From: Gemmatimonadota bacterium
Lineage (GTDB): Bacteria; Gemmatimonadota; Gemmatimonadetes; Longimicrobiales; Gaopeijiaceae
Reading direction: 5' to 3'
Assembly (NCBI GenBank): GCA_028873845.1
Contig: JAPPNO010000038.1
Span: 1 to 64,000, forward strand
Length of the DNA stretch: 64,000 nucleotides
The notes under the pieces are model-generated. The model was not told where the DNA came from, searched no databases, and worked only from the letters and a program-made list of their open reading frames with translations. The translations under genes and the position numbers were made by a program. This document shows, one piece after another, positions 1 to 64,000 of this stretch (its first letter is position 1; every line of letters starts with the position of its first letter).

Positions 1-168
<168 letters not shown>

Positions 169-287
169 AGCCATCCTCCTCCGCACTTCCAGCACGGACA
201 TGAGGCACGTCCTTCCTTCGACCCTTGCAGTTCCGGGAGAATCCGCTCCAACAGCCGGACGGGTTTCTCCATGAACTGCCCCTTCTT

Positions 288-405
<118 letters not shown>

Positions 406-414
406 ATTCTTCCG

Positions 415-456
415 ACGCCCCGTCCGGTGTTTTCGATGCCGGGCGGGGCGTTTTTT
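415..456 (+). terminator. Rho-independent terminator of rRNA operon
   Basis: ACGCCCCGTCCGG...CCGGGCGGGGCGT stem followed by TTTTTT. Confidence 0.9.
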
Positions 457-499
457 CGTTGGGGGTACCCGCCCATTCCGGCGATTCGGGCACGGCTTG

Positions 500-1162
500 C
501 TACGAAACTTCTGCGCCGCCGGCACCCAGTAGCCCGTCCACCACATGGCCGGGATCGCGGGCCGCCATCACCGCGCCGACGACCGCACAGCCAGCCGCAC
601 CGGCACGGAAAACCCCGGCCGCGGACGCCGGAGCAATCCCGCCGATCGCCACAACGGGCGCGTCAACCGCCTCGACCACCCTGGCCAGCCCCGCCAGCCC
701 CACCGCCCGACCCGCGTCCTTCTTCGTGTTGGTCGGGAAGACCGCGCCGCATCCGATGTAGTCGGCGCCGTCGGCGACCGCGGTGCGGGCCGCGTCGGGA
801 TCGTCAGCCGAGTAGCCGATCAGGAACCCGGGCGGCGCGATCCGGCGCGCGGCGGAGACGGGCACGTCGTCGGAGCCGAGATGGACGCCATCCGCGCCGA
901 CCGCCAACGCGAGATCCAGCCGGTCGTTCACGAAGAAGAGGGCGCGGGCGGCTTCGGTTTCCGTGCGCAACCGGCGGGCCAGCGGCAGCGTGTCGCGTGG
1001 CGGGAGGACCTTTTCGCGCAGCTGCACCGCCGGCGCGCCGGCGCGCAGGGCGGCCGCCACGACGTCGGTGACCTCGCGGGGACGCGCCAACTCCCGGTCG
1101 GTGATGACGATCAGGCGGAGACGGGCGGCCAGTTCGCCGCGCGCGGGCCTGGCCGGGTTCAT
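500..1162 (-). CDS. thiE: Thiamine-phosphate synthase
   Basis: LRLIVITDRELAR..., FVNDRLDLALAVGADGVHLGSDD, VVAIGGIAPASAAGV. Confidence 0.92.
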   Translation of the reverse strand: MNPARPARGELAARLRLIVITDRELARPREVTDVVAAALRAGAPAVQLREKVLPPRDTLPLARRLRTETEAARALFFVNDRLDLALAVGADGVHLGSDDVPVSAARRIAPPGFLIGYSADDPDAARTAVADGADYIGCGAVFPTNTKKDAGRAVGLAGLARVVEAVDAPVVAIGGIAPASAAGVFRAGAAGCAVVGAVMAARDPGHVVDGLLGAGGAEVS

Positions 1163-1189
1163 GGACTTCCGGTCGCCCCGGCTACCGGA

Positions 1190-2275
1190 TCAACCACTGC
1201 TGGACCCGTCCCGGATCCCGCGAATCGCGGCGTTGTGCTCTTCCAGCGAGCGGGAGAAGATGTGGCGATTGGCGCCTCTCGCCGCGACGAAGTACAGGTA
1301 GGCCGTGTCGGCGGGGTTGAGGGCTGCGTCCAGGGCGTCGGCGCCGGGAGAACAGATTGGGCCGGGGGGAAGTCCGGCGTGGGTGTAGGTGTTGTAGGGG
1401 TGGTCCGCGACCGAGTCCATCGCGGCGTAGAGCAGTCTGGGGCGATGGGCCGGCGGGAGGGCGTAGTGGATGGTCGGGTCGGCCTGCAGGCGCATTCCGA
1501 CGCGGAGCCGGTTGTGGAAGACGCTCGAAATCGTTCGCATCTCGGCGACGTTCCCCGCTTCGGCCTGGATAATCGAAGCGAGGGTCACAACTTCCCGCTC
1601 GGACATCCCCGACTCGGCGAGGCGTTCCCGGCGCTCGGGCGTCCAGTAGTCGTGGTACCGGTCGATCATGGCCGACACGACGCGCTCCGTACCCACCCCG
1701 CGCGCGAAGCGGTAGGTGTCGGGGAAGAGATACCCCTCGAGTCCCGGCCCGGGGACCTCCCGGCGGAGGTGCAGATCCTCGTCGTCGAGGAATCGCGCCA
1801 CCGAGGCGGAATCGGTTCCGGCCGCGTCCGCGATCCGCCTGACCATCCTCCTGAGCGTGAGGCCTTCCGGGAACAGTGCCGGGAGAGTCACGACGCGGCC
1901 CTCGGCAAGAGCAGTGTGCACTTCGCCGAAACGCGCGCCGCGGGGCAGGGTGTACGTCCCCGCCTTGACGGAGCGGTCCAGCCCCCGCAGGCGCCCGTAG
2001 ATCCGGAAAAGAAAGGACCGGGTGATGACCTGCCGGTCGGAAAGGGTATCCACGACGGCCTGAAACGGTGTCCCCGGAGGAATGTCGAGCGTGACCTCGC
2101 CAGCCGGCGGCGTGGGGACGCGTCCGTGGACGGTGGCAACGATGAGCCCGGCCGCGAGCACGCCCAGCCCGGTGCCGAGGGCCTGTCTACGGTTCGCCGT
2201 CGCCCACAGTCTCCTGCGCGTCCAGGGAACGGGCGTCGAGCCAGTCCTGGAGGATGATTGCGGCTGCTCCGGCAT
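1190..2275 (-). CDS. mltG: Endolytic murein transglycosylase MltG (true start may be nearer 2230)
   Basis: N-terminal TM; LASIIQAEAGNVAEMRTISSVFHNRL, LQADPTIHYAL, YNTYTHAGLPPGPICSPGADAL. Confidence 0.93.
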   Translation of the reverse strand: MPEQPQSSSRTGSTPVPWTRRRLWATANRRQALGTGLGVLAAGLIVATVHGRVPTPPAGEVTLDIPPGTPFQAVVDTLSDRQVITRSFLFRIYGRLRGLDRSVKAGTYTLPRGARFGEVHTALAEGRVVTLPALFPEGLTLRRMVRRIADAAGTDSASVARFLDDEDLHLRREVPGPGLEGYLFPDTYRFARGVGTERVVSAMIDRYHDYWTPERRERLAESGMSEREVVTLASIIQAEAGNVAEMRTISSVFHNRLRVGMRLQADPTIHYALPPAHRPRLLYAAMDSVADHPYNTYTHAGLPPGPICSPGADALDAALNPADTAYLYFVAARGANRHIFSRSLEEHNAAIRGIRDGSSSG

Positions 2276-2657
2276 CGATCCTCGCCTTGTCTTCCTTCTT
2301 CTTCCTGGTCAAACCGATGGAACGGATCCTGGCCTCTGCTTCCGCCGACGAGTAGCTCTCGTCCATGAAGTGGACGGGAAGGCCGCTCCGGTCACCCAAA
2401 CGACCGCCGAAATCACGGACCTCGGCGGTCCATGTAGTTTCACGCCCCCGGGGATCGAGCGGAAGCCCCACGACGAGGCACTCCGCCCCGTGTTCAGCGG
2501 CGATCTCCAGGATGCGGGCGAAAGGGGGACGCTTGCCCGCACGTCTCGTCAGCGTGGTCAGCGGGGTCGCGAGGGTGCCGGACGGGTCGCTCAGTGCGAG
2601 GCCGATGCGGCGGGTGCCGAAGTCGACGGCGAGGACGCGGAGGGGAGGCGGGGGCAT
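2187..2657 (-). CDS. ruvX: Holliday junction resolvase-like RuvX/YqgF
   Basis: [16 protein letters not shown]..., [26 protein letters not shown]; Met at 2657 gives 156 aa. Confidence 0.9.
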
Positions 2658-2763
2658 CCCTGCAAGATGCGCTGTTAGCTTTCGACCCGCGACCACGATC
2701 CCCTGCACCCCAACCCCCACCGCCCCTGCGACGAGGGAAGCGCGTGGGAGGAGCTGCCCCCCC

Positions 2764-3156
2764 ATGCAACTCGGCGCCTTCTCCGTCAGCCTCGCCGTCA
2801 AGGATCTCGCCGCCTCCCGGTCGTTCTACGAGAAGCTCGGCTTCAGCGTGACCGGCGGCGACGGCGAGAAGTACCTCATGATGATCAACGGAACCACGAT
2901 CATCGGCCTCTTCCAGGGGCTCTTCGAGAAGAACATCCTGACCTTCAACCCGGGCCTTGCGCAGGACACTTCGCGGGTCGAGAACTTCACCGACGTGAGG
3001 GATATTCGCGCGTCGCTGGTCGCGGATGGGATCGAGTTGTCCACCGATACGGACCCGGACGGGACGGGCCCCGCGAGCATCGTGCTGTTGGATCCGGATG
3101 GGAACCCGGTTCTGGTGGACCAGTTCTTTCCGCGGCCGGGTAGCGGGGAGGGGTGA
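2764..3156 (+). CDS. VOC/glyoxalase-family protein
   Basis: [37 protein letters not shown]...[18 protein letters not shown]. Confidence 0.85.
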
Positions 3157-3157
3157 C

Positions 3158-3700
3158 TCAGGGCCCTTTTTCGGCCTCCTCGCCCGAGTCTTTCTTCTCC
3201 CCCGAGCCCTTCTTCTCCCCCGAGCCCTTCTTCTCCCCCTCCTTGGTCGTCACCAGGATGACGCCCTTCTCGGCGCCCTCGGTGCCGAAACGCTCACGTG
3301 CCTTGTCGCCCTTGACCACATCGATCTTGGCGATGTCCTCGGGATTCAGGTCGTCAATGCCGGGTGCCGATTCCGCCCCGGACCACCACCGTCGGGGCTG
3401 GACCCGCACCCCGTCTATGTACACCACCGGCTCCATGGATTCGACGGAGCGCACTTCGACCCGGCGGAGCCGTTCGCGCACCACTTGATCGGCGCGTTCC
3501 CGCACCGGTTCCACCACATGCACGTTGGACCGGATGTGGATGACCGGCGCCCGGTCCACGGTGATCACCTCATGGCGCACATGCGGCCGCTCCGACGCAT
3601 TGACAACGGCCAGCGTGGCCAAGACCCCCGCCGCGCCGGCGGCGCCGATGATGGCGAGATGCCTGATGTCCCTCGATCCGATCTTCATGTCGTTCCTCAT
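3158..3700 (-). CDS. Membrane-anchored protein with TonB plug-like motif and GEKKGS repeat tail
   Basis: N-terminal TM; VVYIDGVRVQ...LNPEDIAKIDVVKGDKARERFGTEGAEKGVILVTTK, then (GEKKGS)n. Confidence 0.65.
   Translation of the reverse strand: MRNDMKIGSRDIRHLAIIGAAGAAGVLATLAVVNASERPHVRHEVITVDRAPVIHIRSNVHVVEPVRERADQVVRERLRRVEVRSVESMEPVVYIDGVRVQPRRWWSGAESAPGIDDLNPEDIAKIDVVKGDKARERFGTEGAEKGVILVTTKEGEKKGSGEKKGSGEKKDSGEEAEKGP
3184..3237. repeat. 3 x 18-bp tandem repeat (CCGAGCCCTTCTTCTCCC) in the 3' part of the plug-like ORF
   Basis: Three adjacent 18-mers, the first with two differences; encodes GEKKGS/GEKKDS. Confidence 0.9.
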
Positions 3701-3746
3701 CCTGTGCGAGTCATGTGGTCCCCGAACACTTGGACACGTTACGGCG

Positions 3747-4889
3747 TCATCCGGTTGCCGCGCAATCCGGCCTGAGCAGCCCGGTGTTGGCCGAATACGC
3801 CTCCTCCGACCCGGTCAGCAGCCCCGTCCCGACCAGGAAGCGCAGGTCGCGCCGCAGCGTTCGCCGCGACAGTCCCCCGTAGCGCTGCGCCGTCTCCGCG
3901 TCCAGCACCGCAACCTGGTCGAGGTCGACGGACCCCTCCAGCGGGATCGCCAGCATGAGTTCGGTGCGCCGCTCCAGGACCGACCTCTTGCGGAGATCCA
4001 GACCCGCCAGGCGGGCCCGCACGAAGTTGTGCCACGCGACGGCGAAGCTGGCCTCGCCCACCGCGCCGTGAACCCGCTCGAGACCGTCGCGCAGCCCCTC
4101 CACCGCGTACGCGATGAACGAGGTCAGCGAGCGGTCGCGCGAGGACTGTTCGAGGTGGCGGAAGTACTCGCGCCGGGTCTCGTTGTAGAAGTCGGTGAGC
4201 AGGTGCGAGGCGATCGCCGGGGTGCCGGCGGCGGCGAGGATGTACGCTTCAAGGAGCCGCGCGGTGCGTCCGTTGCCGTCGCCGAAGGGGCGGATCCAGA
4301 GGACGTACACGTGGGTGACCAGGGCGCGGACGGCCGCCTGGCTGAACTCGCCGTCGGGGCCCGAACGGGGGAACTCCCGGCCGAGCCACTCGAAGACGCC
4401 CTCGATCAGGCCGGGGACGTCGCCGGCGCTGGGAGCCGTGTAGCGTCCGCCCTGGCCTCCGGTGCGGTATTGGCCGGGCTCCGCGTCGAGCCGGTCGCCG
4501 AGGTCCGCGCCGATCATGGCGTGGATTCTCAGCAGGAGGTCGGGGGTGACGGGGGTGGCGGTCCCGGCGGCGAGCTCGTCGAGGAGGGTGCGCGCCGCGG
4601 TCACCACGTTCATGACTTCGGTGGCCTGGGGGTTGCGGCTGGGAGGCACGCGGCGGCCCGCCATGAGGGCACCGACCTCGCTCTTGTCCAGGGGGCCGCC
4701 TTCGATGGCGGTGGTGGCCACGCCGGCCTTCGCCAGGGCCGCGTCGAGGAAGCGGCGGTGGTCGTCGGGGTGGACGGGCGTGTTCCGGATCGCCGAGACC
4801 AGGGCGTCGCACTGGCCGAGCTGGAAGCGCGTCCGGGGAGAGATCCCCCAGTGGCGCCGGTATCGGGGCCGGGTCGGCTGTGATTCCAC
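3747..4889 (-). CDS. Fic-family protein with C-terminal HTH-like region; active-site motif RPFGDGNGRTAR
   Basis: TTAIEGG inhibitory-type motif; WIRPFGDGNGRTARLLE Fic core; C-terminal YGGLSRRTLRRDLRFLVGTGLL; GTG start. Confidence 0.9.
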   Translation of the reverse strand: MESQPTRPRYRRHWGISPRTRFQLGQCDALVSAIRNTPVHPDDHRRFLDAALAKAGVATTAIEGGPLDKSEVGALMAGRRVPPSRNPQATEVMNVVTAARTLLDELAAGTATPVTPDLLLRIHAMIGADLGDRLDAEPGQYRTGGQGGRYTAPSAGDVPGLIEGVFEWLGREFPRSGPDGEFSQAAVRALVTHVYVLWIRPFGDGNGRTARLLEAYILAAAGTPAIASHLLTDFYNETRREYFRHLEQSSRDRSLTSFIAYAVEGLRDGLERVHGAVGEASFAVAWHNFVRARLAGLDLRKRSVLERRTELMLAIPLEGSVDLDQVAVLDAETAQRYGGLSRRTLRRDLRFLVGTGLLTGSEEAYSANTGLLRPDCAATG

Positions 4890-4930
4890 GTGTCGCAGGC
4901 CTTGCTGGGGGGGTCCGTGACAGATTCCGT

Positions 4931-4954
4931 GACAGATTCAAGGTAGTATCTGTC
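4931..4954. promoter_or_regulatory. Dyad B upstream of fic: GACAGAT-N10-ATCTGTC
   Basis: Perfect 7-bp inverted arms; extra half-site GACAGAT at 4919-4925. Confidence 0.7.
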
Positions 4955-5014
4955 CGTGGATTTGTCATTGGGGTGGTCTTGACCGGGAGATAAGTGCCGA
5001 TGAGAGGAGCTTGT

Positions 5015-5038
5015 GACAGATTCCGGGTAGTATCTGTC
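5015..5038. promoter_or_regulatory. Dyad A upstream of fic: GACAGAT-N10-ATCTGTC
   Basis: Same arms and spacer length as dyad B; centres 84 bp apart. Confidence 0.7.
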
Positions 5039-5199
5039 CGAGAGCCTGTCGGCGCCTGCTTTGGGGCGGTGGTCGGGGGTTTCGCGCGCTGGGTGTGGCC
5101 GGGAAGCCTGTTTGCGCCCCGCCCCCCTTCTAATGCGTCCCGCCAAGCGTCAGATTAGCGGGTCACTGATTCGTTCTCCCACACATCCGGAGCCCCCAC

Positions 5200-6435
5200 G
5201 TGTCCCCCTACATGTACGCCTCCGTCCCCGGCGACGGCGAGGAGATCACCGGCGACACCAGCCGGCCCGTCGTGCCCGACCGGCCGATCGTCCCCTTCAT
5301 CGAGGGAGACGGGATCGGGCCCGACATCTGGGCGGCTACGCGGCACGTGGTCGACGCGGCCGTGGCGAAGTCCTTCGGCGGCGCGCGCGGGATCGCCTGG
5401 ATGGAAGTCTACGCGGGGGAGAAGGCCAACGAGGTCGCGGGCGAATGGCTGCCGCAGGAGACGCTCGACGCCCTGACCGAGTTCAAGGTCGCCATCAAGG
5501 GGCCGCTGACGACGCCGGTGGGCGGTGGCATCCGCTCGCTGAACGTGACGCTCAGGCAGGTGCTGGACCTGTATTCGTGCATCCGTCCGGTGCGTTGGAT
5601 CCCCGGCGTGCCGTCGCCCGTCAAGGAGCCGCACAAGGTGGACATGGTGGTCTTCCGCGAGAACACGGAGGATGTCTACGCGGGGATCGAATGGGCGTCG
5701 GGGACCGCCGAGGCGGAAGCGGTGCGGGACTTCCTCGGCGACCGCATGGGCGCGTCGATCCGTGAGGCGAGCGGGATCGGGATCAAGCCGATCAGCCCCT
5801 TCGGCACGAAGCGGCACGTGGCGGCCGCCATCCGCTACGCCCTGGCCCGCGGGCGCGATTCGGTCACGCTGATGCACAAGGGCAACATCATGAAGTTCAC
5901 CGAGGGGGCGTTTCGCGACTGGGGGTACGAGGTCGCGGCCGAGCGGTTCCCCGATTCCACCGTGCCCGAGTCGCGGCTCTGGGAGGGCGAGGAGGCGAAC
6001 GGGCGCGTGGTGATCAAGGACCGGATCGCCGACTCGATGTTCCAGCAGGTGCTGCTCCGGCCCGCCGAGTACTCGGTGGTGGCGACGCCGAACCTGAACG
6101 GGGACTACCTGTCGGACGCCTGCGCGGCCCAGGTGGGCGGGCTGGGGATGGCGCCGGGTGCGAATGTGGGCGACACGGTGGCTCTCTTCGAGGCGACCCA
6201 CGGAACCGCGCCCAAGTACGCGGGGTTGAACCGGGTCAATCCCGGGTCGCTGATCCTGTCGGCGGCGATGATGCTCGAGCACCTGGGGTGGGACGAGGCG
6301 GCGCGCGCGATCGACCGGGGGCTGGAGGGGGCGGTGGCCGCGGGCCGGGTCACCTACGACCTGGAGAGGCAGATGGAAGGCGCCACGAAGGTGTCCACCT
6401 CCGAGTTCGCCGAGACGATCGTGGAGCACATGTAG
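5200..6435 (+). CDS. icd: Isocitrate dehydrogenase (NADP-type)
   Basis: [65 protein letters not shown]. Confidence 0.93.
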
Positions 6436-6474
6436 TGGTCCGTGGATAGTGCCTGTTCGCAGAGCGTGAGGAAG

Positions 6475-8088
6475 ATGCGACTGGAAGTGAGCACGACGGC
6501 GCCGGAAGAGGTCGCGACGCCGCTGATGGCGGTGGCGGTGGCGTCGGACCGGCCGATGGAGGAGCTGGATGCGCTGGACCGGGTGGCGGGGGGCGTGTTG
6601 TCGCGGGCGGCGGCGGCGGGGGACTTCAAGGGCCGCATGGGTGATCGGGTGATGGGGTACGGTGCGGGGGGCGCCGGGGGGCCGGAGCGGGTGCTGTTTC
6701 TGGGCGTGGGGGATTCGGAGTCGCTGACGGCCGAGGATGTGCGGGGGGTGGGGGGCAGGGCGGTGCGGGCTGCGGAGCGGCACCGGGTGGAGTCGCTGGC
6801 GCTCGGTCTGGGGCATCTGGGCGAGGAAGTGGGGGACAGGTTGGTCCAGGCGGCCGGCGAGGGACTGGTGCTGGCGTCGTGGCGGTTCGAGGACCCCGGG
6901 GGTGGCCGCTCCGGCAATGGGCGGGGGGGCGCGCGGCGGGGTGCCGATGGGCCCGGGAGCCCGGTCGTGGAATCCGGGGGCGGGAGCCCTCCTCCGCAGG
7001 CAGGGTCCGCCACCCCGGCCGCAGGTTCCGCGGGTGAGCGGGACGCCGTGCAGGTCGGGTCCGCGACCCTGGTGGGAGCGTCCGCCCGCCAATGGGAAGA
7101 GCCCGTCCGCGTCGGTCACGCCTTCGCCGCGGGCGAGAACCTGGCCCGCACGCTGCAGGCCCGTCCCGGGAACGTGGCGACACCCTCGCACCTGGCCGCC
7201 GAGGCCGTCCGGATCGCGGACGAGGCCGGACTCGAATGCGAGGTCCTCGGCCCCTCCGAAATGGAGAGCGAAGGGATGGACGCGCTCCTCTCCGTCTCGC
7301 GGGGATCGTTGGAGGAACCGCGCCTGATCGTGCTGCGTCACCGTGGCGGCGAGGAAGGGGCCTCGCCCCTGGTGCTGGTGGGAAAGGGGCTCACCTTCGA
7401 CGCCGGGGGGATCTCGCTCAAGCCCGCCCGCGGCATGGAGAAGATGAAGTACGACATGTCGGGGGGCGCCGCGGTCCTGGGAGCCATGCTCGCGATCGGG
7501 CGGCTGGGTCTGCCGGTGAACGTCACCGGCGTCGTGCCCAGCTCCGAGAACCTGCCGAGCGGGTCCGCCACCAAGCCGGGTGACGTCATCTCCAGCCGGG
7601 CGGGCACGTCGATCGAGGTCATCAACACCGACGCCGAGGGCCGCCTGATCCTGGCCGACGCGCTCCACTACGCGTCCGGGTGGGACCCCGCCGCGATCGT
7701 CGACTGCGCCACCCTCACCGGCGCCTGCGTCGTCGCGCTCGGGCACCACCGTTCGGCGCTGCTGGGCAACGACGAGGGACTGCTGGGCGAGCTGCGCGAA
7801 GCGGGCGACCGCGCGGGCGAACCCTGCTGGCCCCTTCCCCTCGACGCCGAGTACCGCAGACAACTCAAGAGCGACTTTGCCGATCTCAAGAACGTCGGCG
7901 GGCGTCCGGCGGGCACCATCACGGCCGCCTGCTTCCTCTCGGAATTCGTCGAAGGCGCACCGTGGGCCCATCTGGACATTGCCGGAACCGCGTACGGCAA
8001 GACGCGGAAGCCGTACCTGAGGAACGGACCGGCGGGGATCCCCTGCCGGCTGCTGCTCGAATGGGTGCGGGCGAGGGCGGGCGTCTGA
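6475..8088 (+). CDS. pepA: Leucyl aminopeptidase (M17)
   Basis: VGKGLTFDAGGISLKP, MKYDMSGGAAVLGAM, NTDAEGRLILADALHYA; low-complexity insert between domains. Confidence 0.92.
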   Translation: MRLEVSTTAPEEVATPLMAVAVASDRPMEELDALDRVAGGVLSRAAAAGDFKGRMGDRVMGYGAGGAGGPERVLFLGVGDSESLTAEDVRGVGGRAVRAAERHRVESLALGLGHLGEEVGDRLVQAAGEGLVLASWRFEDPGGGRSGNGRGGARRGADGPGSPVVESGGGSPPPQAGSATPAAGSAGERDAVQVGSATLVGASARQWEEPVRVGHAFAAGENLARTLQARPGNVATPSHLAAEAVRIADEAGLECEVLGPSEMESEGMDALLSVSRGSLEEPRLIVLRHRGGEEGASPLVLVGKGLTFDAGGISLKPARGMEKMKYDMSGGAAVLGAMLAIGRLGLPVNVTGVVPSSENLPSGSATKPGDVISSRAGTSIEVINTDAEGRLILADALHYASGWDPAAIVDCATLTGACVVALGHHRSALLGNDEGLLGELREAGDRAGEPCWPLPLDAEYRRQLKSDFADLKNVGGRPAGTITAACFLSEFVEGAPWAHLDIAGTAYGKTRKPYLRNGPAGIPCRLLLEWVRARAGV

Positions 8089-8111
8089 GCGCCCGGGCCG
8101 CGGGGATCGGG

Positions 8112-10025
8112 ATGCGCCGCGCCCGTATCGTGGGCGTCGCAATGGTCCTTTCGCCCCTGCTGCCTCTCCAGGCCGGCGCCCAGGACCCACCGGACAGCTT
8201 CGCCGACTCGCTGCAGGATTCCACGATGGTCGGGGACAGCATCCCGGCGGATTCGGTCGCTGCGGACAGCACCGAAGCGGACAGCGTGCCACCCCCACCG
8301 ATGTTCCCCACCCTCCCCGACCCCGCGCCCGCCCTCCAACTGAACGGAATCCGGGAGTGGGACCGCACCGCGCTGATGGCCGCCCGCGGACAGACACTGT
8401 GGGAGCTTCTGGCGGATATCCCCGGCCTGCTCGGCATTCGCAGCGGGGACTTCGGATCGGCGGCCACGGTCTTCCCGACGGGCTATTCGGGGGGTGGTCT
8501 GCGCCTGTACTACGACGGCATCGAACACCTTCCGCTGGAGGGGTCCATACCGGATCTGACGCGCATCCCCCTGTCGGGACTCGAACGGGTGCGTGTGATC
8601 CAGCGCCCGGGAGGCGTCGAAGTGCGGCTCTACCGTCTCGCGCACGCCGACAGGCGGCCCTCGTCGCTGGTCGAGGCGGGCACCGGCGACCAGGACACCA
8701 ACATGCTGCGCGGTACCGTCTCCATGCCCAGGATGTTCGGCGGCAAGGGGGCGCTGGCGATCGAGCGGCTGGACACCCGGGGACGCGACAACCCCGGCGC
8801 CATCACGGGCGGATGGTTTCGCTACAGCCTCCACGGGGGCGACCGGGCCGGGATCCGCTACGAGATACGGCGGATGGGGACGGAGCGGACCGTGATCAAC
8901 GATGCGCCCGCGTCGGTGAACAGGACCGACTGGAGCCTGCAGGGGAGATGGGCGCCTGCCGAGGGTATCCTCGCCGAAGGGTGGACGGCCGGTGCGTCGG
9001 TTTCGACCGGGGACACGGCGCAGGTCTTCCCCTTTTCGGCCGAGTCGCGGAGGCAGTACGGGATGGGCCTCTCGGGCGGCCGGGGCCCGGTGTGGGGGCG
9101 TGCGACGGCCCGCTTCAACAGGGGGGACGGCGTCGCCGACCGCGAGCTCGCGGCCGAGTTTTCGGCCCTCGCCGGCCACTGGGGTGGTGTGAGCGGGCGG
9201 ACCTGGAAGGAAACCTGGGACGAACGGGAGGGCTCCGGGTACGACATCCGGGTCTGGGCCACGCCGGTCCCCTACGCGGCCTTGTTCGCCGAGCGCGGCC
9301 ACGGCAGCCGCTCGGTGCCCTACCTCAATCCGCTGCCGCCCGAGGAACCCGCCGACACCACCGATGACATGGAGGATCCGGATACCATGGAGGTGGCCCC
9401 GGGGCCGGCCAGCCGCTTCACCACCCGCACCGGCACGCGTCTCGGCGCGCGAGCGAGCTGGCGGCTGAACGAGGTCTCGGTGGCGCGGCTCTCGGTCGAG
9501 GCGGACTCGGTGTGGCCGACGCAGCTGCTCTTCGACCGGGGCGGAGTCGTGCTTCCCCAGCCTCTCCGGAAGGGATGGGAGGTGACCGGGCGGGTCCCGA
9601 TTCGCCCGCGGGGTCTTTTTCTGACGGCCGAGGTGCAGCTCTGGGACCAGGCCGACTCGGCGATGCTCTACTTCCCCGATCACACCTACCGGGCCAGCTT
9701 CTCGTTCCACAGGGTCTTCCGCGCCACCGGGAACTTCGAGATGTGGGCGGACCTCGGCGTGCACGGACGCTCCGAAATGTACGTGCCGCAGCCGGACGAG
9801 GACGCGATGCAGCCGGTGGAGGACGACGAGGAGCCGAGACCGGTGCCGTCGACGGTGCCGTTCTACCAGAACTGGTACTTTCGCCTGCAGTTGCGCTTTC
9901 TGACCCTCAACATATTCGCCACGGTGGAGAACGTGTCCTTCCGGGACAACAACCAGGACGTGCCCGGGGTGCTGCTGCCGGTCACGCGGGGCGTGTACGG
10001 AGTACGGTGGACATTCTGGAACTGA
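8112..10025 (+). CDS. Outer-membrane plug/beta-barrel-like protein
   Basis: Signal peptide; DSxxADS-rich linker; plug-like LRLYYDGIEHLP...LSGLERVRVIQRPGGVEV; ends VTRGVYGVRWTFWN. Confidence 0.6.
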   Translation: MRRARIVGVAMVLSPLLPLQAGAQDPPDSFADSLQDSTMVGDSIPADSVAADSTEADSVPPPPMFPTLPDPAPALQLNGIREWDRTALMAARGQTLWELLADIPGLLGIRSGDFGSAATVFPTGYSGGGLRLYYDGIEHLPLEGSIPDLTRIPLSGLERVRVIQRPGGVEVRLYRLAHADRRPSSLVEAGTGDQDTNMLRGTVSMPRMFGGKGALAIERLDTRGRDNPGAITGGWFRYSLHGGDRAGIRYEIRRMGTERTVINDAPASVNRTDWSLQGRWAPAEGILAEGWTAGASVSTGDTAQVFPFSAESRRQYGMGLSGGRGPVWGRATARFNRGDGVADRELAAEFSALAGHWGGVSGRTWKETWDEREGSGYDIRVWATPVPYAALFAERGHGSRSVPYLNPLPPEEPADTTDDMEDPDTMEVAPGPASRFTTRTGTRLGARASWRLNEVSVARLSVEADSVWPTQLLFDRGGVVLPQPLRKGWEVTGRVPIRPRGLFLTAEVQLWDQADSAMLYFPDHTYRASFSFHRVFRATGNFEMWADLGVHGRSEMYVPQPDEDAMQPVEDDEEPRPVPSTVPFYQNWYFRLQLRFLTLNIFATVENVSFRDNNQDVPGVLLPVTRGVYGVRWTFWN

Positions 10026-10137
10026 CGGCGCGGTCGCGGCGGGCGGCCCGCGGGTGGTATCCCGCCGCGGGTCGGCCGGCGAAGCGCTCCGGCGGCGTCA
10101 ACGGACTGCCCGGACTCGAAGGAGGGGAGGGTCGCAG

Positions 10138-11028
10138 ATGATTCGCAGCATGACGGGTTACGGGGCCGGCGAAAGCGGACTTTCCGACGGACGGGTCCTG
10201 AGGGCCGAGGTGCGCACCGTCAATCACCGGCACCTGAGCACCAGCGTGCGCCTGCCGCGGGGTTGGGAGGGGCTGGAGCGGAGCGTGCTGGAGCGGATCC
10301 GCTCGGCGTTGTCGCGGGGCAGCGTGTCGCTCGCCGTGCGCTGCGAGAGCCCCGGCCGGGAGGAGGACGGAGAACCGGTGCTGGACCTGGAGCGCGCCCG
10401 AAGGTACGTGGAGCTGATGTACGAGGCCGGGTCGGAGCTGGGTGTGGAGGGGCACCTCGACATCGAGGCGCTGGCGCGGCTGCCCGGCGTGCTGCGCATG
10501 GAGGGTCCGCCGGCCGCCGAGCCGGATGAGCAGGCGCTGGGGGCGTGCGTGGAGGCGGCGCTCGGAGAGGTGGTCGCGATGCGGGAGGCGGAGGGGCGGC
10601 GGCTCGAGGTGGAGTTGCGGGCCGGTCTCGGGCGGATTCTGGACGAGGTGGCGGCGATCGAGGAGGCCGCGCCCGCGCGGCTGCTGCGGGAAAGGGACCG
10701 GTTGCGTGAACGGGTGGCGGCGCTCTCGGAAGGCGTGGAGGTGGACGAGGACCGCCTGGCGCGTGAGATCGCGTACCTTGCCGAACGGTGGGACATCGCG
10801 GAGGAGATCGTGCGGCTCCGGTCGCACGTCGCGCTCTTCGGGGAGGGGCTGGGGGGCGGCGGCGCCGGAGGAAAGGCGGGGAAGCGCCTCGGGTTCGTCG
10901 TGCAGGAGATGCACCGGGAGGCGAACACCGTGGGGTCGAAGGCCAACGACGCCGCGATCTCGGCGTCGGCGATCGCCATCAAGGAGGAACTGGAACGGAT
11001 CAGGGAGCAGCTGGAGAACGTCGAGTGA
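10138..11028 (+). CDS. yicC: YicC family endoribonuclease
   Basis: MIRSMTGYGAGE..., VNHRHLSTSVRLP, KRLGFVVQEMHREANTVGSKAND. Confidence 0.95.
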   Translation: MIRSMTGYGAGESGLSDGRVLRAEVRTVNHRHLSTSVRLPRGWEGLERSVLERIRSALSRGSVSLAVRCESPGREEDGEPVLDLERARRYVELMYEAGSELGVEGHLDIEALARLPGVLRMEGPPAAEPDEQALGACVEAALGEVVAMREAEGRRLEVELRAGLGRILDEVAAIEEAAPARLLRERDRLRERVAALSEGVEVDEDRLAREIAYLAERWDIAEEIVRLRSHVALFGEGLGGGGAGGKAGKRLGFVVQEMHREANTVGSKANDAAISASAIAIKEELERIREQLENVE

Positions 11029-11693
11029 ACGCGCCGCGGCGGCCGCTGGTCCTGGTGGGGCCGTCGGGGGTGGGGAAGACCACGATCGCGGACCGGCTGG
11101 TGCGGATGCGCCCGGAGCTCTTCGTGCTCTCCGTGTCCGCGACCACGCGGCGGCCAAGGGCGGGGGAGCGACGGGGCCGCGAATACGAGTTCGTTTCGCG
11201 TCCCGCCTTTCGGAGGATGATCGCCGGCGGGCTCCTGGCCGAATGGGCCGAGGTCCACGGCGAGTACTACGGAACGCCGGCCGGAAACCTGGAGGACCTG
11301 TCGGAAGACGGACCGGTCCCGGTGCTGGACATCGACATCCAGGGTGCGAGGCAGATCATGGAGCGCGGGACCGGCGCCTTCGTTATCTTCATCCTCCCTC
11401 CCGGCCCGGCGGAGTGGATCGATCGCCTGGCCGGAAGGGGAACGGAGTCGCCGCGGGCGATCGCACGCCGCCTGGCTACGGCGCTCGAAGAGCTTGGTGC
11501 GGCTCCGTCATTCGAACATTTTGTCGTGAACACGGATCTGGACCGGACGGTGCGCCTGGTTCTGGCCGCGGTGGCGGGGCGGCAGGAGCGCCTCGGAGGG
11601 GCGTCGGAGGTTGCCGCGCTGTGCCGTGGGCTGGAGGCCGGAGCCCGGTCGGAGATCCGGCGCCTCGAGGGCGCCCGCAAGGAGAGAACATGA
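11025..11693 (+). CDS. gmk: Guanylate kinase
   Basis: LVLVGPSGVGKTTI, SATTRRPRAGERRGREYEFV, overlaps yicC stop. Confidence 0.93.
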   Translation: MNAPRRPLVLVGPSGVGKTTIADRLVRMRPELFVLSVSATTRRPRAGERRGREYEFVSRPAFRRMIAGGLLAEWAEVHGEYYGTPAGNLEDLSEDGPVPVLDIDIQGARQIMERGTGAFVIFILPPGPAEWIDRLAGRGTESPRAIARRLATALEELGAAPSFEHFVVNTDLDRTVRLVLAAVAGRQERLGGASEVAALCRGLEAGARSEIRRLEGARKERT

Positions 11694-11905
11694 GGGTCTT
11701 CACACCCGGCGAGATCGCCGAGCACAACCAGAGCAAGTACCAGGGGGTGCTGGTGGCCGCCAAGTACGCGCGGGAGCTCAATGTGCTCCCCCACGACACC
11801 CAGCTGGCGGACCAGAAGAAGCTCTCGACCCGCGCCCTGGAGGCGATTACCTCGGGACAGGTCGACTACCGCCTGATGAAGCGGCGCCGGCCGGAGACGG
11901 AATAG
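11690..11905 (+). CDS. rpoZ: RNA polymerase omega subunit-like
   Basis: Small ORF after gmk: VAAKYARELN...KLSTRALEAITSGQVDYRLMKRR. Confidence 0.8.
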   Translation: MRVFTPGEIAEHNQSKYQGVLVAAKYARELNVLPHDTQLADQKKLSTRALEAITSGQVDYRLMKRRRPETE

Positions 11906-11911
11906 CCGGCC

Positions 11912-13231
11912 ATGACGTCGGGCGGCCCCGTGGGTGACGCCCGGGAGCCGTGCGCGCCCTGGAAGGGACGCCGCCTGGTGCTGGGCGTCTGCGGCGGAAT
12001 CGCGGCGTACAAGTCGGTCCAGCTCGCGCGTGACCTCACGCTCCTCGGTGCCACCGTCGATGTCGTCCTGACCGGGTCCGCCCGGAACTTCGTCGCGCCG
12101 CTGTCCTTCGAGGGGGTGACCGGACGCGGGGCCCTGACCGATCTGTTCTCGGTCGAGGGGGCCGCGCTCCACGTCAGTCTGGGCAGGGAGGCGGACTGCG
12201 TCTGCATCGCGCCCGCCACCGCCGACTTCATCGCGAGGGCCGCCTCCGGACGCGCCAGCGACCTCCTCACGACGGCGGTCGTCGCGAGCGGGGCGCCGGT
12301 GGTGGTGGCGCCCGCAATGAACGACTCCATGTTCGCGCACCCGCGCACACAGGCGAACCTGGCCCGCCTTGAGGCGTCTCCGCGGTACCATCGGGTGGGG
12401 CCGGCCACGGGATTGCTCGCGGCGGGCGAGGGAAGCGGGCCGGGCCGGATGGCCGAACCGGGCGAAGTCGTCGACGCGGTGGGCAGGGTGATGGGGAGCG
12501 GAGGAGCGCTGTCGGGCGCCAGGGTGGTGGTGACCGGTGGCCCGACCAGGGAGCCGATCGACCCGGTGCGCTATCTGGGCAACCGGTCTTCGGGGAAGAT
12601 GGGGGTGGCGCTGGCCCGCACGGCCTGGCTCCGCGGTGCCGAGGTCACGCTGGTCACGGGGCCGGCCTCGGTCCCTTTGCCGGATGGCATGGAGGTCGTG
12701 CGCGTCGAGACCGCCCGCCAGATGCGGGACGCGGTTCTCGCTCTGGCCGGGGAGGCCGATGCGGCCGTCTTCGCGGCGGCGGTGGCCGACTATCGTCCCC
12801 GTGAGGTGAAGTCCGGGAAGATCAAGCGCAGCGAGGCGGGGAACTCGCTGACGGTGGGGTTCACGGCCAACCCGGACATCGCGGCCGGGGCGGTCGCGCG
12901 GATGAAGGCGGGAAGCGTGTCGGTGGGATTCGCGCTCGAGACTTCCGACCTGGTGGCCCGGGCGGAGGCCAAGCTGGCCGCGAAGGGACTCGACCTGATC
13001 GTGGCGAACCGGGCGGGAGAGGACGGAGCCGGATTCGAGGCCGATACGAACCGCGTGACCATCCTGGGGCGTGGCGTGGCGCCGAGGGAGCTGCCGCTGA
13101 TGGACAAGTTCGCGGTCGCGTGGGAGATCACGGGCCTCATCGAGGCGCGGTTGGGGAAGGGGGGTGGGGTCGTGAGGACGGGTCACCCGCATCGGAAGTC
13201 GGCCGGGGCCGCGCGGCGGCAACCGGAATGA
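11912..13231 (+). CDS. coaBC: CoaBC: phosphopantothenoylcysteine decarboxylase/synthetase
   Basis: LVLGVCGGIAAYKSVQLARDL, APAMNDSMFAHP, TGGPTREPIDPVRYLGNRSSGKMG. Confidence 0.95.
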   Translation: MTSGGPVGDAREPCAPWKGRRLVLGVCGGIAAYKSVQLARDLTLLGATVDVVLTGSARNFVAPLSFEGVTGRGALTDLFSVEGAALHVSLGREADCVCIAPATADFIARAASGRASDLLTTAVVASGAPVVVAPAMNDSMFAHPRTQANLARLEASPRYHRVGPATGLLAAGEGSGPGRMAEPGEVVDAVGRVMGSGGALSGARVVVTGGPTREPIDPVRYLGNRSSGKMGVALARTAWLRGAEVTLVTGPASVPLPDGMEVVRVETARQMRDAVLALAGEADAAVFAAAVADYRPREVKSGKIKRSEAGNSLTVGFTANPDIAAGAVARMKAGSVSVGFALETSDLVARAEAKLAAKGLDLIVANRAGEDGAGFEADTNRVTILGRGVAPRELPLMDKFAVAWEITGLIEARLGKGGGVVRTGHPHRKSAGAARRQPE

Positions 13232-14025
13232 GCGCTCGCGGCACCCGGCTGGCGGCGTACCTGGACCAGCGGCGGCGGATGGGGGAGCCGGGGATCGTGC
13301 CCGACGGTCTCGCGCCGGGCGAACTGCTGGGGCTCCTGGCGGCCCGGGCGGATGCGGAGAGGAAGGCGGAGGCGGCGAAAGAGGCCGGGGCGGGTGCACG
13401 GGCGGCGGCGCGGGCTGCGACCCGGTCGCGCGCGGGCTCGAAATCGAAGCCGGTTCCTCGCGAACCCGGGACCGCCGACTACGAGGAACTGCGCGAAACG
13501 GCGCTGGCCTGCACGCGCTGCCGCCTCGCCGAGGGCCGCCGGACCGTCGTCTTCTCCGACGGCAATCCGGCCGGCCGCCTCATGGTGGTGGGGGAGGCGC
13601 CGGGGGCGCACGAGGACGCCACCGGCCGTCCCTTCGTCGGCCAGGCCGGCAAGCTCCTGGACCTCATGCTGGCCTCCGTGGCACTGTCGCGGCAGGACTC
13701 GGTGTACATCTGCAACGTGCTCAAGTGCCGTCCCCCCGGAAACCGCAATCCCATGCCGGACGAGATCGAGTCCTGCGCCCCACTGCTCAAGCGCCAGATC
13801 GAGCTGGTGGCCCCGGAGGTCCTGTTGGCGGTAGGTTCATTCGCGGCGCAGTGGCTCACCGGATCCACGAAGGCGGTGGGTAAGCTCCGGGGAGAGGTGT
13901 ACAGCTACCAGGGCGTCCCGCTGGTCGTCACCTATCACCCCGCCGCGCTCCTGCGCAACCCGGGGTGGAGCCGCCTGGTTTGGGAAGATCTTCAACTTCT
14001 GTGTCAGATCATGGATAATAAATGA
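13228..14025 (+). CDS. Uracil-DNA glycosylase (family 4/5)
   Basis: CTRCRLAEGRRTVVFSDGNPAGRLMVVGEAPGAHEDATGRPFVGQAGKLLD, YICNVLKCRPPGNRNP. Confidence 0.93.
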   Translation: MSARGTRLAAYLDQRRRMGEPGIVPDGLAPGELLGLLAARADAERKAEAAKEAGAGARAAARAATRSRAGSKSKPVPREPGTADYEELRETALACTRCRLAEGRRTVVFSDGNPAGRLMVVGEAPGAHEDATGRPFVGQAGKLLDLMLASVALSRQDSVYICNVLKCRPPGNRNPMPDEIESCAPLLKRQIELVAPEVLLAVGSFAAQWLTGSTKAVGKLRGEVYSYQGVPLVVTYHPAALLRNPGWSRLVWEDLQLLCQIMDNK

Positions 14026-14158
14026 TTATAGGACAATATCTTGACGAATTGACACGGAGTCTGATCCTTCGCGCCGGGGTGGAACAGCCCCACCGGACCC
14101 GGCGCGGCCCGGTCAGCCGGTCCCGGTCTCGGGGGCATGCCGTCGCGGGGGCGGTCCG

Positions 14159-15562
14159 ATGAGCGAACCCATTCCGATCCAGCCGTCCGTCGAGGGGGTC
14201 GAGTACGATCGCCAGCCGCCGTTCTCGCCGGAGGCGGAGGCGTCGGTGCTGGGAGGCATGCTGATCGACGGCACCGCGGTCGCGCGCGTCGTGGAGTTCG
14301 TGGACGAAACCATGTTCTACCGGGAGGCGCACCGCCGCATTTTCCGGGCCATGGTGCGCCTCTTCGAGCGCGGGAGCGTCCTGGACGTGGTCACGGTCTC
14401 GGAGTCGCTCAAGGAAGGGGCCGAGCTGGACAACGCGGGTGGGCTCGAATACCTGGCTTCGCTCCTGGATGCCGTGCCGACTGCCGCCAACATCGAGTAC
14501 CACGCACGGATCGTTCACGACAAGGCAATGCTGCGCAGGCTCATCGACGCGGCCCACACGATCGTGCGCGATGTCCACGAGCCGGGGAACCGTCCCGTCG
14601 ACGAGGTGCTCGACCATGCCGAGCAGATCGTCTTCCGCGTCTCCGAGTCGCGCAATCGCGAGGGGTTCGTGTGGATCAAGGAGGTGCTCTGGCCGACCTT
14701 CGAGCACATCGAAAGGTTGCAGGAGTCGCAGGGGGGCATCTCCGGGATCGCAACCGGTTTCGCGGACCTGGACCGCATGACGACGGGCCTGCAGGCCGGA
14801 GACCTGGTGATCGTGGCGGGGCGGCCGTCGATGGGGAAGACCTCGTGGGCCCTCAACGTCGCCCAGAACGCCGCGATCGAACACGGGGTGCCGGTTGCGA
14901 TCTTCAGCCTCGAGATGTCGAAGGAACAGCTGGTGCAGCGCTTCCTTTGCGCGGAGGGGCGCGTGGATGCGCAGAAGCTGCGCCGAGGCAGGCTTGCGGC
15001 GGACGAATACCAGCGCCTTGCCCGCGCGGCCGCCCATCTGAATTCCGCCCCGATCTGGATCGACGACTCGGCGACCGGCAACGTGCTCGAGATGAAGGCC
15101 AAGTCCCGGCGCCTCAAGGCGGATGCCGAGCTGGGGCTGATCGTGGTCGACTACATCCAGCTCATGTCGGGGTCCACGCGGACCGACAGCCGTGTGCAGG
15201 AAGTTTCCGAGATCTCCCGGGGGCTCAAGGCGCTGGCGCGGGAGCTGGAGGTGCCGGTGATCGCCCTGAGCCAGCTCAGCCGGGCGCCCGAGCAGCGCCC
15301 CGACCGGCGGCCCCAGCTCTCGGACCTGAGGGAGAGCGGGGCGATCGAACAGGACGCCGACCTGGTCATGTTCCTCTACCGGCCCGAGTACTACTACGGA
15401 CCCACCGACAAGGACGGGAAGTCGCTGGAAGGCGGGGCGGAACTGATCGTGGCCAAGCAGAGGAATGGTCCCACCGGGAAGCTCGACCTCTACTTCCACA
15501 AGGCCTATACCCGCTTCGACTCGGTCGCGCGAGACCCGGAGCCGTCCGAAGCCGGGGTGTGA
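14159..15562 (+). CDS. dnaB: Replicative DNA helicase
   Basis: PPFSPEAEASVLGGMLID, GDLVIVAGRPSMGKTSWALN, LGLIVVDYIQLMSG; no intein. Confidence 0.96.
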   Translation: MSEPIPIQPSVEGVEYDRQPPFSPEAEASVLGGMLIDGTAVARVVEFVDETMFYREAHRRIFRAMVRLFERGSVLDVVTVSESLKEGAELDNAGGLEYLASLLDAVPTAANIEYHARIVHDKAMLRRLIDAAHTIVRDVHEPGNRPVDEVLDHAEQIVFRVSESRNREGFVWIKEVLWPTFEHIERLQESQGGISGIATGFADLDRMTTGLQAGDLVIVAGRPSMGKTSWALNVAQNAAIEHGVPVAIFSLEMSKEQLVQRFLCAEGRVDAQKLRRGRLAADEYQRLARAAAHLNSAPIWIDDSATGNVLEMKAKSRRLKADAELGLIVVDYIQLMSGSTRTDSRVQEVSEISRGLKALARELEVPVIALSQLSRAPEQRPDRRPQLSDLRESGAIEQDADLVMFLYRPEYYYGPTDKDGKSLEGGAELIVAKQRNGPTGKLDLYFHKAYTRFDSVARDPEPSEAGV

Positions 15563-15619
15563 GCGGCGGGGATCGCCGGTGACCGCCTCCTGCCCGCCGG
15601 CGACCGTGGAATCCGCCGC

Positions 15620-16330
15620 ATGAGTGGGGAAGAGGCCGCGCCCGCGTTGGGCGGCGCACCCCGGGTCGCGGTGCTCGTGCCGGCGGCGGGTGCGGGGCAC
15701 CGGATGGGGGGGGTGCGCAAACCCTTCCTCGAGGTGGCGGGCCGATCGATCCTGGATTGGGCCCTCTCGCGCTTTCTCGACAGGGATGATGTGGTCGAGG
15801 TGGTGGTGGCGCTTGGAGGTGGGGGCGATCCCTCCGGCGTCGCCGGACGGGATTCGCGCGTCCGCGTGGTGGAAGGGGGCGACAGCCGGTTCGGGTCGGT
15901 GGCCAACGCTTTCGACCGGGTCGAGTCGCCGGCCACGGTGATCGCGGTGCACGACGGCGCCCGCCCGTTCCCCCCGCCGGACGTGATCGACGCGTGTGTC
16001 CGCGCGGCCGCGTCGGGGTGTGGGGCGGTGGCGGGGATCGGGGCCGTGGACACCGTCAAACGGACCGACGCGGAGGGCAGAATCGTGGCGACGCCGCAGC
16101 GCGACGTCCTCTGGTACGCGCAGACGCCGCAGGTCTTCCCGCGGGAGGCCTTCGCACGCGCCGTCGCGCACTGTCGCGCCGCCGGGGTCGCACCCACCGA
16201 CGATGCCGCGATGGTGGAGAGACTGGGGGTCGAGGTTCGGATGGTGCCCTCCGCCGCGACCAACCTCAAGATCACGCGCCCTGAAGACCTCGTCGTCGCC
16301 GAGGCGCTTGTGGCCCGGGGACTCGTGTGA
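15620..16330 (+). CDS. ispD: 2-C-methyl-D-erythritol 4-phosphate cytidylyltransferase
   Basis: VLVPAAGAGHRMGGVRKPFLEVAGRSIL, VHDGARPFPPPDVID, TPQVFPREAF. Confidence 0.94.
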   Translation: MSGEEAAPALGGAPRVAVLVPAAGAGHRMGGVRKPFLEVAGRSILDWALSRFLDRDDVVEVVVALGGGGDPSGVAGRDSRVRVVEGGDSRFGSVANAFDRVESPATVIAVHDGARPFPPPDVIDACVRAAASGCGAVAGIGAVDTVKRTDAEGRIVATPQRDVLWYAQTPQVFPREAFARAVAHCRAAGVAPTDDAAMVERLGVEVRMVPSAATNLKITRPEDLVVAEALVARGLV

Positions 16331-16980
16331 CTGCGCACGAGGGACCGTTGCGGGAGGCGCGCCGGCACCTGGAGGCGGGGGAACTCGTCATTCACCCCAC
16401 CGAGGCGGTCTACGGGCTCGGCGGTTTCCTCGAAGACGCCCCGCTGGCGCGGCTCCGCAGACTGAAGAACCGGCCGGCCGGCGGATTCGTCGTCCTGATC
16501 CCGTCGGCACGGAGCGTCGCGGACCTCCTCGACGCGGAGGGGAGGGCCCTCGCGCGGGCATTCTGGCCCGGCCCGCTCACGCTGGTCCTCGACGATCCCG
16601 GGGACCGCTTTCATCCGGCCGCGAAGGCCCCGGACGGATCCGTGGCGGTCCGCGTTCCCGGGCACCCCCTCACGCTGCGCCTCCTGCGAGACACCGCGCG
16701 TCCCATCACCTCGACCTCGGCCAACCGGCCGGGTGAGCCTCCGGCCGCGACGGCGCGGCGTGCCCTTGGGGCGGCGGCCTCGCTCGGAACGGAGCCGTTT
16801 GCGCTCGACGCGGGACCCCTTCCGGGGGGCGCCGCATCGACGCTGGTCAGCCTGCGCGAACTTTGTCCCATTTTGATACGCCAGGGCCCGCACGACCTGC
16901 TAGAATTGAACGAAGTCCTGCGCCTGCCGCTCTCCGTGCCGCCCGGTGACGGGAGGGATCGCGGGGGCGCTCTGGACTAG
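16327..16980 (+). CDS. Sua5/YciO/YrdC family threonylcarbamoyl-AMP synthase
   Basis: IHPTEAVYGLGGFLEDA, FWPGPLTLVLDD, RPITSTSANRPGEPP. Confidence 0.9.
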   Translation: MTAHEGPLREARRHLEAGELVIHPTEAVYGLGGFLEDAPLARLRRLKNRPAGGFVVLIPSARSVADLLDAEGRALARAFWPGPLTLVLDDPGDRFHPAAKAPDGSVAVRVPGHPLTLRLLRDTARPITSTSANRPGEPPAATARRALGAAASLGTEPFALDAGPLPGGAASTLVSLRELCPILIRQGPHDLLELNEVLRLPLSVPPGDGRDRGGALD

Positions 16981-17095
16981 CGATCCTTCGCGCGCGCCGA
17001 CAGGCGTCCGCCGGGATCGGTCAGGGCAACCCGCGGCCCCCGTCGCGAGCACCGTGGGCACGCGCCGGGGTCGGCGAAACGATTCGGGAGGTCTC

Positions 17096-17551
17096 TTGCA
17101 CATCCTGTTCGTATGCACGGGAAACACCTGCCGTTCGCCGATGGCGGAGGCGATCGCGCGGCGGACCGTCGCCGAGCGCGGGATCGCGGGGGTGACCGTG
17201 AGTTCGGCGGGAGCCGCCGCAAGCGACGGGGCGCCCGCCAGCGGGGGAGCGCTGAGGGTCGCGGCCGAGGCGGGGCTGGATCTGGAGGCGCACCGGAGCA
17301 CGGCGCTCACGAAAGCGGCCGTCGCGGCCGCCGACCTGGTCCTCTGCATGGACGAATTCCACCTGTGGCGGGCTCTGGAGCTCGGGGGCGGCGACGAGTG
17401 CCGCCTCCTGACCGGGATGGCGGGCGAAAGCGGAGCGGTCGCGGACCCTTTCGGGGGCCCGGACGACGTGTATCGAGTGACGTTTGAGGAACTGAAACGG
17501 CTGGTCGAGGCGGTGATGGACCGGCTGGTCGCGGGGGAGCCGGCAGAGTGA
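17096..17551 (+). CDS. Low molecular weight protein-tyrosine phosphatase
   Basis: (L)HILFVCTGNTCRSPMAEAI, C-terminal VADPFGGPDDVYRVTFEEL; TTG start proposed. Confidence 0.9.
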   Translation: MHILFVCTGNTCRSPMAEAIARRTVAERGIAGVTVSSAGAAASDGAPASGGALRVAAEAGLDLEAHRSTALTKAAVAAADLVLCMDEFHLWRALELGGGDECRLLTGMAGESGAVADPFGGPDDVYRVTFEELKRLVEAVMDRLVAGEPAE

Positions 17552-17615
17552 GGGCGGGCGCGGGCAGAGTGCGCGGACGGGTGCGTCGATCACTTTCCGT
17601 CCATGGCCGGGGGCC

Positions 17616-18437
17616 GTGAGCACCCGTCGGCCGAACCGTCCCGCGATGTACGCGGTACTGGGCGATCCGGTGGCGCACAGCCTGTCGCCCGCAATCCACA
17701 ACGCGGTGTTCCGGGCCACGGGGCGGGATGCGTCCTACGTCGCGCGCCAGGTGACCGCCGAGGAGTGCGGTCCCGTGCTCAGGCGGATGGCGCTGAACGG
17801 GGGAGGAGGCAACGTCACCGTACCGTACAAGGAGCACGTCCTGGCCTGGCTGGACCGCCGCACCAGTGCCGTCGACGCGACCGGAGCCTGCAACACCTTC
17901 TGGGCGAGAGACGGGCGGGTCTGGGGAGACAACACCGACGTGGAGGGATTCCTGGGGGTGTGGGAGGCGGTGGCGGCGGGGCTCGGGAGGGACCTGGGGG
18001 TGCTGGTGCTCGGTGCGGGGGGCGCGGCGAGGGCGGTGTTGTTCGCGCTGCGGGGTTCGCCGGAGGTGGACCGGGTGATGCTGTGGAACCGGAACGGCGA
18101 CAGGGCTCGGAGCCTGGCGGAGCGGTTCGGCGAGCCGCGCCTCTCGCGGATCCGGGATTGGCGCGGGGAGTCTCCCGACGTGGTCGTCAACGCCACCTCC
18201 GCCGGGCTCGACGGGCGCTCCGCACCCATCGACCTGCTCGAACTGGCGGCGCCTCCCCGAAGCGTGATCGACCTGGTGTACGGAAAGGAACCGACGCCGC
18301 TCTGCAGGCAGGCGGACCAGCTTGGTATTCCGGCCCGCGACGGACGCGAGATGCTGGTGCTGCAGGCGGAGGCGTCGCACCTCCGGTGGTTCGGGAGACC
18401 GCCGCCCCGAGGGTTGATGGCGCGGGCACTCGAATGA
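17616..18437 (+). CDS. aroE: Shikimate dehydrogenase
   Basis: YAVLGDPVAHSLSPAIHNAVF, GNVTVPYKEHV, GDNTDVEGFLG, VLGAGGAARAVLFAL. Confidence 0.95.
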   Translation: MSTRRPNRPAMYAVLGDPVAHSLSPAIHNAVFRATGRDASYVARQVTAEECGPVLRRMALNGGGGNVTVPYKEHVLAWLDRRTSAVDATGACNTFWARDGRVWGDNTDVEGFLGVWEAVAAGLGRDLGVLVLGAGGAARAVLFALRGSPEVDRVMLWNRNGDRARSLAERFGEPRLSRIRDWRGESPDVVVNATSAGLDGRSAPIDLLELAAPPRSVIDLVYGKEPTPLCRQADQLGIPARDGREMLVLQAEASHLRWFGRPPPRGLMARALE

Positions 18438-19207
18438 CCTTGTACGGGCGCGCCGGATCGAGGTGGGGTGGGGTGGTGGCGGGGTGGGTGAACTTTCTGC
18501 TGCCGCCTGCCTGCGCCGGGTGCGGCGGGTCGGCCGGCGAGGAGGTTCGGGCCGGCGAGGGGCCGGTTTGCCGGAACTGCCGTCTGCGGCTGCCGCGCAT
18601 TCCGCTGCCGGTGTGCACCCGATGCGGGGCGCCGCTCGGGACCGGCATGGCGCCTTCCTGTCTGGAGTGCGCGGACTGGCCCGAACTGCTGGCCGGCGCC
18701 CATGCCGCAAGCCTCCTGGAGTCTCCGGCCCGGGAGCTGGTGCATGCGCTCAAGTACCAGGGTTGGCGCGGCGCCGGCGACTTCATGGGGGCGGAGATGG
18801 CGCGCCGGGCCGGGGAGGCGGTGCTGAAGGCGCACTGCGTGGTCCCGATTCCCACCTCCCGGCACAACCTTCGCCGCCGCGGCTACAACCAGGCCGAGGT
18901 GATCGCCGCCGCCCTGGCCGCCGAGTTGGACATGCCGCTCCTCAAATGTCTGGAGCGGCCCACCCAGAAGGGCACGCAGACCGCCTTGAATCCCATGCAG
19001 CGCCGGGCTAACGTCAGTGGCGCGTTCGCAGTGGTGGAGGGTTTCGCGGACAGGCTGGCGGGTCGCCGGCTGCTCCTGGTGGACGACGTGATCACCACCG
19101 GGGCCACGCTGGTGGCAGCGGCCGGGGCGCTCGGCGCAAGCGGTCCACACTCCGTCGTCGCGTACGCGTTTTCACGTACAGTCCCGATTTCCCTCGATTC
19201 CATCTGA
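18434..19207 (+). CDS. comF: ComF family protein
   Basis: CAGCGG/CTRCG zinc motifs; VPIPTSRHNLRRRGYNQAEVIAAAL, LLLVDDVITTGATLVAAA. Confidence 0.93.
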   Translation: MTLYGRAGSRWGGVVAGWVNFLLPPACAGCGGSAGEEVRAGEGPVCRNCRLRLPRIPLPVCTRCGAPLGTGMAPSCLECADWPELLAGAHAASLLESPARELVHALKYQGWRGAGDFMGAEMARRAGEAVLKAHCVVPIPTSRHNLRRRGYNQAEVIAAALAAELDMPLLKCLERPTQKGTQTALNPMQRRANVSGAFAVVEGFADRLAGRRLLLVDDVITTGATLVAAAGALGASGPHSVVAYAFSRTVPISLDSI

Positions 19208-19240
19208 AGCGGCGCGGACCGCCGCGGGAGCTGCGCTTAC

Positions 19241-20254
19241 ATGTCCATCAGAGTCGCGATCAACGGCTTCGGCCGCATCGGCAGAAACGTACTGAGATCC
19301 GCGAAGCAGTCGGGCGGGACCGGTCTCGATTTCGTGGCTGTCAACGACCTTGCGGACAGCGGGACGCTCGCCCACCTGCTCAGGTACGACTCCGTCCATG
19401 GCCCCTATCCGGGTTCGGTGGAAGTGTCCGGCAACGGGCTGACGGTCGACGCGGACGAAATCCTGGTTCTCTCGGAGCGCGACCCGGGCCGGCTGCCCTG
19501 GAAGGAGCTGGGGGTCGACGTGGTGGTCGAGTCGACCGGTCTCTTCAGGAGCCGCGAACTGGCCTCGAAGCACCTGGAGGCGGGAGCCCGCAAGGTGGTC
19601 ATTTCGGCCCCCGCCAAGGACGAGGACATCACGGTCGTGCTGGGGGTCAATCACCACCTCTACGACCCCGGGAGCCATCACCTGATCTCGAACGCCAGCT
19701 GCACGACCAACTGCCTGGCGCCCGTGGCCAAGGTGTTGCTGGAGGAGTTCGGAATCGTGCGCGGTCTCATGACGACGATCCACGCCTACACGGCCGGACA
19801 GGCGGTGCTGGACGGGCCTCACAAGGACCTCCGCCGGGCCCGTGCGGCAGCGGTGAGCATGATCCCCACCACCACGGGGGCCGCGCGCGCGATCTCCCTG
19901 GTCCTTCCCGAGCTGGAGGGCAGGCTGGACGGCATGGCCATCCGGGTCCCCACCCCCGACGTTTCCCTGGTGGACCTGGTTGCGGAGTTGGAGGAGGACG
20001 TCACCGAACAGGAGATCAACGACGCCCTGCGCGCGGCGGCCTCCGGGGAGCTGGCGGGCATCCTCAGGGTCGAGGAGGCGCCTCTGGTCTCGGTGGACTT
20101 CACCGGGGAGTCCGCGAGTTCGGTCGTGGATGCGCCCAGCACCGCGGTGATGGGCGGGCGCCTGGTGAAGGTGCTGGCCTGGTACGACAACGAGTGGGGC
20201 TATTCATCCAGGGTGGTCGACCTCGTCGAGTACGTCGGCGAGCGACTGCGGTGA
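19241..20254 (+). CDS. gap: Type I glyceraldehyde-3-phosphate dehydrogenase
   Basis: [44 protein letters not shown]. Confidence 0.97.
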
Positions 20255-20327
20255 CGGGTCCGGTGCGAGCGGCGATCGGCCGGTCCCGGTGTAAGACACT
20301 GCGGTTGGCGACGTATTGCGCATAACG

Positions 20328-20936
20328 ATGACAAGCCCCACCAAGACGGAGATTCGGCGACGATCCGGCCCCCGGCCCTCCGGGACCCGCGAGTCGGTAG
20401 CCGCTTCCACGGATCTCCCTCCCGATTTCGAGGTCTGGTTCCGGGACCACCGCGAGTCGGTCTATCGCTATGTGCGCTTTCGGGTTCCCACCCGTGAAGT
20501 CGCCGAAGACGTGACCTCCGAGGTCTTTCTGAAGGCACTGCGCGCGCGCGGGCGCTACGACCCCAAGCGGTCGGCACCCCGCACCTGGCTGCTCCGAATC
20601 GCACGCAACGCGGTCACCGACTACCTGCGCTCGCTGCGACGGAAGGGTTCCCTCCACATCTCTCTCGACCGGGTGCCCGACCTGGTCTCGCGGGAGCCGT
20701 CCCAGGAGGAGCGGCTTCTGCGGGAGGAACAGTTGCGAAGGCTCTTCAACGCGGCCGCGACCCTGCGGCCCGCCGACCAGGAGATCCTGTCGCTCCGCTA
20801 CGGGTCAGGGCTGAGCAACATGGAGATTGCCGAGGCGCTGAAGATCACTTCCAATGCGGTCGCCGTGCGGATTCACCGCGCGCTCACCAGGCTGAAGGCG
20901 GCCGTCGCCGAAGACGGCGCCGGGAGCGGCCGATGA
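20328..20936 (+). CDS. Sigma-70 family (ECF-type) RNA polymerase sigma factor
   Basis: FRDHRESVYRYVRFRVPTREVAEDVTSEVFLKAL, LRPADQEILSLRYGSGLSNMEIAEALKITSNAVAVRIHRALTRLK. Confidence 0.93.
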   Translation: MTSPTKTEIRRRSGPRPSGTRESVAASTDLPPDFEVWFRDHRESVYRYVRFRVPTREVAEDVTSEVFLKALRARGRYDPKRSAPRTWLLRIARNAVTDYLRSLRRKGSLHISLDRVPDLVSREPSQEERLLREEQLRRLFNAAATLRPADQEILSLRYGSGLSNMEIAEALKITSNAVAVRIHRALTRLKAAVAEDGAGSGR

Positions 20937-21766
20937 AACGCCGTCGAGACGCCAGCGGGGCCGGTGTGGACTCGCCGCAGGCCGGACCCATGCTGTCGCC
21001 GGACCTGGCCCGGCTGGATCGCGACCTCCGAGGCCTGTCGATCGAGGAGCGATCCTCGTTCGCGTCCGAGTTGCGGGCCGAGCTGGCAGCCGAGCATGCA
21101 CGCCTGCAGTCTGCCGGTCCGTCACGCTCCACCGGCGCGCGGCACGGGTTTCTGGCCGCCGCCGCCGTCGTCCTGCTGCTGATCGGGGGCTGGCTGGTCC
21201 CGCCGGCCCGGGCCTCCATCGCGCGGTGGCTCCAATCCTCGCCGGAGGTCGAACCCGTTGCCGCCGATCCCGCGCCCGAAGTGTTGCCGCCGGTACCCGC
21301 GGCGGTCCCGGCCGTGCCGGAGTTTCCCGCTCTGGAGGATCTGCGCCTGGAACCCGAGCCGGAACCCATGCCCCGGCCACCGCTCGTTTTCGCGCTGGAC
21401 GGCTCCCCACCTCCAATCCCCCCGACGCTGCCGTCCCTCGTGGACCGTGACCTTGCTCGTCGAATCGTGACCGACGAGTACCCGGTCGCGTTGCAGGAGA
21501 GCGGGATCGGAGGCATTGTGCGCGTGCTGCTCTGGGTGCGTCCCGACGGAACTCCGGAGACGCCCGCGGTGCGGATTTCGTCCGGCACACCCGAGCTCGA
21601 CGAGGCCGCGCTGCGAGCGACGCGGTCCTTCCGGTTCGTCCCTGCAACCCGTGCGGGGCAGCAGGTCGGGACCTGGGTCGAGTTCTCGATCCGGTTCGAG
21701 CCGGATTCGGAGGGGTCCCAGCCCGATCCCGAGTATCAGGCCTTCGAGATCCCCCTGGGCAAATAG
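20933..21766 (+). CDS. Single-TM protein with cytoplasmic helical N-terminus, Pro/Glu linker and TonB C-terminal domain
   Basis: TM FLAAAAVVLLLIGGWLV; VRVLLWVRPDGTPETPAVRISSGTPELDEAALRATRSFRFVPA; ATGA overlap with sigma gene. Confidence 0.85.
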   Translation: MKRRRDASGAGVDSPQAGPMLSPDLARLDRDLRGLSIEERSSFASELRAELAAEHARLQSAGPSRSTGARHGFLAAAAVVLLLIGGWLVPPARASIARWLQSSPEVEPVAADPAPEVLPPVPAAVPAVPEFPALEDLRLEPEPEPMPRPPLVFALDGSPPPIPPTLPSLVDRDLARRIVTDEYPVALQESGIGGIVRVLLWVRPDGTPETPAVRISSGTPELDEAALRATRSFRFVPATRAGQQVGTWVEFSIRFEPDSEGSQPDPEYQAFEIPLGK

Positions 21767-21800
21767 CAGCCCGTGGACGGAGCCGCCCGAATGCCGGGGG
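21764..21800 (+). repeat. Repeat-family end between tonB-like gene and pgk
   Basis: TAGCAGCCCGTGGACGGAGCCGCCCGAATGCCGGGGGG; similar to 24464 left end and to right-arm CGAATGCCGGGGGGA. Confidence 0.65.
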
Positions 21801-23101
21801 GAGATTCTCCTGGGGTCGGCAGCTCACGCAGAGGGGCACAGCGTGTTCCCTGCAACCTCGACGATCTCGAAGACCGGTTGGTCGAAGGAGCCGTCGTCGC
21901 GCTGAGGGCCGATTTCAATGTCCCGTTGAACCGATCCGGAATCGGCGAATCCCGGGGGGCCGAAGGGACGGTCCGGGTATCGGACGCTTCCCGGATCGAG
22001 CGCACCCTGCCCTCGATCGACCGGCTCGTGGCGGCGGGCGCGAGAGTCGTCATTCTCTCGCATCTGGGCCGGCCGGGAGGGCGCAGTGACAGTGCTTTCA
22101 CGCTGGCGCCGGTGGCCCGCTGCCTCGATGGGCTCCTCACCGCGCCGGCCGGATTCGTGCCGCATGCGGCGGGATCCCGTGTCAAGCGCGCGGTGCAGGC
22201 CGCGAAGCCGGGATCGGTCACGCTCCTCGAAAACACCCGTTTTCTGCCGGGGGAGACGGCCAACGCAACGGCACTGGCAAGCGACTGGGCGACATGGGCG
22301 GACCATTTTGTGCTGGACGCCTTCGGGACCGCGCATCGCGCGCACGCCTCGACCTGCGGGCTTCCCCGGGCGGTGCGGGCCAAGGGTGGCATGGCGGTCG
22401 CGGGAAGGCTGGTGGAACGGGAGCTGGCGGTGTTTGCGGATGCTCTCGATGAACCGTGCCGCCCGTTCGTGGCCGTCATCGGGGGCGCCAAGATCTCCGG
22501 CAAGATCGACGTGATCGAAGCGCTGCTGCCGAAGGTGGACGCGCTGCTCGTGGGGGGCGCCATGGCCAACACCTTCTTCCTCGCCATGGGAATGGAAACG
22601 GGCGCATCGCTGGTGGAGGCGGAGAAGAAGGAGGTCGCGACGGGGGTGCTGGAGACTGCCGGCGCCCGCCTGGTGCTCCCGGTCGACTGCGTCACCGCGC
22701 CGGCGATCAGGGCCGGAGCCTCCGCCCGGATCGTCGAACGCACGGGAATCCCCGCTGACGAAGCGGTGGGCGATATCGGTCCGGTCTCCGTGCGTCTCTT
22801 CGGTCAATACCTGGCCGACGCGGCGACGGTCGTGTGGAACGGGCCGATGGGGGTGTTCGAAGTCGACGAATTCGCGCGCGGCACCGTCCAGGTGGCCCGG
22901 ATGGCCGCGGATGCCGCCGACCGCGGCGCGACGGTGATCGTCGGGGGGGGCGATTCGGCCGCCGCCTCACGCGCGGCTGGCGTCGCCCCGCGGATCAGTC
23001 ACATTTCTACGGGTGGCGGAGCGTCGCTCGAACTGCTCGCCGGCAGGGAGTTGCCCGGAGTGGCGGCGCTTTCGGGCCGGCGCTGCCGCGGCGACACCTG
23101 A
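21773..23101 (+). CDS. pgk: Phosphoglycerate kinase (start uncertain: GTG 21773 or ATG 21791)
   Basis: VVALRADFNVPL, VILSHLGRPGG, IGGAKISGKIDVIEALL, WNGPMGVFE, GGGDSAAA. Confidence 0.95.
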   Translation: MDGAARMPGGDSPGVGSSRRGAQRVPCNLDDLEDRLVEGAVVALRADFNVPLNRSGIGESRGAEGTVRVSDASRIERTLPSIDRLVAAGARVVILSHLGRPGGRSDSAFTLAPVARCLDGLLTAPAGFVPHAAGSRVKRAVQAAKPGSVTLLENTRFLPGETANATALASDWATWADHFVLDAFGTAHRAHASTCGLPRAVRAKGGMAVAGRLVERELAVFADALDEPCRPFVAVIGGAKISGKIDVIEALLPKVDALLVGGAMANTFFLAMGMETGASLVEAEKKEVATGVLETAGARLVLPVDCVTAPAIRAGASARIVERTGIPADEAVGDIGPVSVRLFGQYLADAATVVWNGPMGVFEVDEFARGTVQVARMAADAADRGATVIVGGGDSAAASRAAGVAPRISHISTGGGASLELLAGRELPGVAALSGRRCRGDT

Positions 23102-23221
23102 AAGCCACGGGGACGCGCGCCTCCGGCCTCCGTGCCGGGAACGCCGCAAGCCGTCCGGGAATCCGGCCGCCCGAACGCCGGGGGGCGTTCCGAGGACCAG
23201 AACCGAAAACGCTGAAAGGAC

Positions 23222-23980
23222 ATGCAGATGGTCAAGGTGGTGGCGGGCAACTGGAAGATGCATCACGGACCCTCCGCGACCACGCGTTTCCTTTCCCGGT
23301 TTCGCCCCGAGGTGGAAGACGGTTCGGTCCGGCTCGTTTTCTTCCCCCCGCACCTGTCGCTCGCGGCCGCGGTCGCCGGCACGCGCGTTCCGGCGGACTT
23401 CGGCGTCCAGAACATCCACTGGGAAGGCTCGGGCGCACTGACGGGAGAGGTCTCGGCCGAAATGGCGAGGGAAGCCGGGGCCACGCTGGCACTGATCGGC
23501 CACTCCGAGCGGCGGCACATCTTCGGTGAGACCGATGCCGAAGTGGGCCGCAAGGTGGCGGCCGCGGCCCGGGCCGGCCTGGTCCCGGTCGTGTGCGTGG
23601 GCGAGCTGCTAGCCGAGCGGCGGGCGGGCCGGCTCGACGAGGTCTTGCGCAGGCAGGTCGGCGCCTTTGCGGAGTCGCTTGCGGGCGCCGCCGAATTCAT
23701 GGTCGCCTATGAGCCCGTCTGGGCGATCGGGACGGGAGAGACGGCCACGCCCGGCGATGCGGCCGAGGCTCACGGTATTGTGCGGGATGCGCTGGGCACG
23801 CTGGGGCGGGGGGCTCCCGTGCTGTACGGGGGCAGCGTCAAGCCCGGCAACGCGGCCGCGCTGGTGTCGGTCCCCGATGTGGACGGAGTGCTGGTGGGCG
23901 GCGCGAGCCTCGATCCGGATGTCTTCGCGCGGATCGCGGAGGCCTGTGCAAGCGCCGGCAGGGCCGGTGCCGGGAGTTGA
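23222..23980 (+). CDS. tpiA: Triosephosphate isomerase
   Basis: VVAGNWKMHHGPS, IGHSERRHIFGE, AYEPVWAIGTGETATP, YGGSVKPGN. Confidence 0.96.
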   Translation: MQMVKVVAGNWKMHHGPSATTRFLSRFRPEVEDGSVRLVFFPPHLSLAAAVAGTRVPADFGVQNIHWEGSGALTGEVSAEMAREAGATLALIGHSERRHIFGETDAEVGRKVAAAARAGLVPVVCVGELLAERRAGRLDEVLRRQVGAFAESLAGAAEFMVAYEPVWAIGTGETATPGDAAEAHGIVRDALGTLGRGAPVLYGGSVKPGNAAALVSVPDVDGVLVGGASLDPDVFARIAEACASAGRAGAGS

Positions 23981-24046
23981 CACCGAACACCCGCCGGGGC
24001 AGCTTCCGGGGCGCATCAGCTGTACGGATACAGGAAAAACAGTGAC

Positions 24047-24466
24047 ATGTACGGATTTCTTCTGACTCTTCTGGTTGTCGACGGCCTCGTTCTGGGTGTG
24101 GTCATTCTGCTGCAGGCGGGGAAGGGTGGCGGGCTGGCCGCGATGGGTGGCGGCGCCGCCGCGACCGAGGTGCTGGGCGGCCGCCAAGCCACGTCCTTCC
24201 TGACACGCACGACCTGGATCGCCGGGTCCGCGTTCATGGGCCTGTCCCTCATCCTGGCCATCATGTCGTCCCGCGCGACGGGCCCCACGTCGGTCCTCCA
24301 GGGACTGGACGCCCCGCCGGTGCCGACGCCGCTGCTGGAACAGGAGAATGCTTCGCCGATTCTGGTGCCGGGCGTCGAGGAAGTCCCTCCGGACGCGGAG
24401 GAGACGACCGGCGAAGTGGTCCCACCACCTGACGGGAACGAGCCGTCCGGCTTTCCCGACAGGTAG
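24047..24466 (+). CDS. secG: Preprotein translocase subunit SecG
   Basis: MYGFLLTLLVVDGLVLGVVILLQAGKGGGLAAMGGGAAATEVLGGRQATSFLTRTTW. Confidence 0.93.
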   Translation: MYGFLLTLLVVDGLVLGVVILLQAGKGGGLAAMGGGAAATEVLGGRQATSFLTRTTWIAGSAFMGLSLILAIMSSRATGPTSVLQGLDAPPVPTPLLEQENASPILVPGVEEVPPDAEETTGEVVPPPDGNEPSGFPDR

Positions 24467-24714
24467 CAGTCCGTGGATGAAGCCGCCCGAGCACCGAGAG
24501 CCGTGAGGCGCCGGGCCGGCAAGGCGCGACGAAAGGGGAATAGCAGGGCTATTCACCCGCGGAGCAACGCAGAGCGCAGCCACAAAGCGGTAGAATGCAT
24601 GGTAAACATGACATAATGTACACTATGGTTGACAGTGTGATCAGGTTGGCGCAGCGGTCCGGCGCGGATGCATCGCGGGTCGAATGCCGGGGGGATTTTG
24701 TCCACGGGCTGCTA
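24464..24714. mobile_element. ~251-bp MITE-like element with terminal inverted repeats TAGCAGYCCGTGGAYRAA
   Basis: Left end TAGCAGTCCGTGGATGAA (24464-24481); right end TTTTGTCCACGGGCTGCTA (24696-24714) is its inverse; internal hairpin GAATAGC-AGG-GCTATTC (24538-24554); no transposase. Confidence 0.7.
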
Positions 24715-25752
24715 GGGACTCCGGCCTCTTGACCCCGGGGCCGGCGGGTCACGCGCCCACCGGGCATCACGCTCCCCTTGGGGCGCAGGCTACAAGCGAC
24801 CTCCTGTACCTGGGGTTTCAGGCACGTTTTCTCGAGGCAGGCCTGCGGGACCTGGCCGGGTCCGAGGGGTTGCACCCCGGCCTGGCCGATTTCCGCATCG
24901 ACACCAGATCGATCGTCCTTGCCCGGGCCATGCGCTGTGCAACGGACGGGACGGGTGACCTCTGCCACGCGGGTCCCCTGGCTCCCGGGCCTGCCCTGGC
25001 CTTCGGCGCCACGCCCCTGGAGTTCCTCCGTCACGTGGCCGGGAAGGGCACCAGTCCGGCCTCGGCGCGGGAAGGCGGGCTCGACTGGACCGACGTGCGG
25101 CGGGGCATGATCGGCTCGGGAGCGGCACGCGGCGGCACGGCGACCCAGGTGCTGGCGGGCGCGGCCCTAGCCTTCGGAAACCGGGGCGAGGACCGGGCTG
25201 CAATGGTCTTCGAGGGTCGCGTGGCGCTCCAGTCCGGTGGCTGGCATGAGGGAATGAACCTGGCGGGAGCGGTGCGCGCGCCGCTGATCGTGGTTGTGGC
25301 GGCCCGGCGAACCGCGGGCGGATCCGTCCATGCCGACCTCGAGGCTGTGGCACTCAGCTACGGAGTCGCCTTTGCGCAGGTGGGGGCGGAACCGCCCGAG
25401 CACCTCTTTCGGACGGTCGCCGCGGCACGGCGGCGTGCGGTGCACGGCGAAGGACCGACGCTGATCGAACTCGTCCACGTCGGCAATGAGGAACGGTGGG
25501 CGTCGCACGACGCATTCGCGGAGCGTGCGACAGCCGAAGATGGCCTTTCGGAACCCGATCTGGATGCGATCCGGAGGGCGGCTGCGGCGGGCGTGGAGCA
25601 TGCAGTGGACCGGCTGGCCAAGGAGCCCGGGCCGACCGCTCGTGACGCCCTGGCGCCGGTTTGCACCGACGGCCCGCCGCCGCCGCCCTGGACCCGTCGG
25701 GACCCCCCCGCCCCCGACACCCCCGCGTCATACGATCCGGCGGAACAGCCCC

Positions 25753-25763
<11 letters not shown>
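24684..25763 (+). CDS. Divergent 2-oxoacid dehydrogenase E1 alpha-like subunit (degenerate TPP motif)
   Basis: VLAGAALAFGNRGEDRAAMVFEGRVALQSGGWHEGMNLAGAVRAPLIVVVAARR...EGPTLIEL; directly upstream of E1 beta. Confidence 0.75.
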
Positions 25764-26775
<1,012 letters not shown>

Positions 26776-26840
26776 CCCCCGGCTGACCGGCGGCTTTCCC
26801 GCCGCGCCGCCCGCCCGCCCCCCAACCCGCGCATGGAGCA

Positions 26841-28256
26841 GTGACCGTGTCCCGAATCGAAGTCCCGATGCCCCAGATGGGCGAGTCGATCGCCGAGGGC
26901 ACGGTGTCCAAGTGGCTGAAGGAAGTCGGCGACGCCGTCGAGCGCGACGAGCCGATCCTCGAGATTTCCACCGACAAGGTGGACGCCGAGATCCCGTCGC
27001 CGTCGGCGGGAGCACTGACCGAGATCCTGGTGGCCGAGGGTGAGACCGTCGAGGTCGGCACGATCGTGGCGTATATCGACCCGAATGGTGCGGGTGGGGC
27101 CGCGAGCGCACCCGTCGCGCCCGACGAACCCGAGCCGTCCCCGGCTGCCGAGCCCCCTCCGCCCGCTCCTGCGACCTCGCCCCCCCACGACCCCGAAGAC
27201 GTCGCCTGCACCGCCACGAGCGAGGAGCGTCTGCGCACCCGGTCGACACCCGTCGTGCGGCGGATTGCCGCGGAAGCCGGTGTGGACATTTCCCGGGTGA
27301 CCGGCACCGGCCATCAGGGACGCGTCACCAAACAGGACATCCTGGCCTACATCGAGAGCGGACCGGACACGGTCGTCGCCCCGGCACCGGCCCCCGCCGG
27401 ACCGACCACCGAGCCGGCACTTCCGGCCGCCCCGGCCACCGCCCCACGCGAGCCGACCCCTCTCCCGACCCCACCCCCCGCCGCCCCCTCCGGCGACGAC
27501 CTCTGGCACCGCTTCGCCCGCGAGGTCGACCACCCCGTCTTCCCGGTTCGCGAAGAAGACCGCGTTGAGACGATGGACAAGGTGCGCCGCCTCACCGCGG
27601 AGCACATGGTGCTCTCCAAGCGGATCCATTCCCACGTCCACTCGATCATCGAGATCGACTTCAGCGTGGTGGACCGGATCCGGCGCGAGAACAAGGCGCG
27701 ATGGGCGAAGCGCGGGGCGCGCGTCTCCTACACCGCCTTCGTGGCTTGGGCCTGTTCCCGCATTCTGAGGGACTTCCCGACGGTCAACGGCGTCCTTTCG
27801 GGGAACAACGTCATCTACCGGGGCTCGGTGAACCTCGGGATGGCGGTGGACCTGAACCCGGGCCTCATCGTTCCGGTCATTCACGACGCGGACGACCTGA
27901 GCCTGGTGGGGACCGCCCGAAAGATCATCGACCTCGCCACGCGCGCGAAGGACAGGCAGCTGTCGCCGTCGGAGATCCAGGGCGCCACCTTCACCATCAC
28001 CAACCCCGGCGTGCTGGGCACCATGGTGGGCATGCCGATCATCCCCAAGGGCACTTCGGCGATCCTGGGGACGGGATCGATCGAGAAGCGGGTGGTGGTG
28101 TTGACCGACCCCGGGTCGGGCCAGGACTCGATGGCCATCCGCAAGCGGTCGTACTTCTCTCTCGGGTACGATCACCGGCTGGTGGACGGTGCCGACTCGG
28201 CGCGCTTCCTGTCCGCTCTCAAGGAGCTTCTCGAGGACTTCCCCGAGGACGCCTGA
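26841..28256 (+). CDS. Dihydrolipoamide acyltransferase (E2)
   Basis: Lipoyl domain EISTDKVDAEIPSP; E3-binding VRRIAAEAGVDISRVTGTGHQGRVTKQDI; catalytic YDHRLVDGAD. Confidence 0.95.
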   Translation: MTVSRIEVPMPQMGESIAEGTVSKWLKEVGDAVERDEPILEISTDKVDAEIPSPSAGALTEILVAEGETVEVGTIVAYIDPNGAGGAASAPVAPDEPEPSPAAEPPPPAPATSPPHDPEDVACTATSEERLRTRSTPVVRRIAAEAGVDISRVTGTGHQGRVTKQDILAYIESGPDTVVAPAPAPAGPTTEPALPAAPATAPREPTPLPTPPPAAPSGDDLWHRFAREVDHPVFPVREEDRVETMDKVRRLTAEHMVLSKRIHSHVHSIIEIDFSVVDRIRRENKARWAKRGARVSYTAFVAWACSRILRDFPTVNGVLSGNNVIYRGSVNLGMAVDLNPGLIVPVIHDADDLSLVGTARKIIDLATRAKDRQLSPSEIQGATFTITNPGVLGTMVGMPIIPKGTSAILGTGSIEKRVVVLTDPGSGQDSMAIRKRSYFSLGYDHRLVDGADSARFLSALKELLEDFPEDA

Positions 28257-28314
28257 CGCCGGGGGATTGCAGGGTGGCCGCGGCCCACGACCCCCGCACG
28301 GCACGGCACCGGCC

Positions 28315-28998
28315 GTGACGCCCCGGCGGAACCGTACCCTCGCGGTGCGACATCTGGGGCTGACCGGCTACCGGGCCGCGCTCGAACGGCAGGCCGCCCT
28401 CGTCGAGCGCCGGCGAAGCGGAGAAATCCCCGACACGCTGCTCCTCCTCGAACACCCCCACGTGATCACGCTGGGGTCTTCCGGCGATCGCGGCCACCTC
28501 CTGCTGTCGCCCGCGGAGCTCGCCGCCCGGGGCATCGAGGTGCACGAAGCGGGGCGTGGCGGCGACATCACCTATCACGGACCGGGACAGCTGGTCGGCT
28601 ACCCGATCCTCGACCTCAAGCCGGACCACAGGGATCTGCACGCGTATCTGCGCGGCCTGGAAGCCGTGCTCATCGGCGTGCTTCGCGCCTTCGGCGTCGA
28701 GGGCGAGCGCGACGAGAGCGCGACCGGGGTGTGGGTGCGGGGGGCCAAGGTCGGAGCCATCGGAATCCGCGTGTCGTCGGGGTGGATCACCTCGCACGGC
28801 TTCGCGGTCAATGCGAACACCGACCTCTCGTACTTCGACGCCATCGTGCCGTGCGGTCTGCACGGCCGCCCCGTAACGAGCCTCACCCGCCTGTTGCGGC
28901 GCGAGATCACCCCCGCGGCCGTGGCACCGGCCGTCGTCGCGGCGATGGTGGCCGAGTTCGGCTACGGCTCCGTCCGGGACTGGTCGGCGAAGTGCTAG
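28315..28998 (+). CDS. lipB: Lipoyl(octanoyl) transferase
   Basis: RGGDITYHGPGQLVGYPILDL, ATGVWVRGAKVGAIGIRVSSGWITSHGFAVN. Confidence 0.95.
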   Translation: MTPRRNRTLAVRHLGLTGYRAALERQAALVERRRSGEIPDTLLLLEHPHVITLGSSGDRGHLLLSPAELAARGIEVHEAGRGGDITYHGPGQLVGYPILDLKPDHRDLHAYLRGLEAVLIGVLRAFGVEGERDESATGVWVRGAKVGAIGIRVSSGWITSHGFAVNANTDLSYFDAIVPCGLHGRPVTSLTRLLRREITPAAVAPAVVAAMVAEFGYGSVRDWSAKC

Positions 28999-29044
28999 CA
29001 CTTTCTGCTGGCATCCTGTCACCGCCGCCCTGTGCTTCGCCCCC

Positions 29045-29626
29045 CTATTCCTCCTGCACCGGCGGCGCGAACTCGAAGTAGTCGAGATACAGCTCCTTCG
29101 TGTCGCGCTGCTCCTCCAGCCAGTCCCCGAAGCCCGACGGCACCGGTTCGGGCGCTGCTGACAGTTCGCGGGCCGCCCTCTGGGCCAGGTCGTTCACGTA
29201 CTCGTTCCTGGGGTCCCCCGCGTGCCCCCGGATCCACTTCCAGGTCACCTCGTGGCGCGCGATGATCCGGTCCAGCCGCCGCCACAGCTCCAGGTTCTCG
29301 ATGGGGCCGCCCTTGCGCTTCCATCCCTTGCGCTTCCACGCGGGCATCCACGCCGAGGCGCCCTTCACCAGGTACTGGGAATCGGAGACGAACCGGACCC
29401 TGCAGCGCCCCTTCAACGCGCCGAGCGCCAGGATGGCGCTGGTGATGGCCATGCGGTTGTTGGTGGTGGAGGGGTCCGAGGTCCAGAGGTCCCGCCGCTC
29501 CCAGGCCCCGTCCTTCCAGTGCTCGAGGAGAACGGCCGCGCCCCCGGGACGATCACGGCCGACGAACTGGTTCCCCAGACACGACTCGTCGGCGTGGACG
29601 AAGACCAGCGGCCCGGTTGTCGCCAT
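29045..29626 (-). CDS. RNase HI-like protein
   Basis: FVHADESCLGNQ, STTNNRMAITSAI, SDSQYLVKGASAWM, WKWIRGHAGDPRNEYVNDLAQRAA. Confidence 0.85.
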   Translation of the reverse strand: MATTGPLVFVHADESCLGNQFVGRDRPGGAAVLLEHWKDGAWERRDLWTSDPSTTNNRMAITSAILALGALKGRCRVRFVSDSQYLVKGASAWMPAWKRKGWKRKGGPIENLELWRRLDRIIARHEVTWKWIRGHAGDPRNEYVNDLAQRAARELSAAPEPVPSGFGDWLEEQRDTKELYLDYFEFAPPVQEE

Positions 29627-29760
29627 GCACTCTTCTCCGGTTCCCGTGCGGTTTCGGCGCGGCGTCCGACGGTGCCGCGCCCCTTCGAAGAAGATAGCAA
29701 GCCCCGGAAGAATCGGAGGCGGCCCTTCAGCCGGACGGTCCGTCGGCAGGTTCCTCGCGC

Positions 29761-29780
29761 GGATTGTCCACGGACTGCTA
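29761..29780 (-). repeat. Solo repeat-family end upstream of carA
   Basis: Reverse complement reads TAGCAGTCCGTGGACAATCC. Confidence 0.65.
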
Positions 29781-29791
29781 GATTCAGCACG

Positions 29792-30952
29792 ATGACGCGT
29801 CCCCAACCATCCACAGACTCTCCAGGCGACCCTGCTCCGCGTCCCGCGTGCCTCCTTCTGGAGGACGGGCGTCGCCTCGACGGACTGTCTCTCGGAGTGC
29901 GGGGCGTCGCACTCGGCGAGGTGGTCTTCAACACCTCGATGACCGGCTACCAGGAGGTACTCACCGACCCGTCGTACGCGGGGCAGCTGGTCACCATGAC
30001 GTATCCGCTGATCGGCAACTACGGGACCAACGCCGAAGACGTGGAATCGGTCCGGCCCCAGGTCGCCGGGTTCATCGTGCGCGAGGCGGCGCGCGCACCC
30101 AGTTCCTGGCGGAGCCGATTCACCCTCGAGGACTATCTCCGGCGTCACGGAGTGGTGGGAATCCGGGAAGTCGACACACGGGCGCTTACCCGCCACATCC
30201 GCGACGAGGGGGCCATGCGGGCCGCGATCGCCCCGGGTGACATGCCGGAGGATGAGCTTCTCGAACGCGTGCTCGCCCACCCGAAGATGGAGGGTCTGGA
30301 GCTGGCCTGCGGCGTCTCCACCGAACGCCGCTACACGGTCCCCGCGGCGGGACGGGAGGAATACCACGTGGCCGCTTTCGACTTCGGGGTCAAGTCGAGC
30401 TCGCCGAGGCTGCTTTCCGAGCGGGGTTGCCGGGTCACCGTGCTGCCTTCGGAAGCGCATACGGCCGACGTGCTGGCACTGGAGCCTGACGGTCTCTTCC
30501 TTTCCAACGGACCGGGCGACCCCGCCGCCGTGGAGCGGGTGGCCGAGACGATCCTCGAGGTGGCCGGACGGGGGATACCCGTTTTCGGCATCTGCCTGGG
30601 GCACCAGCTCATCGCCCGGGCCTTCGGTGCGGAGACCTTCAAGCTGCCCTTCGGCCACCATGGCGCGAACCACCCGGTCATGAACCACGACCTGCGCACG
30701 GTGGAGATCACTTCCCAGAATCACGGGTTCGCGGTGAGGGGCGGGAAGGGCGATGAAGTCCCCGGCGCACCCGGTCTCAGGGTCACGCACAGCAACCTGT
30801 ACGACGGCACAGTGGCAGGCGTCTCCCACGCGGAACTGCCGGTGATGGCGGTCCAATACCACCCGGAAGCGGCGCCCGGACCCCACGACAGCCGTTATCT
30901 TTTCAACGATTTCGTGGCCTTGATGGCGGCGCGCATCCGGACCTCGCCGTAA
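29792..30952 (+). CDS. carA: Carbamoyl-phosphate synthase small subunit
   Basis: LEDGRRLDGLSLGVRGVALGEVVFNTSMTGYQEVLTDPSYAGQ, FGICLGHQLIARAFG, VQYHPEAAPGPHD. Confidence 0.96.
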   Translation: MTRPQPSTDSPGDPAPRPACLLLEDGRRLDGLSLGVRGVALGEVVFNTSMTGYQEVLTDPSYAGQLVTMTYPLIGNYGTNAEDVESVRPQVAGFIVREAARAPSSWRSRFTLEDYLRRHGVVGIREVDTRALTRHIRDEGAMRAAIAPGDMPEDELLERVLAHPKMEGLELACGVSTERRYTVPAAGREEYHVAAFDFGVKSSSPRLLSERGCRVTVLPSEAHTADVLALEPDGLFLSNGPGDPAAVERVAETILEVAGRGIPVFGICLGHQLIARAFGAETFKLPFGHHGANHPVMNHDLRTVEITSQNHGFAVRGGKGDEVPGAPGLRVTHSNLYDGTVAGVSHAELPVMAVQYHPEAAPGPHDSRYLFNDFVALMAARIRTSP

Positions 30953-31086
30953 GGCCCCCTGACGGTCCAACTTGACGCTGGATACCCAACCCTGTTACTT
31001 ACCGACACATACACAGCCAACTCGTTCCAACGAGAGGGGCGGAGCAGCCAACTTGGCGCCTCAGGCGCCGGCTCGGAGGAGGGGCA

Positions 31087-31404
31087 ATGACGAAAGCGGA
31101 TCTAGTTGAGCAGGTAGCCGATGCAATCGGCCCGGGTCTCACCAAGAAGGAGTGCGCTCTGGTGGTCGATGGGTTTCTGAACGCGGTCAAGCATGCGCTT
31201 GCCCAGGGGGAGGGAATCGAAATCCGGGGCTTCGGAACCTTCAAGGTGCGTCACCGCAAGGCGCGTGTCGCACGGAATCCCAGAACGGGTGAGCCGGTAC
31301 AGGTCCCCGCACGCGTATCACCGGTTTTCAAGCCGTCCAAGCACCTGCGCGCGAGGGTCGCGCGCATCGAGGCGCCGGACGGGCCGTCGACCGGGGCCGG
31401 CTAG
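31087..31404 (+). CDS. HU/IHF family DNA-binding protein
   Basis: MTKADLVEQVADAIG...GEGIEIRGFGTFKVRHRKARVARNPRTGE. Confidence 0.95.
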   Translation: MTKADLVEQVADAIGPGLTKKECALVVDGFLNAVKHALAQGEGIEIRGFGTFKVRHRKARVARNPRTGEPVQVPARVSPVFKPSKHLRARVARIEAPDGPSTGAG

Positions 31405-31434
31405 CGGCCCCGAGTCACCGCGCGGGTTTCCCCG

Positions 31435-31680
31435 GTGGAGGTCACGGTTCTTCTATTTGCCGCTCACCGGGAGCGGGTCGGCACGGAGAGCACGGTTGTC
31501 TCCTTGCCGGAACGCGCCACCGTAGGCACACTTCTTTCGGAGCTGCGGGCCCGCGGCGGTGGTTGGGCGGACCTTCCGTCCTCTCCCGCCGTCGCGGTCA
31601 ATCGCAGCTACGCCAACGTCGGAAGCGAGTTGTCCGACGGAGACGAAGTGGCCCTTATCCCTCCCGTTGCCGGGGGGTGA
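31435..31680 (+). CDS. moaD: MoaD/ThiS-family molybdopterin synthase small subunit
   Basis: MEVTVLLFAAHRERVG..., VAVNRSYA, DGDEVALIPPVAGG C-terminal GG. Confidence 0.93.
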   Translation: MEVTVLLFAAHRERVGTESTVVSLPERATVGTLLSELRARGGGWADLPSSPAVAVNRSYANVGSELSDGDEVALIPPVAGG

Positions 31681-31696
31681 GACGGTGTAGCGCGAA

Positions 31697-32194
31697 ATGG
31701 CCTGGAGCGACATAACCATCGACCCCATCGACCCTTCCACCGTTGTGGAGCGGGTTGGCGCACCGCGGGACGGAGCCGTTGCGCTCTTCCTGGGAACCGT
31801 GCGGAACCGCAACGAAGGGCGTCCGGTCGCGGGAATGGAATACGAGGGCTACGGCGACATGGCGCGCGAGCAGCTGGCGACGATCGTGGCCGAAGCCGCG
31901 GCCCGCGCCCGGAGCGACCGCATCGCCGCGGTACACCGCCTGGGCGAGCTGGCCATCGGCGAGGTGAGCGTGGCCATCGCGGTTTCCACCCCTCACAGGG
32001 CGGAGGCCTTCGACGCGGCCAGGTACGTGATCGAGGAGATCAAGAAGCGGTTGCCGGTCTGGAAGCGCGAACGGTACCTGGACGGCGAGGCCGAGTGGCT
32101 GGACGGGGAGGTGCCGGTGGCGGTTGGCGCAGCCGCCGGGCGCCGGGGCGGGGACGAAGACGGCCACCTTCACCCCGGGACACCGCACGGATGA
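31697..32194 (+). CDS. moaE: Molybdopterin synthase catalytic subunit
   Basis: GAVALFLGTVRNRNEGRPV, YEGYGDMAREQL, HRLGELAIGEVSVAIAVSTPHRAEAF. Confidence 0.93.
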   Translation: MAWSDITIDPIDPSTVVERVGAPRDGAVALFLGTVRNRNEGRPVAGMEYEGYGDMAREQLATIVAEAAARARSDRIAAVHRLGELAIGEVSVAIAVSTPHRAEAFDAARYVIEEIKKRLPVWKRERYLDGEAEWLDGEVPVAVGAAAGRRGGDEDGHLHPGTPHG

Positions 32195-33228
32195 GCTACG
32201 CATCGCCTCGGGTCCGGTCCGCTCCCGTAAACGGCGGTGCCCGCGACATGGTGGACGGCTTCGGCCGACGCATCGAGTACCTGCGCATCTCGGTGACGGA
32301 CAAGTGCAACCTGCGTTGCGTCTATTGCATGCCGGAGGAGGGCCTTCCGTGGCTCCGCCGTGGTGAGATCCTCACCTACGAGGAGATCGCCGAAATCGTC
32401 GGGGTGATGGCCGGCATGGGGCTCAGACGCCTCCGCCTGACCGGCGGCGAACCGCTGGTGCGCAAGGACCTGCCCCGCCTGGTCGACCTCCTCGCGGCGG
32501 TACCGGGAATCGAGGACATCGCCCTTTCCACGAACGCGGTGCTGCTGGCGCCGGTCGCGAAGCGGCTTCGCGATGCCGGCGTGAGCCGGGTCAACATCTC
32601 GCTCGACTCGCTGCGCCCCGACCGCGCCGACGCCATCGCGCGCCGGCCGGGCACGCTGGCCCGGATCATGGAAGGGCTCGACGCGGCGCACGCCGTCGGG
32701 TTCGACCCCATCAAGATCAACGTGGTGCTCATGCGCGGAGAGAACGACGACGAGATCCCGGATTTCGCCGAACTCTCGCGTACGCGTCCCCTTCATGTGC
32801 GGTTCATCGAGGTCATGCCGACGGAGTCGAACCTGGAGCTGAGCGCGTCCAACTTCCTCTCCTGCGACGAGGCGCTTGCCTGCGTGGCCGAGGTGGACGC
32901 CCTGGAACCGGTCTCCGGTCCCCCCGGCAACGGCCCGGCAACATACTTCAGCTTCCCCGGAGCCCAGGGAACCATCGGGGTGATCACGCCGATGAGCCAC
33001 AACTTCTGCAGCCGCTGCAACCGCATGCGACTCACCGCCGACGGACATTTGCGCCCCTGCCTGTTCGGCACCATCCAGACCCCGCTCCGCGACGCGCTGA
33101 GGCGCGGCGAAGCGCTGGAGCCCCTTGTCAACGAGACACTCCGCATCAAGCCCGAGAAACACCTGCTGGTCCAGGGCTCGTCCGAGGGCTCGGGCGGTCT
33201 GATCGCACTCTCGCAGACGGGCGGATGA
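32191..33228 (+). CDS. moaA: GTP 3',8-cyclase
   Basis: DGFGRRIEYLRISVTDKCNLRCVYCMPEEG, RLTGGEPLVRKDL, FCSRCNRMRLTADGHLRPCLF. Confidence 0.96.
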   Translation: MSYASPRVRSAPVNGGARDMVDGFGRRIEYLRISVTDKCNLRCVYCMPEEGLPWLRRGEILTYEEIAEIVGVMAGMGLRRLRLTGGEPLVRKDLPRLVDLLAAVPGIEDIALSTNAVLLAPVAKRLRDAGVSRVNISLDSLRPDRADAIARRPGTLARIMEGLDAAHAVGFDPIKINVVLMRGENDDEIPDFAELSRTRPLHVRFIEVMPTESNLELSASNFLSCDEALACVAEVDALEPVSGPPGNGPATYFSFPGAQGTIGVITPMSHNFCSRCNRMRLTADGHLRPCLFGTIQTPLRDALRRGEALEPLVNETLRIKPEKHLLVQGSSEGSGGLIALSQTGG

Positions 33229-33292
33229 CGACGGTCCGGGGCCGGTTCGCAGCAACCTGTCGCCTTTCAACCCGATGGAGAAAGCCTGAGAG

Positions 33293-34216
33293 ATGGCCAG
33301 AAAGATCACCGTAGTCGGCGCCGGACACGTGGGAGAAGTCTGTGCCCAGCGTCTCGCAGAGAAGGAATTGTGCCAGGAAGTCGTGCTCATCGACATCATC
33401 GAGGGGATCCCGCAGGGGAAGGGTCTCGACCAGTGGGAGAGCGCGCCCGTCGAGGGCTTCGACACTCGCGTGGTCGGGGCGAACGACTACGGGCCCGCCG
33501 AAGGGTCCGATCTCTTCATCGTGACGGCGGGGATCGCGCGCAAGCCGGGCATGAGCCGCGACGACCTGCTCCGCACCAACGCCGGCATCGTGCGGTCGGT
33601 GAGCGAGCAGATCGCGAGGGTGGCACCGGATTCCGTCGTGATCGTGGTCTCCAACCCGCTGGACGTGATGGCCTGGGTGGCCAAGGAGACGACCGGCTTT
33701 CCGCGCGAGCGGGTGATCGGCATGGCAGGCGTGCTCGACACGGCGCGCTTCCGGTCGTTCATCGCGATGGAGCTGGACGTGAGCGTCGAGGACATCCAGG
33801 CGATGGTGCTGGGGGGGCACGGCGATACCATGGTGCCGCTGGTCTCCTACACGGCGGTGAGCGGCATCCCGGTCTCGCGCCTGATCGCGCCGGATCGCCT
33901 CGACGCCCTGATCGAGCGTACCCGCAACGGCGGGGCCGAGATCGTGGGCTACCTGAAGACGGGGAGCGCCTACTACGCGCCCTCGGCGGCGGCCGTGCAG
34001 ATGGCCGAATCGATCGTGAAGAACAAGCGCAGAATACTGCCCGCGGCCGCCTACCTGGAGGGTGAGTACGGCCAGGAGGGGATCTACCTGGGCGTGCCCT
34101 GCAAGCTGGGCGAGGGCGGGTTGCTCGAGGTGGTCGAGGTGGAGCTGACCCCGGAGGAAGCAGCGGCACTGGCGAAGAGCGCGGATCATGTGCGGGGTAC
34201 GATGGCGCACCTGTAG
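33293..34216 (+). CDS. mdh: Malate dehydrogenase
   Basis: [61 protein letters not shown]. Confidence 0.94.
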
Positions 34217-35432
34217 CAGCCCGGGCAGCCTCCGCCGCCTCGCGGTCCGCTCGCCGGGGCTGCCGGGCTCCTCCCCGGCCATTGCCGTTGCCGTCACCGT
34301 GGCGTTCTCGGCGGCCTGCGAGGATCCCCGGCCGCCGCTGTCGTGCCGCGATATTCCGGCACAGACGGTCTTCACGGGTGACACCGCCACGTTGGAGGCG
34401 TGCTTCGAGGATCCGAACGGTGAAGCGCTGGTCTACGCGGCGTCCACTTCGGATCCCGCCGTGGTTGCGGCCAGGGCCACCGGGCATCGCGTCGCCCTCG
34501 CAGGTGTGGCGCCGGGAACCGCAATGGTGGCCGTCACCGCGACCGATCCGGCCGGACTCCAGGCGGACGAACGCTTCCAGGTCGCGGTCCCCAACCGGGC
34601 GCCTCTGGCGGTGGGTGTGATTTCGCCGCTGGAACTGGCGGCCGGGGACTCGGCCCGGGTGGACGCGTCGGCCTACTTCGACGATCCCGACGGGCAGGGA
34701 CTCGGCTACGCGGCCGCGGGGTCCGACGCGCGGGTCCTGGCGGTTTCGGTCGAGGGCAGTGTATTGACGGTGACAGCGCGCGCGAAGGGGATGGCGACCG
34801 TGGCTGTCACAGCCACCGATCCCGGGGGACTGGAGACGACCCGGAGCTTTGCCGTGACGGTTCCGAACCGGGCGCCGGAGGCGGTCGGCTCGATCGCCGC
34901 GCGAACGGTCGGGGCGGGGAAGACGGTTGCACAGGATCTGGCTCCGTACTTCAGGGACCCTGACGGAGATCCGCTCTCCTACGCGGCCATCAGCGCCGAC
35001 CCGCGGGTGGCCGAAGTGTCGGTGCAAGCCGGCACCGCCTCGATTGCGGCGCTTGCCAGGGGCGAGACGACGGTGTCGGTCACGGCCTCCGACGCGGAAG
35101 GACTCACGGCCGCGCAGGTGTTCGGCGTGACCGTCCCGAACCGCGCGCCGATCGCCGTCGGCACGATTCCGCCGGACACGATCACGATCGGGGACAGCAC
35201 GACAGTCGACCTTGCCGCCTACTTCAACGACCCCGACGGAGACCCGCTCGTCCATGCGGTCACAGCCTCCGACACGACCGTCGTCGGTGTATCGGTCTCC
35301 GAAGGCACCGTCCGCATCGCCGCACTCGCGGAGGGGGAGGCGAGGGTGGGTATCGAGGCCACCGACACCGAAGGCCTCGCGGCCGCGCAGGCCTTCACGG
35401 TCACCGTGCCCGCCCGCCGGTGGCCGAGCTGA
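34188..35432 (+). CDS. Lipoprotein of tandem ~91-aa Ig/cadherin-like repeats
   Basis: Signal/lipobox TVAFSAAC; repeated VPNRAPxAVG...YFxDPDGDPL...VTATDxxGL units. Confidence 0.8.
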
Positions 35433-36118
35433 CATACGATCTGGTGCGTACCCTTCCCCACGACACCGGGGCCTATACGCAGGGACTGCTGATCCACGAC
35501 GGGATCTTCTTGGAGAGCACGGGCCGGTACGGAAAGTCGGAGGTTCGCCGGGTGGAAATCGCCACCGGAGAGGTGCTGCTCAGCCGCCCCCTTGCGAACA
35601 ATCGCTTCGGCGAGGGATTGGCGAGGGTCGGCGAACGGCTGATCCAGCTCACCTGGAAGGCGGGTCTGGCCCTTGTCCACGACGCAGCAACGCTCGACTC
35701 GCTGGGCACCTTCGACTACCAGGGAGAGGGTTGGGGTCTGTGCCACGACGGCGAGTCGCTCTACATGTCCGACGGGAGCGACACGCTTCAGCGCCGCGAC
35801 CCGACTACCTTCGGTCTCCTCGGCAGGATCGGGGTCACGCGAGCCGATTCCGCGGTGCACAACCTCAACGAACTGGAATGCGTGGGTGATCACATCTACG
35901 CCAACATCCACCGGTCCAGCGAGATCCTGCGGATCGACAAGCTGACGGGCGTGGTCAACGGCGCGCTCGACGCCGAGGCCCTGGCGCGGGCGAGTGGTCG
36001 TCCCGCCAATCCGGCGGCGGTCCTCAACGGCATCGCCTACGACCTGCGAACCGGCACGTTCTACGTTACCGGCAAGCTGTGGCCGGTGATGTTCGAGATC
36101 GAAATTGCCGGGAGGTAA
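35420..36118 (+). CDS. Glutaminyl-peptide cyclotransferase-like protein (no signal peptide of its own)
   Basis: YDLVRTLPHDTGAYTQGLLIHDGIFLESTGRYGKSEVR, LNELECVGDHIYANI, ILRIDKLTGVV, LNGIAYD. Confidence 0.9.
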   Translation: MAELTYDLVRTLPHDTGAYTQGLLIHDGIFLESTGRYGKSEVRRVEIATGEVLLSRPLANNRFGEGLARVGERLIQLTWKAGLALVHDAATLDSLGTFDYQGEGWGLCHDGESLYMSDGSDTLQRRDPTTFGLLGRIGVTRADSAVHNLNELECVGDHIYANIHRSSEILRIDKLTGVVNGALDAEALARASGRPANPAAVLNGIAYDLRTGTFYVTGKLWPVMFEIEIAGR

Positions 36119-36182
36119 CCAGCCAGCTCTCCTGGCCAAGCCTTTCCGGCCGGATCACCGGTGAGGGTCCGGGTTCCGCTAC

Positions 36183-36992
36183 CTACGGCCCCCTGAACAC
36201 CGCCGGATCCACCTCCGGGTTCAGCACGAAGTCGCTCGTCACAAGCACCTTCCATATCCTGCCGTCGGCGTTGAGGTGCACTCTTCGGCCCGTGAAGACG
36301 TACCCGTCGACCTCGCGGATGTCCTCCCAGTAGGTGCGGCTGGCGTTCTCGCGCCCCTCCTCCCGGTAGCTGATCGAGACGGGCATCGCGCGGTCCTCCT
36401 CGAAGGTGTAGAACCAGGTGTCGCTGTGGTCGCCGACGCCCTCGCCGAAGGTGACGCGCACCAGGTGGCGCCCCTCGTCGTCGGTGCCGTCGTAGTGGAG
36501 GAAGACGCCGGGGTCCTTCAGCTTGAAGGGAAGCCCGATCCAGTAGAAGACATCGCCGGAGACGTAGCGCGCCTCGTCGTAGTCCTTGTCGCCGGGGCCG
36601 AGCGACTCGCCGTTCATGACCGCCCACTCGGCGACGCCGTCGAAGCCGTGCTGGATGAAGTCGTTGCCCTCCCAGCGCTCGATGCGGGCGGCCTCGCCGG
36701 TCTCGAGGCGGGCGATGGTGACGTAGCGGGGGCGGGTGCGGCGGAGGCGGCCGCTCACCGGGTCCCAGATCTCGGTGGTGAGGGTGTAGGAGGCGCTCTG
36801 CAGCTTCCGGTACGTTTCCATGCCGCCCAGCGCGTCGATCCAGCCGTCGACCAGCGCCTCGGCCGTGTCGTCGCCGACCTGCGTGGCCGCTTCCCCGCGC
36901 GGTCCGGCGTCCGGCGGCCACGCCGGAGCCGAAACGGCGGCGGTCGTGAGGATCGCCGCTGCCGCGCCGAATGCATGCCGTTTCTTGATCAC
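36183..36992 (-). CDS. Secreted LolA-like/uncharacterised protein
   Basis: Signal peptide; LVDGWIDALGGMETYRKLQSASYTL...DGYVFTGRRVHLNADGRIWKVLVTSDFVLNPEVDPAVF. Confidence 0.6.
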   Translation of the reverse strand: MIKKRHAFGAAAAILTTAAVSAPAWPPDAGPRGEAATQVGDDTAEALVDGWIDALGGMETYRKLQSASYTLTTEIWDPVSGRLRRTRPRYVTIARLETGEAARIERWEGNDFIQHGFDGVAEWAVMNGESLGPGDKDYDEARYVSGDVFYWIGLPFKLKDPGVFLHYDGTDDEGRHLVRVTFGEGVGDHSDTWFYTFEEDRAMPVSISYREEGRENASRTYWEDIREVDGYVFTGRRVHLNADGRIWKVLVTSDFVLNPEVDPAVFRGP

Positions 36993-37047
36993 CGCTCTCC
37001 TTCTCCTGTCAGAAAATGGGTTTGGGCCGACCGTCCCCCGGCCTTGC

Positions 37048-37602
37048 CTACAGCTTCGGCAGCGTCACCCCCACCTGTCCCTGGTACTTGCCCTTCCGGT
37101 CCGCGTACGCGACCTCGGGCGCCTCGTCTCCCTGGAAGAAAACCAGCTGGGCGATCCCCTCACCTCCGTAGATCCGGGCGGGCAAGGGGGTGGTGTTGGA
37201 GATCTCCAGGGTCAGGAATCCCTCCCAGGTCGGCTCCAGAGGCGTCACGTTCACGATGATCCCGCAGCGCGCGTAGGTGCTCTTGCCGACGCACAGCACG
37301 AGCACGTCGCGCGGGATGCGAAAGTGCTCCACGGTGCGGGCCAACGCGAACGAGTTGGGCGGGATGATGCACTCGGGGCCCTTCACGTCCACGAAGGAGC
37401 GTTCGTCGAAGGACTTCGGATCGACCACCAGGTTGTGGACGTTGGTGAAAACCTTGAACTCGGGGGCCACGCGGATGTCGTAGCCGAAGGACGAAAGTCC
37501 GTAGGAAATGCTGCCGTTTCTCACCTGGCCGCTCTCGAAGGGTTCGATCATGCCGTGTTCGAGGGCCATGCTGCGGATCCAACGGTCGCTTTTGACGGGC
37601 AT
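37048..37602 (-). CDS. dcd: dCTP deaminase
   Basis: [71 protein letters not shown]. Confidence 0.95.
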
Positions 37603-37873
37603 GGAGTGTCGGGATCGGGGGGATTGGGAGGGATGGGACGGGAGTTGGCGGCGGGGGGGGCGCGGCGGAGTCATGAGCTTGCGGGCGACGGGAAGATAGG
37701 CCCGGCGGGGCACGCGCGCCAAGCGGAAACGTGGCTCGTTCGATCCGGCTGTTGTCGGCCCGCCGTGGCGGCCCCGGGGCGGATACGGGGCCTATTCGGA
37801 GCCTGGGGAGAGTTCCGGGAAGCATCCGCGGAGCCGTCGTGGCCCGGTGACGGTGCGGTGTTGGTGCGCAAAC

Positions 37874-37902
37874 TTGAATCCCGTGGCATCCCCCCGTATC
37901 TT
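37874..37902 (+). promoter_or_regulatory. Putative sigma-70 promoter for the nuo operon
   Basis: TTGAAT - 17 bp - TATCTT. Confidence 0.65.
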
Positions 37903-37921
37903 ACAGCCTTGATTCAAGAGT

Positions 37922-37939
37922 TCGTGAAAATTTTCACAA
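37922..37939. promoter_or_regulatory. Rex-like operator upstream of nuoA
   Basis: TCGTGAAAATTTTCACAA; one mismatch to TTGTGAAWWWWTTCACAA; core GTGAAAATTTTCAC is a perfect palindrome. Confidence 0.75.
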
Positions 37940-38038
37940 GCTCGCGTGGATCGGCGAGAGCTCCCTCCGGTCGGGGTGCGTCATGACGAGCGCAGACCGC
38001 CGGGGCGGGAAACCAACACGGGAGGGTCTTCAGTCAGC

Positions 38039-38395
38039 ATGGCGAAGTCCTACATACCGCTCCTGATCATCTTCGGGGTGACGGTGCTCAACGCCGTCGG
38101 CATGGCCGTCGCCTCCCACATCCTCAATCCCCGCCGCCCCACCCCCCAGAAGTCGATGCCGTACGAGTCGGGGATGATCCCGCTCGGCGACACGCGGCAG
38201 CGCTTCTCGATCAAGTTCTACATGGTGGCGATCAGCTTCATCGTCTTCGACCTGGAGACGATCTTCCTGGTCCCGTGGGCGGTGCGGGTGCGCGAACTCG
38301 GCTGGGGGCCGTTCGTGGCGGTGTTCTTCTTCGTGGTGGTGCTGGCGGTGGGACTGGTATACGAGTGGAAGAAAGGCGGCCTGGAATGGGAGTAG
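38039..38395 (+). CDS. nuoA: NADH-quinone oxidoreductase subunit A
   Basis: PYESGMIPLGDTRQRFSIKFYMVAISFIVFDLETIFLVPWAV. Confidence 0.95.
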   Translation: MAKSYIPLLIIFGVTVLNAVGMAVASHILNPRRPTPQKSMPYESGMIPLGDTRQRFSIKFYMVAISFIVFDLETIFLVPWAVRVRELGWGPFVAVFFFVVVLAVGLVYEWKKGGLEWE

Positions 38396-39039
38396 GGAAA
38401 CCGGGCGTGGCGGGCGCCGGGTCACCCGCGTTCCTCACCACAAGGCTCGACTTCGTGGTGAACTGGGCGCGGCGCAACTCGCTGTGGCCCATGCCCTTCG
38501 GAACCGCCTGCTGCGCCATCGAGATGATGGCCTCGGCGGCGAGCAACTTCGACCTGGCCCGCTTCGGGATGGAGCGCATGTCCTTCAGCCCGCGCCAGGC
38601 CGACGTGCTGATCTGCGCGGGGCGCGTGCCCTACAAGCTGGCTCCGGTGCTGCGCCGCATCTGGGATCAGATGATGCAGCCGAAGTGGTGCGTCTCGATG
38701 GGGGCGTGCGCCTCCTCCGGGGGCGTCTTCGACGTGTACTCGATGGTGCAGGGAATCGACACCGTCGTGCCGGTGGACGTGTACATTCCCGGGTGCCCGC
38801 CGCGTCCCGAGGGGCTGATCTACGGGCTGATGATGGTGCAGGAGAAGATCCGCGGGGAAAGCTTGGCCAACCACGCCGCGCTCAGGGCGGAGGACCCGCT
38901 CGCCGCGGGGCGGCCGCGGGCCGGCGACCGCGAGGTCGCCGACCTGACCGGACCGTTCGGCAACTCGACCCGCCAGAACCGGGTGAGCGGGCTGGTCGAG
39001 ACCGGCGCCGTAGGCCGGGCCGAGGACCGGCTGCCCTGA
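38386..39039 (+). CDS. nuoB: NADH-quinone oxidoreductase subunit B
   Basis: WPMPFGTACCAIEMMA, VSMGACASSGGVF, YIPGCPPRPEGL. Confidence 0.96.
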   Translation: MGVGKPGVAGAGSPAFLTTRLDFVVNWARRNSLWPMPFGTACCAIEMMASAASNFDLARFGMERMSFSPRQADVLICAGRVPYKLAPVLRRIWDQMMQPKWCVSMGACASSGGVFDVYSMVQGIDTVVPVDVYIPGCPPRPEGLIYGLMMVQEKIRGESLANHAALRAEDPLAAGRPRAGDREVADLTGPFGNSTRQNRVSGLVETGAVGRAEDRLP

Positions 39040-39057
39040 CGGTGCCCGCCGCCTTGG

Positions 39058-39113
39058 GAGCCCGTGGACAAAACCCGCGTGGCATTCGACCGGCGATGCG
39101 TCCGGGCCGGACG
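39058..39113 (+). repeat. Repeat-family arm inside the nuo operon (nuoB-nuoC spacer)
   Basis: AGCCCGTGGACAAAACCCGCGTGGCATTCGACCGGCGATGCGTCCGGGCCGGAC matches reverse complement of 24660-24711 with about 7 mismatches. Confidence 0.75.
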
Positions 39114-39832
39114 TGCGCCCGGTGACGGCCGATTCGTCCTCCAGCGGCTCGTTCTCCGGCTTCGACCTGGTCGCGGCCGGACCGGGCGCCTCGCGCGAGG
39201 ACGCCGGTGCGGCCCCGGCGCCGGACAGCGTGGCGCCCGGAAACCCCTCGGTGACAGCATTGCGGGAGCGATTCCCCGGCGCGGTCTTCCGCAACGAGAT
39301 CTGCGCCGGCGACGAAGATGTCGTCTACGTCGATCCCGCGCGCATCGCCGAGATCCTCCGCTGGCTGCGCGAGGACCCGGACCAGCGCTACGACCACCTC
39401 GCCGACGTCACCGCGGTGGACTACGGCGGCGGCCGGGCCCTCGAGGTCGTCTACCAGCTCTGGTCGATTCCGAACCGCGCGGCGCTGCGGGTGAAGTGCG
39501 AATTGCCGCCGGACCGGCTCGAGATCGAGAGCGTCACGGGGATCTGGGCGGGCGCCGACTGGCTGGAGCGCGAGGTCTACGACCTCTTCGGGATCGCCTT
39601 CGGGGGACACCCGAATCTGCGCCGGATCCTGATGCCCGAGAACTACGCCGAAGGGCACCCGCTCAGGAAGGACTTCCCGCTGCGGGGCCGGTTCTCGCGC
39701 GCCGAACAGACGCGCCGGGCGCTCACCCAGGACCCGGAGGACTACTACGTGCCGGGTGAGATCGCGGAACGCGTGCCGCAGGTGGTCGAGGAGGCGGGCG
39801 CCGCGGCGGGCGAAGGGGAGGGAGCCGGCTGA
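39113..39832 (+). CDS. nuoC: NADH-quinone oxidoreductase subunit C
   Basis: HLADVTAVDYGG, ESVTGIWAGADWLEREVYDLFGIAFGGHPNLRRILMPE; start may be 39122. Confidence 0.93.
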   Translation: MRPVTADSSSSGSFSGFDLVAAGPGASREDAGAAPAPDSVAPGNPSVTALRERFPGAVFRNEICAGDEDVVYVDPARIAEILRWLREDPDQRYDHLADVTAVDYGGGRALEVVYQLWSIPNRAALRVKCELPPDRLEIESVTGIWAGADWLEREVYDLFGIAFGGHPNLRRILMPENYAEGHPLRKDFPLRGRFSRAEQTRRALTQDPEDYYVPGEIAERVPQVVEEAGAAAGEGEGAG

Positions 39833-41109
39833 TGGCCGCGAGCACGACCGAATACGCCGTCCGCCGCAACCCCGAGATGGGACCGGGGGGGACTCCTGTC
39901 CCCAGCCCCGCCGAGCCCTTCGACGCTCCCGAGCCCGAACTCGGGTCGGAGACCATGCTCGTCAACGTGGGTCCCCAGCACCCCGCCACCCACGGAGTGC
40001 TGCGCCTAGTCGTGGAACTCGACGGCGAGACCGTGGTCAGCGTGGTTCCGCGGCTGGGCTACCTGCACTCCTCCTTCGAGAAGCTCGGCGAGTACCGCAC
40101 CTGGAACCAGATCGTCACGCTCACCGACCGCATGGACTACCTGGCGCCGCTGATCTACAACTGCGCCTACGTGATGGCGGTCGAGAAGCTGATGGGAATC
40201 GAGGTGACGGAACGCTGCAAGGTGGCGCGCGTGATCTGCATGGAGATGGACCGCATCTTCTCCCACCTGCTCTGGCTGGGCACGTGGGCGATCGACGTGG
40301 GGGCCTTCACCCCGTTCCTCTACGCCTTCCAGCAGCGCGAGAAGGTCTACACGCTGCACGAGGCGCTCACCGGCGCGCGGATCACCACCTCGGCCACGCG
40401 CATCGGGGGCATGATGGCCGACCTGCCCGAGGGGTGGACGAAGGGGGTGCGGGAGTTCGCCGACAACCTGCCCGCGACGCTGGACGAGATCGACACTCTG
40501 CTCACCTGCAACGCGATCCACGTCGGGCGCACGCAGGGGATCGGCGCGATTTCGGCGGAGGAGGCGGTCAACCACGGGCTCACGGGCGCCAACCTGCGCG
40601 CGAGCGGCGTCCCCTACGACGTGCGCAAGGACCGTCCCTACTACGACTACGAGAGCTACGACTTCGAGGTCCCGATCGGCTGCCACGGAGACTGCTACGA
40701 CCGCTACCTGGTGCGAATGGAGGAGATGCGGCAGAGCATCCGCATCCTGCACCAGGCGCTGGACCGGCTGCCGGGCGGGCCGATGGACGTGCAGGATCCG
40801 CGGATCAGCCTGCCCTCGAAGACCGACTGCATGTCGGACATGGAGTCGATGATCCACCACTTCAAGCTCGTCACCGACGGCATTCCGGCGCCCGCCGAGG
40901 ACTGCTGGTTCTCGGTGGAGGGGTCGAAGGGGGAGCTGGGGATGTACGTGGTGGGCGACGGGGGCCCCAAGCCCGTGCGCTGGCGAATCCGGCCGCCCTC
41001 GTTCGTGAACCTGTCGGCGATCCCGAAGCTGGCCGAGGGCCACCTCATGGCCGACCTGATCGTGATCAACGCGAGCCTGGACATCGTGCTCGGGGAGATC
41101 GACCGGTGA
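39832..41109 (+). CDS. nuoD: NADH-quinone oxidoreductase subunit D
   Basis: LVNVGPQHPATHGVLRL, MDYLAPLIYN, ends IDIVLGEIDR-like. Confidence 0.96.
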   Translation: MAASTTEYAVRRNPEMGPGGTPVPSPAEPFDAPEPELGSETMLVNVGPQHPATHGVLRLVVELDGETVVSVVPRLGYLHSSFEKLGEYRTWNQIVTLTDRMDYLAPLIYNCAYVMAVEKLMGIEVTERCKVARVICMEMDRIFSHLLWLGTWAIDVGAFTPFLYAFQQREKVYTLHEALTGARITTSATRIGGMMADLPEGWTKGVREFADNLPATLDEIDTLLTCNAIHVGRTQGIGAISAEEAVNHGLTGANLRASGVPYDVRKDRPYYDYESYDFEVPIGCHGDCYDRYLVRMEEMRQSIRILHQALDRLPGGPMDVQDPRISLPSKTDCMSDMESMIHHFKLVTDGIPAPAEDCWFSVEGSKGELGMYVVGDGGPKPVRWRIRPPSFVNLSAIPKLAEGHLMADLIVINASLDIVLGEIDR

Positions 41110-41768
41110 GCGACGCCCGCTTCCGGAACCCCGGCTGGGCCGGGAACACCGGCGAGTTCGACCTGACGGAGGCCGATGTGCGGGGGAGCGAGTTCGTGGG
41201 CGAGCAGCCGCTGGACGGCGGGCACCCGAGCGTGGCGCCCAGTCTGCCCTACATGCTGGTGAAGAAGGACCCGGAGGCACCCCTCTTCGAGGGACCCTAC
41301 CTGGAGCGCTTCGAGAAGATCCGGAGCCGCTACCCGATGGCCCGGGCGGCACTGATTCCCGCGCTGAACCTCGCGCAGGAGCTGCGCGGCCACGTGTCGC
41401 CGGAGACGATGGACGAGGTGGCCGCGCTTCTCGGTCTGAGCGACGCCTTCGTGCGGGGCGTGGCCACCTTCTACACGATGTACAACAAGCGTCCCGTGGG
41501 GCGCTTTCTGATACAGGTCTGCACCAACATCTCCTGCAACATCCGCGGCGCCGACGAGGTTCTGGCGGCCTTCCTGGAGCACACGGGCACGGAGCTGGGC
41601 GAGACCTCGAGCGACGGCGACTTCACGATCGCGGAGGCCGAGTGCCTGGCCGGGTGCGGCTTTCCCACCTGCGTGCAGATCAACTCGCGCTACTTCGAGG
41701 ACGTGTCGGCGAAGGACGTGCCGGCCGTGCTGGAGCGGTTGAAGCGCGAGGTGAACGACGGCTTCTGA
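41106..41768 (+). CDS. nuoE: NADH-quinone oxidoreductase subunit E
   Basis: GVATFYTMYNKRPVGRFLIQVCTNISCNIRGADE, ECLAGCGFPTCVQIN. Confidence 0.95.
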   Translation: MSDARFRNPGWAGNTGEFDLTEADVRGSEFVGEQPLDGGHPSVAPSLPYMLVKKDPEAPLFEGPYLERFEKIRSRYPMARAALIPALNLAQELRGHVSPETMDEVAALLGLSDAFVRGVATFYTMYNKRPVGRFLIQVCTNISCNIRGADEVLAAFLEHTGTELGETSSDGDFTIAEAECLAGCGFPTCVQINSRYFEDVSAKDVPAVLERLKREVNDGF

Positions 41769-41780
41769 CACGACACCGCC

Positions 41781-43073
41781 TTGGCCTACCCGTACCGACA
41801 CGAGAGCGAGACCCGGATCCTGAGCCGGGGCTTCGGGGATCCCGCCGCGCGCACCGTGGCCGGGTGGAAGGCCATGGGCGGGTACGAGGGGATCGCGCGG
41901 GCGCTGGAGATCGGGCGCGAGGCGACGATCGAGGAGGTGAAGGCATCGGGGTTGAGGGGACGGGGCGGGGCGGGATTCCCGACCGGGCTAAAGTGGTCTT
42001 TCATGCCGAAGGACGCGCGGCGGCCCCACTATCTCCTCTGCAACGCCGACGAGTCGGAGCCGGGCACCTTCAAGGACCGCGAGATCATCCGCTGGACGCC
42101 GCACCAGCTCATCGAGGGGTGCCTGGTGGGGTCCTACGCGATCGGCGCCGCCCACTGCTACGTCTACCTGCGCGGCGAGTTCTTCGAGAGCACCCGGGTG
42201 CTGGCGCGGGCTCTGGAGGAGGCGTACGAGGAGGGGCTCGTGGGCACGGACGTCATGGGTTCGGGCGTGGACATCGACATCACGCTCCACGTCGGGGCCG
42301 GCGCCTACATCTGCGGCGAGGAGACCGGCCTGATGAGCTCGCTCGAGGGGCGCCGGGGCGAACCCCGCGTCAAGCCTCCCTTCCCCGCGGCGGTCGGCGC
42401 CTTCGGGATGCCCTCGACGATCAACAACGTGGAGACGCTGGCCGCGACGCCGCACATCCTGCGGCACGGCGGGGAGTGGTATCGGCAGTGGGGCACCGAC
42501 AAGAGCCCGGGCACCAAGCTCTTCTGCGTTTCCGGGCACGTGGCCAAGCCGGGCAACTACGAGTTCCCCCTGGGCTTCCCGATGATGGAGCTGATCGAGG
42601 ACGTCTGCGGCGGGATCCCCAACGGCCGCGCCCTGAAGGCGGTCATTCCGGGCGGCAGTTCGGTCCCGATCATGAGTGCCGAGGACTGCCGCGAGTGCCC
42701 GCTCTGCTACGAGGGGGTCGAGGCCGCCGGGTCGATGCTCGGCTGCGCTTCGGTGATCGTGATGGACGACACGACCGACATCGTCAAGCAGGTAAGACGG
42801 ATGGCTTACTTCTACGCGCACGAGTCGTGCGGGCAGTGTACGCCTTGCCGCGAGGGGACGACATGGGCTACCCGGATCCTGCAGCGCATCGAGGACGGAC
42901 GCGGCACCGAGGACGACCTGGACACGCTCATCGAGATCTCCGAACAGATGACCGGCACCACGATCTGCGTGCTCTCGGATTCGCTGGCGATGCCGATCAT
43001 CTCGTCGATCGAGAAGTTCCGCGACGACTACCTGGCGCTGATTCGGCGGGGGGAAAGGGTGGGGGCGGCGTGA
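41781..43073 (+). CDS. nuoF: NADH-quinone oxidoreductase subunit F
   Basis: GLRGRGGAGFPTGLKWSFMP, CNADESEPGTFKDRE, YICGEETGLMSSLEG, ESCGQCTPCREGT; TTG start. Confidence 0.96.
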   Translation: MAYPYRHESETRILSRGFGDPAARTVAGWKAMGGYEGIARALEIGREATIEEVKASGLRGRGGAGFPTGLKWSFMPKDARRPHYLLCNADESEPGTFKDREIIRWTPHQLIEGCLVGSYAIGAAHCYVYLRGEFFESTRVLARALEEAYEEGLVGTDVMGSGVDIDITLHVGAGAYICGEETGLMSSLEGRRGEPRVKPPFPAAVGAFGMPSTINNVETLAATPHILRHGGEWYRQWGTDKSPGTKLFCVSGHVAKPGNYEFPLGFPMMELIEDVCGGIPNGRALKAVIPGGSSVPIMSAEDCRECPLCYEGVEAAGSMLGCASVIVMDDTTDIVKQVRRMAYFYAHESCGQCTPCREGTTWATRILQRIEDGRGTEDDLDTLIEISEQMTGTTICVLSDSLAMPIISSIEKFRDDYLALIRRGERVGAA

Positions 43074-43148
43074 TGGGTGGACGTCCCCGGCCCGCGGCTT
43101 GCCCGCCGCGCACAGGCGGCGACCGCCTGATGCAAGCGAGGAGGCCCC

Positions 43149-44753
43149 ATGGCGGATAACGGACGCAAGGCCGATACGGTCACCCTGACCATCGACGGGC
43201 ACGAGGTCACCGTGCCGAAGGGGACTTCGCTGCTCCACGCCGCCGAGACGCTGGGAACCGAGGTGCCGCACTACTGCTATCACCCGGGTCTAACCGCCCC
43301 GGCGCAGTGCCGCATTTGCCTGGTGGAGGTCGAGGGGGCGCCGAAGCTGCAGCCCTCATGCGTGACGATGGCCGAGAACGGGCAGGTCGTCCACACCGAC
43401 AGCCCCGCCGCGAAGCGGATGCGGCAGGGCGTGCTGGAGTTCTACCTCGTCAACCATCCGCTCGACTGTCCCATCTGCGACATGTCGGGCGAGTGCATGC
43501 TGCAGGACTACGTCTTCGAGGAGGGGCGGGAGAAAGGGCGCGGCCGCGAACCCAAGCGCGTCTTCGGGCGCGACGACTTCGGCGGCGACGTTCTCTTCTA
43601 CGGCGACCGCTGCGTCATGTGCACCCGCTGCGTGCGCTTCATGGACGAGGTGGCGCGGGACCCGCGGCTCACGGTGGTGGAGCGGGGGAGCCGCGCGGTG
43701 ATCGACACCTTCTTCGACCGGGGGCTCGAGGGGGCGTCGTTCGCGGGCAACGTGGTGGACATCTGCCCGGTGGGCGCCCTGGTCTCGAAGGACTTCCTGC
43801 ACAAGGCGCGGGCGTGGGATCTGGACCGCACGCCGTCGGTGTGCCCGAACTGCAGCCAGGGTTGCAACATCGAGCTTCACACCCGCGACAACCTGGTGCA
43901 GCGGCTCAAGCCGCGCGAGAACCGGGAGGTCAACGGGCACTGGATGTGCGACTACGGGCGCGCCAACTACGAGTGGATGAACCGGCCGGGGCGGCTCGAG
44001 GAGCCGGCCGCGGGGCGAGGGGCGAAACGGTGCGTCGCGGACTGGAGGTCGGCGCTGGAACATCTGTTTGTGAAGCTGCGGGAGGGGGCGGAGGTGAAGG
44101 CGGTGGGCTCGGCGTCGGCGTCGAACGAGGCGCTGGCTGCGCTGGCTGCGGTGGCCGGGGCGGCGGGGGAGGTGTCCGCGCGCGTGTTCCGCTCCCCGCG
44201 GGCCGCCGACGAGGTCCCGCTGCCGGGGTTCCCCCTGCTGGTTCGCCGCCGCGACCTGGCGTCGAACGTGGACGGGGCGGGGCTGCTGGGGTTCGAACGC
44301 ACCGGCGACGACCGGGCGAACGGCGGTCTCGAGGATGTGGCCGGGCACGACGGGGCGCTGCTGGTGCTCGGGGACGAGCTGACCGATCAGAACGAGGACT
44401 TCGGGGCCGCGGCCAGCCTCTACGTGTACCTCGGCACCTTCGACTCGCCGGCGGCGCGGAACGCCGACTTCGTGCTTCCGGTGACGACATTCGCCGAGGA
44501 GGAAGGGTCGTTCGTGAACGCGCAGGGCAGGGTGCAACGGTACCGGCAGGGACTGCAGGCGCCCGGGTCGGCGCGGCCCGCGTGGCTGGTGCTGGGGGCG
44601 CTGGCGGCGGCGTTGGCGGACGGCGGCGTCCCGGAGAGTGCGGGCGATGTGTTCGCGGAGCTCGTCGCCGCGCACCCGGCGTTCGCGGGGCTCGCCTGGG
44701 ACGGGCTGGGGGACCGGGGAGCCGCCCTGCGGACGGAGGCCGTCCATGGGTGA
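43149..44753 (+). CDS. nuoG: NADH-quinone oxidoreductase subunit G (short form)
   Basis: 2Fe-2[60 protein letters not shown]; shortened molybdopterin-like domain. Confidence 0.94.
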
Positions 44754-46044
44754 GATGCAGGAGCTCTCGACCTTCTGGTTCGTGACCGTCGCAGCCGTCA
44801 AGGTCGTCGCCGTCTTCACGGTCGTGATGGGCGTGGTCGCGTACATGACGCTCGCCGAGCGCCGCGTGTCGGCCTTCATCCAGGACCGCCTCGGCCCCAA
44901 CCGCGTCGGTCCCTTCGGACTTCTGCAACCGATCGCCGACGGGATCAAGAACATCATCAAGGAAGAGACGATGCCGGGCACGGCGGCGAAGTTCTACTTC
45001 GTGCTGGGTCCCGCCCTGGCGATCATGCCGGCGGTCGTGACGATCGCCGTGATTCCGTTCGCGGCGCCGCTGCCCACGCCGGTCGGCACGGTGGACATGG
45101 TCGTGGCGGACGTGCCCATCGGGATCCTGTACATCCTGGCGCTTTCGTCGCTGGCCGTGTACGGGATCGTGCTCTCGGGGTGGGCGTCGAACAACAAGTA
45201 CGCCTTTCTGGGCGGCCTGCGCGCCTCGGCCCAGATGATCTCCTACGAGGTGGCGCTCGGGCTGAGCGTGATCGCGGTCCTGCTGCTGGTCGGCAACGTC
45301 ACCCTTACGGAAACGGTCTGGAAGCAGCAGCAGCTGGGCATGTGGTTCGTCTTCCCGCTGTCGCTGGCCTTCGTCTTCTTCCTGATCTCGGCGCTGGCCG
45401 AGACCAACCGGCTTCCCTTCGACATGCCCGAGGCCGAGTCGGAGCTCATCACGGGGTACCACACCGAGTACTCCGCCATGAAGTTCTCGATGTTCTTCAT
45501 CGCCGAGTACGCGCACGTGGTGACGGCCTCGGCGCTGCTGGCGACGCTCTTCTTCGGCGGTTGGGACATCCCCTTCTGGACCGGAGACGACATGTTCCGC
45601 CACGAGTCGGGGTGGATCAGGGGCTTCGACGAGGCGGGAGCGCCGATCCCCGCGACGCCGAGCGTGCTGATCACCCTGCTCACCCTGGGGGCGTTCTGCG
45701 CCAAGACGGGCTTCTTCCTGCTGCTGTACATCTGGATCCGGTGGACGCTGCCCCGCTTCCGCTACGACCAGGTCATGCACCTGGGGTGGAAAGTCCTGCT
45801 GCCGGGCGCGCTCGGGTACGTCATGCTGGTGGCCGGGACCATGCTCGTGCTGGACCAGCTGGAGGTGCCCTTCGGCCCGGTCTACGGAGGGGTGCTCACG
45901 GCGGTGAGCGGGGTGACGACGCTCGCGTTCCTCCTCTTCGTGGATCGCGACCGTGTCATAGCGGGTGCCCACAGGAAGCGCAACCTCGCCCGACGGCGCG
46001 CAGGGTTGCCCGCGGAAGCCGGCGATCCGGCCGTCTCGAGCTGA
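44746..46044 (+). CDS. nuoH: NADH-quinone oxidoreductase subunit H
   Basis: [58 protein letters not shown]. Confidence 0.96.
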
Positions 46045-46060
46045 ACCGGAGCGGAGAACG

Positions 46061-46561
46061 ATGGCGATATCGGTCAAGGTGATGCGGCGCCCCGAGGCGG
46101 GCCGCACTTCGTACATGCGGGCCACGCTGAAGGGCATGAGCCTCACCTTCAAACACCTGGTGCGGCCCACCAAGGTCACGCTGGAATACCCCGAGGAGCA
46201 GCCCGACCTGCACCCGCGCTGGCGCGGCACCCACCGCATGGAGGTCCACGCCGACGGCCGCCCCAAGTGCGTGGCCTGCGGGCTCTGCCCCACGGTGTGC
46301 CCCGCCAACTGTATCCGGCTGGTGGGCGGCGAGGACGACCAGGGGAACCGCTACCCGATCGTCTACGAGATCGACGAGTTCCGCTGCATCTTCTGCGGGA
46401 TGTGCCAGGAGGTCTGCCCCGTCGAGGCGATCCACGTGGGCCGCCACTTCGAGAACGCGGAGTACACGCGCGACCGCTTCGTCTACGACCTGGACCGGCT
46501 GATGGAGCAGGACCACCCCACCACGCTCCTCTGGGACCCCTCCGATCCGCGCTCCGAATGA
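46061..46561 (+). CDS. nuoI: NADH-quinone oxidoreductase subunit I
   Basis: CVACGLCPTVCPANCI and CIFCGMCQEVCPVEAI. Confidence 0.95.
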   Translation: MAISVKVMRRPEAGRTSYMRATLKGMSLTFKHLVRPTKVTLEYPEEQPDLHPRWRGTHRMEVHADGRPKCVACGLCPTVCPANCIRLVGGEDDQGNRYPIVYEIDEFRCIFCGMCQEVCPVEAIHVGRHFENAEYTRDRFVYDLDRLMEQDHPTTLLWDPSDPRSE

Positions 46562-47100
46562 CCGACGTCCTCTTCATCCTCTTCGCGGTCGTTGCCGTCG
46601 GCGGCGGCATCGGCGTCGTGACAGGGCGAAGTCCCGTCGCCAGCCTGCTCTTCATGGTGGCGACGCTGGCCAGCCTGGCCGGGATCTACGTGCTCTTCGA
46701 GGCGCACTTCCTGGCGGCGATCCAGGTGCTCGTGTACGCCGGGGCGATCATGGTGCTCTTCCTCTTCGTGATCATGCTGCTCAACCTGGGCCACGACTAC
46801 CGGGCCGACCTCAAGTACGGGTCGTGGTTCCTGCTGTCGCTGGTGGTGGTGGGGCTCACGGCGGGGGTGCTGGTGCAGGGGCTGATGGGGACCGGGGAGA
46901 CGGGGTTGCGCGCGGGCGGCGCCGAAGTCGCGGCCGCGATCGACGCGGCGGTGGTGGAGAAGGGGGCGGTGGGGGTGATCGCCGACCCGCTCTTCACCGA
47001 CTGGGTCGTTGCCTTCGAGTTGATGGGACTGCTGCTGCTCGTGGCCATCGTGGCCGCGGTGGTCCTCGCGAAGCCGCGTGCGAGACAGGGGGAGAAGTAG
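46558..47100 (+). CDS. nuoJ: NADH-quinone oxidoreductase subunit J
   Basis: [31 protein letters not shown]. Confidence 0.94.
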
Positions 47101-47101
47101 A

Positions 47102-47395
47102 ATGCTGACGTACGCCCTCCTGCTCAGCGCGGCGCTCTTCGTGATCGGGACGCTGGGGGTGATCGTCCGCAAGAACGCGATCATCATCTTCCTCTGCATC
47201 GAGCTGCAGCTCAACGCGGTCAACCTCGCCTTCGTGGCGCTCTCCCGGTACACGGGCATCGAGGGGCAGCTGTACGTCTTCTTCGTGATGACCGTGGCCG
47301 CGGCCGAGGCGGCGGTCGGCCTTGCGATCATCATCTCGATCTTCCGTCACTACGAGACGGTCAGCGTGGACAAGTTCAACCTGTTGAAATGGTGA
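47102..47395 (+). CDS. nuoK: NADH-quinone oxidoreductase subunit K
   Basis: [46 protein letters not shown]. Confidence 0.95.
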
Positions 47396-49599
47396 CCGGG
47401 GTGAGCGCTGCTTCGCTCGCGGGCGCCCTGGCCTTGCCCGGCGGTCCGGTTCCGGCCGCCGCTGCCGCCGCCGGCGCTCCTCAGGCAGCCGCCGAGTGGG
47501 AGCCCGTCCTCCCGGGACTGATCGTCCTGTTGCCGCTGCTGGGGTTCGTGGTGAACAGCATCCTCGCGCTGCGGTCCGCCCGGCATTCTTCCGCGGCGTT
47601 GCGGGAAGGCCGCGAGTGGGACCCCTTCGCCGGACCGAGGCCGCCGGCCACGCACCGGCTCCCCACCTGGATCGGCCCCGGCGTGATGGGCCTCGCCTTC
47701 GCGCTGGCGGTGCTCAACTTCCTCGGCATGCCGGCGGACCTGCACGACCCCGTCGTCCGTTCCTACTGGGGCTGGATCATCACCGGCGACCTGCGCATCG
47801 ACGCCGCCATCCAGCTCGACCAGCTTTCCATGATCATGACGCTGGTCGTGACCGGGGTCGGCTTCCTCATCCACGTCTTCAGCGTGGGCTACATGGGCAG
47901 GGACCCGGGCTATCCCCGCTACTTCGCCTACCTGAACCTCTTCGTCTTCTTCATGCTGGTGCTCGTGCTGGGCTCCGGCTTCGCCACGATGTTCGTGGGC
48001 TGGGAGGGCGTCGGGCTCTGCAGCTACCTGCTGATCGGCTACTGGTTCAGCGACCGCGAGAAGTCGGACGCCGGGAAGAAGGCGTTCATCGTCAACCGGA
48101 TCGGGGACGTGGGCTTCCTGCTGGCGATGTTCCTCCTCTTCAAGGGATTCGGGACCCTCGACTTCATCCCGATCTTCGACGGAGCCGAGGATCACTTCGT
48201 GGCGGGCGGCGCCACCATCACCGCCATCACCCTGCTGCTCATGCTCGGCGCGGCCGGGAAGAGCGCCCAGCTGCCGCTCCACATCTGGCTCCCCGACGCG
48301 ATGGCCGGCCCCACCCCCGTCTCCGCCCTGATCCACGCGGCCACCATGGTCACCGCGGGCGTCTACATGGTGGCGCGGTCGTCGGTCCTCTACGCACTCG
48401 CCCCGACCAGCCAGGCGATCGTGGCCGGGATCGGGGTGCTCACCGCCCTCCTCGCGGCCACCATCGCGCTTCAGCAGTACGACATCAAGAAGGTGCTGGC
48501 CTACTCGACCGTCTCGCAGCTGGGCTTCATGTTCCTGGCGGTCGGGGTGGGCGCCTTCACCGCGGGCATCTTCCACCTGGTCACGCACGCCTTCTTCAAG
48601 GCGCTGCTCTTCCTGGGCGCGGGCGCGGTCATCCACGCCATGCACGACGCGGCCCACCACGGCGGCGGCCACCTCGACGAGCAGGACATGCGCAACATGG
48701 GAGGGTTGCGCAGGTACATGCCGGTCACCTGCGCGGTCATGTGGATCGCCACCCTCGCGATCGCGGGGATCTGGCCCTTCGCCGGGTTCTTCTCGAAGGA
48801 CGAGATCATCTGGTACACGGCCGCGTGGGCGGGCGCGGAGTCGAACCCGTTCGGGCAGCTGTACGCGGTGTACTGGGGACTGGCGCTGCTGACCGCGCTC
48901 CTGACCGCATTCTACATGACCCGCCTGATGGTCATGACCTTCCACGGGGCCAACCGGACCGGCAAGGCCGCGAGCTCCCACCTGCACGAGGCCCCGAACG
49001 TGATGACGGTGCCGCTCATCGTGCTGGCGGTGCTTTCGGTGTTCGGGGGGTGGATCAATGTGCCCGATGCGCTCGGCGAGTCCTTCGCCGGGCTGTGGGG
49101 CGCGCTGCCGATGAGCGAATGGCTGCACCACTGGCTCGAACCGGTCACGCACACGGCGGCCGAGATCCAGGTGGCGGGAATCGGCGAGGCGGCGTATGTG
49201 GCGCCGGTGGGGGGCGGGGAGGTGGTGTGGGCGCTGATCTCGACGGTGGCCGCCGCGTTGGTCGTGGCCGCGGCCGTGATGGTCGTGGGCCGCCGCAAGT
49301 ACGTGCCCGCCGCGGAAGACCCGGGTCCGCAGTCGGTGCTGCCGCGGTTCGTCTACAACAAGTGGTACTTCGATGAGCTCTACGACGCCGTCGTGGTGCG
49401 GCCGGTGCTCGCCCTGTCCCGCTGGTGCTGGAAGGTGATCGACACGGTGGTCATCGACGGGTTCGTGAACTTCACGGGCAACTTCGCCCGCCTGGCCGGA
49501 TGGGGGACCAGCCTCTTCCAGACCGGCCAGGTGAACATGTACGCTTTCGTGCTGACGCTGGGCGTGCTCTGCGTCCTGGGCGCGGCGGTCTTCCTGTGA
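47389..49599 (+). CDS. nuoL: NADH-quinone oxidoreductase subunit L
   Basis: [57 protein letters not shown]. Confidence 0.96.
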
Positions 49600-49606
49600 T
49601 CGTGCC

Positions 49607-51223
49607 ATGACCGACCTGCTCGCTTCGATCCTGTACGAGGACTGGATTCTCCACGCGCTGATCTGGCTGCCGCTGGTGGGGACGGTGCACGTGCTGCTGA
49701 CCTCGGCGGATCGCGCGAAGAACATCGCCTTCCGCTGGTCGGCGCTCGTCTTCGTGCTGAGCCTCGGACTGTGGTGGAGCTTCGATCCGGGCGACGGCGG
49801 CTTCACGATGGTGTCCACCGCGCCCTGGATCGAGTCGTGGGGCGTGAGCTATTCGCTGGGGATCGACGGCATCTCCGTCTTCATGGTGCTGCTCACGACC
49901 TTTACGAGCGCGATCGCGATTCTGGGGTCGTTCGAGTACGTGAAGACGCGCCGCAAGGCCTTCTACGCGCTCATGCTGCTGCTGGAGATGGGCGTGGTCG
50001 GGTTCTTCCTGGCGACCGACATCTTCCTCTTCTACGTCTTCTTCGAGCTCACGCTGGTGCCGATGTACTTCATCGTGGGCATCTGGGGCGGACAGCGCCG
50101 GATCTACGCGGCGATCAAGTTCTTCCTGTACACGGCCGTCGGATCGCTGCTGATGCTGGTGGCCATCCTGTACGTGTACTTCAGCAGCGACAGCGGTTCC
50201 TTCGGCTACGACGCGTTCATGAACGCGGGCCTGTCGCTGCGGGAACAGCTGTGGCTCTTCGCGGCATTCGCGCTGGCTTTCGGCATCAAGGTGCCGGTCT
50301 TCCCCCTGCACACCTGGCTGCCCGACGCGCACGTCGAGGCCCCGACGCCCGGGTCGGTGATTCTGGCGTCGGTGCTGCTGAAGATGGGGACCTACGGCTT
50401 CCTCCGGTTCCTGCTGCCCTTCTTCCCCGAGGCCTCTCGGCACCCGGTGGTCGTCATGGTCATGCTGGTGCTCGGGGTCGTGGGGATCATCTACGCGGCG
50501 TGGGTCGCTGCGGTTCAGCCCGACGGCAAGAAGCTGGTCGCGTACACCTCGGTGGCGCACATGGGTTTCGTGGTGATCGGCGTCTTCGCGCTGACGCTGA
50601 ACGGCCTGCAGGGCGGCATGGTGGTCATGATCAGCCACGGGATCTCGACGGGCGCCCTCTTCCTCCTGCTCGGCATGATGTACGAACGGCGCCACACGCG
50701 GCTCATCGAGGACTACGGCGGCATCGGCCGCGTGGCCCCCTGGTTCGCCACCGCCTTCGTGATCACCGCGCTGGCCTCGATCGGGCTGCCCGGCACGAGC
50801 GGATTCGTGGGTGAGTTCCTCGCGCTGCTCGGCGCCTTCGAGACCCACATGGTGGTGGCCGCGATCGCCGCCCTGGGCGTCATCTTCGCGGCCTACTACA
50901 TGCTGCCCATGGTGCAGCGGATCCTCTTCAACAAGCTGGACAAGCCCGAGAACCGCACCTTCGCCGACCTCTCCCGCCGCGAGATGGCGATCATGGCCCC
51001 CCTGGTCGCCCTGATGATCTGGATCGGTGTCCACCCCACGCCCTTCCTGGAGCGGATGGAACCGAGCATCGAGGTGGTGCTGGAGAGGGTGGAGGGGGCA
51101 CCGCGCGCGGAAGCGGGGACGATCGAGGCGCCCACGCTGGTCGACGCCCGAGCCGTCCTGGTGGATGCCCCGGATCCGGTCATTTCGGACCCCGGGGGCA
51201 CGCCGCCCCGAGAGGAGCGCTGA
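49607..51223 (+). CDS. nuoM: NADH-quinone oxidoreductase subunit M
   Basis: GIDGISVFMVLLTTF, FFELTLVPMYFIVGIWGG, KVPVFPLHTWLPDAHVEAPTPGSVILASVLLKMGTYG. Confidence 0.96.
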   Translation: MTDLLASILYEDWILHALIWLPLVGTVHVLLTSADRAKNIAFRWSALVFVLSLGLWWSFDPGDGGFTMVSTAPWIESWGVSYSLGIDGISVFMVLLTTFTSAIAILGSFEYVKTRRKAFYALMLLLEMGVVGFFLATDIFLFYVFFELTLVPMYFIVGIWGGQRRIYAAIKFFLYTAVGSLLMLVAILYVYFSSDSGSFGYDAFMNAGLSLREQLWLFAAFALAFGIKVPVFPLHTWLPDAHVEAPTPGSVILASVLLKMGTYGFLRFLLPFFPEASRHPVVVMVMLVLGVVGIIYAAWVAAVQPDGKKLVAYTSVAHMGFVVIGVFALTLNGLQGGMVVMISHGISTGALFLLLGMMYERRHTRLIEDYGGIGRVAPWFATAFVITALASIGLPGTSGFVGEFLALLGAFETHMVVAAIAALGVIFAAYYMLPMVQRILFNKLDKPENRTFADLSRREMAIMAPLVALMIWIGVHPTPFLERMEPSIEVVLERVEGAPRAEAGTIEAPTLVDARAVLVDAPDPVISDPGGTPPREER

Positions 51224-51227
51224 CCCC

Positions 51228-52739
51228 ATGCTCCTCGACTACTCCTCCAGCTTCCACTATGTGATGGCCCTGCTCCCCGAGCTGGTCCTCTCGGTGTGGG
51301 GCATGGTGGTGCTCATCGCGGGCGTGTCCCGCAAGCAGGGGGCGGGCTCGGGGCAGGAGCTGGGCTGGCTCGCACTGGCCGGACTCGCGCTGGCGGCGGT
51401 GGCCAACGGCTGGCTCTACTCGGGGGTGAGCGAAGTTGGCACCGGCGCGATGATCGCGGTGGACCGGTTCCGCCTCTTCGCCAACTGGGTCTTCATCCTG
51501 GGGGCGGCCCTCTCGATCGTCATTTCACTGGCGTACGTGGCGCGTCAGAGGCTCCAGGCGGGCGAATACTATTCCCTCATCCTCTTCGCGGTCGTCGGGA
51601 TGATGTTCATGGGCTCGGCCCGCGACCTGATGATGATCTTCCTGGGCCTCGAGCTCATGTCGATCGGGATCTATGCGCTGGCCGGGTTCAACCGGCGTGA
51701 CCGCAGGTCGGCGGAGGCGGGGCTCAAGTACTTCCTCCTGGGCGCCTTCGCCAGCGGCTTCCTCCTCTTCGGCATCGCGCTGGTATACGGCGCGGCCGGC
51801 AGCACCAACATCAGCGCCGTGGCCGCGGCCGTCCAGGACGGGACGACGGTGGGCGCTCTCATGATTCCGGGGGTCGCGCTGCTGGCGATCGGCTTCGCCT
51901 TCAAGGTTTCGGCGGTGCCCTTCCACATGTGGGTGCCGGATGTCTACGAGGGCGCGCCCACGCCGGTGACCGCCTTCATGGCCGCCTCGGTCAAGACCGC
52001 GGCGTTCGTGGCGTTCCTGCGCGTCTTCCTGGTGGGCCTCGACGGGCTCTACGAGGACTGGTTCGGGATTCTGTGGTGGATCGCGGCCATCACCATGATC
52101 GCGGGGAACGTGATCGCGCTGGTCCAGTCGAGCGTCAAGCGCATGCTGGCGTACTCGTCGATCGCGCACGGGGGCTACCTGCTCGTGGCCATCGTCGCGG
52201 CCAACGACACCGCGACATCGGGGCTCCTCTTCTACCTGCTGGTCTACACGATCATGACCATCGGCGCCTTCGCGGTTGTGGTGACGGTCGGCAACCAGGG
52301 CGAGGCCAACGCCCGCATCGAGGACTACGGGGGGTTTGGATGGCGGAAGCCCGTCCTGGGCGTGCTGATGACCGTGCTGCTGCTGTCGCTCGCGGGATTC
52401 CCGGGCACGGCCGGCTTCATCGCCAAGTACCATGTGCTCCTGGGCGCGGCCGAGTCGCGCCTCTGGATCCTCATCGTCATCCTCGTCCTGACGACGGTGA
52501 TGTCGTACTGGTACTACCTGCGCGTGGCCTGGTACATGTGGATGAAGGAGGCGCCGGAGGGGGCCGACTCGGCCGACCCGGCGATCACGCCCTTCGCCAC
52601 CCGGATCGTGCTCGTGGTGAGCGTCGCGATCATCATCCTCGCGGGGATCTTCCCGGACGCGGCGCTCGAGCTTGCCGAGAGCTCGGCGGAGAGTCTGCGG
52701 CAGATTGCAACCGAAGCGGGGGCCGCGGCGGGTCCCTGA
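51228..52739 (+). CDS. nuoN: NADH-quinone oxidoreductase subunit N
   Basis: FLGLELMSIGIYALAGFNRRDRRSAEAGLKYFLLGAFASGF, KVSAVPFHMWVPDVYEGAPTPVTAFMAASVKTAAF. Confidence 0.96.
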   Translation: MLLDYSSSFHYVMALLPELVLSVWGMVVLIAGVSRKQGAGSGQELGWLALAGLALAAVANGWLYSGVSEVGTGAMIAVDRFRLFANWVFILGAALSIVISLAYVARQRLQAGEYYSLILFAVVGMMFMGSARDLMMIFLGLELMSIGIYALAGFNRRDRRSAEAGLKYFLLGAFASGFLLFGIALVYGAAGSTNISAVAAAVQDGTTVGALMIPGVALLAIGFAFKVSAVPFHMWVPDVYEGAPTPVTAFMAASVKTAAFVAFLRVFLVGLDGLYEDWFGILWWIAAITMIAGNVIALVQSSVKRMLAYSSIAHGGYLLVAIVAANDTATSGLLFYLLVYTIMTIGAFAVVVTVGNQGEANARIEDYGGFGWRKPVLGVLMTVLLLSLAGFPGTAGFIAKYHVLLGAAESRLWILIVILVLTTVMSYWYYLRVAWYMWMKEAPEGADSADPAITPFATRIVLVVSVAIIILAGIFPDAALELAESSAESLRQIATEAGAAAGP

Positions 52740-52761
52740 GCGGGCCGGGCCGGCGGGCGCG

Positions 52762-54132
52762 ATGCGGATTCCCGAACACATCTTTCGCGAGTACGATATT
52801 CGGGGCGTCGTCGGCGAGGATCTGGACCCCGGCGTGGCGGAGGCGGTCGGGCGGGCCTACGGGTCGGAGTTGCGCGGACGGCTGGCAGGTGCGGTCCCCC
52901 GCGTCGTGGTGGGCGCGGACAATCGCCCCTCCTCACCGGTCCTGCGCCGCGGGCTGGTGCGCGGTCTGCGGTCGGCCGGTTGCGACGTCGTCCAGCTGGG
53001 AACCGTCCCCACCCCCGTCGCCTACTTCAGCGAGTACGAATTCGCCGCCGACGGCGCGGTGCAGATCACCGGGTCCCACAACCCGCCCGAATACAACGGG
53101 ATCAAGATGACGATGGGGAAGGGCTCCGTGTACGGCGATGCGATCCAGGGTCTGCTGCGGCGCATTCGCACGGGGGACGTGGCGGTGGGTGACGGGGGAC
53201 TCGAGACCGTCGACCCGCTGCCCGCATACGTGGCCGACGTGTCGGGACGGTTCCGGATAGACCGCCCGGTGAAGGCGGTTGTGGACTGCGGAAACGGGAC
53301 CGGCGCGGTCATCGCCGTCGAGCTGCTGGAGGCGGTGGGATTCAAGGTGATTCCGCTCTACTGCGAATCGGACGGGACCTTCCCGAACCATCACCCCGAC
53401 CCGACCGTGGACGAGTACGTGCGGGACATGATCGCGGCCGTGCGGGATCACGGCGCCGAGGTGGGAATCGGGTTCGACGGGGACGCGGACCGGATCGGGG
53501 TGGTGGACGACCGTGGACGGATCGTTCGGGGCGACATTCTCCTCCTCCTCTTCGGCCTCGATCTCCTGCGGCGGCGGGGACCGGATCAGACGCTGGTCTT
53601 CGACGTGAAGTGCTCCCAGGTGCTGGCCGAAGTGTTCGAGCAGGCCGGCGGCGTGCCGGTCATGTGGAAGACGGGCCACTCGCTGATCAAGGAGAAGATG
53701 AAGGAGACGGGGGCGCCGCTCGCGGGGGAGCTCTCGGGGCACATCTGCTTCGCCGACGGCTACTACGGCTTCGACGACGCCCTCTACGCGGCCTGCCGCC
53801 TGGGCGAACTGCTCGCGGGCTCGGACCGTCCGCTCTCGGCGATGACTGGGGCGCTGCCGGCGTACGAGTCCACCCCCGAGCTGCGCATCGAGGTGGCGGA
53901 GTCGGACAAGTTCGGGATCGTGGAGCGTGCCGTCGAGCACTTCAGCAGCCGGCACGAGGTCATCGCGGTGGACGGGGTGCGCGTTCTCTTCGGCGACGGG
54001 TGGGGGCTGATCCGCGCCTCGAACACGCAGCCGGTGATCGTGGCGCGGTATGAGGCGAGGACGCAGGACCGGTTGGCGGAGATTCAGGAGACGATGGGGG
54101 GCTGGCTTCGTGACCAGGGGGTCGCAATCTGA
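52762..54132 (+). CDS. Phosphomannomutase/phosphoglucomutase
   Basis: FREYDIRGVVGEDL, QITGSHNPPEYNGIKM, GIGFDGDADRIGVVDDRG, RASNTQPVIVARYEA. Confidence 0.95.
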   Translation: MRIPEHIFREYDIRGVVGEDLDPGVAEAVGRAYGSELRGRLAGAVPRVVVGADNRPSSPVLRRGLVRGLRSAGCDVVQLGTVPTPVAYFSEYEFAADGAVQITGSHNPPEYNGIKMTMGKGSVYGDAIQGLLRRIRTGDVAVGDGGLETVDPLPAYVADVSGRFRIDRPVKAVVDCGNGTGAVIAVELLEAVGFKVIPLYCESDGTFPNHHPDPTVDEYVRDMIAAVRDHGAEVGIGFDGDADRIGVVDDRGRIVRGDILLLLFGLDLLRRRGPDQTLVFDVKCSQVLAEVFEQAGGVPVMWKTGHSLIKEKMKETGAPLAGELSGHICFADGYYGFDDALYAACRLGELLAGSDRPLSAMTGALPAYESTPELRIEVAESDKFGIVERAVEHFSSRHEVIAVDGVRVLFGDGWGLIRASNTQPVIVARYEARTQDRLAEIQETMGGWLRDQGVAI

Positions 54133-54321
54133 GCTGAGCGAATGCCAGGGGTGGTGGGGGGATGTGGCGCTGTCCCATTTTGCTATGTAGGCGTCCCGCC
54201 CGGCGCCCCATCTTCGTGCGTACAACCCCGGGTCCGGGAACCCGGTCCGGGTCTTACGGCTCAACGCAGACCATTGGGTGGCCTTGCAGCGAGCCCATAT
54301 ACGCACGGAGGCAGCCACCGG

Positions 54322-55500
54322 ATGGCAACGCGAGAGATCGGGCGGAAGGGCCAGAGAACCGAAATGAAATGCCGCGCCCCAGTGTGGCGCGAAGCCGTGG
54401 GAATTGCTGGCCGCGCCTCCGTCCTGCTCTCATGCATCCCCGTCGCCGCCTGTGACACGGCGGGCAGGGAGATGCCGGCGGCTGCCCTCGTCGCCTTCGC
54501 CGACGCGCGGGAAACCGACAGATCCGGCGATACGATGCTCATCGACATGGAGACCTTTGGGCGCGCCTTCGAAATCCGGCGCCGACTGGTCCTCGAAGAG
54601 ACCGACCAGGCCATGACGGTGCTTCCGATGGTCTCGGTCGGCGCCCTTGGCGAGTTTCTACTTGCCGAACCCCAGGAGGGTCAGGTCAATGTGTACGACA
54701 CGGCTGGCCGTCTCCTGCGCGTTGTCGGCCGGAGGGGTGAGGGTCCGGGCGAGTTCCGTGCGCCGATTTCGGCTCGGAAGACACTGGATGGGGGGATCAT
54801 GGTCGCGGACGTGATGCTGTCGCGCCTCACACTCTACCCTCCCTGGGGGAGCGGGGAGCCCGAAGTGCTGGCGTCGCCGCTGCCACTTGTTGTGGGAGCC
54901 CAGGATCTGGGAGGTAGCCGGTATCTGCTGTCGGGTCAGGTGATGACCGATAGGCAGCCTCACCTTCTGCACATCTGGGATCGCGAGGCCGACGAGGTGG
55001 AGCGCAGCTTCATGCCCATCGGCGTACCCGAGGAATCGCGCCCGTACGCGGCCTCCTACACCTCGGTTGACGCGGTTCCGGAGGGCGACACCATCTGGGC
55101 CGTATGGGCCCTTTCGGACACGCTGTACAAGTTCGACAGGGATGGTGGGGTGCTCGAGAGATTCCCGCTGTCGCTGCCGAGGCCGATGGGTGTGCTGCCA
55201 GGGGCGGAGGCTGGAGTCATCACCGACCCGAGGGCCCGACAGGCTGCCGCCGAGAGCCTCACGCAGGTCAACAGCGTCTTCCTGCTCGGCGATGATGCGC
55301 TGGTTGTGCAAACCATGCAGGCGCGGGGTTTCGATGCCGTATGGGACCTGATCATCGTGGACCGGCAGGGTGCACGGCTGTGGGGCGCGGCCAGGATGCC
55401 TCGATTGTTCGCGGTTGCGGGGGACCTCTTCTACTTCAGCGATCCGGCTTCCCTGTTCCCCAATCATTGGATCGTGGCGCGGTGGCGGGGGGATGGGTGA
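54322..55500 (+). CDS. 6-bladed beta-propeller lipoprotein
   Basis: Lipobox-like PVAACDT; VYDTAGRLLRVVGRRGEGPGEFRAP NHL-like blade; repeated blade pattern; GGAGG RBS. Confidence 0.7.
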   Translation: MATREIGRKGQRTEMKCRAPVWREAVGIAGRASVLLSCIPVAACDTAGREMPAAALVAFADARETDRSGDTMLIDMETFGRAFEIRRRLVLEETDQAMTVLPMVSVGALGEFLLAEPQEGQVNVYDTAGRLLRVVGRRGEGPGEFRAPISARKTLDGGIMVADVMLSRLTLYPPWGSGEPEVLASPLPLVVGAQDLGGSRYLLSGQVMTDRQPHLLHIWDREADEVERSFMPIGVPEESRPYAASYTSVDAVPEGDTIWAVWALSDTLYKFDRDGGVLERFPLSLPRPMGVLPGAEAGVITDPRARQAAAESLTQVNSVFLLGDDALVVQTMQARGFDAVWDLIIVDRQGARLWGAARMPRLFAVAGDLFYFSDPASLFPNHWIVARWRGDG

Positions 55501-55501
55501 G

Positions 55502-56074
55502 ATGAGGCGACCGGTCCCACACCTGTGGATTCGGGCCCTCGCGCTGGTATCGTGGGCGGCGCTTGGGGGCGCCTGTTCCGGGTCCGGGTCGTCGAACGCC
55601 GGGGGGATCGTCGTCGGAGAACCGCTGCCGGACATCGCGCTGTCCGGAGAGCGGCCGGCGCTGGTCTGGGTGGTCGGCGTCGAGCAATGCCTGGGATGTG
55701 AACTGGGCGATGCCGCCTGGACCGTCAGATCGCTTCAGCGTCAATTCGGCGGACGCATCGAGACGGTGGTCGTGGCGGTCGGGGAGGGGCGGGAGGAGGA
55801 CAGGAAGCTCGTCAGCGATTTCCTGGCGTCCCAACGAGTATCGGCCGGGGTGGAGCTGCGGACCACAAAGCGGTACCTGCGGCACTACGGGCCAACGCCG
55901 CTCTCGGTCTTCTACCTCGTGAATCGGAGAGCGGTGGTCGAGGCGGTGATCGCGGCCGACTCGGCGCGGTTCCGGCGATCGGCGGACGGCCGCGGGCAGA
56001 GCATCGCTGATCTTGTTGAATCGATTGCGAACGATGAAGTCGAATCAGGGGAGGGATCCGGCATGCGGCAATAG
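55502..56074 (+). CDS. Thioredoxin-like (CLGC) lipoprotein
   Basis: Lipobox ALGGACSGSG; VGEPLPDIALSGERPALVWVVGVEQCLGCELGDAAW. Confidence 0.65.
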   Translation: MRRPVPHLWIRALALVSWAALGGACSGSGSSNAGGIVVGEPLPDIALSGERPALVWVVGVEQCLGCELGDAAWTVRSLQRQFGGRIETVVVAVGEGREEDRKLVSDFLASQRVSAGVELRTTKRYLRHYGPTPLSVFYLVNRRAVVEAVIAADSARFRRSADGRGQSIADLVESIANDEVESGEGSGMRQ

Positions 56075-56120
56075 GTCTTGCCATACACCAAACAATTCTG
56101 ACAGGAGAGGATCAGGACCA

Positions 56121-56348
56121 ATGAAGAACTTTGTTCAGTCTATCAGGATTCGTACGATCGCTGCAGCAAAAGCCGTCGCAATCGCGGCGGTGATGGCAGT
56201 CGGGGTTCCGGCCTTGACCGGCACGTCAGTCGCGACGGCTCAGGCCTGGGACATCCCCAGATTGGAGGTCCGGATCGGGCCGTTCAAGATATGCCCGGTC
56301 TACTGCTTCATTCCCGGATACTGCTGCAAGCTCGAAGGCGTGCTGTAA
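56121..56348 (+). CDS. Small secreted Cys-rich peptide precursor (75 aa)
   Basis: Signal peptide ending SVATAQA; predicted mature WDIPRLEVRIGPFKICPVYCFIPGYCCKLEGVL; upstream AGGAGAGG. Confidence 0.6.
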   Translation: MKNFVQSIRIRTIAAAKAVAIAAVMAVGVPALTGTSVATAQAWDIPRLEVRIGPFKICPVYCFIPGYCCKLEGVL

Positions 56349-56500
56349 CCCCCGGGACTCGTCCGTGGCCCACAATCCTCGCATGCCTGGGCCCCGGGCC
56401 ACGGGCTCGAATGGCCATTTCTCCCCTGGAAGCCGGCGGACTCCTGTTACGGGTCCGCCGGTGCAACCACTCCGGGTGCGGCGCGACCCCGGCGGCGAAG

Positions 56501-57226
56501 TCAGAAGGTCGCTACGGTCAGACCGCCCAACGTCTCGGCCCTTGTGGTCTCCGCCGTCCAGTACGGCTCCCCGTAGGCGCGGCGGATCAGCGAGCCGTAG
56601 CCCGCATGAACATTCCGGATCTGCTCCAGAACAGGACGGTCGCCCGCCGGAAAGACCTCGCCGATCCCGCTCTTTCCGTGAAACTGTGTGCCGTAGGCCG
56701 ACAAAGCCTCGATCTTGCGACCCATCTGCGAGGTGATATCCACCACGAAGGTCGGCTTGACCGGCTCCTCGGTGAAGGCGAGCGCGTAGGCCACCTTTTC
56801 GGGACGATGGGGCGCCCCGCCGGCCGGGAAGTTCCGCAGACCGGCCAGAAACGAAGCGTCCCGTACGAGCGCGGCGGCGGCGCGGTGATCCGGATGGCGG
56901 CCCCCGGTCCAGTGCGTCACGACGACTCTGGGCCGCAGAGCGCGAATCGCGCCCGCGACGACGATGCGCGATTCCCGGTCATTGCCCAGATCCGTGTCCC
57001 TCAGCCCCGCACACCGGCGCTCCGCCAATCCGAGCACCTCCGCGGCAGCCGCGGCTTCGCGGGCCCGGGACTCAACGGTCCCGCGCGACCCCGCCTCGCC
57101 GGCCGTAAGGTCGACGACACCCGTGCGCTCGCCGGCCTCTCCCGACTTGATCAGCGCACCCCCGCAGAAGATCTCGGCGTCGTCCGGGTGGGCCATGACG
57201 GCCAGGACGTCGAGGGGCTCGATCAT
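56501..57226 (-). CDS. bshB1: PIG-L family deacetylase, BshB1-like
   Basis: DVLAVMAHPDDAEIFCGGALIK, THWTGGRHPDHRAAAALVRDASFLAGL, HAGYGSLIRRAYGEPY; ATGA overlap with upstream permease. Confidence 0.88.
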   Translation of the reverse strand: MIEPLDVLAVMAHPDDAEIFCGGALIKSGEAGERTGVVDLTAGEAGSRGTVESRAREAAAAAEVLGLAERRCAGLRDTDLGNDRESRIVVAGAIRALRPRVVVTHWTGGRHPDHRAAAALVRDASFLAGLRNFPAGGAPHRPEKVAYALAFTEEPVKPTFVVDITSQMGRKIEALSAYGTQFHGKSGIGEVFPAGDRPVLEQIRNVHAGYGSLIRRAYGEPYWTAETTRAETLGGLTVATF

Positions 57227-58539
57227 TCCTGCCTGAGCGCGTCCACCGGTGGGAGTTTCGACGCCCTGACCGCCGGCAGCATCCCGAAGACGATGCCGGT
57301 CAGTGCGGCGATGGTCAGCGCGGCAAAGACGGACCACAGGGGGATGCGGGCGGGCAGGGGGGAAATGGCGGCGATGCCCTCCGAGATCCCCCAGCCCACC
57401 AGAAGCCCCGCCCCCGCCCCCCCCGCCGTGATGAGCGAAGCCTCGATGAGGAACTGCCACTTGATCTCCCGGCGGGTCGCCCCCATCGACTTGCGGATGC
57501 CGATCTCGCGCGTGCGTTCCGTCACCGAGATCAACATGATCCCGATGACCCCGATTCCGCCCACCAGCATGCCGACCGACGAGAGACCGACCATGACGAC
57601 GAGGAACATTCCGGTGAACTGGTTGAACATCTCGACCATCTGTTCGCTGCGGATGATCCGGAAGTTGTTATCCTCGCGAGGCCCCAGTTCGCGCATGGAG
57701 CGCAAAGCCGCCACGACCTGGTTCTCGGCCTCCCCGGAACCCGCCGTCTCCCTGGGATTGACCTGGATGTTCATGAAGGTCCAGCGTGTGCGGGCCTTCA
57801 GGCGCTTGTCCGCGGCGGTGAAGGGTATGTGCGCGAAGTTGTCCGCCACCTCGCCGAGCAGGTTCGGCAGAGGTTCGTACACACCAACGACGGTGAAGAG
57901 TTCGTTGGACGCTCTCCGTCCCGCGCTTACCCGGACCCGCTTGCCGACGGGATCGAGTTCGCCGAAGAGGTTCTCGGCCAGCTCGGAGGACACGACCATG
58001 ACACTCCGCGCCTGACCCACCTCCGCGGCGGTGAAGTCTCGCCCGGCCACGAAGTCACCACCATAGAAGGCGGGCCACCCCGTCGACATTCCACGGAAGA
58101 TCACGCCCCACGCCCACCGCGACTCAAAGCGTATGGAAGCTTCGAACTCATATTGCGCGACCGCTTCGCCCACGGCCGGCAGCGATTGGACCCTGCGCAC
58201 TTCCTCGTCGGTGATTGGCGGGCGGTCCCACCAGGGCGGTCTCCCGGCGCTGGCGGAGGCACGCACGTCGGAGAAGTCGAAGGGCATGACCGCGAAGCTC
58301 TGCGGTCCGGTAGCCTCGAAGGCCGCCATCACTTCGCCGCGAATCCCCGAAATCAGTGCGGCGATGGTGACGACGACCCCAACGCCGATACCCACCCCCA
58401 GCACGGCCAGGATTGTCCTCAGCCAGCTCGCGCGCAAGGCGTCGAACGCGACCCGCAACCCCTCTCCCACGATCCGCGCGATGGGTGCGTGCCGGAACGG
58501 CTCCTCGTGCGAGCCCCGGTGAGGGACGGTGTCGCTCAT
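57223..58539 (-). CDS. MacB/FtsX-type ABC transporter permease
   Basis: MacB-PCD-like N-terminus; VGGIGVIGIMLISVTERTREIGIRKSMGATRREI; FGMLPAVRASKLPPVDALR. Confidence 0.93.
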   Translation of the reverse strand: MSDTVPHRGSHEEPFRHAPIARIVGEGLRVAFDALRASWLRTILAVLGVGIGVGVVVTIAALISGIRGEVMAAFEATGPQSFAVMPFDFSDVRASASAGRPPWWDRPPITDEEVRRVQSLPAVGEAVAQYEFEASIRFESRWAWGVIFRGMSTGWPAFYGGDFVAGRDFTAAEVGQARSVMVVSSELAENLFGELDPVGKRVRVSAGRRASNELFTVVGVYEPLPNLLGEVADNFAHIPFTAADKRLKARTRWTFMNIQVNPRETAGSGEAENQVVAALRSMRELGPREDNNFRIIRSEQMVEMFNQFTGMFLVVMVGLSSVGMLVGGIGVIGIMLISVTERTREIGIRKSMGATRREIKWQFLIEASLITAGGAGAGLLVGWGISEGIAAISPLPARIPLWSVFAALTIAALTGIVFGMLPAVRASKLPPVDALRQE

Positions 58540-59777
58540 TCGTACCTCAGGGCGTCGACCGGATCGAGCCTTGCGGCACGGGATGCCGGATATACCCCCG
58601 ACAACACGCCCACGACCAGTCCCAGTGCAATCCCCAGGGCCATCCACTTCGAGGCGACAGCGGCCGGCAGCGGGGAGATTCCCCCGACCACCAGTGTCAA
58701 TCCCGCGCCCACCCCCACCCCGATGACCGCCCCGACACCGGAGAGCGTGGCGCTCTCGATGAGCACCTGCACGAGGATGTCCGACCGCCGCGCCCCGATC
58801 GCCTTGCGGACGCCGATCTCACGGGTCCGCTCCATGACCGACACCAGCATGATGTTCATGATCACGATCCCGCCGACGACCAGTGAGATTCCGACCAGGC
58901 CCGGCAGCGCGATGAAGAGGATGCGGCTGATCGTGTCCCAGAATCCCAGCGAATCATCGGTCGTCTCGGCGGCGAAGTTGTCGAGTTCATCAGGTCTCAG
59001 ACCGCGGCGCAACCGCATGATCTCGACCGTCTCCTCCCAGACGGGCATGACCAGGGACGGATCGCTCGTCTTCAGGATGATCTCCTCGATGACGTTGCCC
59101 CGGCGAATCAGGGCGCGTACCGGAGACTTCGCGGGCGCTATGATCAGGTTGTCGAGCGAGAAGAAAAGGAACGACCCCTGCTCCTCGAGGACGCCGATCA
59201 CCCTGTAGGGGAAGCCCCGGATCCGGACCGTTTCTCCGATGGGGCTCACGGCGCCGAAGAGCACGTCCGCCGTGGAGGTCCCGAGAACCGCGACGGGAAT
59301 GCCCTGCTCGGCTTCCTGGCGGCTGAAGGGGCGGCCGACCTCGACGTTCCAGTTGCGGATCTCGAAGATCTCCGCCGACGCGGCGGTGATCTGGACGTTC
59401 TCCGCCTTGACGCCCTGCTCCGATTCCACCTCCCCCCCCGTGTCGGACTGTGCTCCGATGAGGACGGGGTAGGTGACCTCCTGGCGCAGGTGCTCCAGAT
59501 CTTCGAATGTCAGCCACGGTGCCCGGGCCCATGCCCGCCTCTGCGCAGGCGATGTATTGATGTCCTCCCTGGGTTCCCTGCCCACCCTGACCGTGTTCAC
59601 CCCCATGATCTTGTCGGTGAGCGTGCCGCGGATGTACTGGTCCATCCCCTCGACGATGCTGACCACGACGACGAGGAACATGACGCCGACGATCACCCCG
59701 AGCAGGGTGAAGAAGCTCTTGAGCCGCTGCGTCCGGATCTGGTCCCAGGCGAGACGAATTCCCTCGAGCAGTCTCAT
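58536..59777 (-). CDS. MacB/FtsX-type ABC transporter permease
   Basis: SFFTLLGVIVGVMFLVVVVSIVEGMDQYI; VGGIVIMNIMLVSVMERTREIGVRKAIGARR; YPASRAARLDPVDALRYE. Confidence 0.93.
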   Translation of the reverse strand: MRLLEGIRLAWDQIRTQRLKSFFTLLGVIVGVMFLVVVVSIVEGMDQYIRGTLTDKIMGVNTVRVGREPREDINTSPAQRRAWARAPWLTFEDLEHLRQEVTYPVLIGAQSDTGGEVESEQGVKAENVQITAASAEIFEIRNWNVEVGRPFSRQEAEQGIPVAVLGTSTADVLFGAVSPIGETVRIRGFPYRVIGVLEEQGSFLFFSLDNLIIAPAKSPVRALIRRGNVIEEIILKTSDPSLVMPVWEETVEIMRLRRGLRPDELDNFAAETTDDSLGFWDTISRILFIALPGLVGISLVVGGIVIMNIMLVSVMERTREIGVRKAIGARRSDILVQVLIESATLSGVGAVIGVGVGAGLTLVVGGISPLPAAVASKWMALGIALGLVVGVLSGVYPASRAARLDPVDALRYE

Positions 59778-59794
59778 CCGGTTGTCCGAGAACG

Positions 59795-59835
59795 ATGTAT
59801 ACTATACATGACAAAATGTAATGCTGACGTTACAT
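59795..59835. promoter_or_regulatory. Clustered ATGTA/TACAT dyads upstream of the permease pair
   Basis: ATGTATA-C-TATACAT (59795-59809), overlapping TACAT-N6-ATGTA, and ATGTAA-N8-TTACAT (59816-59835). Confidence 0.65.
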
Positions 59836-59866
59836 CGCAAGCCGAGCGGATTCGACCCCGGATCCA

Positions 59867-61087
59867 CTACCCGTCGCTTTCTTCATCGTCGTCCTCGACG
59901 GGCCTGACCGCCGACCCCTCCTCGAGGGTCCGCACCACCTGGTACGGCCCGCTCACCACACTGTCGCCGGGAGAGAGTCCCGAAATCACCTCGAAGTACT
60001 CCTGTCCCGCGATCCCGACCTCGACGGGCGTGAAGTGCGCACGTCCCTCCGTGATGACGAACACCCCCTCGATGGGATCGCTGTCCTCGTTCCCGTCCTC
60101 TTCGTCCTCACGAAGCGTAAGGGCGATGATCGGGATGCTCAGCTGGTTGTTCCGGGTCTCGGTGACGACCTCGGCCGTCGCGGAAAGGTCCGGGCGCAGT
60201 TCCGCCTGCGGATTCTCCAGCGTGACCACCACCTCGAAGTCGATGGTCGGGGTCTGCCCGCTGCCGGCCACCTGCGAGGGCGGCCGGATCGCGCTGTTGC
60301 CGATCTCGGTCACCACGCCCGGAAACTCCAGGTCCGGAAAGGCGTCCAGGTCGACGGTGGCCCTGTCGCCCAGGTTGATCTCGGGCACGTCCGTCTCGTC
60401 CACCTCGAGAACCACCTCCATCACCGACAAGTCCGACACGGTCAGGACCAGGCTCCCCGGGTTGTTCATCGTACCCACGATCACCGTCTCCCCCTCTTCG
60501 ACGTTCAGCCGGGTCACCCTGCCCGACATCGGCGCCACAATGACCGTCTTGGAGAGCTGGTCCTGCGCTTCGTCGAGTGCGGCCCGGGCCTGGCTTACGC
60601 CGAACCGCGAGGACTCGAGGAGCGATTGCTGCACCTCGAGGTCGGTGCGGGCGTTCTCGACCTCCTGGCGGCTGACGAGCAACGAGTCCCGCGCCCACAA
60701 CGCCTCCTTCCGGTCCGCCTCCCGCTCGGCCCTGAGGAAGTTGGCCTGGGCCTGCGCCACCGCCGCCTGCGACTGCATCAGATTGGCGCGGCTGCGGTTG
60801 GCGGCTGCCTCGTAGCGGCTGGGATCGAGGCGCAGGAGCTCCTGGCCCTCTTCGACATCGTCGCCTTCGTCGATGAGCAGTTCCGTGACCCTCGCGGAGA
60901 TGTCCGAGCTGATATCGACCTTTCGGCGCGCCCGCACGTTGCCGCTGGCCGTCACCGTGGCGGTCAGGTCACGCCGCTCGACGACTGCTGCCCGGACTTC
61001 GACTCCGTTCGCCCGGCGCTGCGTGTAGCTGAAATAGGCGGCTGTTCCCAGCGCCAGAACGCCCAGCACAACGATCAGTACTTTCAT
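59867..61087 (-). CDS. Efflux RND/ABC periplasmic adaptor (HlyD/MacA family)
   Basis: VTASGNVRARRKVDISSDISARVTELLIDEGDDVEEGQELLRLD, VIVAPMSGRVTRLNVEEGETVIVG. Confidence 0.93.
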   Translation of the reverse strand: MKVLIVVLGVLALGTAAYFSYTQRRANGVEVRAAVVERRDLTATVTASGNVRARRKVDISSDISARVTELLIDEGDDVEEGQELLRLDPSRYEAAANRSRANLMQSQAAVAQAQANFLRAEREADRKEALWARDSLLVSRQEVENARTDLEVQQSLLESSRFGVSQARAALDEAQDQLSKTVIVAPMSGRVTRLNVEEGETVIVGTMNNPGSLVLTVSDLSVMEVVLEVDETDVPEINLGDRATVDLDAFPDLEFPGVVTEIGNSAIRPPSQVAGSGQTPTIDFEVVVTLENPQAELRPDLSATAEVVTETRNNQLSIPIIALTLREDEEDGNEDSDPIEGVFVITEGRAHFTPVEVGIAGQEYFEVISGLSPGDSVVSGPYQVVRTLEEGSAVRPVEDDDEESDG

Positions 61088-61094
61088 CGTATGT

Positions 61095-62636
61095 CTATGG
61101 ATTCCTGAGCGGAGTGCCGACCACGGCCTCGAGGTCGGCGATCGCATCGTGATAGGTGAAGATCGAGAAGATTCGCTCCCGGTCCGCCCGCGCCTTGACC
61201 GTCTCTGCCTCGACCAGGTCGATGAAGTTGGAGAGGCCCTCGCGGTAGCGTTCCTGTGCCAGGCGCAGCTGCACGTCCGCGAGGGCCTGGTTGCGTTCTT
61301 CGATCAGCGCGGTTTCGTATGCGGTGCGAAGAATCGCCAGGCGCGAGTCGATGTCGGCCCGCAACGCCAGTTCCTGTTCGCGAACCTGGTGCCTGTTGTC
61401 GTGCAGGAGCGCGCGAGCGCTTTCGACCTCGCGCTGCCGCCCCAGACCCTGGAAGACGGGGATGGAGATGGAAAGCGAGGCCGAGGGCGGCTGGGTGGTG
61501 AAGTTGAAGGGAAACGCCTTGTTCCCCTCGCGGATCGCCTCCAGCGCGGACTGCGGGGTTGCGAGCAGCGAACAGTTCTGCAGGGGAGGAGGATCCGGAA
61601 GGCGGGAGATCAGGTCGTTCAGGAATTCACACTGGGCGATGGCGGCAAGCCCGGCGTTGACAGCCGCCTGCTCCTGGCCGGCCGTGCTGCTCGCCTGCCG
61701 CGTGAATCCGCTGAATCCGGCGGACACCGACAGGCTCGGCAGGTACGATGACCACGCCATCCTGACCCCGTAGCGCGCCGACTCCTCTCCCGCGCGCATC
61801 GCCTGCAGGTCCGGGTTCTGCGCTGTCGCCGTGGCGTAGAGCGCGTCCACCGTCCAGGTGGGCTCGGTCACGGCGAAAGTCGTTTCCAGCGCCGGCTCGG
61901 CGCTGAGTTCGACCCCCAGGTTCTGCAGGAGCCTGACCCGGGCGTTCCGGACCCCGGTGCGGGACTGCAGCAGGGTGATCTCGGCCCGTCCCACGTTCAC
62001 CTCGGCCTGCTGCACATCGATCGCGTTGCCGGAACCGACCTCCAGGCGCCCCCGCGCGAGGCGCAGGTTGAGCTCGGCCCGGGACAGCTCCTGCTCCGCC
62101 AGGGACAGCCCCTCGGTCTGGCGCAGCACCTCCAGGTAGGCCTTCGTCACGTTCAGACGAAGGCTGGCCTCCGCGGTCCGGACCTGGGCCCGTGTCGCAT
62201 CGCGGTTGCGCCGGGCCTGCCCGGGGGCCATCAGCGAGCGGCCGCTCAGCGAGAAGTTGACGCCGGCGTTGTACGAGCTGAACAGGAACGACGGCTGGTC
62301 CTGGAACCCCAGCTGGTCGGCGGTGATGCTGCCGAATCGCTGCTCTCCCGCACCCTGCCACGAGACACTGGAGCTGAGCGATGCCGAGGGGAGCAGGGCG
62401 CCGTAGGCCGAGTTGAGATTCCAGTCGGCCACGGTGACATCGTTGCGCACCGCCTGGATCCGCGGATTGTTCCGCAGCGCGACCTCCAGGGCCTGCCGGA
62501 GGGTCAGGGAAGCGGGCACGGCCTCCTGACCCGCGGCGGGTACCGGCGACACGCCCTGCGGCACCAGCCCCGCGAGCAATGCCGCGGTTGCGGCGAGGGT
62601 CGTCAGCGATTTCTTCACGGAGCCTCCTTGGTTCAT
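61095..62636 (-). CDS. TolC family outer membrane efflux protein
   Basis: LTLRQALEVALRNNPRIQAVRNDV, TKAYLEVLRQTEGLSLAEQELSRAELNLRLARGRLEVGSGNAIDVQQAEVNVGRAE. Confidence 0.93.
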   Translation of the reverse strand: MNQGGSVKKSLTTLAATAALLAGLVPQGVSPVPAAGQEAVPASLTLRQALEVALRNNPRIQAVRNDVTVADWNLNSAYGALLPSASLSSSVSWQGAGEQRFGSITADQLGFQDQPSFLFSSYNAGVNFSLSGRSLMAPGQARRNRDATRAQVRTAEASLRLNVTKAYLEVLRQTEGLSLAEQELSRAELNLRLARGRLEVGSGNAIDVQQAEVNVGRAEITLLQSRTGVRNARVRLLQNLGVELSAEPALETTFAVTEPTWTVDALYATATAQNPDLQAMRAGEESARYGVRMAWSSYLPSLSVSAGFSGFTRQASSTAGQEQAAVNAGLAAIAQCEFLNDLISRLPDPPPLQNCSLLATPQSALEAIREGNKAFPFNFTTQPPSASLSISIPVFQGLGRQREVESARALLHDNRHQVREQELALRADIDSRLAILRTAYETALIEERNQALADVQLRLAQERYREGLSNFIDLVEAETVKARADRERIFSIFTYHDAIADLEAVVGTPLRNP

Positions 62637-62748
62637 GTCGGTCTCCCTGGGGAGCCTCCAGTACCTGTTGCGACAATGCGGCACGCACCGCGCCGCCGCG
62701 GCTGTGCCCAACTCACCAATACGCAGACACGCAAGACCGGCTTCACGT

Positions 62749-63474
62749 TCAGCGAAGCCGCTCCGCCCGGAAGTCCTGCCGCGTGGCCGTCACCCGCACC
62801 AGGCGGCCGCTGCCGTCGAACCATGCCGTCCTCGCACCTCCATCCGACGACAGGCGAATGCGCGTGGTTTCGACCCGCTCGCCGGCGACCTCGATCGTCT
62901 CCTGGCCGACATCCGGCTGTACGGGCGGTTCCTCCATCTCGACAAGGGGCGCCACCGCGTGAATCCGGGCCTCCGCACCGTAGGCTTCAGCCAGGGCGCC
63001 GAGCAGAAAATGCTGGTGGGCCACGCCATCGTCGAAGACTACGGTCGAGGCACGCGCCGGGTATTCCCGCGCCTGCTCGCCCCAGGGAGCCACCGTTCGC
63101 GTACGGAGCCGGTTGCCGTCACGAACGACCCTCACTTCCAGCGTGTCCGAACCGGATACGGACACCTCGTACTTGTCGAGGACCATCGAAGTGCCGACCA
63201 GCCGCAGGGTGGTCTTCACAATCCGGCCGTCGTGCAGCCGCAGCGTGCCCGTAGCCGCGGTGACCTGCGCTTCTCCCGTGCCCTGTCGCCGAATCGTGAA
63301 CTCCTCCGTGCCCACTTCCTCGCCACCGGCATACAGCACGAAGGCGCCGCTGTCCACCAGCTGGCCGGAAGTCCCGTCCGGTGTCACCGCGGCCGACATG
63401 GCCATGAGGGCCCATCCCACCAGGGTCCCGGATGGCCATGTGCCCGGCCTTAACGAAGATAGGGTGCGATTCAT
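62749..63474 (-). CDS. Uncharacterised exported protein
   Basis: Hydrophobic N-terminus; GAFVLYAGGEEVGTEEFTIRRQGTGEAQVTATGTL-like domain. Confidence 0.5.
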   Translation of the reverse strand: MNRTLSSLRPGTWPSGTLVGWALMAMSAAVTPDGTSGQLVDSGAFVLYAGGEEVGTEEFTIRRQGTGEAQVTAATGTLRLHDGRIVKTTLRLVGTSMVLDKYEVSVSGSDTLEVRVVRDGNRLRTRTVAPWGEQAREYPARASTVVFDDGVAHQHFLLGALAEAYGAEARIHAVAPLVEMEEPPVQPDVGQETIEVAGERVETTRIRLSSDGGARTAWFDGSGRLVRVTATRQDFRAERLR

Positions 63475-63582
63475 TACCTTGAATCATAATGTCGGCATCA
63501 AGTCCGGGGGATCGGCGGGCCGGCTCGAACCACTCTGGAGGACCATGCCGTTGACAGACGACCCTTGCCTGCGGGTTCCTCC

Positions 63583-64000
63583 GTGACGATGTGGAAACGC
63601 CTTCGCGGGCTGCCGTCCGGATCCGGGTTCCTGGTCTGGATGGGGTTCCTGTCCCTGATTCTGTGGGCCAGGTTCGAAGCCTATTGGTCGCTCGCCGCCG
63701 CGGCGGTTCTTGTCTGCGCCTCCGCGATCAGGGCACGGGGCAGCCGGATCCACGCCATCTCGACACTCCTCCTGGCGGTCGGCATTGCGGTGGGCGTTCA
63801 CACGGAGGTGGCCGACAGGCGTCTCGCGGAGGATTGGCAGTCGTATTGGGACGGTCGGCGCGACGAGGTGGGAGTGGAACTCGAGCGCGTGCTGAGCGAA
63901 CTGGTCGCCCGGGGAGACTCCTCGGTGGCAAGGGTCGTGGAAGCCGCGACAACCACCGGGGAGCGCGACGTTCTTCAGGATGTGCTGCAGTCGGTGGTGA
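63583..64000 (+). CDS. Membrane protein, N-terminal part (runs off window)
   Basis: Open frame from GTG 63583 to window end: two TM segments then long helical segment; identity unresolved. Confidence 0.45.
   Translation, partial: MTMWKRLRGLPSGSGFLVWMGFLSLILWARFEAYWSLAAAAVLVCASAIRARGSRIHAISTLLLAVGIAVGVHTEVADRRLAEDWQSYWDGRRDEVGVELERVLSELVARGDSSVARVVEAATTTGERDVLQDVLQSVV

Follow-up and report, generated by a model that had tools for sequence, protein, structure and literature searches.

Three genes on one strand lie between a phosphohexomutase gene and a convergent operon in contig JAPPNO010000038.1, and the question that they raise is whether they act as one exported system and, if so, what that system would handle. 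An earlier note, made from the letters of the window (the whole stretch of 64,000 nucleotides analyzed here), had read them as a beta-propeller lipoprotein, a CxxC thioredoxin-like lipoprotein and a four-cysteine secreted peptide that work together. We found that the three genes are one conserved unit: across many related bacteria, they change place, increase in copy number and disappear together.

The three genes and their flanks

The 5′ neighbor of the cassette is the phosphohexomutase gene (52762-54132, + strand) and the 3′ neighbor is a convergent PIG-L-type deacetylase/ABC/HlyD/TolC operon (56501 onwards, − strand). All three + strand ORFs between them were called as genes in the window by a codon-usage gene finder trained on long ORFs from the window and related loci. 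ORF1 (54322-55500) encodes a six-bladed beta-propeller lipoprotein of 392 aa with the lipobox SCIPVAAC/D. An alternative ATG at 54364 would yield 378 aa; the start at 54322 is favored because homologs align from that position and lack the internal Met at 54364. ORF2 (55502-56074) encodes a thioredoxin-like lipoprotein of 190 aa with the lipobox ALGGAC/S and a CLGC motif; a second possible start for ORF2, the ATG at 55493, overlaps the propeller stop codon. For ORF3 (56121-56348), which encodes an exported peptide precursor of 75 aa, the gene call is joined by the existence of homologs and by purifying selection. The placement of the three ORFs given in the earlier note is correct, and the two lipoboxes, the AQA cleavage site and the four cysteines that it described are all present.

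The cassette is also framed by conserved non-coding sequence. A block of ~50 bases upstream (54171-54220, + strand) is nearly identical in four orthologous loci, in intergenic DNA that has otherwise diverged, and likely holds the cassette promoter; no sigma-70 consensus was found. The 3′ boundary is marked by a perfect 9-bp inverted repeat, CCGGCGGAC...GTCCGCCGG (56433-56461, + strand), conserved in four orthologous loci, which is possibly a two-way terminator and was missed by a terminator scan because it lacks a T run. Together, the two elements would suit an operon that is transcribed from a promoter of its own and has a defined end. No Rfam family was detected in the stretch.

The family profile of the propeller matches NHL six-bladed propellers in the PDB at 3e-27, and PF17170 (DUF5128) matches 12 of the 14 propeller homologs, with a best value of 5e-7. 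The propeller from the window itself scores 15.3 bits against PF17170, for which the curated cut-off is 22.9. The family lies near the DUF5128/NHL propellers and forms a distinct subfamily of exported lipoproteins found together with peptides. A search of plasmids with the propeller yielded no match. Single-sequence AlphaFold models of the two lipoproteins (mean pLDDT 41 and 36) were too poor and were discarded.

The peptide precursor begins with a predicted Sec-type signal peptide of 42 residues (56121-56246, + strand), with a basic n-region, a hydrophobic core and an AxA motif, and the AxA-type signal, read from the sequence, recurs across homologs. Cleavage is predicted after ATAQA, that is, between ...TAQA and WDIPRLEVRIGPFKICPVYCFIPGYCCKLEGVL, leaving a mature peptide of 33 aa with the pattern C-x3-C-x5-CC (56247-56345, + strand). 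In an alignment of 26 peptides from three families, the four cysteines (C58, C62, C68 and C69) are the sole invariant columns, and Pro30 in the signal peptide is nearly invariant; the pattern across homologs is C-x3/4-C-x4-9-CC, with a predicted mature length of 30-40 aa. Compared with its nearest complete orthologue, the 75-aa gene has a dN/dS of 0.30 (17.8 synonymous and 19.2 non-synonymous differences), equal in the leader and the mature part, so the ORF is constrained as a protein. For the same genome pair, dN/dS is 0.27 for the propeller gene, 0.49 for the thioredoxin-like gene and 0.18 for the phosphohexomutase gene. No model in Pfam or NCBIfam matches the 75-aa peptide, and a profile search of the PDB with the peptides returned nothing meaningful.

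Distribution, linkage and loss

Of the 23 genomes of the genus, 15 carry a homolog of the 75-aa ORF, as do members of five further genera (three families). When the 75-aa protein was searched against 126 genomes of the family, the clear orthologs in the genus had identities of 79%, 81% (over 47 residues), 51%, 37% and 39%; reading the sequences in the weak tail of this search revealed real relatives that keep the four cysteines. Within the genus, the propeller, the CxxC protein and the peptide lie at an orthologous site between the phosphohexomutase and PIG-L genes, with one to three peptides. Two tandem peptides are present at this site in G012, G018, G020 and G024, and three divergent ones in G017, G027, G029 and G032.

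With a peptide profile (A2), a search of 399 genomes of the phylum reached another family, f7, in which three genomes gave matches (E 1e-10 to 3e-8). In two of these, two peptides accompany a propeller and a thioredoxin-like gene at an unrelated position, and the third has a peptide with a decayed pair. A profile of the thioredoxin-like protein found the same genomes within the family as the peptide profile, added four genomes of family f3 in a class-wide search and, order-wide, added G041. The six f3 loci that were read each combine a propeller, a thioredoxin-like gene and a Cys-peptide, and RND pump genes flank three of these loci; G041 again has a propeller and a peptide. Loci reached by the peptide profile alone (f7) held the propeller and the thioredoxin-like gene, and loci reached by the thioredoxin-like profile (f3, G041) held peptides. 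One further match of the thioredoxin-like profile (G267, 2.5e-9) turned out to be a plain TlpA-like gene with a DsbD/CcdA-like neighbor (L204:6532-7799) and no cassette, and serves as a negative.

Overall, the propeller/CxxC pair is accompanied by peptides at ~10 chromosomal sites. Apart from the phosphohexomutase/PIG-L site, these include a site by his genes in G062, a site after LipB in f7, and sites in f3, G041, G020 (C37), G032 (157 kb) and G012 (C78). Gene order varies between sites: at the phosphohexomutase/PIG-L site, G036 has the order thioredoxin-like, peptide, propeller, peptide, and at a further site, in G017 (C199), the order is peptide, propeller, thioredoxin-like, peptide. G012, G017, G020 and G032 carry second copies of the cassette with peptides of their own, in some cases close to integrase or transposase genes. 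The earlier note had reasoned that its proposal would fall if no conserved peptide homologs stood beside propeller/thioredoxin pairs; such homologs are present at all these sites, and together with the joint loss described below they bear out the view of the trio as one exported system. The tandem divergent peptides of relatives, the several chromosomal sites, the variable gene order and the loss as a unit are features that the note did not contain.

The adjacency was also counted. Within 1.1 kb of 28 propeller/thioredoxin-like pairs there are 42 ORFs that fit an exported Cys-peptide pattern and in the other 356 kb there are 0, in a set of loci of which many were picked via the peptide and ~10 were found via the thioredoxin-like gene alone. 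The association of peptides with the pair is thus far beyond chance. Two of the 28 loci lack a match to the Cys-peptide pattern, one because it reaches the contig end (L119) and the other because its peptide has a longer spacing (L121).

Several loci depart from the common arrangement. At L191:8398-9194, a thioredoxin-like gene without CxxC is followed directly by a Cys-peptide, with no propeller nearby, an exception that weighs against the envelope scheme set out below. In G033 (L036:10446-13244), a transposase-like gene and a second, distant propeller are inserted just downstream, along with a partial PIG-L duplicate. A 97% identical copy of the cassette in a Latescibacterota MAG (L004, JAAXHH010000063.1) was considered as a case of cross-phylum spread and rejected, because it lies on a 1.3-kb contig, the MAG lacks the flanking phosphohexomutase, and the other 15 genomes of that class lack the thioredoxin-like gene; it looks like a binning contaminant.

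Neither a confident peptide nor the thioredoxin-like gene is present in eight of the 23 genomes of the genus. The flanks of the site in G023 are 95% identical to those in G024, but all that is left of the cassette region in G023 is a 102-bp stretch that derives from immediately before the first peptide; compared with G020, scraps of the propeller gene are left in G013 and G015. These are deletions from a full cassette state, and the loci of whole-cassette deletion that bear such remnants are L129, L130 and L133, in close relatives with flanks 95% identical to those of full loci. In G284, the propeller and thioredoxin-like genes have collapsed to one short ORF and the adjoining peptide is intact. 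The G014 assembly lacks the first half of the peptide gene.

Thioredoxin-like partner, proposed mechanism and alternatives

The active-site-like motif of the thioredoxin-like protein, CLGC, is encoded at 55688-55699 (+ strand). Across 18 homologs from families f1 and f7, the lipobox Cys25 and the C63, L64 and C66 of this motif (CLxC) are invariant. The best PDB match of the family profile is ResA, a weak match (E 0.003) that covers profile positions 69-147, after the motif. No Pfam thioredoxin family matches the protein in the window, Thioredoxin_2 matches only one of 13 homologs, weakly, and the thioredoxin cis-proline is not conserved, the candidate Pro varying across homolog alignments. The protein resembles ResA and TlpA, which are reductants in known systems, in being membrane-anchored and exported, with a CxxC after the first predicted strand and a putative thioredoxin-like segment, but differs from them in lacking a Pfam thioredoxin match and a conserved cis-Pro, and in having a peptide as its genomic partner.

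The first Cys of the CxxC motif is gone in three of the six f3 homologs and in G041 (L184:9333-9824, L186:8947-9480, L189:2746-3264 and L205:6825-7304, with GLAC, YLTC, YLKC and GSC among them), and the peptides that neighbor these proteins in f3 and G041 still have at least four Cys. Across all 23 aligned thioredoxin-like proteins, only C66, R76 and R112 are invariant. Given the loss of the first Cys in some homologs and the lack of a conserved cis-Pro, the system cannot work everywhere through a classical two-Cys oxidoreductase. Beside f3 proteins that keep CxxC, there are peptides with six Cys in the pattern CxxCC...CC...C (L185:8878-9090, L187:4727-4999, L188:6554-6793). The idea that the number of peptide Cys tracks the state of CxxC was dropped, as the 3:3 split holds in f3 and fails elsewhere.

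A single ORF of 578 aa in G020 (L075:9618-11351, − strand) encodes both the propeller and the thioredoxin-like protein, the latter having lost its lipobox. This fusion puts the two on one side of the membrane and speaks for their joint action.

We lean towards the reading that the products of the three genes make up an envelope system centered on small disulfide-rich peptides, in which the pair of lipoproteins handles the exported and cleaved peptide. In such a system, Sec would export the precursor and signal peptidase would cut after AxA, releasing a peptide of 30-40 aa. The ResA/TlpA-like lipoprotein would then engage the peptide cysteines as an oxidase, isomerase or reductase, leaving the right disulfides or free thiols. 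It is plausible that this protein sets the state of the peptide Cys where CxxC is kept; ResA as the best PDB match, the invariance of CLxC in f1 and f7 and the G020 fusion point in this direction. The propeller lipoprotein, acting with the thioredoxin-like protein on the same side of the membrane, could bind the peptide as its holder or receptor. Since multiple, divergent peptide copies arise next to a helper pair that remains single, the peptides are most readily understood as the product or ligand of the system. The likeliest purpose, and the weakest step in this scheme, would be that of a secreted or surface-presented signal or interaction peptide.

Other explanations share parts of this evidence. 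The two or three divergent tandem peptides, the patchy distribution, with the entire unit missing from 95%-identical relatives, and the transposase and integrase genes near second copies would also suit a bacteriocin-like antagonist of close relatives, with the propeller conferring self-immunity or capturing the peptide and the thioredoxin-like protein folding it. We regard such an antagonist as rather unlikely, given that peptide dN/dS is below 1 in nearly all pairs with no clear positive selection, the net charge of the mature peptide is low, neither a dedicated exporter nor a GG leader was seen, and PADLOC matched none of the three genes. The peptide could instead belong to a periplasmic redox complex of propeller and thioredoxin-like protein, as its third subunit or as an inhibitor; its small size, the shared compartment, the propeller-thioredoxin fusion and the invariant Cys would allow this. 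A single helper pair with two or three divergent peptides is better suited to a ligand or product, and we consider the subunit or inhibitor reading unlikely.

A role in metal binding is quite improbable. Under this explanation, the four Cys, whose C-x3-C...CC arrangement could hold a metal, would be kept reduced for loading by the ResA-like protein, in line with ResA as the best match and with the reductant role of ResA and TlpA in known systems, and the propeller would be the holder. However, the gap between the second Cys and the CC pair ranges from 4 to 9 residues, the aligned peptides have no conserved His, Met or Asp ligands, and some thioredoxin-like homologs lack the first Cys. Finally, the peptide belongs to no family library and is known from DNA alone, as might be expected if three unrelated exported genes were chance neighbors and the 75-aa ORF were no gene. 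This explanation is refuted by the comparative data: linkage at ~10 independent sites, invariant Cys, purifying selection and the contrast of 42 matches with none. Our preferred reading remains an envelope system in which the lipoprotein pair serves the peptide.

Relationship to NVEALA peptides and significance

The NVEALA peptides of Bacteroidota (PF14055) are small exported Cys-containing precursors found near six-bladed propeller and TlpA-like proteins. The loci described here likewise combine an exported small Cys-peptide with a six-bladed propeller, close to DUF5128/PF17170, and a thioredoxin-like protein; the Bacteroidota side of this comparison is taken as background. However, PF14055 matched none of 24 cassette peptides and gave no match in the 23 genomes of the genus, in a search in which a Bacteroides positive control was matched. 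The earlier note had described the peptide as analogous to NVEALA and unrelated to it in sequence, and at the sensitivity of Pfam the latter holds. Because PF14055 gives no match, we do not count the cassette in the NVEALA family but regard it as a variant design of the NVEALA kind, which may work alike. In a literature search, we found no paper describing the three-gene system, and none for NVEALA or DUF5128.

Annotation overlooks most small exported peptides of uncultured bacteria. Starting from one 75-aa ORF, the comparison arrived at more than 40 peptides whose partners are fixed and which span at least three families; this gives a concrete handle on the role of DUF5128-kind six-bladed propeller lipoproteins and makes the link between peptide, propeller and thioredoxin testable in a laboratory host. 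We tentatively suggest, as a possibility short of a probable conclusion, that these cassettes represent undescribed exported-peptide systems, widespread though patchily distributed across several families of one phylum (probably Gemmatimonadota), which would be a counterpart of the Bacteroidota NVEALA loci. The propeller/thioredoxin-like pair would present or mature diversifying four-Cys signal peptides, and some lineages would have turned the redox partner into a holder through loss of the first Cys. If it is true that the NVEALA loci of Bacteroidota share this design, the peptide system would be common to two phyla.
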